IMG/VR virus record: IMGVR_UViG_3300030106_003389
Coordinates: 1-32,832 of that record
Length of the DNA: 32,832 bases
Reading direction: 5' to 3' (one strand)
Source: a virus
Shown: positions 1 to 32,832 of the stretch, one piece after another
Layout of the letters: every line of letters begins with the position of its first letter
Position numbering within the stretch: the first letter of the stretch is position 1
The notes under the pieces: generated by a model
The model's input: only the letters and a program-made list of their open reading frames with translations
What the model was told of the DNA's origin: nothing
The model's database searches: none
Made by a program: the position numbers and the translations under genes

Positions 1-158
1 GAGCAGGTGTGGATGAGGTGTTTGTTGAGAACGAAAGAGTTGTTACAACAAGCTATACTTTATCTACCAATAAATCAGCTATGTGTGTTGGACCAATAAC
101 AATTAACACAGGGGTTACAGTAACAATCCCATCAGGAGAGAGGTTAGTTATACTATGA
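1..158 (+). CDS. Tail fibre protein, C-terminal fragment (5' end outside window)
   Basis: An open frame runs from the first complete codon at position 3 to TGA at 156-158, with no start inside the window. The roughly 50 residues (DEVFVENERVVTTSYTLSTN ... GERLVIL) closely match the last residues of the complete T7-type fibre ending at 31951, with a few substitutions such as PITINTG for PLTLNTG. I infer the distal end of a tail fibre or fibre-associated protein. The stop overlaps the next ATG (ATGA), as it does in the other copy. Since the two copies differ at many bases, this is not the same stretch of DNA read twice. Confidence 0.8.
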   Translation, partial: AGVDEVFVENERVVTTSYTLSTNKSAMCVGPITINTGVTVTIPSGERLVIL

Positions 159-159
159 C
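105..159 (+). repeat. Fibre-tip junction repeat, left copy
   Basis: The 55 bases here are identical to 31898-31952. They cover the last codons of a fibre gene, the ATGA overlap and the start of the tip gene. Sequence on both sides is similar but diverged. Confidence 0.9.
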
Positions 160-760
160 TTGTAAACTTAACGCAGATACATCCGATGGATTAAAAATAG
201 TATCAGATACAAGTGGTGCTATAGATTTTCAATCTAATGGTGTTACCAAAATGTCTATGGATGCTAGTGGTAATTTGACTGCCAATTCATTTGTAGGAGG
301 AGGAAAAGTATTACAAGTATTACAAGCATTTAAATCTGATACATTGACAGTTTCAAATCCGACTTCATATACAGATATAACAGGATTAAGTGTGGCTATA
401 ACACCAAGCTCATCTTCTAATAAGGTTTTGGTTATAGGAACTTATTGTATTATGGGTGACACAAGTACACAGGGATATGTAGGATTATTTAGAGATAGCA
501 CACAGATTGGTTTAGGTGATGCAGTTAGTAATAGAGTTCAAGCAAGTACTCAATCTTACCCAAACCATGTAAACGAGGGAAAAAATAGTTCTTTTTGTTT
601 TTTAGACAGTCCAAGCAGCACATCAGAAATAACATACAAATTAGCAACAAGAAATCAAGGAACAGGAAATGTATATGTTAATAGGTCTCAAACTTACACA
701 GATTCAGTACAGTCATCGACCAATGCCTCTACAATTACTGTGATGGAGATTCAAGGATGA
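155..760 (+). CDS. Fibre-tip / tail spike-like structural protein
   Basis: This 201-residue protein has two parts. Residues 1-45 (MTCKLNADTSDGLKIVSDTS ...) closely match the start of the S74 fibre protein at 31948, which suggests a shared adaptor that plugs onto the preceding fibre. Residues 50-201 resemble the protein at 2298-2873, with the pattern LQAFKSDTL..SVAITPSSSSNKVL...FLDSPSS and a C-terminal TITVMEIQG. That beta-rich domain is frequent in marine phage receptor-binding or collar proteins. The start is the ATG overlapping the previous stop. No catalytic motif is visible. Structural role is likely; the ligand is unknown. Confidence 0.7.
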   Translation: MTCKLNADTSDGLKIVSDTSGAIDFQSNGVTKMSMDASGNLTANSFVGGGKVLQVLQAFKSDTLTVSNPTSYTDITGLSVAITPSSSSNKVLVIGTYCIMGDTSTQGYVGLFRDSTQIGLGDAVSNRVQASTQSYPNHVNEGKNSSFCFLDSPSSTSEITYKLATRNQGTGNVYVNRSQTYTDSVQSSTNASTITVMEIQG

Positions 761-1092
761 TAGAACATGCTATACATAAAATAAACCCTGATGCTAGTTT
801 TACTATTGAGAATGATGATATAAATAAAATCACATGGTTATACGACACAACACCAATACCAATAAAAGATATACAAGCTCAAATACCAACAGTAGAGTTA
901 GAACTTTCTTTACAGGATTTAAGACAGAAAAGAAATAATTTACTCGCTGAAACTGATTATTTTGGATTATCTGATGTAACTATGTCAGATGATATGAAAA
1001 CATATAGACAAGAATTAAGAGATTTAACAAATGGACTCGATACAGTAGAAAAAGTAAATGCTGTAACATTTCCTACAAAGCCAGGAGCATAA
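757..1092 (+). CDS. Tail assembly chaperone-like protein, copy 1
   Basis: This 111-residue protein starts at an ATG overlapping the previous stop. Its C-terminal half has the pattern LRQKRNNLLAETDYFGLSDV followed by a TYRQELRDL motif. This is typical of the small phage tail-assembly-chaperone family (Phage_tail_APC type: RNxLLxxTDW...TYRQALRDLP) that often follows fibre genes. It is a paralogue of 2870-3199, nearly identical over the last 34 residues and divergent at the N-terminus. The varied N-terminus and constant C-terminus suggest partner matching to the preceding tip protein. Chaperone versus structural tip role is not resolved. Confidence 0.7.
   Translation: MIEHAIHKINPDASFTIENDDINKITWLYDTTPIPIKDIQAQIPTVELELSLQDLRQKRNNLLAETDYFGLSDVTMSDDMKTYRQELRDLTNGLDTVEKVNAVTFPTKPGA
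982..1083 (+). repeat. Direct repeat, left copy (end of chaperone-like gene)
   Basis: By my hand count this 102-base stretch differs at 9 positions from 3095-3196. Both are the 3' ends of the two chaperone-like paralogues and lie in the same orientation 2.1 kb apart, so they could recombine and delete or exchange the tip genes between them. Confidence 0.85.
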
Positions 1093-1095
1093 TTA

Positions 1096-2142
1096 ATGGC
1101 ACTCACTTTACATGGTACAGTATCAGATAACACAGTAGCTTTAGATAGAAAGACTGCTACTCCAATAATTATCAATGGCGATATGCAGATTGCACAAAGA
1201 GGTACAAGTACATCGAGTGTTAGTGCAAGTGGTTTTTATTCAGTAGATAGGTATGAGTTTTTTATGGCAGGTTCTTCTGCATATACGATTTCACAAGACA
1301 CAGATGTTCCTACAGGATATGGTTTCTACAAAAGTTATAAAATAGATGTAACCACAGCAGACACATTATCAGGAACAGAAACAATAAGATTTAGACAAAT
1401 AATTGAAGGTCAAAATTTAAATGTTTTAAAATACAATACATCAAGTGCTGAAACAATAACTATAGCTTTTTGGGTAAAATCAAACCTAACAGGTAATTGT
1501 GTGTTTAGAATTAACAATCCATCAGCTAGTAGACATATTTCAAAAGTGTTTACAATTAATTCAGCCAATACATGGGAAAAGAAAGTCTTTACTTTAGCAG
1601 GTGATACAGCAGGTGCTATTCCAAACACTAATGCTGAAGGATTGAGACTAGAAATAGGATTAGGTGCAGGTCCAGATATAAAGTCAGGTAGCCAACCAAC
1701 GACATGGCAATCAAACAGTACAACAGCAGACCAATATGCAGGTCAAGTTTTAGACATTACAACAAGCACATCAAATGAATTTTTTATCACAGGTTTTCAG
1801 GTAGAGGTGGGGAGTTTCGATAGCGACAGCATACCGAATTTTCAATTTGAAGATACATCTACAAGTCTAGCTAGATGTCAGAGGTATTATAATTCTGCTG
1901 ATGATTTAGGTGCATTTCTTGCAAGTCGTGGATATGGAGACCTTTCTAGTGTTACTTTTCCTGTTGAAATGAGAGCAACACCTACAATAACATTAACTCT
2001 AATGAGTTTTAATGGGGGGACAACAGGCACTATGGCAGTAATTGGAGCAAACAAAAAAGGGTTTAGTGGATTAAATTCATCTAATAATTGCTCAATTAAT
2101 TATCAATATGGGATAGATTACACAGCAGATTCGGAGTTATAA
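1096..2142 (+). CDS. Large fibre-tip protein with carbohydrate-binding-type fold
   Basis: The 348-residue protein carries signatures common in marine phage receptor-binding proteins: an N-terminal NGDMQIAQRGTS...VDRYEF block (about residues 28-56), a beta-sandwich middle (about 95-220, FWVKSNLTGN ... FTLAGDTAG), then FFITGFQVEVGS and SLARCQRYYNS near 228-268. A role in host-surface glycan recognition follows from this family resemblance. It starts 3 bases after the preceding stop and lies between the two chaperone-like paralogues, so it belongs to the exchangeable part of the tip array. The C-terminus is short for the family, but the frame is intact. Confidence 0.7.
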   Translation: MALTLHGTVSDNTVALDRKTATPIIINGDMQIAQRGTSTSSVSASGFYSVDRYEFFMAGSSAYTISQDTDVPTGYGFYKSYKIDVTTADTLSGTETIRFRQIIEGQNLNVLKYNTSSAETITIAFWVKSNLTGNCVFRINNPSASRHISKVFTINSANTWEKKVFTLAGDTAGAIPNTNAEGLRLEIGLGAGPDIKSGSQPTTWQSNSTTADQYAGQVLDITTSTSNEFFITGFQVEVGSFDSDSIPNFQFEDTSTSLARCQRYYNSADDLGAFLASRGYGDLSSVTFPVEMRATPTITLTLMSFNGGTTGTMAVIGANKKGFSGLNSSNNCSINYQYGIDYTADSEL

Positions 2143-2298
2143 ATGTATAAAAAAGTTAACGATATACAAGGACAAGAATTACCACAGGTAATAAGAAAAT
2201 CAGATGGTGCAGTTATTCCTATGGATAATGCAAACACAGACTACCAAGAATATTTAGAATGGGTAGCACAAGGTAACACAATAGAGGAGGCAGATTGA
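2143..2298 (+). CDS. Small tail-region protein (51 aa)
   Basis: ATG 2143 lies immediately after the previous stop, and TGA at 2296-2298 overlaps the next ATG. The 51-residue product starts [16 protein letters not shown] and ends [18 protein letters not shown]. The ending YxxYLxWVAxGNTxxxAD is typical of small proteins beside fibre genes in many phages. No function is established to my knowledge. Its tight coupling to both neighbours supports a real gene with a fibre-assembly or structural role. Confidence 0.65.
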
Positions 2299-2873
2299 TG
2301 GCTTTAGTAATTAAAGGATCAAGTTCAGGACAAGTTACTGTTGATGTTCCAGCAAGTGCTGGTACAAACACTCTTACTTTACCAGCAGAATCAGGAAATA
2401 TTTTAACAAATGATACATCAGGCACAATATTGCAAGTCGTATCAACGACCAAGACCGATACGTTTTCCACGACTTCCACATCAATGACAGACTTAACAGG
2501 TATGTCTGTTGCAATAACACCTAGCTCAACATCCAACAAAATATTAATTACAGGAAATATTTTCGTATCAGGGAGTTCAGCAAGTGCGTTAGTGGTCTTT
2601 AATTTAGTTAGGGGATCTACGAATATATCTATATCGACAGGATCAGGTAGTACAGATTCTACTACATTTTGTGATACAGACGGTATGCACTTGAATGAAA
2701 ATTCCACTTATAGTCAAAATCTTAACTTTTTAGATAGCCCATCATCAACTTCATCAACAACTTATAAATTACAAATGAAAGTTACACAGGGTACAGGTTT
2801 TATTAATCGCAGAGGATTGAATGATAATGTCAGAGCAGTATCATCAATTACAGCAATGGAAGTAGTAGCATGA
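2298..2873 (+). CDS. Fibre-tip / collar-domain structural protein
   Basis: The 191-residue protein opens with [20 protein letters not shown], a short adaptor repeat common in marine phage fibres (TLTLPAESGNIL at about 31-42). It continues into the same beta-rich domain as 155-760: LQVVSTTKTDTFSTTS, SVAITPSSTSNKIL, FLDSPSSTSSTTYKL, ending ITAMEVVA. I chose ATG 2298, coupled to the upstream stop, over the in-frame TTG just before it. It is a divergent tip paralogue with a different N-terminal adaptor from 155-760, so it may attach at another site. Confidence 0.7.
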   Translation: MALVIKGSSSGQVTVDVPASAGTNTLTLPAESGNILTNDTSGTILQVVSTTKTDTFSTTSTSMTDLTGMSVAITPSSTSNKILITGNIFVSGSSASALVVFNLVRGSTNISISTGSGSTDSTTFCDTDGMHLNENSTYSQNLNFLDSPSSTSSTTYKLQMKVTQGTGFINRRGLNDNVRAVSSITAMEVVA

Positions 2874-3199
2874 TAGATAGAGCAATACTAAAAATAAATC
2901 CTAATGCAAAATTTTCAGTCAATGCAGATGACATTGACCAAATAACATGGCTAGATGACACAACACCTATATCTAAGTCTGATATACAGGCACAACTTAG
3001 TTCAGTCGAATTAGATATAGCATTAGATACTTTACGAGCAAAAAGAAATAAACTACTAGCAGAAACAGATTATCTAGCACTGTCTGATTTAACAATGTCA
3101 GATGATATAAAAACATATAGACAAGAATTAAGAGATTTAACCAATGGTCTAGATACAGTAGAAAAAGTTAATGCCGTAACATTTCCAACTAAACCATAA
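2870..3199 (+). CDS. Tail assembly chaperone-like protein, copy 2
   Basis: This is a 109-residue paralogue of 757-1092. It has the same core (LRAKRNKLLAETDYLALSDL ... TYRQELRDL) and the same ending VNAVTFPTKP. The ATG overlaps the stop of the tip protein (ATGA), and its own stop overlaps the next ATG (TAATG). The Phage_tail_APC-like assignment rests on the RNxLLxxTDY and YRQELRDL motifs. The N-terminal 50 residues differ more than the rest, as expected if they contact different tip proteins. Confidence 0.7.
   Translation: MIDRAILKINPNAKFSVNADDIDQITWLDDTTPISKSDIQAQLSSVELDIALDTLRAKRNKLLAETDYLALSDLTMSDDIKTYRQELRDLTNGLDTVEKVNAVTFPTKP
3095..3196 (+). repeat. Direct repeat, right copy
   Basis: Partner of 982-1083, at the end of the second chaperone-like gene, same orientation and same protein ending. 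Differences are mostly at third codon positions. Confidence 0.85.
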
Positions 3200-3363
3200 T
3201 GAGAACAGTAACTAATTCACAAATACTTGAAAAGCTAGAATCTCTGGAAGACAGGATCACAAAGCTAGAAGAAACCATTAATAAAGGCAAAGGCGCAATA
3301 TCATTCATGGCATGGCTAGGTGGTATAGCAGCGATAGTAGGAGGCTATTTCGTAAGCAAATGA
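3199..3363 (+). CDS. Small coiled-coil/TM protein, XhlA-like (possible lysis factor)
   Basis: The 54-residue protein is coupled to the previous gene by TAATG and to the next by ATGA. Residues 8-30 form a short charged coiled coil (ILEKLESLEDRITKLEETIN). Residues 35-52 are a single hydrophobic segment (SFMAWLGGIAAIVGGYFV) with a final SK. A coiled coil followed by a C-terminal membrane segment is the layout of XhlA-type proteins, which act with a holin. It sits directly before a holin-like gene. The assignment rests on architecture and position only. Confidence 0.6.
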   Translation: MRTVTNSQILEKLESLEDRITKLEETINKGKGAISFMAWLGGIAAIVGGYFVSK

Positions 3364-3794
3364 TACCTATGGAATTATTAAGCATGTTAGCTAGTACTGT
3401 GCTAGGTGGCATATTATCAATCATGGCGCAGAAGTCACAAGCTGAAGCTGAAAAACAAAAGATGTTTATGCAACGAGCTGAGTTTTCAGCTAAACAAATA
3501 GACAAAGCAAGGAATGTAACAGATCAATTTACAAAAAATACTAGGCGTTGGATTGCCCTAATTGCAGTTGTAGCTATATTGGTTATACCAAAACTTGCAC
3601 CATTTATAGACCCTAGTATGCCTATCTATGTAGGATACACAGAAACTGTATCACAAGGATTTTGGATATTTGCTAGTGATATGGACATGACACAATGGAA
3701 ACCAATGACAGGTCTAGTCATAACACCGCTTGATACTCATGTCGTATCATCGATTATTGGCTTATATTTCGGAGGTAGCCTAGTAAGAAAATGA
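3360..3794 (+). CDS. Holin-like three-TM membrane protein
   Basis: I chose ATG 3360, overlapping the upstream stop; the longer frame from 3312 would lie inside the previous gene. The 144 residues have hydrophobic stretches at about 3-21 (PMELLSMLASTVLGGILSIM), 66-84 (WIALIAVVAILVIPKLAPF) and 127-141 (SSIIGLYFGGSLV). An amphipathic charged region lies between the first two. The layout resembles the three-TM holin family found in phages and gene-transfer agents. Holin function is inferred from layout and from its place in a membrane-gene cluster. Confidence 0.55.
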   Translation: MIPMELLSMLASTVLGGILSIMAQKSQAEAEKQKMFMQRAEFSAKQIDKARNVTDQFTKNTRRWIALIAVVAILVIPKLAPFIDPSMPIYVGYTETVSQGFWIFASDMDMTQWKPMTGLVITPLDTHVVSSIIGLYFGGSLVRK

Positions 3795-3821
3795 TATATT
3801 TCAATAACTTACAGAGGTTTT

Positions 3822-3908
3822 ATGAACCCTGAGTTATGCACAACAAACTATGTAGTCCTAGTTTTTTGTCTGTTGCTAATTTTATATATCGTTTTTAAGG
3901 ATGACTAA
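3822..3908 (+). CDS. 28-residue single-TM peptide
   Basis: A short frame, MNPELCTTNYVVLVFCLLLI then LYIVFKDD, is preceded by AGAGG 6 bases before the ATG. Its stop overlaps the next start (TAATG). It is one hydrophobic segment with a short polar N-terminus and a charged C-terminus. Such micro-proteins occur in phage lysis regions. It fills the only gap in this cluster, which supports reality, but size makes the call uncertain. Confidence 0.45.
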   Translation: MNPELCTTNYVVLVFCLLLILYIVFKDD

Positions 3909-4540
3909 TGATAATGAAACTCAGACACATAGCTGGTGCAATTCTTGTTATGCTCTTTTTTATAATGCTGCTTGGAATAGAACAGTCATTGGGCGACAGC
4001 ACTAACAGCGGGCAGACAACCTCTACCCAAAGTAATACTAGTGGGAGTAACACTCACATTTCGGGAGGATATTCACAAGAATCTACTACGACATACCAAT
4101 CTGGAAGCAGTAGCAATACAACCAGCACCACAAATAATTCAACTAGCAATGCTGCATCTCGCCAACCTGTGTCAACAGCATCAGCCCCATCAATGCAAAC
4201 ATACTCACAGCGCTCATGTATTATCGGCCTGACAGGAGGGTTCTCTATCATAGGGTTCAGCGGATCGCTTGGCTCCTATGTACATGACGAACATTGCCAG
4301 CGCATAGCTGACTCGACCATGCTCTCTCAGCTTGGTTTAAAGATTGCTGCGATTGCACGTATGTGTGAAGATGAAAAAGTGTTTGAATCTTTACTGCAAT
4401 CAGGAACACCTTGTCCCATTTTGCATGAAGGTAAAAGTTTGATAGGAGCAGAGGCAATGAAGGTTATCTTAGACAGAAGAAAACCAGAGAACGAGAAGAT
4501 AGAGCAGTACAGAAAATACAAAGAGAGTTTAAGAAAATGA
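3908..4540 (+). CDS. Exported or membrane-anchored protein with Ser/Thr/Asn-rich linker, unknown
   Basis: The 210-residue protein starts at ATG 3908 (AAGGA 6 bases upstream). Residues 1-28 are a basic start plus a hydrophobic stretch (HIAGAILVMLFFIMLLG), either a signal peptide or an anchor. Residues 30-100 are a low-complexity Ser/Thr/Asn/Gln linker. Residues 103-160 form a small domain with four cysteines (SCIIGLTGG, EHCQRI, RMCEDE, GTPCPIL), which could form disulfides in the periplasm. The C-terminus is a charged helix. I do not recognise the family. Position suggests an envelope-associated role, possibly lysis. Confidence 0.6.
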   Translation: MIMKLRHIAGAILVMLFFIMLLGIEQSLGDSTNSGQTTSTQSNTSGSNTHISGGYSQESTTTYQSGSSSNTTSTTNNSTSNAASRQPVSTASAPSMQTYSQRSCIIGLTGGFSIIGFSGSLGSYVHDEHCQRIADSTMLSQLGLKIAAIARMCEDEKVFESLLQSGTPCPILHEGKSLIGAEAMKVILDRRKPENEKIEQYRKYKESLRK

Positions 4541-5979
4541 AATACCTGGCCTTGTTGTTGATACCGATTAGTTTGTTTGCAGAAGTAAAAACTACAGGGA
4601 ATCTTATTGTAAATCCAGGGTTCAATGACGGTACAAACGGATGGACTTTATCAGGTGATGCACAAAGAATAGGAGATTGTTGTCCAGGAGGACACGACCT
4701 AGAGTTTGGAGACTATGGCAGTATTGAGCAATCGTTTAATCTCATAAATGACTCCGTAACCCAATCGATGCTTAATAATGGTATTACTCTAGACTCTACG
4801 GTTGAAGTACAAAATGGTGAGGGTGGTGTTGGATCTTGGGCGCCTAATCGTGGTGGTGCTGATACATTTACCATTAGATTACAAATACAAGATGAAAATA
4901 ATGAAGTGTTAGCAACAGTTACACAGGAGCGTTCTAATGTTACAGGAATTAATGGCAAAGATTTTAGCGACAGTCTTACGTACACAGGGCCTGATAGTAA
5001 TATTGGAAATATTTTTATTAGTGGCTCTGATGCTAATGCTCCTGCTAATCTGGGTGGTCCTAACGTAGACAACATATCCGTTACCATGACATATGATGAT
5101 ACTGTACTTTCCGTTACAGAATCAGCAATCATAGCCACAGCGTTTGAAGAAATAGAAGAGATAATAGAATTAGCAGAAGAATTTATTCCAGAGGCTATCG
5201 AAGAAATATTTATCGAAGCCGTTGAGATACAAGAGATTCCCCTTGAGATATTGCCTGAAATAATAGAGGTGGTTGAAATACAAGAGGAAGTACAAGAACA
5301 AATAATCGAGGAGGCATTAGTCCTAAATTTATATGAAGAACCACAGACCGAGCAACAAGTCACAACAGAAATCGAAAGCCAAGAAGAACTCGTTGAAGCA
5401 GGAGAAAGTCTTAACAACGAGGCAGAAAGCGAAGAAATTATCGTTGCAGAAGAATCAGAGATTACAAGAGAAGAACCAGCAACCACAGAGCCAACAGGAG
5501 GTGAGCCTGAGCCTGAACCAGGAAGCAATACAGCAGAGGAACCAGAGCCAGGAGAAAGCACAGAGCTTGCATCCTCCGAAGTCCCTGGAGAGTCAGCCTC
5601 AGAAGAGCGAGGATCTGAAACAGAATCCCCTAGCCTTGGCAATATCGACATTGAAGAGGTGGCTAAACAGGTTGCTGAAAAGATAGAATCGGCAGAGAAA
5701 CAAATGCAGATAACACAAGCTATCGTAGCTAAGGCCATGATAGACAACGATAAGGTTGCTGTATTTACTAACAATCAAACAGACTTCTTTGAAGGACAAA
5801 GAGAGTTTGATGGAGGAGACTACTATGAAACAAGACAATATATTGATGATAGAAATCTATATGCTCAGAATCAAAATGTTTATGATGATGTTGTTGCACA
5901 ATATCAAAAAAACCTTCAAGATAAGATAGACAATAGAATCAGAGCAGAAGAACATTTGAGGAGGATACGTGGATTTTAA
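4537..5979 (+). CDS. Secreted acidic protein with carbohydrate-binding-like domain, unknown
   Basis: The 480-residue protein overlaps the previous gene by ATGA. Residues 1-15 (MKYLALLLIPISLFA, then EV) look like a Sec signal peptide. Residues 20-190 form a predicted beta-sandwich opening NLIVNPGFNDGTNGWTLSG, a pattern typical of carbohydrate-binding-type modules. Residues 200-275 are rich in Glu/Ile in a helix-like pattern. Residues 280-375 are an extremely acidic Glu/Pro/Ser/Thr region, probably disordered. The C-terminus (375-480) is helical and Gln/Asp-rich. Export, cargo and function are inferred or unknown; an envelope-facing or extracellular role is likely. Confidence 0.6.
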   Translation: MKYLALLLIPISLFAEVKTTGNLIVNPGFNDGTNGWTLSGDAQRIGDCCPGGHDLEFGDYGSIEQSFNLINDSVTQSMLNNGITLDSTVEVQNGEGGVGSWAPNRGGADTFTIRLQIQDENNEVLATVTQERSNVTGINGKDFSDSLTYTGPDSNIGNIFISGSDANAPANLGGPNVDNISVTMTYDDTVLSVTESAIIATAFEEIEEIIELAEEFIPEAIEEIFIEAVEIQEIPLEILPEIIEVVEIQEEVQEQIIEEALVLNLYEEPQTEQQVTTEIESQEELVEAGESLNNEAESEEIIVAEESEITREEPATTEPTGGEPEPEPGSNTAEEPEPGESTELASSEVPGESASEERGSETESPSLGNIDIEEVAKQVAEKIESAEKQMQITQAIVAKAMIDNDKVAVFTNNQTDFFEGQREFDGGDYYETRQYIDDRNLYAQNQNVYDDVVAQYQKNLQDKIDNRIRAEEHLRRIRGF

Positions 5980-6205
5980 AGACATAAAAACATGGGGCGT
6001 GCTGCTATCAATCATCGGCGCATTAGGAGGAGGCTTCGCCAAGTTTGGTGAAATAAGCAATAGACTTGCCGTAGTGGAACAGAAGTCAGCGCCAGATATC
6101 AAACCGTTGGAGCAAGACATTGCTATCAATAAAGCAGAGATAGCCGTACTGAAGGCAAAGATGGATGAGGTGAAAGCTCGTTCAGATAATCCTTTGACAA
6201 GATAA
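5969..6205 (+). CDS. Small TM / coiled-coil protein
   Basis: The start is GTG 5969, preceded by a strong GAGGAGG inside the end of the previous gene; no better ATG is available. The 78 residues comprise a short hydrophobic segment at 8-25 (TWGVLLSIIGALGGGFAKFG) and a heptad-like charged helix to the end (LEQDIAINKAEIAVLKAKMD). It resembles small membrane proteins of phage lysis cassettes but lacks a diagnostic motif. It ends 3 bases before the convergent nuclease gene. Confidence 0.55.
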   Translation: MDFKDIKTWGVLLSIIGALGGGFAKFGEISNRLAVVEQKSAPDIKPLEQDIAINKAEIAVLKAKMDEVKARSDNPLTR

Positions 6206-6219
6206 ATACTAAGAGTATT
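6205..6219. terminator. Short dyad between convergent genes
   Basis: AATACT-AAG-AGTATT is a perfect 6-base inverted repeat at the point where the rightward and leftward operons collide. It spans the end of the rightward gene and its complement the end of the leftward nuclease gene. The stem is AT-rich with no strong T-tract on either side, so termination is only a possibility. Confidence 0.2.
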
Positions 6220-6496
6220 CGTCCCAGTCTATCTCTCCATGTTCCTCCATCCACTTCTTTAACAGATATTCTTCTGATCCGTACAGCGATTCAAATCTTT
6301 TTCTACCCAGCCCATGGTATCCGCACTTGCTTCCCCTGTGGTGGTCAACGCACAAGGGTATGCATTTAATATTTTTTTGTGACATTCCCATACCAGATCT
6401 AAGATGATGGATTTCTGTTCTCGTTCTCTGTTTCTGGTTAGAGAGGCGACATGCAATGCAGCCTGTTTCTGCCATCCTCTCGTACAGCTTTTTCAT
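6209..6496 (-). CDS. Ref-type HNH recombination nuclease
   Basis: The 95-residue protein has the Ref family layout: CIAC at 13-16, IHHLRSGMGM at 29-38, IPLCVDHHRG at 46-55 and GYHGLGRKRFESLYG at 59-73. The His-His and Cys/His residues would form the metal- and zinc-binding HNH site. Phage P1 Ref is a RecA-dependent nuclease that cuts at RecA-coated D-loops and boosts recombination; that role is transferred by family. I chose ATG 6496, one base after the upstream stop, over an in-frame TTG at 6514 whose spacing from AAGAGG is too short. It is the last gene of the leftward operon. Confidence 0.75.
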   Translation of the reverse strand: MKKLYERMAETGCIACRLSNQKQRTRTEIHHLRSGMGMSQKNIKCIPLCVDHHRGSKCGYHGLGRKRFESLYGSEEYLLKKWMEEHGEIDWDEYS

Positions 6497-6497
6497 T

Positions 6498-6710
6498 TTA
6501 TTTTTCAAAAACAATACCTCTTGAGATTTTAGGTAGCACTCTTATTGCACCCTTTCCCTCAAGAGATTTTAACATCTTCCAAACATTATTTATGCTAGTT
6601 TTGTTAATCAAAGACAGCTCTCGTACCGTAGGACTGTAACCGTTTTTATCAAAAAACAAACGAGCTTGCACCAGCAAATCAAATTGCTTTTTTGTTATTG
6701 GTCTTTTCAT
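6498..6710 (-). CDS. LexA-like winged-helix DNA-binding protein
   Basis: The 70-residue protein matches the N-terminal DNA-binding domain of LexA in pattern: ITKKQFDLL at 5-13, GYSPTVRELS at 24-33, NNVWKMLKSLEGKGAIRVLP at 41-60 and a final RGIVFE. There is no C-terminal Ser/Lys protease domain, so it cannot self-cleave. It lies between the annealing protein and Ref, with one-base gaps on each side. It may regulate the operon or bind host SOS-type sites; both ideas are inference. Confidence 0.65.
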   Translation of the reverse strand: MKRPITKKQFDLLVQARLFFDKNGYSPTVRELSLINKTSINNVWKMLKSLEGKGAIRVLPKISRGIVFEK

Positions 6711-6711
6711 C

Positions 6712-7365
6712 CTACTGAACCATGATTTCTCTGTCTAACTTGTCTATCTGCTCTTGCAATATTGCATGTTGTTTAGGATCAATACTTTCGAGAGATATCA
6801 TGTTGTTTTCTTCTTGCTGTATCAACTTGTCTAGCATTTCTTTTTTCTGCACAGCGTTTGTGTTTTCAGATTTTCTAATATTGTTTAGAGTCTTTGTCAC
6901 ATCTGTGCAATATTTTTTTACCTTCTCTTTGGTTTGATCTTTTTCTGTTTTTGCTTCTTGTGAATTATGATCTACCTCTTCATCAGTACCGATCTCCATC
7001 AAGAATAATTTTTGCAACAGATATTTGAAAGCGTAAGACAGAGCCTTGCCATATCCTTTGTCTTGGCTATCTATACCTGATCCAGGGAAATCTCCGATTG
7101 GTAGCTTATCTCCGCTGTCAATATCTATTATTTCACAAGCAACAGTAACGCTATGTATGTTTCCGTCTTTTGAACTAGACTTACATATTGGGATGAAGAT
7201 CAACCCATGCTCCTTGAACTGTTGTTTAATTTGTGTTGATACCATGTTGTGGGTTACAGATTTGTACGGCAACCCGCCTCCTTCTTGCTTGATGAGCTTT
7301 TTACATCCACCCATAACTGCATGAAGCTTTTGATATAAGTTTTTAGTTTCTTTTTTTTGTGTCAT
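6712..7365 (-). CDS. erf: ERF-family single-strand annealing protein
   Basis: The 217-residue protein carries the ERF core: LPYKSVTHNMV at 32-42 and DSQDKGYGKALSYAFKYLLQ at 99-118, followed by GTDEEVD at 126-132. ERF proteins (phage P22 type) form rings on single-stranded DNA and anneal complementary strands. After about residue 135 the sequence is charged and coiled-coil-like, as is common for the variable C-terminus. The ATG is preceded by AAGGAGAG lying in the end of the exonuclease gene. Paired with the adjacent exonuclease it forms a lambda Red-like system. Confidence 0.8.
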   Translation of the reverse strand: MTQKKETKNLYQKLHAVMGGCKKLIKQEGGGLPYKSVTHNMVSTQIKQQFKEHGLIFIPICKSSSKDGNIHSVTVACEIIDIDSGDKLPIGDFPGSGIDSQDKGYGKALSYAFKYLLQKLFLMEIGTDEEVDHNSQEAKTEKDQTKEKVKKYCTDVTKTLNNIRKSENTNAVQKKEMLDKLIQQEENNMISLESIDPKQHAILQEQIDKLDREIMVQ

Positions 7366-7366
7366 T

Positions 7367-8323
7367 TTAACTCTCCTTTATCGAAAATACTCTGGTCTCT
7401 GTGTATTGATCAGGTATTTTTATTACTTTTGTTTTCTGTCTTTTACTTGTTGTATGTCTGAGTAGGTAGCCCTGATAAGAGGCAAGCTCCACATCTTTCA
7501 TGTGCATTTTTATCTGCAATGACGCTTCATCTTTTCTTATCTTCGCAAGCTTCTCCTCGTCTCTCGCTTTTACAAACTTCTCAATCAAGGGTTTGAGATC
7601 GTCATTGTTACCCATGTCGACTACCTCTTTTAATTGATTACCTTTGTAAAGCTTACTCGCTTCTTTTGTGTCATGCGGATCGTACCAAAAGTCCTTGTTG
7701 TCAATGACTCCGTCGAACCTATTCCAAAAGTCTGTGCCAGCATTTTCTATGTCCTCAATCATCTGTTCGTCACGCTCGAAGACAAACCATTGTAGATCCC
7801 AGCCGTTGACTAGACGCACTAATATACCTACCTTGGCCTTACAGCAGAGCATCTGCTGTTGCAGCTGATAAAGATAGGCTGGCCTGATTGGGCTGTCTTG
7901 ATGACCTGAAAAGTTTTTTATCTCTACAACTACCTCACCTGGACCAAGGCTCCAGTTTTTGTTAGAGCTGTCTGTCACATCATAAGTTTTATCAAGCACA
8001 AGCATTCTGTCTATGCTTGATCCAAGCTTGCCGTTAGATAGCTCATGGATATACGCCTTTCTGGGTTGTATCAAAACAACCTTGCTAGCTATCTGCTTCT
8101 CGAAAGCACTCCTAAATAACTGTGCAATAGGATCTTCTAATGCTTTACCAGCAATAACCTTGGGGTTGTCAACTTGCTCAATCTCCATGCCCGAAGATTC
8201 TGAGACCGCTGCTTTCAGTATATCGTTGGGGGTGAGAAACCCCTCCCCCATGATAATTGTACCTATATTGCTAGCGCCTAGCTCCTTACGTGCGAAAGAG
8301 GTAAGTCTACCTGTGTCACTCAT
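7367..8323 (-). CDS. YqaJ-type PD-(D/E)XK recombination exonuclease
   Basis: The 318-residue protein shows the YqaJ/lambda exonuclease active-site order: GKALEDPIAQLF at 59-70 (Glu63), GSSIDRML at 101-108 (Asp105), VVVEIKNFSG at 131-140 (Glu134 and Lys136), and YLYQLQQQM at 150-158 (QxQ-type motif). Such enzymes degrade one strand of double-stranded DNA ends to expose single strands for the annealing partner. Residues 240-318 are a charged helical extension. The start ATG 8323 overlaps the upstream gene by 8 bases. The direct ERF neighbour supports the call. Confidence 0.75.
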   Translation of the reverse strand: MSDTGRLTSFARKELGASNIGTIIMGEGFLTPNDILKAAVSESSGMEIEQVDNPKVIAGKALEDPIAQLFRSAFEKQIASKVVLIQPRKAYIHELSNGKLGSSIDRMLVLDKTYDVTDSSNKNWSLGPGEVVVEIKNFSGHQDSPIRPAYLYQLQQQMLCCKAKVGILVRLVNGWDLQWFVFERDEQMIEDIENAGTDFWNRFDGVIDNKDFWYDPHDTKEASKLYKGNQLKEVVDMGNNDDLKPLIEKFVKARDEEKLAKIRKDEASLQIKMHMKDVELASYQGYLLRHTTSKRQKTKVIKIPDQYTETRVFSIKES

Positions 8324-8549
8324 CGTCTATCTCCAATCCAAATTTATCTAGAGCATTGATGCGTCTTTCTTTCTCTTCAATATCAAGGCTGTCCCAGTCC
8401 TCTGGCCAGATGAGACCTGGCACGGTTTTGTAGAACCTAGCCCTTCTCTCGATAACTGCCTCTCTATCTTTTGGATTCTGCTTGTCGCCTTCACACATGA
8501 TGTCGAACAATGCCGAAACCTTAGATACCATTTTTATTTGATCACTCAT
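8316..8549 (-). CDS. Small early protein, unknown
   Basis: The 77-residue protein starts at ATG 8549 (GAGG 5 bases upstream), overlapping the recombinase stop as TAATG; the longer in-frame start at 8591 lies inside the recombinase gene. It contains VSKVSALFDIMCEGDKQNPK and PGLIWPEDWDSLDIEEKERR. The product is acidic and probably helical. I recognise no family. It is sandwiched between recombinase and exonuclease, so it may be an accessory of the recombination module. Confidence 0.6.
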   Translation of the reverse strand: MSDQIKMVSKVSALFDIMCEGDKQNPKDREAVIERRARFYKTVPGLIWPEDWDSLDIEEKERRINALDKFGLEIDDE

Positions 8550-9193
8550 TATGTCCTCGCTAGTAGATTTTTTACTGTTGTTGGGTACCAAGCTTTGTCA
8601 TTCCAAGTCTTGACACCACGTTTATTTAGAGCATCAGCTATCCCTCTGAGAGATACGATGCCCGCCTGTTTGATACCTTGGATAATGCATAGCATATCTT
8701 TGGCAAACCCATCAGCGTTTTGTATTTGCTTTTTACGGCCATTTTCACCCGCTAACAGTAGATTGGTAGGGTTGCCCAGCTTTTTGCTGTTTTCAGCCTT
8801 TATACGGGCTAATGCAGCCTTAGTACGCTCTGATATCTGCAACCTTTCCATTCTGTCCATGGCAATTTTGAAACCTGCAAGCTTTTGATCAAGATCTGGG
8901 CTGTCAAGCATGTCTATTTTCATGGACTGATTGTCTTCTAGAAACTGGCCAACTTCGTAAGTACGGCCAATACGGCTAGATGAATACACAACAAACGGTG
9001 CTTTGAGTCTTTTTGCTGTCTTGATTGCATCAAGCAACACGGGCCTGTTTCTGAATCTTGTAGCTCCAGAGATACCCTCTTCCTCGAACCAGAGAATGTC
9101 ATGATCTTTGTATTTTTGTTGTATAGCAAACCTTTGGTTGGCTACGTCTTGTTTGTCTGTGCTGACTCTTACTAGTGCTATTACGTGTTTCAT
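8549..9193 (-). CDS. Serine recombinase (resolvase/invertase type)
   Basis: The 214-residue protein has the serine recombinase catalytic domain: ALVRVSTDKQDVANQR at 6-21 with Arg9 and nucleophile Ser11, EEGISGATRFRNRP at 38-51, SSSRIGRTYEVGQFL at 71-85 with Arg74 and Arg77, and the helix-E region QISERTKAALARIK at 119-132. A C-terminal helix-turn-helix follows (SLRGIADALNKRGVKT, about 181-196). The size fits resolvases/invertases, not large serine integrases. The SD (AGAGG) lies in a small hairpin. Substrate site and whether it resolves multimers, inverts DNA or integrates are unknown. Confidence 0.85.
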   Translation of the reverse strand: MKHVIALVRVSTDKQDVANQRFAIQQKYKDHDILWFEEEGISGATRFRNRPVLLDAIKTAKRLKAPFVVYSSSRIGRTYEVGQFLEDNQSMKIDMLDSPDLDQKLAGFKIAMDRMERLQISERTKAALARIKAENSKKLGNPTNLLLAGENGRKKQIQNADGFAKDMLCIIQGIKQAGIVSLRGIADALNKRGVKTWNDKAWYPTTVKNLLART

Positions 9194-9203
9194 TATTTTA
9201 TTT

Positions 9204-9217
9204 CCTCTCGTTAGAGG
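9204..9217 (-). promoter_or_regulatory. Hairpin enclosing the recombinase ribosome binding site
   Basis: In the transcript sense the bases read CCTCT-AACG-AGAGG-AAATAAA-ATG. The AGAGG ribosome binding site is exactly complementary to CCTCT four bases upstream, giving a perfect 5-bp stem with a tetraloop. The fold would hide the SD of the recombinase gene. Regulation by SD sequestration is inference. Confidence 0.5.
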
Positions 9218-9219
9218 CA

Positions 9220-9248
9220 GACAGGAAACCAGCCATTAGGAACCTGTC
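9220..9248 (-). promoter_or_regulatory. Dyad in the recombinase leader
   Basis: GACAGG-N17-CCTGTC is a perfect 6-base inverted repeat in the 79-base gap before the recombinase gene, with a further CC/GG pairing inside it. It could be an RNA stem in the leader, an operator, or a recombinase binding site. The sequence does not decide between them. Confidence 0.35.
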
Positions 9249-9268
9249 CACCCATTCAATGCTATTTC

Positions 9269-9298
9269 AGTATTACATGCTAGGTGTACGCATGTCAA
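9269..9298 (-). promoter_or_regulatory. Sigma70-type promoter for the recombinase/recombination operon
   Basis: On the minus strand a perfect -35 TTGACA (plus-strand 9293-9298) is followed after 18 bases by AATACT (9269-9274), with a TG just upstream of the -10 region. It lies in the end of the preceding gene and would yield a leader of roughly 70 bases holding both hairpins before the recombinase ATG. Confidence 0.5.
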
Positions 9299-9518
9299 CT
9301 AAAACATCATTGTCAATCTTGTACTTTGGTTGTGCAATGGTTCTGCCATATCCATCCTGAAATACGGTAGCGCCTTGCTCGCTCGTAGCCTCTTCATCAA
9401 TGACGAACAGACCAGCTTCCTTGAGACTTGCAATGTATCTACCTGTATATCCTTCGAGCTGTAACCACATACCTGTGTTTAGCAGATGTAGCGCCTCGTA
9501 TGCTTCTGACTCTGTCAT
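9273..9518 (-). CDS. Small early protein, unknown
   Basis: The 81-residue protein starts at ATG 9518, overlapping the previous stop as ATGA, with AGGAG 6 bases upstream. Motifs visible are EAYEALHLLNTGMWLQLEGY near the N-terminus and ATVFQDGYGRTIAQPKYKI in the second half. Its composition is balanced, without TM segment or metal motif. I do not recognise a family. The end of the gene contains the putative promoter for the downstream recombinase. Confidence 0.6.
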   Translation of the reverse strand: MTESEAYEALHLLNTGMWLQLEGYTGRYIASLKEAGLFVIDEEATSEQGATVFQDGYGRTIAQPKYKIDNDVLVDMRTPSM

Positions 9519-9784
9519 AATAACTCCTGCTGTTCTCCAGCTTCTTGTTTTTGTGTGAATCTAAAGTCAACCAATCTGTACGTTTTGTACGGCGGAAACT
9601 TAGATTTTGTTGGTTTGTTTTTATTGTTGATCAGGGCTGAACCCAGCGATGCTGGGCCAACCTCCAATACAATCTTACCTTTGTGTATGATCTGTAGTCC
9701 GCCCATCTTCATGGCCTTCTCACAGTCATAGTCTCTTACAGACAACATACCGTGGTAATACTTATTTACTTTTACTTGATGCAT
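9515..9784 (-). CDS. Small early protein, unknown
   Basis: The 89-residue protein starts at ATG 9784 with AGAGG 7 bases upstream. It begins MHQVKVNKYYHGMLSVRDYD and has a basic middle (NNKNKPTKSKFPPYKTYRL). The N-terminal beta-like segment and basic patch would allow nucleic-acid binding, but no family is recognised. It is part of the tightly packed leftward operon, probably early. Confidence 0.6.
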   Translation of the reverse strand: MHQVKVNKYYHGMLSVRDYDCEKAMKMGGLQIIHKGKIVLEVGPASLGSALINNKNKPTKSKFPPYKTYRLVDFRFTQKQEAGEQQELL

Positions 9785-9785
9785 G

Positions 9786-10064
9786 TTATACCTCTTCCCA
9801 GCCCATTAACTCACGAATGAGTTCGGAGTTACCGTTTGGGATGATTGAGTCTGCACCTGCACGACTGCCAACCCAAGTGAGTTTAGACTTATGCATTTTC
9901 ATATCACGCTCGTAAACTAAGTCATATGTGTCAACTTCTAGATCACCTAGCGCTTGCTCTCTAGAACAACCACAAGGCGATGAGTCAATTACATTTCTTA
10001 TCATTTCCTCTTGGCATGATTTAGGAAGTACGTCCTTCCAAGCAACATTCTTTTTGATTATCAT
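9786..10064 (-). CDS. Small early protein, unknown
   Basis: The start at ATG 10064 is preferred because AAGGAG lies 8 bases upstream; an in-frame ATG at 10082, overlapping the previous stop as TAATG, would add MQGENN. The 92-residue product holds DVLPKSCQEEMIRNVIDSSP, a CGCSREQA cysteine pair and YDLVYERDMKMHKSKLTW. The two cysteines are too few for a clear zinc site. Function unknown. Confidence 0.6.
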   Translation of the reverse strand: MIIKKNVAWKDVLPKSCQEEMIRNVIDSSPCGCSREQALGDLEVDTYDLVYERDMKMHKSKLTWVGSRAGADSIIPNGNSELIRELMGWEEV

Positions 10065-10081
10065 ATTGTTTTCTCCTTGCA

Positions 10082-10354
10082 TTAGTCTATAAAGCCGTGA
10101 GCTTTCTCTTCATAGCCAAGATCAGCCAAAGCTAAATCTATTTGATAGATCTGTTTGTTGATATTGCCTAGCCTTGTTTTATTTCTCTTGCTTTGAGTGT
10201 ATGCAAAAGTCAGTCTATTTCTTTCTTCAAGCAACTGATTGATCGTTTCACGTGAAACATTGTGTGGATCATAGAGTGATCCTGTTGTTGTTTTCCAATC
10301 TTTCATGATCTCTCCATGAATGTTCATTGGATATTGTGCGTCTTCTCTCTTCAT
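10082..10354 (-). CDS. First gene of the leftward early operon, helical protein
   Basis: The 90-residue protein starts at ATG 10354 with AGGAGA 7 bases upstream. The second half is a long charged helix (RETINQLLEERNRLTFAYTQ, then NKQIYQIDLALADLGYEEKA), probably a coiled coil. No DNA-binding motif is clear. As the first gene behind the consensus leftward promoter it would be among the earliest expressed. Function unknown. Confidence 0.6.
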   Translation of the reverse strand: MKREDAQYPMNIHGEIMKDWKTTTGSLYDPHNVSRETINQLLEERNRLTFAYTQSKRNKTRLGNINKQIYQIDLALADLGYEEKAHGFID

Positions 10355-10378
10355 CTTGTTTCTCCTATTTTATTTCAT

Positions 10379-10399
10379 TGAACAGATAACACCCGTTCA
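10379..10399. promoter_or_regulatory. Dyad overlapping the leftward transcription start
   Basis: TGAAC-N11-GTTCA is a perfect 5-base inverted repeat downstream of the leftward -10 element, over the expected start point. The GAAC/GTTC words resemble alphaproteobacterial LexA half-sites, but the spacing is 11 rather than 7. An operator role is inferred. Confidence 0.35.
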
Positions 10400-10405
10400 C
10401 CATTT

Positions 10406-10434
10406 ACAATACAGGAACAGTTTGATATTGTCAA
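10406..10434 (-). promoter_or_regulatory. Leftward early promoter
   Basis: On the minus strand a perfect TTGACA -35 (plus-strand 10429-10434) is followed after 17 bases by TATTGT (10406-10411), four matches to TATAAT. It points at the early operon starting at 10354. Host sigma70-type RNA polymerase should use it. Confidence 0.6.
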
Positions 10435-10441
10435 CAACTAA

Positions 10442-10462
10442 TTATGCACTATTGATGCATAA
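10442..10462. promoter_or_regulatory. Perfect 7-7-7 dyad operator upstream of the initiator gene
   Basis: TTATGCA-CTATTGA-TGCATAA is a perfect 7-base inverted repeat with a 7-base centre, 33 bases before the initiator ATG. A weak rightward promoter (TTGTCA at 10428-10433, 16 bases, TATTGA at 10450-10455) would lie partly inside it. TATGCA recurs inside the initiator gene, so autoregulation by the initiator is plausible but inferred. Confidence 0.5.
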
Positions 10463-10495
10463 CTGAAATAAGACGAAATAACATGGAGAAATAAA

Positions 10496-11350
10496 ATGAA
10501 AGACGACAACAGGGTAGACTACGGCAAGGGCAAGACACCTGGTCATTTCTGTGTACTACCACAAAGAGCAATAGTAGATCCACGATTCAAAGACCATCCC
10601 TCTGTATTCAGAGTATTGGCAGCACTTGGGAACTACACATCAAGGCAGGGCGTTTGCTGGCCCAATCAATCCACCATAGCTAGAGACTTACACTTATGTC
10701 AATCAACTGTATCCAGACATATCAAGCGATTGATCCAATGGGACTACATTCGATATGCTAGGAAACATCCAGGACTGAAGGGCAACAAATACTTCATGGT
10801 GTTTGATCCTGAGATTGTAGAGGCAGATGCAGCAGCAATTGCTACAGTACAAGACAGATCCTTTGAGGAGAAGCCTGAGATTCCAGCTGGCCCACTCAAT
10901 GATCCAAAAGCAAAGGTAAAGAAGACACCAACCAAACAGAGTAATAAACCTATTGAGAACAAGGAAGTTATGCATCCTAATGCATATTCAGATATGCACC
11001 CAGAGTACATACATAACAACATAACTAACAATGATATATATACTATAGGGCGAAACCTTTTGAATAAATTCGTACGTTTGTCTGAAGAGATATACGGACA
11101 AGTACGTGTGTACGATGAGAAACATATCAAGATTGTTGCAGGATGGTTGGAGCAAGGCCTTGATCCTGAGTATGCTGTAAAGAGAATGAGACATGTAATG
11201 CTGTGGAGACGTAGCAATAACCTGGATAGCCCTAAGTCTGTAGTATTCTTCAAGGATGCATTGTTCAAACAGGACAAGAACGACAAGGCACAAAGGGCAG
11301 AAGCTATGCTTAAAAAGCTAGGCAGGGGACTCAAGCGTATAAAGCGTTAA
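10496..11350 (+). CDS. Helix-turn-helix replication initiator protein
   Basis: The 284-residue protein has an N-terminal winged helix-turn-helix of the phage/plasmid initiator type: VFRVLAALGNYTSRQGVCWP at 38-57, QSTIARDLHLCQSTVSRHIK at 59-78, then a wing with YIRYARKHPGLKGNKYFMVF. A linker (about 120-180) is rich in Lys/Pro/Asn. The C-terminal part (about 185-284) is helical and could bind a host helicase loader. This split resembles lambda O, and the DNA encoding the linker holds an origin-like element. GGAG lies 7 bases before the ATG. A transcriptional regulator role is the alternative. Confidence 0.65.
   Translation: MKDDNRVDYGKGKTPGHFCVLPQRAIVDPRFKDHPSVFRVLAALGNYTSRQGVCWPNQSTIARDLHLCQSTVSRHIKRLIQWDYIRYARKHPGLKGNKYFMVFDPEIVEADAAAIATVQDRSFEEKPEIPAGPLNDPKAKVKKTPTKQSNKPIENKEVMHPNAYSDMHPEYIHNNITNNDIYTIGRNLLNKFVRLSEEIYGQVRVYDEKHIKIVAGWLEQGLDPEYAVKRMRHVMLWRRSNNLDSPKSVVFFKDALFKQDKNDKAQRAEAMLKKLGRGLKRIKR
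10968..11046 (+). other. Candidate replication origin inside the initiator gene
   Basis: Three ATGCA words (10970, 10980, 10994), two of them in a TATGCA-N6-TGCATA dyad, are followed by an AT-rich stretch (about 11005-11046) ending in alternating TA. Repeats beside an AT-rich tract within the linker of an initiator gene are the arrangement of lambda ori within O. TATGCA also occurs in the upstream dyad and at 11357-11362. Confidence 0.4.
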
Positions 11351-11423
11351 GGTTCGTATGCAGTTTATACACGCCTGGGGATTGCGGAAATACTTATTTT
11401 ATAAAATATACCCCTTCCCCCTC

Positions 11424-11450
11424 CCCCTGCGGTATATATATAGGGGCCTT
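11424..11450 (+). terminator. Possible terminator downstream of the initiator gene
   Basis: CCCCT (11424-11428) can pair with AGGGG (11442-11446) across a 13-base loop, and CCTTTT follows directly. The 173-base gap also has a pyrimidine-rich C-tract just before. The stem is short, so the call is weak. The rest of the gap, 11351-11423, shows nothing else clear apart from a TATGCA word. Confidence 0.3.
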
Positions 11451-11462
11451 TTACACAATTTT

Positions 11463-11491
11463 TTGGTCATTTTTTCATGAAATGGTATACT
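11463..11491 (+). promoter_or_regulatory. Late-operon promoter
   Basis: TTGGTC (11463-11468), a 17-base spacer and TATACT (11486-11491) with an extended TG at 11483-11484. It lies 30 bases before the first gene of the packaging operon, which has AGAGG before its ATG. The strong extended -10 may compensate for the weak -35. Confidence 0.5.
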
Positions 11492-11523
11492 AGAGCCAGG
11501 AAATAAACTAAGAGGTATAAAAC

Positions 11524-11784
11524 ATGGCAGGTCCAAAATTTAGTAATAGGCAGTTTAGGATCATGAAAGATCTCAATATTGCCAAAGGAACTGAGCTAGT
11601 AATAGAAATATGGCCTGGTTCAGACTGGGATAAAGAAAAAGGCTGCGCAATTCCTGTTCCTGGAGCATCTGACATCAAGCTTTACAAAAGATCAGAGCAA
11701 GCAAAATACAATAAGGGTGATCAAATGGCTTTTATGCGTGTATTTAACAACGTAGAAGAAAACAGCGGTAACCCTTTTGAATGA
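11524..11784 (+). CDS. First gene of the packaging operon, small unknown protein
   Basis: The 86-residue protein has AGAGG upstream of ATG 11524 and ends ATGA-overlapped with the terminase small subunit. It starts MAGPKFSNRQFRIMKDLNIA and includes ELVIEIWPGSDWDKEKGCAI. The composition suggests a compact mixed fold. I recognise no family. Position directly behind the promoter and before terminase suggests a packaging or early-late role, unproven. Confidence 0.6.
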   Translation: MAGPKFSNRQFRIMKDLNIAKGTELVIEIWPGSDWDKEKGCAIPVPGASDIKLYKRSEQAKYNKGDQMAFMRVFNNVEENSGNPFE

Positions 11785-12221
11785 AAAAAACTACAGCTAA
11801 AAAAAGGATAACCAAGCCTCCGCTAGATAGATTTGGCGGAGTAAGGGTTGTCCAGCGTAGGATTCAGAAATCTGAGATCATAGAACAAAACAAAGACGGG
11901 GTGGCTCAAGAACTCTTGGATGTTGCAAGGGCCAATATTACAGACATTGTGCATTGGACAGAATTAGGTACAATGACGGTAAAAGATCCGAAAGATATTC
12001 CAGAAGCAGCCATTAAGGCTATAAAAAAAATAAAATTGGTACAAACATCAGCGGGGCCTCAAATGGAAGTCGAACTGCATGATAAGGTAGCAGTACTTAG
12101 AATATTAGCCAAAGCATCAGGATTATTAGAACAACAAGAAGATATGGACAAACCAAGTGTTGTCGGTATCGTAATGCAGGGGCCAGATGGCAGACAAATG
12201 GACGAGAAAGCTGACAGCTGA
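11781..12221 (+). CDS. terS: Terminase small subunit
   Basis: The 146-residue protein has a basic N-terminus, a helical middle (AQELLDVARANITDIVHWTE) and a C-terminal VELHDKVAVLRILAKASGLL motif at about 97-116. That motif is the hallmark end of Terminase_2-type small subunits, where the oligomerising region meets the large-subunit contact. The small subunit recognises phage DNA and regulates cutting. ATG 11781 overlaps the upstream stop. One short overlapping gene separates it from the large subunit. Confidence 0.75.
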   Translation: MKKTTAKKRITKPPLDRFGGVRVVQRRIQKSEIIEQNKDGVAQELLDVARANITDIVHWTELGTMTVKDPKDIPEAAIKAIKKIKLVQTSAGPQMEVELHDKVAVLRILAKASGLLEQQEDMDKPSVVGIVMQGPDGRQMDEKADS

Positions 12222-12432
12222 CGAACAGGCTACAGCGCTAAAATTGATTCTAAAAAATAGGATTCCAGACAAAGACGGGGCAAGAGTGACAGGATTCCCA
12301 TTACAAAAATACCGAAGAATAATATCAGGACAAGGCACGATTGATAAAACAAGGATACAAAGCTTGTTTGAAAACCTAAGAAACTATGAAAGCACAGTAT
12401 CATCATTTGAAGAATTAGAAAACTATGAATGA
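12187..12432 (+). CDS. Small protein between terminase subunits
   Basis: The 81-residue protein overlaps the end of the small subunit by 35 bases in another frame and the start of the large subunit by 8. ATG 12187 has AGGGG about 6 bases upstream. Residues 9-60 (LTADEQATALKLILKNRIPD ... TGFPLQKYRRIISG) look like a compact helix-turn-helix-like fold. The deep overlap and lack of a named family leave some doubt, but the frame fills the gap between subunits exactly. Confidence 0.5.
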   Translation: MADKWTRKLTADEQATALKLILKNRIPDKDGARVTGFPLQKYRRIISGQGTIDKTRIQSLFENLRNYESTVSSFEELENYE

Positions 12433-13945
12433 CGCTATAACCAACCTCAAACTTAACTTCTCAGGATCTCCTATGGTTTGGAAGTTTCTGCAAGATAAGT
12501 CTTTTGTAAGAGGTATTATGGGGCCTGTAGGATCTGGCAAGTCTTATGCTTGTGCAGCAGAGATTATGCTCAAAGCAGTATCACAAGTGGCTAGTCCTAG
12601 AGACGGTATCAAATACAGCAGGTTTGTTGTTGTCAGAAACTCATATCCAGAGCTTAGAACAACCACCATTAAGACTTGGCAAGAATTATTCCCTGAGAAT
12701 ATTTGGGGCGCTTTCAGGTGGTCTCCGCCTCTAACACACCATATCAAACTACCATCTAGAGACGGAGCGCCTGGAATCGACTGCGAGGTTATATTTTTAG
12801 CCCTAGACCAGCCAAAAGACGTTAGGAAACTTTTATCAATGGAATTGACGGGTGCCTGGGTAAACGAGGCTAGAGAGCTTCCTAAGGCCGTTATAGACGG
12901 TTTGACGCACAGGGTAGGCAGATACCCCACACTATCCGATGGAGGGGCAAAACCGTGGCGTGGGATCATTATGGACACAAACCCTATGGACGACGACCAT
13001 TGGTGGTATCGACTAGCAGAAAAAGAAAAGATGAGAGGGCGCTATGCTTGGAAGTTTTTTAAACAACCTGGCGCTGTCGAAGAGTATAAAAAAGACGATC
13101 TACCAGAAAACCCAGAAGCAAACGGGTTTGTATTTAGCGCTAACAAGTGGTGGATGGTCAACCCAAACACAGAAAACAAAGCCAATCTGCCCAATGGGTA
13201 CTACGAGCAAACCCTTCTTGGTAAAAATATTGACTGGATTCGTTGCTATGCACAGGGCTTGTACACCTATGTGCAAGAAGGCAAGCCTGTCATTTCTGAG
13301 TATGACGACAACATTATGGCTCAAGACACCCTAGAGCCTGATCCACAATACCCTATACAGGTAGGCGTTGACTTTGGTTTGACACCAGCAGCTGTATTTG
13401 GCCAAAGACTGTCAAACGGCAGATGGGTTGTCTTAGATGAACTTGTTACGTTTGACATGGGTTTAGAAAGGTTTGGGACCTTGCTCAAAACAGAGCTAGC
13501 ACAAAAGTTTCCCAAGTATGATGTCATGATATGGGGCGATCCAGCAGGTCAAAAAAGAGACGAGATCTACGAAGTTACAGCATTTGATCATCTAAGATCT
13601 ATTGGTTTATCAGCAAGGCCAACCGCAACTAACGATTTTAGAGTTAGAAGAGAGGCAGGAGCTATGCCTATGAACAGATTGATACAAGGCAAGCCAGGCC
13701 TTTTGGTTGACAAGAAATGTAAAAGACTAAGAAAGTCACTAGCTGGAGGATATCATTTCAGAAGGATACAGATATCAGGCGGAGAAAGATACAAAGACAG
13801 TCCCAACAAAAATGAACACTCTCACATAGGCGATGCTTTTATGTATCTTATGCTTGGAGGTGGTGAACACAAGGCGTTGACCAGAGGGCATAATGCTAAA
13901 TTCAGGCAAACTATTGCTAAGACGGACTTTGATGTATTTGCATGA
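12425..13945 (+). CDS. terL: Terminase large subunit
   Basis: The 506-residue packaging motor has an ATPase domain with Walker A GPVGSGKS at 33-40, Walker B-like GAWVNEAREL at 143-152 (catalytic Glu148) and coupling motif IIMDTNP at 181-187. The RNase H-like nuclease domain has metal-binding acids Asp316 (GVDFGLTP), Asp372 (WGDPAG) and Asp470 (HSHIGDAFMYL). It docks on the portal, pumps DNA into the prohead and cuts the concatemer. The length is normal. ATG 12425 overlaps the upstream gene; ATGA links it to the next. Confidence 0.9.
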   Translation: MNDAITNLKLNFSGSPMVWKFLQDKSFVRGIMGPVGSGKSYACAAEIMLKAVSQVASPRDGIKYSRFVVVRNSYPELRTTTIKTWQELFPENIWGAFRWSPPLTHHIKLPSRDGAPGIDCEVIFLALDQPKDVRKLLSMELTGAWVNEARELPKAVIDGLTHRVGRYPTLSDGGAKPWRGIIMDTNPMDDDHWWYRLAEKEKMRGRYAWKFFKQPGAVEEYKKDDLPENPEANGFVFSANKWWMVNPNTENKANLPNGYYEQTLLGKNIDWIRCYAQGLYTYVQEGKPVISEYDDNIMAQDTLEPDPQYPIQVGVDFGLTPAAVFGQRLSNGRWVVLDELVTFDMGLERFGTLLKTELAQKFPKYDVMIWGDPAGQKRDEIYEVTAFDHLRSIGLSARPTATNDFRVRREAGAMPMNRLIQGKPGLLVDKKCKRLRKSLAGGYHFRRIQISGGERYKDSPNKNEHSHIGDAFMYLMLGGGEHKALTRGHNAKFRQTIAKTDFDVFA

Positions 13946-14442
13946 ACCTCGACAGACTTGAAGAAGTTTTAGGAATCCAAAGCGTAGAAGGGTTGACAGC
14001 TGTTAACTTTGAAGGTTTTTTTCTCAACATGATGCAGCTTGGTGATATGGACAAGCGAAGCCTACAGGAGATCCCACACTACAAAGAATATTTAGAATGT
14101 GCAAGAAACCAAGGTGCAGCTTTTACAATTCTTGACAACGGTGAGCCAATCGTTTGTTTTGGTGTTGTAGAGCAATGGCCTCATGTAGCTGAATGTTGGT
14201 TACTTCCAGATGTCAATAAAATAAAACAATGGAGGATTCCTTTCCACAAAGGATCTTTAAATTTTATGGAAGAGATTGCAAAAGAGTTAGATCTACATAG
14301 GATACACGTAACAGTAGATGCTGCAAACCTTGTTGCACTAAAGTGGATAAGAGCTATGAAGTTTCAAAAAGAAGGCCTTCTAAAAAGCTATACATACGAT
14401 AAAAAAGATATGATAATGTATAGTAGAATATTTGCGAGGTAA
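13942..14442 (+). CDS. T7 gp13-like / GNAT-fold internal virion protein
   Basis: The 166-residue protein has a GNAT-like acyltransferase fold: ILDNGEPIVCFGVVEQWPHV near 53-72, AECWLL, IHVTVDAANLVALKWIRAMK near 129-148 and GLLKSYTYDKKDMIMYSRIF at the end. Proteins with this fold and size sit near terminase or portal in T7-like phages (gp13/DUF2833 group) and act in internal core assembly. A real acetyl-CoA site is not evident, so enzymatic activity is doubtful. ATGA couples it to the terminase. Confidence 0.6.
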   Translation: MNLDRLEEVLGIQSVEGLTAVNFEGFFLNMMQLGDMDKRSLQEIPHYKEYLECARNQGAAFTILDNGEPIVCFGVVEQWPHVAECWLLPDVNKIKQWRIPFHKGSLNFMEEIAKELDLHRIHVTVDAANLVALKWIRAMKFQKEGLLKSYTYDKKDMIMYSRIFAR

Positions 14443-14443
14443 T

Positions 14444-14710
14444 ATGTCGGGACTTTTTAAAACACCGAAATACACTCCGCCTCCTCAGATGGCGGCAACA
14501 GACGCTGCTCTTGATGAAAGAGAGAGAAGAGCTGACGATAGAGAAAAAAAAGAATTAAGAAAAACGTCAGCAAGCGCTAGAGCTAGAAGAAGAAGCGCTA
14601 GGCTTTTATACTCACAAGATAGAAAGGCTCCAGCTCTTGGAGTAGGCACAGACTTAGCTGGCAACGAATCAATAAGAAACCCATATGAAGACGAAAGGAG
14701 GATAACCTAA
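14444..14710 (+). CDS. Small basic virion-associated protein A
   Basis: ATG 14444 has GAGGT 5 bases upstream, preferred over an in-frame TTG at 14432. The 88 residues begin MSGLFKTPKYTPPPQ and carry a long charged helix and a basic RARRRSARLLYSQD segment. Similar small Arg-rich proteins with a PP-rich N-terminus are common near phage portal genes. The C-terminus NESIRNPYEDER shares an IRNP motif with the next two genes. Function unknown; a head-completion role is possible. Confidence 0.6.
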   Translation: MSGLFKTPKYTPPPQMAATDAALDERERRADDREKKELRKTSASARARRRSARLLYSQDRKAPALGVGTDLAGNESIRNPYEDERRIT

Positions 14711-15027
14711 TGGGAGGATCAGTATCAAAAATTATTAGGAAGGCTGTAAACGCACCAGTTAGAGCAATAAAGGTCGTGACTGGCGGCGGTGGTGGCAGCA
14801 GCAGCCCTCCCGCTCGATCAGCAGATACAAGAGAAGAGATTGCTGCTAAAACAGACATTTCTAAAAAAACAGAAGCTGATAAAAAAGATGTTACTAGAAG
14901 AGTGACTAGACGTTCACGTAGAGTGGCATCAAGGTCTTTGATAGGAGGAACTGGCAACATTGCTGCATCTGGAGCTGATTATTCTCCTATAAGAAACCCT
15001 AGAGATAGAAACAGTACACTTGGATAA
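14710..15027 (+). CDS. Small basic virion-associated protein B
   Basis: The 105-residue protein is coupled by TAATG. It has a basic N-terminus (SKIIRKAVNAPVRAIKVVTG), a Gly/Ser/Pro linker (residues 25-38), a charged stretch (TREEIAAKTDISKKTEADKK) and an Arg-rich VTRRVTRRSRRVASRS-like segment. It ends YSPIRNPRDRNSTLG, echoing the IRNP end of the preceding protein. It is low-complexity and DNA-binding-like in charge. No family recognised. Confidence 0.55.
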   Translation: MGGSVSKIIRKAVNAPVRAIKVVTGGGGGSSSPPARSADTREEIAAKTDISKKTEADKKDVTRRVTRRSRRVASRSLIGGTGNIAASGADYSPIRNPRDRNSTLG

Positions 15028-15030
15028 AAT

Positions 15031-15087
15031 ATGGATCATCACGAACAAAAATATATTAGAAACCCAAGACACAGAAAGCCTAGCTAG
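15031..15087 (+). CDS. 18-residue micro-ORF with the IRNP motif
   Basis: ATG 15031 to TAG 15087 encodes MDHHEQKYIRNPRHRKPS. Its stop overlaps the next GTG (TAGTG). It is too short for homology, but its C-terminal YIRNPRHRKPS repeats the IRNP ending of the two genes before it, which argues against random sequence. It could be a translated leader for the next gene or a decayed duplicate. Confidence 0.35.
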   Translation: MDHHEQKYIRNPRHRKPS

Positions 15088-15269
15088 TGAGAAGAAAATT
15101 TAAGAAAGTGGCTAAGACTGACAAGGGCGTGCCTTTGAAATATTTAGCTGGTGCAAAAAATCCCAAGGCCAAAGAGGCAGAGATTTTGAGAACAAGAAGA
15201 TTATATAAAAAAGGATTATTAACTGCGGCCATGATGGACGATATATCAAAACGGAGAGCCAATGCCTAA
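15087..15269 (+). CDS. Small basic protein, unknown
   Basis: The 60-residue protein starts at GTG 15087, coupled to the micro-ORF stop. It is Lys/Arg-rich: RRKFKKVAKTDKGVPLKYLA near the start, then AKEAEILRTRRLYKKGLL and a final MMDDISKRRANA. Similar LKYLAGAKNP-type small proteins occur beside portal genes in marine phages. Function unknown. Its end overlaps the next gene by 8 bases. Confidence 0.6.
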   Translation: MRRKFKKVAKTDKGVPLKYLAGAKNPKAKEAEILRTRRLYKKGLLTAAMMDDISKRRANA

Positions 15270-15465
15270 GTTTCCAAGTAGTTATACAAGTAAATTTAGT
15301 ACATCAACCCTTAACAAAGTTTACAAACGAGGATTAGGAGCTTATTATTCTAGCGGTTCTCGTAATGTATCTGCACACGCTTGGGCTATGGGTAGGGTTA
15401 GAAGTTTTGTTACAGGTAAGGGCGGGGCCAGAAAAGCAGACAAAGATTTAACAAGAAAAGGATAG
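15262..15465 (+). CDS. Small basic protein of a marine-phage DUF family
   Basis: The 67-residue protein reads MPKFPSSYTSKFSTSTLNKV at the start, then YKRGLGAYYSSGSRNVSAHA and AMGRVRSFVTGKGGARKADK. The pattern KxxxxxLxKVYKRGLGAYYSSGSRP-like...WAxxRVxSF is a recurring phage domain of unknown function (I believe DUF5824; not checked). GGAG lies 6 bases before the ATG. A nucleic-acid-binding or head-completion role is possible from charge and position. Confidence 0.65.
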   Translation: MPKFPSSYTSKFSTSTLNKVYKRGLGAYYSSGSRNVSAHAWAMGRVRSFVTGKGGARKADKDLTRKG

Positions 15466-15473
15466 GAGGTAAT

Positions 15474-15614
15474 ATGCCAGGCTATATGTATAAAATGAAG
15501 AAAAAGAAAAAGACTAAAAAAAAAAGTGATTCTGATCTAGCTTCTATGTACGGAGATCCCAATAAAATAACTAGGGGTGATGTCATAGCTGCTGCAAAAA
15601 AGAATAAAGGATAG
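15474..15614 (+). CDS. 46-residue Lys-rich protein
   Basis: ATG 15474 has a full AGGAGGT 4 bases upstream. The product starts MPGYMYKMKKKKKTKKKSDS and ends IAAAKKNKG. The strong SD in a four-gene string of small basic proteins supports reality. The stop overlaps the next GTG (TAGTG). It is extremely basic at the N-terminus and may bind DNA or the head interior. No family recognised. Confidence 0.55.
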   Translation: MPGYMYKMKKKKKTKKKSDSDLASMYGDPNKITRGDVIAAAKKNKG

Positions 15615-15886
15615 TGGTAGCCAAGAAGTTTCAAAATCCCAAGGGAGGTCTGAATCAGGCTGGCAGAGATCATTTCAAAAAAACAGAAGGATCTAATTTA
15701 AAATCGCCTATCAAGACAGGCACAAATCCTAGAAGAGTTTCTTTTGCTGCACGTTTCGGCGGTATGACTGGGAAAGAAAGAGATAGCAAGGGCGAGCCAA
15801 CTAGGCTACTATTAGCATTGAAAGCATGGGGTTTTCGTAGTAAAGAGAGTGCTAGGAACTTTGCAAACAGGCATAAAAAAACATGA
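15614..15886 (+). CDS. Small basic GGLNQAGR-type protein
   Basis: The 90-residue protein starts at GTG 15614, overlapping the previous stop, with AAAGGA just upstream. It contains KFQNPKGGLNQAGRDHFKKT, then GSNLKSPIKTG, RRVSFAARFGGMTGKERDSK and ALKAWGF. This NPKGGLxxAGRxxF pattern recurs in phages as a family of unknown function. It ends overlapping the portal gene by 4 bases. A head-tail or DNA-associated role is likely from position. Confidence 0.65.
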   Translation: MVAKKFQNPKGGLNQAGRDHFKKTEGSNLKSPIKTGTNPRRVSFAARFGGMTGKERDSKGEPTRLLLALKAWGFRSKESARNFANRHKKT

Positions 15887-17475
15887 AACAGCTTACTCCA
15901 AGACAAGCGCTAGATAGAGCAAAAAAAGCTTTTGCAAGAAAAGACTTGTGGAGAACAATCTACGAGGACTGCTATAGGTACGCCCTACCACAAAGAAATC
16001 TATACGAAGGATATTACGAAGGAAATGTACCTGGCCAGGATAAAATGAACATGGTGTTCGATTCTACAGCGATTCACTCCACGCAAAGATTTGCTAATAG
16101 AATACAGTCAGGCCTTTTCCCACCTGTAAAAAAATGGTGTAGGTTAGAGCCAGGAAACGAAATACCAGAAAAGTTTCGTGTCAACACACAAAAAGCTTTA
16201 GATTTATATAACGAAAAAATGTTTAGTATTTTAAGACAAAGCAACTTTGATTTAGCCATGGGAGAGTTTTTGCTGGATCTATCTGTTGGCACAGCAGCAA
16301 TGTTGATACAACCAGGTGACGATACTACACCTATAAGGTTTACACCTGTTCCCCAATACTTGCTAGCTTTAGAAGAAGGCCCTTATGGCACAGTAGATAA
16401 TGTTTATAGAAAATACAAAATTAGAGCAGAAGCAATATCAAGAACATTTCCAGATGCAGAAATACCAGGCAGCATACAAAAGATTATAGAAAACAAACCA
16501 TCTGAAATGGTAGAACTTTTGGAATCTGTTATTGTAGACACAGACAGAGGTGACTATTGCTACCATGTCATCTATGAAAAGACTGCCGAAGAACTAGTTT
16601 TTAGAAGAATGAAGCAGTCGCCATGGATCGTTGCAAGATACATGAAGCTGCCAGGTGAAGTATTCGGCAGAGGCCCTCTAGTCTCTGCGCTACCTGATAT
16701 CAAAACTCTCAACAAAACATTAGAGCTATTGCTTAAAAATGCATCTATTGCTTGCGCTGGCGTTTATACAGCAGCAGATGATGGCGTAATAAACCCATCG
16801 AACATTAGGATATCACCAGGATCAATCATACCTGTAGCAAGAAACGGTGGGCCACAAGGCGCTTCGCTTGCACCTTTACCAAGATCTGGAGACTTCAACG
16901 TGTCTCAAATTGTCATCAATGATCTTAGAATGAATATTAAAAAAACCATGCTAGATGATACATTGCCACCTGACAATATGTCAGCTAGGTCAGCAACAGA
17001 GATCGTAGAAAGAATGAAAGAACTAGCTCAAAATATGGGAGCTGCTTTTGGTAGACTCATAACAGAAACGATGGTGCCTATAGTAGCTAAAACACTACAT
17101 ATCATGGATGAGAAAGGCTTGATACAGATGCCTTTGAAGGTCAATGGTCTGCAAGTAAAAGTTACTCCTGTGTCTCCCCTAGCAAAAGCTCAAAACCTAG
17201 AAGAGGTAAACGAGGTAATGCAGTTTGTACAAATAGCTAATACTCTTGGGCCTGGAGGTGTTGCTGAACTAAAACCTGACGAAGTAGCCTCATTTATTGC
17301 TGACAAGTTTGGGGTACCAGCATCATTAAGAAACACACCAGAAGAAAAAGAACAAATAGTCCAACAAGCAATGGCTACCGCAAACCTATCGGGTGGTCTA
17401 ATGGAGCAGATGGAACAGCCAGCTCCAGAAGTGCAACAGCCAGAAGAAGCATTGACAGAGGAGGCTAAAGCATGA
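15883..17475 (+). CDS. Portal (T7-type head-tail connector)
   Basis: The 530-residue protein matches T7 gp8-type connectors. Near the N-terminus it has RYALPQRNLY and FDSTAIHSTQRFANRIQSGL; mid-protein YMKLPGEVFGRGPLVSALPD; then PPDNMSARSATEIVERMKEL and a Glu/Gln-rich C-terminus. Twelve copies form the unique vertex through which DNA is packaged and ejected. The length is typical (T7 gp8 is about 535). It is ATGA-coupled to the genes on both sides. Terminase, scaffold and capsid surround it in the usual order. Confidence 0.9.
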   Translation: MKQLTPRQALDRAKKAFARKDLWRTIYEDCYRYALPQRNLYEGYYEGNVPGQDKMNMVFDSTAIHSTQRFANRIQSGLFPPVKKWCRLEPGNEIPEKFRVNTQKALDLYNEKMFSILRQSNFDLAMGEFLLDLSVGTAAMLIQPGDDTTPIRFTPVPQYLLALEEGPYGTVDNVYRKYKIRAEAISRTFPDAEIPGSIQKIIENKPSEMVELLESVIVDTDRGDYCYHVIYEKTAEELVFRRMKQSPWIVARYMKLPGEVFGRGPLVSALPDIKTLNKTLELLLKNASIACAGVYTAADDGVINPSNIRISPGSIIPVARNGGPQGASLAPLPRSGDFNVSQIVINDLRMNIKKTMLDDTLPPDNMSARSATEIVERMKELAQNMGAAFGRLITETMVPIVAKTLHIMDEKGLIQMPLKVNGLQVKVTPVSPLAKAQNLEEVNEVMQFVQIANTLGPGGVAELKPDEVASFIADKFGVPASLRNTPEEKEQIVQQAMATANLSGGLMEQMEQPAPEVQQPEEALTEEAKA

Positions 17476-17741
17476 CAGCTGGATGGGAAGGTATACAGGT
17501 CTTAGATCTAGAAGAAAAAAGAAAAACAAAACCTAAAGACAACCAAGTAGAATTAGACAAGGCTTTTGCTAGAACCTTTGAATCAGAGGAAGGCAGAAAA
17601 GTTTTAACGTATTTGATGCACAAAACGCTGGAACAGCCGACATGGATACCTGGGTTTGATAACTCATACGGGTATGCTAGAGAAGGCCAAAACAGCATAA
17701 TAAGAGAAATAAACCAAAGAATAGAGAGGGCTAAATCATGA
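17472..17741 (+). CDS. Bbp19-like small head-region protein
   Basis: The 89-residue protein has the pattern LDKAFARTFESEEGRKVLTY at 29-48 followed by LMHKTLEQPTW and a late GYAREGQNSIIREINQRI. AFARxFxSxxGRxVLxxLxxxTLE is the signature of the Bbp19-like domain, found between portal and scaffold or capsid genes in podoviruses. Its exact role is unclear; virion assembly is likely. It is coupled by ATGA on both sides. Confidence 0.7.
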   Translation: MTAGWEGIQVLDLEEKRKTKPKDNQVELDKAFARTFESEEGRKVLTYLMHKTLEQPTWIPGFDNSYGYAREGQNSIIREINQRIERAKS

Positions 17742-18553
17742 ACGAAACAGTTACACAAGATCAAGAAGAAGAAAGACCAGAAGGTTTATTAGCAAACGCT
17801 AATGCTGAAGCATCTGCACAAGAACCAGTAGAGCAAGCACCAGAGGAGATAGCGCACAAAACTGAAGAAGAAACACAGATAAAGGACGAAGATAACATTG
17901 TTGAGTTACCAACAAACATAGCACAGAAATTTATTGATAAAGAAACTGGCAAGGTAGACCAACAAAAGCTATCAGACTCATACAACGAGATTCAAAAACA
18001 GTTTTCTATGGGCAAGCACAAAGCTCCAAAAGAATATGACTTTAGTTTATTAGATGACGTTGAAGATGATGATCCTCTAAAACAGTTTGTTACAGGATGG
18101 ATTCAAGAACACAAACCAACTCAAGAAGCTGTGGACACTCTAGTAGGCACATTTCTTGAATTGTCTGAACAGCAGGCAGCTTCTGAAACTATTGATGAAA
18201 AAGCAGAGCTAGCTAAATTAGGGCCAAATGGTTCAGATATAGTAAAAGGAACAGCTGGCTGGGTAAGCGGGTTAGTAGATAAAGGCGTTTTAGGCAAAGA
18301 CGATGTCAAAGAAATAGAGGTTTTAGCAGCTACGGCAGAAGGAATAAATGTCATAACTAAATTAAGAAAATATTATGAAGGCTATGATATACCTACAGCT
18401 CCTGTCAATACGGATGGATTGCCTAGCAAAGAGGAGTTTTACGCTATGGTTGGATCAAAAGAATATAAAGAAGATCCTATTTACAGAGAAAAGGTTGCAA
18501 AAATAGCTGAAAGACTATTTCCTGGCGAAGCGACGAGTACAGGTGTTATCTAG
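17738..18553 (+). CDS. Capsid assembly scaffolding protein
   Basis: The 271-residue protein is strongly acidic and helical. Residues 1-60 are Glu/Ala/Gln-rich and disordered-like; the middle has FIDKETGKVDQQKLSDSYNE, GKHKAPKEYDFSLLDD and AKLGPNGSDIVKGTAGWV; the C-terminus is helical. Scaffolds of T7-like phages (gp9) have this composition, size and position immediately before the capsid gene. It would guide prohead assembly and then leave. Confidence 0.75.
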   Translation: MNETVTQDQEEERPEGLLANANAEASAQEPVEQAPEEIAHKTEEETQIKDEDNIVELPTNIAQKFIDKETGKVDQQKLSDSYNEIQKQFSMGKHKAPKEYDFSLLDDVEDDDPLKQFVTGWIQEHKPTQEAVDTLVGTFLELSEQQAASETIDEKAELAKLGPNGSDIVKGTAGWVSGLVDKGVLGKDDVKEIEVLAATAEGINVITKLRKYYEGYDIPTAPVNTDGLPSKEEFYAMVGSKEYKEDPIYREKVAKIAERLFPGEATSTGVI

Positions 18554-18559
18554 TTTTAT

Positions 18560-18588
18560 TTGATTTTTTAAATTAAAAAGTTTATATT
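18560..18588 (+). promoter_or_regulatory. Capsid gene promoter
   Basis: TTGATT (18560-18565), a 17-base spacer and TATATT (18583-18588), in an AT-rich stretch right after the scaffold stop. Transcription would start near 18595, giving a leader of about 110 bases before the capsid ATG. This would let the capsid be made in excess of upstream genes. Confidence 0.55.
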
Positions 18589-18616
18589 CAAGGGGAAGAT
18601 AACCATTCATGGCCTT

Positions 18617-18660
18617 CTGGCATGTGTGAAAGTACACAACGTCAGCCTGGGCGAATCCAG
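18617..18660 (+). ncRNA. Structured capsid mRNA leader (two hairpins)
   Basis: CTGGC-A-TGTGTG-AAAG-TACACA-AC-GTCAG folds as two stacked stems (5 and 6 pairs, including two G-T) around a tetraloop at 18617-18645. A second hairpin CTGG-GCGAAT-CCAG follows at 18647-18660. The pairs lie 46 bases before the capsid ATG. I match it to no named RNA family. A role in mRNA stability or translation control is inferred. Confidence 0.45.
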
Positions 18661-18706
18661 ATAACTGCAAGAGAAATTTGTTTAACAATACAAAGGAGAT
18701 ATTTGT

Positions 18707-19555
18707 ATGGCACAATCAATTACAAATGCTTTTGTTACGCTTTTTGACGCTGAAGTAAAGCAAGCTTATCAGGGTGAAAGCTCTATCTTAAACTGTGTGA
18801 GACTCAGACAAGGTGTACAAGGCAACACATATAAGTTTCCTAAACTTGGTAAAGGATCCGCTACAACTCGCATCCCACAAACGGATGTAACGCCACTTAA
18901 TGTTACGTACTCTCAAGTAACGGCAACAATGAGTGATTTTAATGCGGCTGAATATAGCGATATATTTCATCAAGCAAAGGTCAACTTTGACGAGCGTTCT
19001 GAGCTTGTACAGGTAGTATCAAAGGCTATCGGTAGAAGAATGGATCAATTAATTATAGATGCTTTAGACGCTGCTTCATCACCGTCAACTGTAGCAAAAA
19101 CCGTTGTTACAACTGGTTCTGCTGCTGCATCAAACTTGAACGTTGGTAAGCTAATCGCTGCTAAAAAAGCGCTTGATGCTAAAAACGTTCCGTTTGATGA
19201 CAGACACATTGTGGTACACGCAAACTCATTATCTGGTTTACTAGGTGATGAAAGAGCTGTATCTGGTGATTTTGCATCAATTAAGGCGTTGGTTAGTGGA
19301 GAGATAAACACTTTCTTAGGTTTCAACTTCTATGTACTAGGAGACAGAGACGAAGGCGGATTACCTCTTTCATCTAGCGACAGAACAATCTTTGCTTTTC
19401 ATCGCAGCGCTTGCGGTATGGCAATAAACATGAACCAAAAAACTGAGATCAACTATGTCCCTGAAAAGACATCTTTCTTAGTTAATTCAATGTTTAGTGC
19501 TGGTGCCGTTGCTATTGACGACGAAGGCATAGTAAAAATAACTTGTGAAGAATAG
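18707..19555 (+). CDS. Major capsid protein
   Basis: The 282-residue protein follows portal and scaffold, has its own promoter and a strong SD (AAAGGAGAT). It shows features of a podovirus capsid of the HK97-fold type: an N-terminal arm (FVTLFDAEVKQAYQGESSIL), an RIPQTDVTPLNV block, a helix with DERSELVQVVSKAIGRRMDQ (about 86-105), FDDRHIVVHANSLSGLL and VPEKTSFLVNSMFSAGAVAI near the C-terminus. It resembles capsids of marine podoviruses such as the HMO-2011 type; I infer that from memory. It forms the shell around the genome. Confidence 0.85.
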   Translation: MAQSITNAFVTLFDAEVKQAYQGESSILNCVRLRQGVQGNTYKFPKLGKGSATTRIPQTDVTPLNVTYSQVTATMSDFNAAEYSDIFHQAKVNFDERSELVQVVSKAIGRRMDQLIIDALDAASSPSTVAKTVVTTGSAAASNLNVGKLIAAKKALDAKNVPFDDRHIVVHANSLSGLLGDERAVSGDFASIKALVSGEINTFLGFNFYVLGDRDEGGLPLSSSDRTIFAFHRSACGMAINMNQKTEINYVPEKTSFLVNSMFSAGAVAIDDEGIVKITCEE

Positions 19556-19566
19556 GAGTATAAATA

Positions 19567-19848
19567 ATGGCATATGATTCAACTGGCCTACAACCAATAG
19601 GCGGACAATCCAAAGCTGGAAACGCTCCTCAGATGTGGAGCTATACATCTACTGATGCAAAGACAGCAATCGACGCTGAAGGCTATTTTAATAGCGCAGC
19701 TGGTCTACTCAAAGTAGGAGACCTGATTTATGTCCACGCCTCAACAGGTGGAACTCGTACTTATAGCTTACATCCTGTAGTATCCAATACGGGTACTGTT
19801 GTGGATGTTGGCGATGGCACAGCCATTAGTGCGACAGATAGTGACTAA
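19567..19848 (+). CDS. Head decoration/fibre-like protein
   Basis: The 93-residue protein lies 11 bases after the capsid gene, with AGGAG before the ATG. It begins MAYDSTGLQPIGGQSKAGNA and has PQMWSYTSTDAKTAIDAEGY and KVGDLIYVHASTGG. Small beta-rich proteins of the pattern MAYDxTGL...W.YTS.DA...YF...GD immediately follow capsid genes in many phages and are thought to decorate heads. That role is inferred. A strong hairpin follows the gene. Confidence 0.65.
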   Translation: MAYDSTGLQPIGGQSKAGNAPQMWSYTSTDAKTAIDAEGYFNSAAGLLKVGDLIYVHASTGGTRTYSLHPVVSNTGTVVDVGDGTAISATDSD

Positions 19849-19861
19849 CCACTAAATGTAC

Positions 19862-19893
19862 CCCCCTGTGTTTTCTACCCTTGACACAGGGGG
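19862..19893 (+). terminator. Strong hairpin after the capsid/decoration genes
   Basis: CCCCCTGTGT (19862-19871) and ACACAGGGGG (19884-19893) are perfectly complementary over 10 bases across a 12-base loop. No T-tract follows, so it is unlikely to be a complete intrinsic terminator. It may stabilise the 3' end of the capsid message or partly block polymerase before the tail genes. Confidence 0.6.
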
Positions 19894-19909
19894 CTACAGA
19901 GGAGATATT

Positions 19910-20545
19910 ATGGCAGCTGGAGATACAAACGTTACTATATGCAACCAAGCACTATTGCTGCTAGGATCTGATACAATAGCAAGCTTTACGGATACAACTA
20001 ACGACGCTTCTACAGTTTGTAACAATATCTACGAAACCATAAAAAGACAGACCTTGTCTATGTATCCTTGGTCTTTTGCTATCGTAAAACAAGAACTAAC
20101 TAGATCAACAACCGTTCCTGTAAACGAATGGAGCTACCAATATGATTTGCCATCTACAGCGCTAACTGGCACAGCGGTTCAAGTCTATAATTCAAGTGCT
20201 ACAAGTATATTACCAATACAAAGCTATGAACTAATATACACAGACTCTGGCCCAGCCATTGCAACGAATGAAGAAAAAATTTATGTAGATTATGTATCAA
20301 GTATTATTACAGAGGGCTTGATGCCTTCTTATTTTGTTCAGCTTTTAGTTTATATGTTGGCTTGGCATTTAGCAGAGCCAGTAACAGATCAAATAAACAA
20401 ATCAGATTATTGGAGGCAAGTAGCTGTTGGTACTGCTCCAGAAAATGGAAGAGGCGGATATTTTAGGCAAGCTGCTAACATTGACGGAAGAGGCAAACCT
20501 AATTATGCAATAGTAGATTTTCCTTTAACAGATGTTAGGCAATGA
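19910..20545 (+). CDS. Tail tubular protein A (gatekeeper, T7 gp11-like)
   Basis: I chose ATG 19910, which has GAGGAGAT upstream; the longer frame from 19856 would begin before the hairpin. The 211 residues fit tail tubular protein A: NVTICNQALLLLGSDTIASF near the N-terminus, YETIKRQTLSMYPWSFA, and LVYMLAWHLAEPVTDQINKS in the C-terminal half. It forms the ring beneath the portal that closes the head and receives the nozzle. ATGA couples it to tail tubular protein B. Confidence 0.85.
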   Translation: MAAGDTNVTICNQALLLLGSDTIASFTDTTNDASTVCNNIYETIKRQTLSMYPWSFAIVKQELTRSTTVPVNEWSYQYDLPSTALTGTAVQVYNSSATSILPIQSYELIYTDSGPAIATNEEKIYVDYVSSIITEGLMPSYFVQLLVYMLAWHLAEPVTDQINKSDYWRQVAVGTAPENGRGGYFRQAANIDGRGKPNYAIVDFPLTDVRQ

Positions 20546-22545
20546 CAAGGGCTACAACCATACAATCTAATTTTACAACAGGGGAGCTTGATCCTTTGTT
20601 AAAATCACGTATTGATATTAATCAATATTACAATGCCTTAGAAGAAGCAAGGAACGTACTCATACAACCACAAGGAGGAGCAGAGAGAAGGCCTGGCTTA
20701 CAGTTTTTATTTGAGATACCTAGCGCTACCAATCCGCAAAGCGGTATGAAACTAGTGCCTTTTGAGTTTTCAACAACAGATAGCTACATGCTTTTGTTTG
20801 TAAACGAAAGGATGTACATATTTAAAGATAAAGTTTTGCAAACTAATATCAACAGTAGTGGTAATAATTATCTAGATTTGAGCGGGGTTCTTGGTATAAG
20901 CGATGGAGTAACAGGGCTGTTCGCTTCTGCAAAACTAGATAAAATGGATTTTACACAATCAGCCGATACTCTAATAACTGTACAAGAAGATAGACCTCCT
21001 GTAAAAATTACAAGAACAGGTGATACTACTTGGTCAGCAGAAAAGATAGCTTTTGAATACACTCCCTTCCATGCATTTACATTAGGTAACACAACCATAA
21101 ACCAAACGCTAACACCATCTGCTGTAGACGGAAACATTACGCTAACAGCAGGCGGTAGTGTTTTTACATCGAGCCACGTCAACCAATTTGTTGAGGCAAA
21201 TGACGGTATAGGGCGTGCAAGAATTACAAGGTTTGTTTCTGCAACCGTAGTCGAAGCAATAGTGCAAATACCTTTTTTTAGCACTACAGCCCTAGCTTCT
21301 GGCTCGTCATTTATTGAAACAGGTTATGAAGTAGCATGGTCAGAGTCGAGAGGCTACCCAAGAACCGTAACTTTTCATGAAGGCAGATTATATTTTGGAG
21401 GATCAAAAACTAGACCGAATACTATTTTTGCTTCAAGAGTAGCTAGGTTTTTTGATTTCAACCCTGGTGAAGGGCTTGACGATGATGCTATAGACGTAAC
21501 GCTTGGAACCGATAGTACCAACGCAATCACAGGAATGTTTTCTGGTAGAGATCTACAGGTGTTTACAAAAGGTGGAGAGTTTTTCTTACCGCAGTCTACG
21601 CTTGATCCTATAACCCCTAGCAACGTGGTTGTTAATGGTGCAACCAGAAGAGGATCACTAGAGGGAATCAAACCTGTAGGTGCTGAAAGTGGCACACTAT
21701 TTGTGCAACGTGCTGGTAAATCTTTAAGAGAGTTTTTATTTAGTGATGTTGAGCTTTCTTACATATCAAATAATATATCTTTATTATCTTCTCACTTGCT
21801 AAAGTCTCCCGTAGATATGGCTCTTAGAAAGGCCACATCAACTACAGATGGAGACCTGTTACTTCTTGTAAATAGCACAGACGGATCATTAGCTACATAT
21901 TCTATATTAAGAGGACAAAATGTCATTGCCCCTAGTCTTTCGACTACTGGTGCAAGTGGAGAGTTTCAAAGGGTGGCTGTCGATGTAGACCAAATATACT
22001 TTGTTGTAAAAAGAACAATAAACAGCGGCACTAAATATTATGTAGAATGTTTCAACGATGACAACACTACAGATAGCTGTATTTTATTTTCTGGAGGCAC
22101 CAAGCCTAGCTCAACAAGTCTTTCTGGTCTTTCGCATTTAGAGGGCCAAACAGTAAAGGTCATTGCAGACGATGCTATGCAAACAGATAAAACAGTAAGC
22201 TCTGGTGCTATAACATTAGATTCGGTGCCGTCTACATATGTTGAGGTAGGTATTGATTATACTCCTACAATAAAAACAATGCCGCTAGAACTAAAACTGC
22301 CTAGCGGAAATACTGTAGCACAAAAGAAAAGAATTATAGAAGCAACCGCTTTGATGTATCTTTCTCAAAACTTATCATTAAACGGCAATGATTTTACATT
22401 TACTAGCGGTCAATTCTATACGGGCAAGAAAAGAAGAAAACCTATGCTAGGCTACGACAGAGAGGGACAAATGACTTTTTCTCAAACAGAGCCTTTGTTT
22501 TTTACTTTACTTGGTGTTGAATACAAAGTTAGCGTAGGACAATAG
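20542..22545 (+). CDS. Tail tubular protein B (nozzle, T7 gp12-like)
   Basis: The 667-residue protein has the opening typical of T7 gp12-like nozzles: NFTTGELDPLLKSRIDINQY, YNALEEARNVLIQPQGGAER and RPGLQFL. A beta-rich propeller region follows, including RGYPRTVTFHEGRLYFGGSK and VFTKGGEFFLPQ. It forms the distal tail tube and binds tail fibres. The length is somewhat below T7 gp12 (about 790). It starts at ATGA and ends one base before the next gene. Confidence 0.85.
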   Translation: MTRATTIQSNFTTGELDPLLKSRIDINQYYNALEEARNVLIQPQGGAERRPGLQFLFEIPSATNPQSGMKLVPFEFSTTDSYMLLFVNERMYIFKDKVLQTNINSSGNNYLDLSGVLGISDGVTGLFASAKLDKMDFTQSADTLITVQEDRPPVKITRTGDTTWSAEKIAFEYTPFHAFTLGNTTINQTLTPSAVDGNITLTAGGSVFTSSHVNQFVEANDGIGRARITRFVSATVVEAIVQIPFFSTTALASGSSFIETGYEVAWSESRGYPRTVTFHEGRLYFGGSKTRPNTIFASRVARFFDFNPGEGLDDDAIDVTLGTDSTNAITGMFSGRDLQVFTKGGEFFLPQSTLDPITPSNVVVNGATRRGSLEGIKPVGAESGTLFVQRAGKSLREFLFSDVELSYISNNISLLSSHLLKSPVDMALRKATSTTDGDLLLLVNSTDGSLATYSILRGQNVIAPSLSTTGASGEFQRVAVDVDQIYFVVKRTINSGTKYYVECFNDDNTTDSCILFSGGTKPSSTSLSGLSHLEGQTVKVIADDAMQTDKTVSSGAITLDSVPSTYVEVGIDYTPTIKTMPLELKLPSGNTVAQKKRIIEATALMYLSQNLSLNGNDFTFTSGQFYTGKKRRKPMLGYDREGQMTFSQTEPLFFTLLGVEYKVSVGQ

Positions 22546-22546
22546 A

Positions 22547-23044
22547 ATGAACCCTTTTGCAATCTTAGCAGTAGTAGCAGCGGTTGGTAAAGCTTACTCT
22601 ACATATCAAGCAGGCATGTCGCAAAAAGCTTATTATGATGCACAAGCTGACCAGTCTAGACTTAGATACAAGTCAGAAGAAATACAAGCTAAAGAACAAG
22701 GAGTAGAGGCTTTAGAAGAAAGTAATAAGATATTATCAACTATTATAGCTAAAGGAGCATCGAGCGGGTTTCTTGTAAGCGAAGGCACAAATAAACTAGC
22801 ACAAATAATTACAGTTAGATCTGGTATAGAAGATTTCAACACAGCAGCTCTTAACCAAGAAGTTATACAAAACCTGGGGATAATAGAGTTTGGTAATTTA
22901 AAAGCAGCAGGTAAACAAGCAGCTAAAGCTGGAATCTACAAAGCTTTGTTTTCTCTTGGGACGGACATAGGCACGATAGGAGCAACAGGAGGCCTTACTC
23001 CCAAGCAGTCCCCACAGACAGGAGACATAACAGGAAGTGGTTAG
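22547..23044 (+). CDS. Internal virion protein, T7 gp14-like
   Basis: The 165-residue protein has a hydrophobic N-terminus (FAILAVVAAVGKAYSTYQAG), a long helix (AYYDAQADQSRLRYKSEEIQ ... ALEESNKIL), then GASSGFLVSEGTNKLAQII and a Gly/Thr-rich end. This fits T7 gp14, a core protein ejected into the outer membrane to build the DNA-transit channel. Position after the nozzle and before two large internal proteins supports it. Function inferred from layout. Confidence 0.7.
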   Translation: MNPFAILAVVAAVGKAYSTYQAGMSQKAYYDAQADQSRLRYKSEEIQAKEQGVEALEESNKILSTIIAKGASSGFLVSEGTNKLAQIITVRSGIEDFNTAALNQEVIQNLGIIEFGNLKAAGKQAAKAGIYKALFSLGTDIGTIGATGGLTPKQSPQTGDITGSG

Positions 23045-24962
23045 AAAAGTTAACAGAGGTGGGTTGATAAGATCAGTAAACATTCCTAGTTTACAAGGTA
23101 CGGGTGCGCAGTTTCAAGTACAAACCCAGATGTTTACGCAACTAGAAAGAGACTTAGACGGCATGTTCAATTTTGCTACTAAAGAGCTAGATGAAGACAT
23201 GCAAGAAGAGGGACTCAAGTTTGCTGTTGATAACCCAATATCTACTGCTGATTATTTAAACGCAAACCCAGAAGAAAGGGCCAACATGTTAGATGGCAAT
23301 GACTTTACAACTTATGGTAAAAAAGTAAAAGCAGTACAAGCAAACATACTGGCAACAGATCTTGCTGTAAAAGCAGAAGGCCAGTTAAATGGTTTGAAAG
23401 CAGAAGCATTAATAAACGACAAGCCTTTAGAGCTAGTAGAATTACAATTCAACGCTTTAGTAAATGGTTATGTAGATGCTCTTGCTGATGTAGATCCAGA
23501 AACAGCTGTCGTTTTAAAAAGCAAACTAGCAACTACTTCAGCTGCTAAATATTCAACAATATTAGATGCAAGAGTTAAAGATCATAAAAGAATACAAAAA
23601 TCTAGATACATTAAATACTCACAAGACAAAATAAACAACATAGGAGATATGTTTGAAGGTACATACTTTAGTCAAATAATAGATGAAAACGGAGACGTGC
23701 AAAACATATCTGTTGATGAAAAATATGAAACCATGAAAAACACACTTGTTAGCGAAGTAGAAAAGTATTTTACAGCAGAAGAGATGAAAACATTTGTTAA
23801 CAATCTAGATGCAGCTTACAAGAAAGCTAAAAAAAATAAAATTTTTCAAGAAATGATAGAGTCTGACAAAAACTTAGACAGTCCCGAAACCGTCAACAAA
23901 AAAGTAAATAGAATACTTCGTGAAGATTTCGGAACAAACACAAGCGCAAAACTTATGTACGACACGTTGAGTTTTGAAGAAAAACAAGATTTAAAAAAAC
24001 AAGCCAGAGAATACAGACAAACTTTTATAAAAGACGCAGAGGATAAACAAAAAGCAGATGACGCTATATTAGCAGATACTGTTGATAATCTTGAAACAGA
24101 CTATGCAACAGCAGCAGTAGAAAACGACAGAGTAGCTGCGCAAAAAACTATAGACACAATGTTTAAGATAGATCCTACAAGAGCAAAAGAAATGGAAGAT
24201 AGGTTTGCTAAAGATCAAGAAAATGAAGTATTTTTAAGAGATGATGTAAAAGAGTTTTTAGATAAAAGTTTATTCAACGGAACGCTCAGAGTGGACCTTG
24301 TAAGAAAACTAGAACGAGACAAAGTCATCGGATCTAAGACAGCGAACGAACTTATAAAAGGCATTGCTACAGCTAGAAAAGCTAAAATATCGACTATAAA
24401 CAATATAGCAAAAAGAAGGTTTGGTATTGCTGAAGATGGTAGGTCAGTAAGATCAGATGAAAGCACAAGAACATATGAAAAAATTATGGAACAAATTTAT
24501 ACTTTTGCAGACGACAATCCAGAGTTAGGGCCAGCAGATATCAAACAAGAGTACGATAGGATTGCTATAGATGTTACGGCAGAACAAGAGCAGGAAGCAG
24601 AACTAACAGATAACAAAAATCTTCTTATAAAAAACCAAGGTTTATTGAAAAGCAGGGAATCTTGGGCAAAGTATTTTAGACAGTTTGGTGGAGAAGGATT
24701 GACTAGATCAATTGAAGCGCAAGGTATATCTGACATAAGCAAATTGCTAGACACAGAAGAAGGCACACGTGAAGTGTTAAGAGAACTACAAGAGATAAGA
24801 GATCTTGCAAAAAGCGGAAATTTAGAGAACCAAATTGTAGAAGAGGGGCTTCTCTTCGACACTACCTTAATTGAATTTATTCCAGGTGGAAATGTAGATG
24901 TAAATCAATACATAGACGCTATTGGCTTTTTAGAAAAACGTTTGGAGATTTTGGGAAAATAA
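23037..24962 (+). CDS. Internal virion protein, T7 gp15-like
   Basis: The 641-residue protein starts at GTG 23037, overlapping the previous stop, with GGAA just upstream. It is almost wholly helical and charged, rich in Lys/Asp/Glu/Ala, with few hydrophobic stretches (for example LKFAVDNPISTADYLNANPE near residue 60). T7 gp15 has this character and joins the core tube that guides DNA during entry. Sequence similarity is not decisive, so the call is by size, composition and order. Confidence 0.6.
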   Translation: MVRKVNRGGLIRSVNIPSLQGTGAQFQVQTQMFTQLERDLDGMFNFATKELDEDMQEEGLKFAVDNPISTADYLNANPEERANMLDGNDFTTYGKKVKAVQANILATDLAVKAEGQLNGLKAEALINDKPLELVELQFNALVNGYVDALADVDPETAVVLKSKLATTSAAKYSTILDARVKDHKRIQKSRYIKYSQDKINNIGDMFEGTYFSQIIDENGDVQNISVDEKYETMKNTLVSEVEKYFTAEEMKTFVNNLDAAYKKAKKNKIFQEMIESDKNLDSPETVNKKVNRILREDFGTNTSAKLMYDTLSFEEKQDLKKQAREYRQTFIKDAEDKQKADDAILADTVDNLETDYATAAVENDRVAAQKTIDTMFKIDPTRAKEMEDRFAKDQENEVFLRDDVKEFLDKSLFNGTLRVDLVRKLERDKVIGSKTANELIKGIATARKAKISTINNIAKRRFGIAEDGRSVRSDESTRTYEKIMEQIYTFADDNPELGPADIKQEYDRIAIDVTAEQEQEAELTDNKNLLIKNQGLLKSRESWAKYFRQFGGEGLTRSIEAQGISDISKLLDTEEGTREVLRELQEIRDLAKSGNLENQIVEEGLLFDTTLIEFIPGGNVDVNQYIDAIGFLEKRLEILGK

Positions 24963-24963
24963 A

Positions 24964-27213
24964 ATGGACGAATTAGAAAAAGCATATTTAGACCATATTG
25001 GCACAAGAGAAAGTGATGAATTTGTATTATCCAGCCAAGGTTTTATTATGAAAGACAACTCTAAACTAAAAGCTATTATGCAAGTCTCAGACGCAGATTT
25101 AATGATGGACAGATCAGCTTTGTTTGAAATGCAAAAAGATAAAGAAGCTGAAGATGATACTAGAAGCACTATAGTAGATGTCGGTATAGGAGCTGCAAGA
25201 GGCGGGGCAAAGTTAATCCAAGGAGCTGGCCAACTAATGTTTTCTGGTTTAGTGCAAGCAGGTATCGCCGATGAAGAAAGTTTTAAAAAGTTTGACGACG
25301 CTTACAACAAAATTTACGATCGTATAGGCGATACACAAACTGTTATGGGAGGTTTATCAGAACCCCTTATTCAATACGGTATACCAGGTGTTGGTTATTA
25401 CAATATGTTTAACAAAATTAGACCTAGCGTTATGAGAGCGTTAGCAGCTGAATCAGCTACAGTAATGACTGCACAAACGCAAGGCGATCCAAACTTAGCA
25501 ACTTTTTTTAAAGATCTGTTTGCTTTGTCTCAAGAAAATGCAGACAACTTAGCTCAAATGACTTTCGTGTATCTTGCAACACCAAACAAGGATTTGACAG
25601 CTCACAATGTGTTTGAAGATAAATTTAAAGCAGTAATAACTGATTCTCCTCTGGCTGGACTAGTAGAGGTTGCTCTTCCTTTGTTTAGATCATTTGGTAA
25701 CAAAAAAACAACAACCCCAGATGATTTAAAACAAATTACTTACACTAAAAAAGAATTATTAGAATATGAAAGAAAAGCAGAGATACCAGAAAATCCATTC
25801 TTAAAAGGTAAACCATCAGAGGTAGTCGTTACTATGCAACAGGTATTGGATGGAATGACGACAGCTAAAAGCGGCAAGGATTGGTACATTAGACACAAAC
25901 CTAAAATGAAAGAATTGTTTGGAGATGATGCAGATTTGTTTGAAGAAATAGTAGCTATCACATCACAAAACACTAGTGTAGATGAAAACATATCTAAGGC
26001 GTTGAAGGTCTATGAGTATTTCAAAGAGTACGGAACTTTTGCTAATGCAAGATCAGCGGCAGATATTGGAGATGCGGCTAGAACGGTAGACGACTTACCT
26101 TTAGTGCCTGCCGTAGTAGATAATCTAAAAAGACTCGAAGGAGTCATGGATGCAAAAACTGGCGACATACCGTCTAAACAAACTCTAAGAGAAAGAATGG
26201 GGCTTCCTAAAACAACAACAAGTTTTGGAATAGAAACTTATTTTGGTGGCAACAAGATACCAGATTTTGTAGAAGCTATGAGAACAGGCACAGATGATGA
26301 GGTTGTAGTAGATAGACATATGTTGCAATATTTCTTCGGTTTTGGGAGTAAAGCAGAAAAAGCAGCCAAACCTGTAGACATAGTAACTGTAAAACAAATG
26401 ATTACAGAAGCTTCTAACATACTAAGATTTACTCCAAAAGAAGGACAAGCAGCAATATGGGCTTTCAATCAAATGATTCCAAGAGGCGGCAAAACAAATA
26501 TTAAAAACTTAGACGAGGTAAGAGACTATGCAAAAGTACTCAACGAACGAGCAGACGAAATCGAACAATTCGTCAACAAGCTTCAAGACATTGAAGGACA
26601 GGGCGAGAGCATACAGGCTGGGAGCAGAACTGATCCTACAGTTATCGAAGATGCAAAACAAGCAACAGACGTAGTAAAAGCACAATTGAGCGGGCAACTA
26701 CATAATTTTATAAAAAAGAACCCAGACGGATTTACTAACTCTATAGATGGTAAGCCTAGCCCTATTACTGGCTATAGTGTAGCTCCATTGAAAAAGCTAG
26801 AAATTGTTAAAGACTCTAAAGAGTTTTCTTATCAAGAGGCTCAGGACCTGGTTAAAAACATATTTGAGCTAAATCAAGCCTATGATAAGATGGGGGTGAA
26901 AACCAGAGTACACGCTGGTGGTTGGCTAGAAGATGATGGCAAATATTATTTAGATGCTGTCGTTGTAACCGATTCACTCGACGAGGCTTTGGCCATTGCA
27001 AAAGCTGGTGACCAAATAGCTGTTGCAGATTTAGGGGCCGCTAATAGTGGTAGATATGACGAGATAGAGATAAATACTGAAGATGGCATTAAAAAACTCA
27101 AAGAAAGTGGAACTTACAGAGATAAACTCTTCGATGACACAAGAGCAAGCATTGAAGAACTTTCTGACATCGTTGAAGAGACAAGGCTTCAAAATAACGG
27201 GGGAGCCAACTGA
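24964..27213 (+). CDS. Large internal virion protein with an unassigned helical domain
   Basis: The 749-residue protein lies between gp15- and gp16-like genes, its stop overlapping the next ATG (TGATG). Residues about 60-130 contain glycine-rich hydrophobic segments (IGAARGGAKLIQGAGQLMFS, LSEPLIQYGIPGVGYYNMFN) that may touch membranes. Residues about 295-510 form a domain with KDWYIRHKPKMKELFGDDAD, EIVAITSQNTSVDENISKAL and FTPKEGQAAIWAFNQMIPRG. That WY..HKP...TSQ.TSV...EGQAAIWAFN pattern recurs in phage virion proteins but I cannot name a reaction. The protein is probably ejected with DNA. Confidence 0.55.
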   Translation: MDELEKAYLDHIGTRESDEFVLSSQGFIMKDNSKLKAIMQVSDADLMMDRSALFEMQKDKEAEDDTRSTIVDVGIGAARGGAKLIQGAGQLMFSGLVQAGIADEESFKKFDDAYNKIYDRIGDTQTVMGGLSEPLIQYGIPGVGYYNMFNKIRPSVMRALAAESATVMTAQTQGDPNLATFFKDLFALSQENADNLAQMTFVYLATPNKDLTAHNVFEDKFKAVITDSPLAGLVEVALPLFRSFGNKKTTTPDDLKQITYTKKELLEYERKAEIPENPFLKGKPSEVVVTMQQVLDGMTTAKSGKDWYIRHKPKMKELFGDDADLFEEIVAITSQNTSVDENISKALKVYEYFKEYGTFANARSAADIGDAARTVDDLPLVPAVVDNLKRLEGVMDAKTGDIPSKQTLRERMGLPKTTTSFGIETYFGGNKIPDFVEAMRTGTDDEVVVDRHMLQYFFGFGSKAEKAAKPVDIVTVKQMITEASNILRFTPKEGQAAIWAFNQMIPRGGKTNIKNLDEVRDYAKVLNERADEIEQFVNKLQDIEGQGESIQAGSRTDPTVIEDAKQATDVVKAQLSGQLHNFIKKNPDGFTNSIDGKPSPITGYSVAPLKKLEIVKDSKEFSYQEAQDLVKNIFELNQAYDKMGVKTRVHAGGWLEDDGKYYLDAVVVTDSLDEALAIAKAGDQIAVADLGAANSGRYDEIEINTEDGIKKLKESGTYRDKLFDDTRASIEELSDIVEETRLQNNGGAN

Positions 27214-30140
27214 TGGCAATAGAAAACCTAACTCCACCGAAACTACAGAATAATACAGAAGAATTTGTTCAAGATATATTTGATCAAGCTGAACCTGACA
27301 TAGTAGATGAAAGCACACTAAACCTAGAAGAAGATCCTGTTGTCATAGATGAATCACAAGACAACTTTGAAGAAGAGCAGTTAGCTCTTAGACCACCAAA
27401 AAAAACTACCCTTAGAGGGCAAAAAGATGAAGACCTATCACCTGAAGAGGTGCGTCTAAAACAACAAGAAGAACTAAAACCAGAAATAAAAAAAGACTTT
27501 CTTGTAGAAGAAGATACTGGCAACGTAATATTTAAAGATTTTTCAGAAGATGAAATAAAATCAGTTAATAATTTTTTTGATGAAGTTGGAATGTCTGAGA
27601 TAGACGGCACTCAAACAAAATCATTACAAAATCTTTTTAACAGCATAGACGAAGCAACAGGCACTCAAGGTTTTAGCGATGCTATAAACAAAACCTTTGC
27701 AAAACAGTTAGATGAAATAGCAACAAGCTCAAAAATGACTGTTGATGAAATGATGAAACAGGCTGCCTCTATAGGCAGAAACGACGTATATCAATACATG
27801 TTGAGGAACAAACCTCCGTACGATAACAAGATGCTACTAAGAGGTATCGTTGAAACTAAACTACTGTACACAAGGTTAGCTGCTTTGGCAAAAGAAGCGA
27901 TACAAAGCAAAGGCAATATATCAAAAGAAAAACAATTACATTTTTATCAGACCTTAAGATTGTTTGGTACTATGTATAGCAGAACCGCAGGTGACGTTAC
28001 CATGTCGGCTAGAAAATTAGCTAGTCTAAAATATGTCGATAAACCAGATACAGATTTTTCAGAAGATTTTATAGAATTTTTAGGTAAACAAGCAAGGCTA
28101 GGAGACACTAAAGAGTTTTTACAAATAGCTAATAGTTTTCTAACTTTGAAGCCTTATCAAGCAGGCAGGTTTGCAAACGATGGTTTTGTAAAAAGATTAG
28201 GAGATGCATGGTCTGAGGTTTGGGTAAACTCTCTTTTATCATCACCTATAACCCACATTGTTAATATGTCAGCTAACTTGGGATTTAACGTACTTAGGAT
28301 TGGAGAGCAAGCTGTTGCGGCAGGAATCAACAAAATACCAGGGCTTTCTGCAAAAGACGGGGTACAGTTTAACGAGGTATTAGCTACCATCAAAGGTATA
28401 CAAAGAGGCCATAAGCTAGGCACAGCTAATTTTTGGAACGGTCTTAAAACAGGAGATGCTGCTACTACCAAACTAGATTTAAGAAGGCCTAACGCTATGG
28501 GCAAAAGACTGCTTCCAGAAAAATATAGAGATAGTTTTATTGGCGACAGTTTAGAATATATGGGCAGTTATTTTAGATTGCCAGGAAGATTCTTGGTAGC
28601 AGAAGATGAATACGCAAAAGGCGTTTTATACAAAATGGAAATAGAGAGAATAGCACAAAGAAACGCAAACGAAATCATAGCTAATGGAGGAACAAAAGAA
28701 GCGGCAGAAGATGCTTATACAAAAACAGTAACAAACCCAAACAACGACACAGTAACTAGAGCAAAACAAAATATGGAAGAAGGTACATTCCAAGCCGACC
28801 TTCCAGACGGGTTTTTAAAAAAAATACAAAACAGTATCAATCATCCTCTTGCAAGAGTGTTTATTCCTTTTTACAAAACCATTACAAACATATATTTAGA
28901 AACAGCTAAACGATCTCCACTTGCGTTCGGCACAAAAAGTTTTTACGCAGATTTAAAAAAAGGAGGATCAGCAAGGCAACTTGCACTAGCTAAGTTATCG
29001 GTAGGAACTACCATAATGTATAATTTTGGCAGCTATGCTTATGGGGGGAACCCAAATGATGATATCTATATAACAGGACACGCACCTTTTAACAGAGCAG
29101 AAAGAGACGCATTTTATAGAAAAGGTTTGTTGCCTTACTCTTTTAATGTTAAACAAAAGGATGGCACTTATAAATCTATTAGCTACGCTAGGTTTGAGCC
29201 TATATCTGCTATATTAGCTATATCAGCTGATACGGCTTATGCGATGTCGAGACCAGATCAGTTTGCAGATAAGACTGTTGCTGGCAAAATGTTAGATTTA
29301 GCTAGTGCTTCACTAGAAGCAATATACCCTTATATTGCCTCACAACCTTTCATGAAAGCTATATCTGATATAGGAAAAATACTAGAATCCCCTGGATCAG
29401 GCGATCCTTCTGGTCTTGCCGCAAGAGTGGTTGCGCAACTTACAGAACAGGTTGGAAGGGCAACGGTTGGCGTTTTCATGGAAGCTGGACCTACAGGAAC
29501 GTTTAATAATTATTTAACTAAAATGCAAGATCCTACCTTATATGATAAAACCTTTACAGAGGAACAAAGACAGAGCGCTAAAGACAATTTCTTTTTCAGT
29601 TTGCTCTTAGATGAAGAGGAGTACGAGATACCCTTATATATTAGAAAATTTTATGAGGTATACAACAATGCAACTGTAAGAAGCCCTTTCTATAATAACA
29701 ATTTAAAACCTAGATTAAACCTGTGGGGAGAAGATATGAAAGGCCCAGAAGGCGGGATTATATCTCCTTTTAAAATACAAAATGAAAGATACAACAAAGT
29801 CGATGATAAGCTATTGCAGCTTCAATTAGGCCTGTCTATGCCAAGGGCATTTATAGGAGGAGTAGCTTTATCTAGCGATCAATACTACGATTACTTAAAA
29901 TTTTTAAATGATGATAGTAAAGATATGGGCGGAGACACAATGCTAGACGAAATGGAGGACGCTATTGATGCTCCAGGCTTTGATGACCTATTACCTAAAG
30001 ACCAGATAGATGATTTAAATAGCATATTATCAGATAGAAAAACAACAGCAAAACAGATGGTTCTTGAGAAATATCCAGAATTAAATGCTAGAATTGAAGA
30101 GATACAAGAGCAAATAAAACTTAGAGGCAGAAGAGAATAA
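27213..30140 (+). CDS. Ejected internal virion protein, LPD38-like (T7 gp16 position)
   Basis: The 975-residue protein begins with an acidic Glu/Asp/Pro-rich region (1-90). A long helical body follows, then SLLSSPITHIVNMSANLGFN (about 340-360) and the block RVFIPFYKTITNIYLETAKR (about 548-567). Next come GTTIMYNFGSYAYGGNPNDD and SYARFEPISAILAISADTAY. The last blocks match the large polyvalent-protein-associated domain LPD38 as I recall it, found at the end of giant ejected phage proteins. No transglycosylase motif is seen. Its place last before the fibre gene equals T7 gp16, which spans the inner membrane on infection. Confidence 0.65.
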   Translation: MAIENLTPPKLQNNTEEFVQDIFDQAEPDIVDESTLNLEEDPVVIDESQDNFEEEQLALRPPKKTTLRGQKDEDLSPEEVRLKQQEELKPEIKKDFLVEEDTGNVIFKDFSEDEIKSVNNFFDEVGMSEIDGTQTKSLQNLFNSIDEATGTQGFSDAINKTFAKQLDEIATSSKMTVDEMMKQAASIGRNDVYQYMLRNKPPYDNKMLLRGIVETKLLYTRLAALAKEAIQSKGNISKEKQLHFYQTLRLFGTMYSRTAGDVTMSARKLASLKYVDKPDTDFSEDFIEFLGKQARLGDTKEFLQIANSFLTLKPYQAGRFANDGFVKRLGDAWSEVWVNSLLSSPITHIVNMSANLGFNVLRIGEQAVAAGINKIPGLSAKDGVQFNEVLATIKGIQRGHKLGTANFWNGLKTGDAATTKLDLRRPNAMGKRLLPEKYRDSFIGDSLEYMGSYFRLPGRFLVAEDEYAKGVLYKMEIERIAQRNANEIIANGGTKEAAEDAYTKTVTNPNNDTVTRAKQNMEEGTFQADLPDGFLKKIQNSINHPLARVFIPFYKTITNIYLETAKRSPLAFGTKSFYADLKKGGSARQLALAKLSVGTTIMYNFGSYAYGGNPNDDIYITGHAPFNRAERDAFYRKGLLPYSFNVKQKDGTYKSISYARFEPISAILAISADTAYAMSRPDQFADKTVAGKMLDLASASLEAIYPYIASQPFMKAISDIGKILESPGSGDPSGLAARVVAQLTEQVGRATVGVFMEAGPTGTFNNYLTKMQDPTLYDKTFTEEQRQSAKDNFFFSLLLDEEEYEIPLYIRKFYEVYNNATVRSPFYNNNLKPRLNLWGEDMKGPEGGIISPFKIQNERYNKVDDKLLQLQLGLSMPRAFIGGVALSSDQYYDYLKFLNDDSKDMGGDTMLDEMEDAIDAPGFDDLLPKDQIDDLNSILSDRKTTAKQMVLEKYPELNARIEEIQEQIKLRGRRE

Positions 30141-31951
30141 TGGCTACATTTGCAATAAACGAGACGGCCAGAAGAACCCAGTTTACATCGACTGGACAAA
30201 CCTCTTATGCATTTAACTTTCAGGTCAATGCTACTTCTGAAGTAGAGGTATTTAAAAACGACACTCTACAGACTCTAAGTACTCACTATTCTGTAAGTCT
30301 AAATACAGACGGAACAGGAACGGTATCATTTATAGATAACTCTGGGTCAGGCGGTACTAATCATACCCCATCAAATGGAGACATAATTACAATCATCGGT
30401 GATTTAGCTCTCTCACGAACAACCGTTTTCAGCACAGCAGCTGCTATTACAACAACAAACTTAGACACAGAATTTGACAACGTTGTCATGAGACAACAAC
30501 AAATTAAAGAGATAACAGATAGGTCTATACAGCTAAAACCAAGCACACCAAGGACTGTTACAGGCTCAGGGACGAGCGGTCCTCTTCATTTTCCTTATGA
30601 TGGGACAGCTTCAAACAATGCTAATAGAATTGTAAAGTTTGACAGTAACGGCACAGCTTTAGAGCTAGGATCAACGACTACAAATATTGATACCTTGGCG
30701 GGCGTAAGCACAGAGATTGGTTTATTAGGAAACTCTACGACTGTGGCAAACATGGGTTTACTAGGGACTTCTACCGTTGTTGCTGATATGGCGCTACTTG
30801 CCAATAGCGACGTTATCGCTGATATGGCTTTACTAGCAACGACTGATGTCATAGCTGACATGAATACTTTAGCTACCTCTGATATAGTTTCAGATTTAAA
30901 TACGTTAGCAACTAGCGATATTGTATCAGATCTTAACACCCTAGCTACATCTGACATAGTGTCCGATATCAACACCTTGGCTACATCTGATGTGGTATCT
31001 GATCTTAACACATTGGCAACGAGTGACATTGTGTCTGATATCAATACTTTGGCTACAAGCGACATAGTTTCAGATCTTAATACTTTAGCTACATCAGATT
31101 TTGTTTCAGATTTAAACACTATTGCTACATCTGATAACGTATCAAATATAGCAACCGTTGCTTCTAATGTGGCTGGAGTCAATAGTTTTGCAGAAAGATA
31201 TAGGGTTGCATCTTCTGATCCATCTAGCTCGTTAGACGCTGGTGACTTAGCATTCAACACATCATCGAACACTCTCAAGTTTTATAATGGATCGGCCTGG
31301 ATATCAATATCTGATACAGCTGCCCAAGTAACAGTAGCAGATGAATCATCAGATACCTCTTGTAACGTGCTGTTTACAACGGCTGCTACAGGAGATCTTG
31401 CACCAAAATCAGGGACCAACCTAACATTTAACTCAAGCTCTGGGGTGCTTACAGCTACAGGATTTGCAGGTGATTTAACAGGTAACGTTACAGGAAATGT
31501 TACTGGATCCTCTGGATCATGTACTGGAAATGCAGCAGGACTATCGTCTACACTAGCAGTAAGTAGCGGTGGTACTGGTGCAACCTCACTTACTGCAAAT
31601 GGAGTATTGATTGGTAATGGAACATCGGCAGTTACTGCTGTTGATATGTCTACCAAAGGAAGTCTATTAGCAGGTGATGGATCTGGAAATCCATCAACAC
31701 TTGGAGTGGGTACAAATAACTTTGTACTTACAGCAGATAGCAGCGAAGCAACAGGATTAAAGTGGGCGGCAGCGGCAGCAGCGGGAGCAACAGGAGCAGG
31801 GGGAGATGAGGTGTTTGTTGAAAACGAAAGAGTTGTTACAACAAGCTATACTCTATCTACCAACAAATCTGCTATGTGTGTTGGACCACTTACATTAAAC
31901 ACAGGGGTTACAGTAACAATCCCATCAGGAGAGAGGTTAGTTATACTATGA
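30140..31951 (+). CDS. T7 gp17-type tail fibre with repeat shaft
   Basis: The 603-residue fibre has a T7 tail-fibre N-terminal domain: FAINETARRTQFTSTGQTSY at 4-23, SYAFNFQVNATSEVEVFKND and ITTTNLDTEFDNVVMRQQQI near 100-120, which docks on the nozzle. Residues about 190-340 are twelve 12-residue repeats (NTLATSDIVSDL type) that would form a helical or triple-stranded shaft. The C-terminal part has SSGGTGATSLTANGVLIGNG and ends GERLVIL, the junction shared with the fragment at 1-158. ATG overlaps the previous stop (TAATG); the stop overlaps the next gene. Confidence 0.85.
   Translation: MATFAINETARRTQFTSTGQTSYAFNFQVNATSEVEVFKNDTLQTLSTHYSVSLNTDGTGTVSFIDNSGSGGTNHTPSNGDIITIIGDLALSRTTVFSTAAAITTTNLDTEFDNVVMRQQQIKEITDRSIQLKPSTPRTVTGSGTSGPLHFPYDGTASNNANRIVKFDSNGTALELGSTTTNIDTLAGVSTEIGLLGNSTTVANMGLLGTSTVVADMALLANSDVIADMALLATTDVIADMNTLATSDIVSDLNTLATSDIVSDLNTLATSDIVSDINTLATSDVVSDLNTLATSDIVSDINTLATSDIVSDLNTLATSDFVSDLNTIATSDNVSNIATVASNVAGVNSFAERYRVASSDPSSSLDAGDLAFNTSSNTLKFYNGSAWISISDTAAQVTVADESSDTSCNVLFTTAATGDLAPKSGTNLTFNSSSGVLTATGFAGDLTGNVTGNVTGSSGSCTGNAAGLSSTLAVSSGGTGATSLTANGVLIGNGTSAVTAVDMSTKGSLLAGDGSGNPSTLGVGTNNFVLTADSSEATGLKWAAAAAAGATGAGGDEVFVENERVVTTSYTLSTNKSAMCVGPLTLNTGVTVTIPSGERLVIL
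30718..31155 (+). repeat. 36-base in-frame repeats in the fibre shaft
   Basis: About twelve tandem 36-base units encode GLLGTSTVVADM, ALLATTDVIADM and then NTLATSDIVSDL-type repeats, ending NTIATSDNVSNI. The middle units are near-identical in protein while third codon positions vary. The unit count could change by recombination or slippage, altering fibre length. Confidence 0.85.
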
Positions 31952-31952
31952 C
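31898..31952 (+). repeat. Fibre-tip junction repeat, right copy
   Basis: Identical over 55 bases to 105-159. It spans the end of the complete tail fibre gene and the ATGA start of the S74 tip gene. Confidence 0.9.
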
Positions 31953-32832
31953 AGTTAAGATTAATGCAGATACATCAGACGGATTAAAAATAGTATCAGA
32001 TACAAGTGGCACAGTAGACGTACAGTCAAACGGCACAACCAAAATGAGTGTTACATCTACTGATATTACTGCACCTGAAGGTGTAAATATCAAAATGCAC
32101 GGCTCGTCTTCAGCAGGTACACTAGCAGGATTATGGCTAAGAGATTTACCTAGAGTTACTAACGATACAAGTACATTTGAGCACACTTACATAAACTCAA
32201 ATAATTCTATTATATTTACCAAAGGCAGTAGTGCTACAACATCAAGCAATACAGAATATTTTAGATTAGACAGCAGTGGTAAATTATATTCAGGTTCAGA
32301 TACACCTTGGCTACTAGGAAGTGGTGGCTCTTTGGCAGTATCTTTAGGTCAGGGTAGTTTTCCTTTTACTGCTGCAAATCCAAGTAATGTGGTTGGAATA
32401 TTTAACAGAATGACTACTACAGGAACAGTAGTTGAAATAAAATATAATGCTGCTGTAGTTGGCTCGATTTCAACGAATGGTAGCAGTACGACTTACAACA
32501 CATCATCAGATTATAGATTGAAAGAGAATGTTGAATACACATTTGATGCAACTACAGAAGTAAAAAAATTAAAACCTTGTAAGTTTAATTTTATAGGCAC
32601 ATCAGAAACGATAGAGGGTTTCGTAGCACATGAGCTTTCAGAGGTCGTTCCTTTAGCAGTAACAGGAACAAAAGATGCTACAAAAGAGGAAGATGTGTTT
32701 GATGATGAGGGAGTAAAAACAGGAACAAAAACAGTACCTGACTATCAAGGTATAGATCAAAGCAAACTCGTACCTTTATTAGTCAAAACAATACAAGAAT
32801 TAGAAGCTAGGATTACAGCATTGGAGAGTAAA
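31948..32832 (+). CDS. Fibre tip with Peptidase_S74 autoprocessing chaperone (3' end outside window)
   Basis: An open frame of 295 codons from ATG 31948 reaches the window edge without a stop. Residues 1-35 (MTVKINADTSDGLKIVSDTS ...) match the adaptor of 155-760. A beta-rich tip region follows. The C-terminal part has NTSSDYRLKENVEYTF at about 187-202 and GFVAHELSEVVPL at about 226-238, the Ser/Asp/Lys and His signature of the S74 intramolecular chaperone. That domain helps a trimer fold and then cuts itself off before the Ser. The sequence ends IQELEARITALESK, so only a few residues are probably missing. Confidence 0.85.
   Translation, partial: MTVKINADTSDGLKIVSDTSGTVDVQSNGTTKMSVTSTDITAPEGVNIKMHGSSSAGTLAGLWLRDLPRVTNDTSTFEHTYINSNNSIIFTKGSSATTSSNTEYFRLDSSGKLYSGSDTPWLLGSGGSLAVSLGQGSFPFTAANPSNVVGIFNRMTTTGTVVEIKYNAAVVGSISTNGSSTTYNTSSDYRLKENVEYTFDATTEVKKLKPCKFNFIGTSETIEGFVAHELSEVVPLAVTGTKDATKEEDVFDDEGVKTGTKTVPDYQGIDQSKLVPLLVKTIQELEARITALESK

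Follow-up and report, generated by a model that had tools for sequence, protein, structure and literature searches.

The two ends of the marine viral record analysed here, a single contig of 32,832 bases taken whole as our window, carry diverged copies of the same junction between a tail fibre gene and a tail tip gene, raising the question of whether one genome holds two such modules or whether two versions of one locus were caught in a single assembly. Self-comparison of the window gave an ungapped match of positions 1-253 to 31794-32046 with 220 of 253 bases identical (87%, E = 4e-86), in direct rather than inverted orientation, and both copies run in the order fibre C-terminus, ATGA stop/start overlap, tip N-terminus. 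None of the 33 mismatches falls within positions 105-159 (+), which are identical to 31898-31952 (+) and form an exact block of 55 bases. A sequence-only reading had pointed out this resemblance, the 55-base run and the pairing of an S74 tip at one end with a non-S74 tip at the other, all of which are real; it placed the block correctly, while its limits for the tail copy (31790-32035, matched to 1-250) were off by a few bases. It had also argued that this is not a simple terminal repeat, and we agree, as the copies are only 87% identical and the first and last 10 bases recur nowhere else in the window. We rejected a direct terminal repeat or physical genome end on these grounds and because the locus is internal in relatives.

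Relatives of this phage usually carry a fibre gene followed by tips in slots 1, 2 and 3. At the right end of the window, a full-length tail fibre gene containing internal repeats (30140-31951, +; an ORF with a PHROG tail fibre match) leads into a slot-1 tip (31948-32832, +) containing a Peptidase_S74 domain (PF13884; 25 bits against a cut-off of 22). The tip ends on its last codon at 32832, with the stop codon just beyond the window, and its alignment to gp21 of phage MEP301, which runs through residue 292, brings gp21 to its last residue at the same position. At the left end lies a fibre C-terminus (1-156, +; sense codons at 12-155), 96% identical to the tail copy in amino acids by tblastn and 87% in nucleotides, with the remainder of its gene outside the window. 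Through the ATGA it overlaps the start of a different slot-1 tip (155-760, +), an ORF matching the PHROG 6942 tail fibre family and having no Pfam match, whose N-terminal part, adaptor A, begins MTCKLNADTSDGLK and whose body is homologous to that of the slot-3 tip. This non-S74 tip is followed by a tail assembly chaperone (757-1092, +; PF16778, Phage_tail_APC, E = 1e-8) and by the slot-2 tip (1096-2142, +; PHROG 4492), whose N-terminal adaptor B begins MALTLHGTVSDN and whose start directly after slot 1 is conserved in relatives. Further on come a slot-3 tip with its own adaptor (2295-2873, +; PHROG 6942) and a second chaperone (2870-3199, +), so that PF16778 scores above cut-off directly after a tip at both places. 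The chaperones are paralogues at 74% nucleotide identity over 352 bp, and the paralogous stretches (732-1083 and 2845-3196) take in the 3' ends of the homologous tips 1 and 3; cassettes may also be moving between slots inside one genome. The internal repeats of the fibre gene are of LATSD type, lie at 30836-31147 and bear a weak likeness to PF20854.

The best reading of the window is a short-tailed phage (podovirus) that assembles as a circle and is related to the Methylophilales (OM43) phage MEP301 (MW452941). Its TerL and that of MEP301 share 69% amino-acid identity, and portal, capsid, tail tube, scaffold and terminase all match in an agreeing order. MEP301 was itself assembled as a circular contig, which its authors took to reflect circular permutation or terminal repeats (PMC8024684). 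The two phages share backbone type, a circular contig, the succession of fibre and S74 tip, and a related adaptor, but MEP301 has its own slot-2 gene unlike that of the window, little DNA similarity to it and a single allele, with one fibre followed by one S74 tip. Among cultured phages, adaptor A was found solely in four OM43 phages, and the window's host is therefore likely to be of OM43 type.

Comparison with relatives indicates that the contig ends very probably represent two alleles of one tip slot, sampled from mixed haplotypes of one circular genome; that the ends are alleles of a single slot appears well supported. The window would then amount to roughly one lap around a genome that assembles as a circle and was opened at its most variable spot, one tail-fibre slot; the right end would carry the S74 allele of slot 1 and the left end the non-S74 allele of tip plus chaperone. 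Haplotype 1 would read fibre, S74 tip, slot 2, and haplotype 2 fibre, tip 1, chaperone, slot 2. Where relatives hold an S74 tip, the slot-2 ATG lies about -1 to +1 nt from the stop codon of that tip; by chance, a contig would end this close (6 bases or less) to the S74/slot-2 boundary only about 4 times in 10,000. A single junction is present in 75 of 79 loci, with two close ones in the window alone; among the 24 whole records, 23 show just one junction. A genus-mate, L090, whose sequence agrees with the window at 83.6% across 11.8 kb, couples the tail-end fibre to a head-type linker (matching window positions 27-297) within one contig. The circular genome opened at a two-allele locus, one of the two options of the sequence-only reading, is thus favoured by the S74/slot-2 order, the single junctions, L090, MEP301 and the natural swaps described below.

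Assembly behaviour agrees in part. A relative 95-96% identical to the window (L193) has its contig broken inside the fibre, and 9 of 14 long contigs end within 2 kb of the junction where 2.6 were expected (p = 0.0002); the comparison contigs are mostly fragments, and we take this clustering as supporting evidence only. Counting against an opening here, the ends have no k-mer-length overlap with the expected rejoining places, such as a de Bruijn assembler often leaves. The block length of 55 is a common assembler k-mer, which we treat as coincidence since the block is internal. The haplotypes differ in the fibre as well, because the first 104 bases of the two end copies, within the fibre C-termini, contain 11 mismatches. 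For the window's own species, the tip difference between near-identical phages is seen in one place, the two ends of this contig.

The other option of the sequence-only reading, two fibre/tip modules in tandem in one genome, would give each virion two kinds of fibre. Both junction copies look intact, and three marine contigs (L077, L081 and L162) each contain two sequences distantly related to the fibre C-terminus. The layout was nevertheless seen in no window-type relative among the records searched, no close tandem junctions were found in any relative, and slot 2 directly follows S74 in relatives; joining 32832 to 1 yields no sensible gene, since the S74 reading would continue for 32 codons through the fibre C-terminus in the wrong frame, and a second whole fibre gene would need unseen sequence. 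We regard tandem modules as very improbable. A chimeric contig, in which a head piece from a clearly different phage species was mis-joined at the slot-2 start or elsewhere, is somewhat less improbable but still unlikely. Such joins do occur, as in G012 (64,460 bases, containing L189 and L190), the sole exception to one junction among the 24 whole records. However, L090 carries the head-type linker on a close backbone, and a head-type cassette is therefore natural on the window's backbone. The only difference between a chimera and two alleles is how related the two haplotypes are. The fibre locus of G012 repeats about 36.8 kb apart with 80-89% identity in the compared parts, and the contig therefore looks like more than one lap (about 1.75) of a roughly 36.8-kb phage through two diverged strains.

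Least probable, to the point of being hardly credible, is a programmed switch within the genome by serine-recombinase inversion or a diversity-generating retroelement. The window does encode a small serine recombinase (8549-9193, -), in which a resolvase domain is accompanied by a partial PF07508 domain; PF07508 is reported absent from MEP301 (PMC8024684). The junction copies are direct rather than inverted and no inverted repeats bracket the locus, so an invertible tail-fibre switch of the Gin/Cin type was rejected. A diversity-generating retroelement was likewise rejected, as a search for reverse transcriptase PF00078 gave no match while controls were positive, and the alleles differ by whole cassettes rather than by point changes.

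Exchange of tips at this junction, as two alleles of one slot imply, could be followed in pairs of natural strains drawn from records separate from the window's own sample. L060 and L061 are 99.6% identical over 4578 nt and then carry different tips, with no mismatches from 1500 to 34 nt upstream of the tip start and five in the last 33 nt; these are near-identical phages with different tips, the pattern expected at a population-variable host-recognition locus (metaviromic island). L005, with an S74 tip, and L089, with a tip and helper, are 96% identical along the 2.8 kb that precede the adaptor, and L012 (S74) and L017 (tip and helper) are 95% identical from the slot-2 start onward. These three pairs therefore indicate that both cassette kinds interchange naturally at the same two boundaries. 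S74 and helper cassettes replace each other at the adaptor and the slot-2 start, the slot-2 tip forming the right flank of the exchanged cassette.

The sequence-only reading had proposed the 55-base block as a natural crossover point for swapping tips. Swapping at the fibre/tip junction is borne out by these strain pairs, but a special role of the block finds little support. When the 33 mismatches were permuted, a run of at least 55 bases arose in 0.5% of draws. Synonymous conservation was 0.70 in the block and 0.71 in the rest of the fibre C-terminus (p = 0.67; loci detected solely through an exact-block search were left out), and we rejected the block as an ultra-conserved element since synonymous identity is equal inside and outside it. 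Across 453 pairwise alignments, homology edges peak about 21 nt before and about 240 nt after window position 31805. The shared unit of homology, judged from this clustering of BLAST edges, is a linker of about 260 nt rather than 55 nt, comprising the fibre C-terminal domain and tip adaptor A (31784-32046, +), and exchange maps to it.

This linker is carried by at least three different backbones, as told by their terminases and portals: one with a window-type terminase and a Head-tail_con portal (the window, G003, G007 and G008), one with a Head-tail_con portal and no detectable window-type terminase (G004 and G005), and one with a Terminase_6N enzyme and without a Head-tail_con portal (G009-G012). 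T7-like RNA polymerase, sought as a further backbone marker, had no match anywhere, controls included. In some pairs the fibre C-terminus differs by 43-44% and the adaptor by 1 base in 60. Distances in the fibre C-terminus and in the adaptor correlate at r = 0.31 (p = 0.0025), and linkage between the two is therefore reduced, not absent.

Tip bodies also move relative to adaptors. Alike bodies, 97-99% identical in amino acids, are found behind different adaptors in different phages, as in slot 1 of L007 and slot 3 of L014 (98% over 124 residues) and in slot 1 of L075 and slot 3 of L099 (99% over 102 residues). Adaptors thus appear to be slot-specific and bodies interchangeable. Among slot-1 tips, 23 of 39 match S74 (PF13884), and wherever the next gene is readable the slot-2 gene directly follows the S74 tip with no helper between; a small ORF comes next after 16 of 18 non-S74 tips. 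In the window and L076 this ORF is recognisably a chaperone; its counterparts in the other relatives mostly have no PF16778 match, and we call these genes putative helpers. Rather tentatively, and with the odds somewhat against it, the linker may be kept as a recombination landing pad, with self-folding S74 tips and helper-folded tips forming a common pool from which marine phages of at least three backbones could all draw.

As far as comparison of genomes can demonstrate, alternative cassettes, their boundaries and several backbones carrying them have been shown. We infer that phages exchange cassettes between a left boundary at the roughly 260-nt linker and a right boundary at the slot-2 start, by homologous recombination in mixed infection, probably helped by the phage's own pair of ERF and YqaJ-like proteins. 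The window encodes an ERF single-strand annealing recombinase (6712-7365, -; PF04404, E = 2e-11) and a YqaJ-like exonuclease (7367-8323, -; PF09588 at 21.4 bits, just below the cut-off of 22) that matches the MEP301 YqaJ protein gp05. Rad52-like recombinases of temperate phages tolerate diverged sequence, and that system resembles ours in its ERF/exonuclease pair and in exchange between diverged homologues, its substrates including side tail-fibre genes (PMC3945230); exchange in lambda was demonstrated experimentally, whereas in the window phage it is presumed. The exchanged tips would bind different receptors and so set receptor choice.

Variable tail-fibre islands in marine phages are already on record, as is the breaking of assemblies where they lie (PMC3909814, PMC6487183), and the window is a well-resolved example of that established phenomenon rather than a system of a new kind. 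As in metaviromic islands (PMC3909814; PMC6487183; PMC11094077), close relatives differ in tail fibre or tip genes and short-read assemblies break there, but in the window a single contig bears one allele at each end, and we could place the limits of exchange at the linker and the slot-2 start. Unrelated phages are known to share recognition modules (PMC10579305), and in the Alteromonas phages A5, V22 and P24 fibre and chaperone modules likewise move across unrelated backbones. In contrast to those modules, the cassettes described here carry an S74 chaperone domain or precede a separate small gene, and they can be exchanged without the fibre. An odd assembly end thereby becomes a mapped exchange boundary, and contigs broken at a tip locus may be mixed haplotypes. 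The shuffling of adaptors and bodies, with the helper pattern, points to a simple rule for telling which components determine host range in these ocean phages. A search for solved structures matching the fibre C-terminus found none; an alignment profile of the slot-1 tip matched PDB entries 8ond (bd2133, E = 3e-6) and 8oml (cell wall surface anchor family protein, E = 1e-5).

Follow-up and report, generated by a model that had tools for sequence, protein, structure and literature searches.

What do two adjacent phage genes encoding exported-type proteins do for the virus that carries them, and do they act alone? The question is raised by IMG/VR record IMGVR_UViG_3300030106_003389, whose 32,832 bases were analysed in full (the window) and which is of podovirus type as judged by profile matches to terminase, Head-tail_con portal, major head protein, tail proteins and internal virion proteins. 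An earlier note, written from the sequence of the window, had described a 210-aa and a 480-aa ORF of exported type, held to be translationally coupled and to suggest joint action. Both ORFs are present as described, with hydrophobic N-termini, and their coupling is borne out by a 4-base overlap, ATGA (4537–4540). They are termed A and B here, and lie in the following layout:

3199..3363, + strand: neighbour X, 54 aa, with a C-terminal transmembrane (TM) segment; not obligate.
3360..3794, + strand: neighbour H, 144 aa, multi-TM, holin-like by topology only, phrog_38283 (function unknown); not obligate.
3822..3908, + strand: a 28-aa hydrophobic peptide, read from the sequence, coupled to the start of A via TAATG.
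3908..4540, + strand: gene A, an ORF of 210 aa; likely cleaved signal peptide (1–29), conserved Ser/Thr/Asn-rich segment (30–101), four-cysteine domain (about 102–180) and basic C-terminal tail.
4537..5979, + strand: gene B, an ORF of 480 aa; signal peptide (about 1–15), carbohydrate-binding-type beta-sandwich (17–187), very acidic stretch (188–370) and helical C-terminal region (371–480).
5969..6205, + strand: gene C, 78 aa with a GTG start; one N-terminal TM segment, coiled-coil-like body and Asn-Pro-Leu near the C-terminus.

The GTG start of C at 5969 lies 11 bases before the end of B and is preceded by AGGAGG. Elsewhere in the window, two similar ORFs of the tail-fibre assembly chaperone type (757–1092 and 2870–3199, the second matching Pfam Phage_tail_APC) each follow a different tail-fibre-like ORF, as if a fibre-plus-chaperone cassette had been duplicated. 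Similar tail-fibre-like protein starts (NADTSDGLKIVSDTSG) are found at both ends of the record (155–760 and 31876–32832), which could be a nearly complete genome whose break point falls within a repeated fibre region.

Linkage was counted after removal of duplicate loci (L045, L082 and L083) and of fragment matches in L035 and L121. By HMM, B stood next to A in 111 of 117 distinct A loci, a frequency that argues against chance adjacency and supports joint action of the two proteins. The six others comprised four loci cut at the locus end and two with an unrelated-looking ORF next to A: in L038 a different ORF with a hydrophobic N-terminus, and in L035 a different ORF of uncertain start. Wherever more than 400 bases of room remained after B, C followed (94 of 94 loci), so that a third gene had been missed when two proteins were spoken of. 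In a C-anchored sample, drawn independently of the A search and leaving out five C loci with too little flank, B lay immediately upstream in 66 of 75 evaluable loci; it lay further upstream in eight of the other nine, and the last (L279) was cut. A, B and C are near-obligate partners, and the pair belongs to a conserved, exported, uncharacterised triad that is wider than first stated.

Five inspected loci (L214, L218, L219, L227 and L275) carry a DNA methyltransferase-like ORF between B and C, with the triad retained around the insert. The two upstream neighbours were rejected as obligate parts: X was present in only 20 of the 90 loci with room before A, and among 66 evaluable H-anchored loci (a further 14 with too little flank being left out) A or B stood next to H in 29, while both were absent from 37. 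An H-like ORF in L127 (Skadi-4, 4001–4432) is labelled peptidase M15 in Skadi phages and has no Pfam match; the label may be wrong.

Small membrane ORFs can occupy the junction of A and B. A lipoprotein ORF of ~40 aa lies there in 35 of the 111 pairs and a one-TM peptide of 33–42 aa with an NPY[DN]F motif in 34; the two were never found together (0/111), and 42 pairs had neither. Of these 42, 40 (among them the window) have A and B adjoining or almost adjoining, and the remaining two have other ORFs. A peptide resembling the 28-aa hydrophobic one of the window was found between A and B in L003; this type of insertion is absent from the window, where A and B meet directly.

A is seen in hundreds of marine viral contigs and is near-absent from bacterial genomes. 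A single-sequence search with A returned 24 IMG/VR loci, and a search of IMG/VR with an A alignment gave at least 599 stretches, at least 544 of them confirmed and 80 kept; the bacterial genomes of 84,980 species yielded A matches in only three contigs. Two contigs of one Porticoccaceae MAG (MED754; L119 and L120) bear a T4-like block of A, the one-TM peptide, B and C, and are probably phage contigs binned with the MAG. When four A proteins were used in tblastn, 11 phage records were matched in total: the Pelagibacter phages HTVC202P, HTVC033P, HTVC023P, HTVC115P, Baldr and Mosig, the Roseobacter phages CRP-207 and CRP-810, two Manatee Spring contigs and the uncultured phage S28-C10. The pair occurs in podo-, sipho- and myovirus-type pelagiphages, and the triad recurs in many phages whose hosts are abundant bacteria of the ocean; S28-C10 belongs to the Autographiviridae and Mosig to the Kyanoviridae, and a tape measure and minor tail protein L are annotated in HTVC202P. 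Because the tail types of the carriers differ, the pair is no podovirus peculiarity, and the earlier remark that such proteins are unusual for podoviruses fails for marine phages, in which the pair is common.

The N-terminus of A, hydrophobic over residues 7–25 (mean Kyte–Doolittle 2.26), looks like a cleaved signal peptide. As judged heuristically, 107 of the 115 complete A proteins have a small-residue-then-Asp site fitting signal peptidase, the remaining eight sharing the hydrophobic start, and 94 of the 95 complete B proteins begin with a hydrophobic segment, so that the export proposed for both fits their N-termini. Residues 30–101 of A are 78% S/T/N/Q/G. This stretch had been taken for a linker, but of the 21 columns that are invariant in alignment A3, 10 fall in residues 30–69, which makes it the best conserved part of the protein and no spacer. 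The cysteines of A (104, 130, 153 and 169) would fit a periplasmic disulfide domain; four cysteines beyond residue 60 recur in 113 of 115 A proteins. In the model of A (mean pLDDT 62.6), residues 29–101 fall below 50 despite holding much of the conservation, and the cysteine region is better. Neither Foldseek (threshold E 0.001) nor VIA-align (threshold Z 5) matched A to a known structure, which with so weak a model makes no case for a new fold. PDB sequence searches with profiles of A and B found nothing below E 0.06, and weak Pfam matches of window A, such as Mucin (E 0.035), were put down to composition.

B begins MKYLALLLIPISLFAEV, and its model comprises a confident beta-sandwich at residues 17–187 and a helical C-terminal region. 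Residues 188–370 carry a net charge of −55, and the median net charge of B across 93 proteins is −77. For residues 17–187, the best Foldseek match had an E-value of 4.8e-10 and the best solved match was Fbs1 (Z 19.6, rmsd 2.8, 165 aligned); the sugar-binding domains of Fbs1, Fbs2 and FBG3 (Z 16–20) were followed by others, with CBM61 (Z 14.9), CBM16 (Z 13.8) and phage tailspike domains at Z 13–15. Of the two regions that the earlier note had marked out for structure search, that of B thus matched, upholding the carbohydrate-binding-like domain claimed for it, and the cysteine region of A found no fold match. The carbohydrate-binding-type fold of residues 17–187 is thus confidently predicted, and sugar binding by them is putative. 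At the sequence level, CBM_4_9 of Pfam was matched by 5 of 36 B homologues (best E 0.00015), and window B matched no Pfam family above cut-off.

Pairwise identities indicate that the N-domain is exchangeable among otherwise similar B proteins: in 41 of 139 pairs with a C-terminal identity above 70%, N-domain identity was below 35%, as for L049 and L021 (90% and 32%, respectively). The B protein of S28-C10 bears a carbohydrate-binding label, which, according to PMC3909814, is the commonest identifiable annotation in metaviromic islands; what those genes share with B in this comparison is the label. The triad also suggests that exported proteins may be hidden among the phage 'carbohydrate-binding' proteins now interpreted as tail parts for receptor binding.

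C has one N-terminal hydrophobic segment and a coiled-coil-like body. An NPL ending was found in 94 of 95 complete C proteins, the exception, in HTVC115P, being an unrelated TM-coil protein, and N, P and L are the sole invariant columns across 39 C proteins. Five of these 39 match the Rz-like phrog_739 weakly (best E 0.011); that of the window does not.

The placement of A and B in a lysis region, as the earlier note had it, holds in part: lysis genes lie near in some relatives, but no endolysin was recognised in the window with four families (lysozyme, amidase_2, M15_3 and Pesticin), of which the Pesticin search matched nowhere at all and so is uninformative. Lysozyme, amidase_2 and M15_3 also gave nothing above cut-off in 15 IMG/VR relatives of 30–55 kb (G001–G015), and the endolysin of the window and of these relatives may be from another family. 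HTVC033P and HTVC023P each have an endolysin, supported by a Pfam match, about 1 kb or less from the triad; in HTVC202P, HTVC115P and Baldr the endolysin is far away (on the other strand in Baldr), and it is close by in only two of six named triad phages. In CRP-207, CRP-810 (annotation only) and MW202481, a lysozyme stands next to A, and neither B nor C is recognisable. By phmmer, endolysin-like ORFs were found near A in 4 of 117 loci; since all four are source records of the queries, endolysin linkage in the IMG/VR contigs is unsupported. A or B as the endolysin was rejected, as several named A phages have separate endolysins.

The T4-like loci carry an Rz-like pair 0.7–1 kb upstream of the triad, matching phrog_739 (E 1.4e-12) and phrog_812 (E 6.4e-7) in the representatives scanned. 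The triad is therefore not simply a spanin substitute, and the proposal that A and B replace spanins everywhere was rejected. The triad of S28-C10 is flanked by H and TerL; in T7, the region matching this interval holds the holin and Rz/Rz1. A lipoprotein scan, which found two of three positive controls and so may miss some, gave no convincing candidate in the window (a single antisense ORF), HTVC202P, S28-C10 or 94% of HTVC033P, so that no o- or u-spanin is recognisable there; Baldr has one unannotated candidate. In a literature search outside which most subscription journals lay, no paper on the triad was found, nor any account of the means by which phages of SAR11 get through the outer membrane or keep competitors out. 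The triad is not treated in the available portions of PMC10504331, PMC6775973, PMC11288001 and PMC12753301; the last, in that portion, gives no expression timing for any triad phage, and its phage HTVC027P is not among the A matches.

Taken together, A, B and C probably form an exported, glycan-directed envelope complex, which is the better supported part of our interpretation and is common to exit and to receptor masking. We tentatively favour, as a possibility short of a confident assignment, a trans-envelope complex that is anchored on glycans, acts late and functions at exit as a spanin does; membership of a known spanin family is not claimed. The three proteins would be products of one coupled late-gene operon and, as a single exported complex, would act on the host envelope when infection ends. 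According to its predicted topology, C would be anchored in the inner membrane, its coil projecting into the periplasm, where A, once oxidised, would link it to B. B would span the periplasm by its long acidic stretch, its N-domain gripping an outer-membrane or surface glycan; after the endolysin opens the wall, the complex would pull on or destabilise the outer membrane, with the glycan grip in place of, or beside, a lipid anchor. Consistent with such a role in exit are the near-obligate occurrence of the triad in loci of unrelated phage types, the signal peptides, the cysteines, the CBM-type fold with its N-domain exchange, the gene order of S28-C10, the lipoprotein or one-TM ORFs at many A–B junctions, the lack of a recognisable o- or u-spanin in the window, HTVC202P, S28-C10 and 94% of HTVC033P, the endolysins or lysozymes near the triad or A in some phages and the weak Rz-like matches of some C proteins. 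Against it stand the T4-like loci with both triad and Rz-like pair, the frequent distance of the triad from the endolysin, the lack of a recognised endolysin in the window and the phages that have A without recognisable B or C.

The variable glycan domain also fits the masking of receptors, the main rival and a somewhat unlikely explanation in which B would bind the host surface glycan used as receptor, such that other virions could not adsorb (superinfection exclusion) and the phage's own progeny would not stick to debris. Export and the sugar-binding fold of B agree with this, as do N-domain exchange, expected if the target glycan differs among strains, and the metaviromic-island annotation in PMC3909814. 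However, B has no known route across the outer membrane ahead of lysis, A and C would need accounting for, and lysis genes lie near the triad in several phages. Of the options in the earlier note, envelope action or help in lysis is kept, and so is superinfection exclusion. The triad provides three expressible proteins for which the two explanations make opposed predictions, lysis rescue versus an adsorption block. A bolder form of the spanin-like exit complex, which we consider unlikely, is that the triad represents a phage exit machine of a new class, in which three proteins form a trans-envelope complex whose hold on the outer membrane comes from an exchangeable glycan-binding domain rather than a lipid anchor; it would be fitted to the strain-specific surface glycans of SAR11 and shared across unrelated tails.

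It is improbable that A and B serve surface display or aggregation, in which infected cells or debris would acquire an altered surface that might, for instance, gather new hosts, as has been proposed for the curli genes of other pelagiphages. The conserved Ser/Thr/Asn/Gln-rich segment of A would suit such a role, and there is precedent in the curli genes of pelagiphages or related phages (PMC9599517 and PMC9004378, the second proposing a role in lysis timing). However, CsgG was found in 0 of 25 A-bearing records, with control genomes positive, so that a curli link was rejected; window A has no match to Pfam curlin, and triad phages have no known outer-membrane export route. Least probable is that B is a receptor-binding or tail-associated virion protein whose assembly A and C assist: the fold of B is also found in phage tailspikes or fibres (8iqe, 7xyc and 5w6h), the triad follows tail-fibre genes in the window, and carbohydrate-binding proteins are read as serving host recognition in PMC3909814, but tail and receptor-binding proteins are assembled in the cytoplasm without signal peptides, so that the Sec-type N-termini of A and B, with the TM segment of C and the occurrence of the triad with three unrelated tail types, leave a virion part disfavoured.

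How, then, does the spanin-like exit complex compare with known systems? B shares the fold of its residues 17–187 with CBM and galactose-binding-like sandwiches (CBM_4_9, CBM16, CBM61 and the FBA domain of Fbs1), from which it differs in its acidic stretch and conserved helical end. The Llp protein of T5 and Cor are small lipoproteins that block a protein receptor; late receptor blocking by the triad would resemble their action, with a lectin-like domain taking the place of the lipoprotein, whereas B is a large protein that lacks a lipobox and seems directed at glycans. Like the pelagiphage curli genes (PMC9599517 and PMC9004378), the triad encodes exported proteins common to podo- and myovirus-type pelagiphages, but the two have no sequence match. 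As for spanins, the small outer-membrane lipoprotein of an o-spanin is not seen in the window, and the lipobox plus C-terminal TM segment of a u-spanin is found neither in A (lipobox in 0/115 complete proteins) nor in B (0/95), nor convincingly elsewhere in the window. From the two-component spanins (Rz/Rz1; T7 gp18.5/18.7), the triad differs in its two large soluble exported proteins, its glycan-binding-type domain and its co-occurrence with a separate Rz-like pair in T4-like phages; it resembles them in the i-spanin-type layout predicted for C from its sequence (N-terminal TM segment and coil), in the small lipoprotein that some relatives carry in the triad operon and in its gene position in S28-C10.
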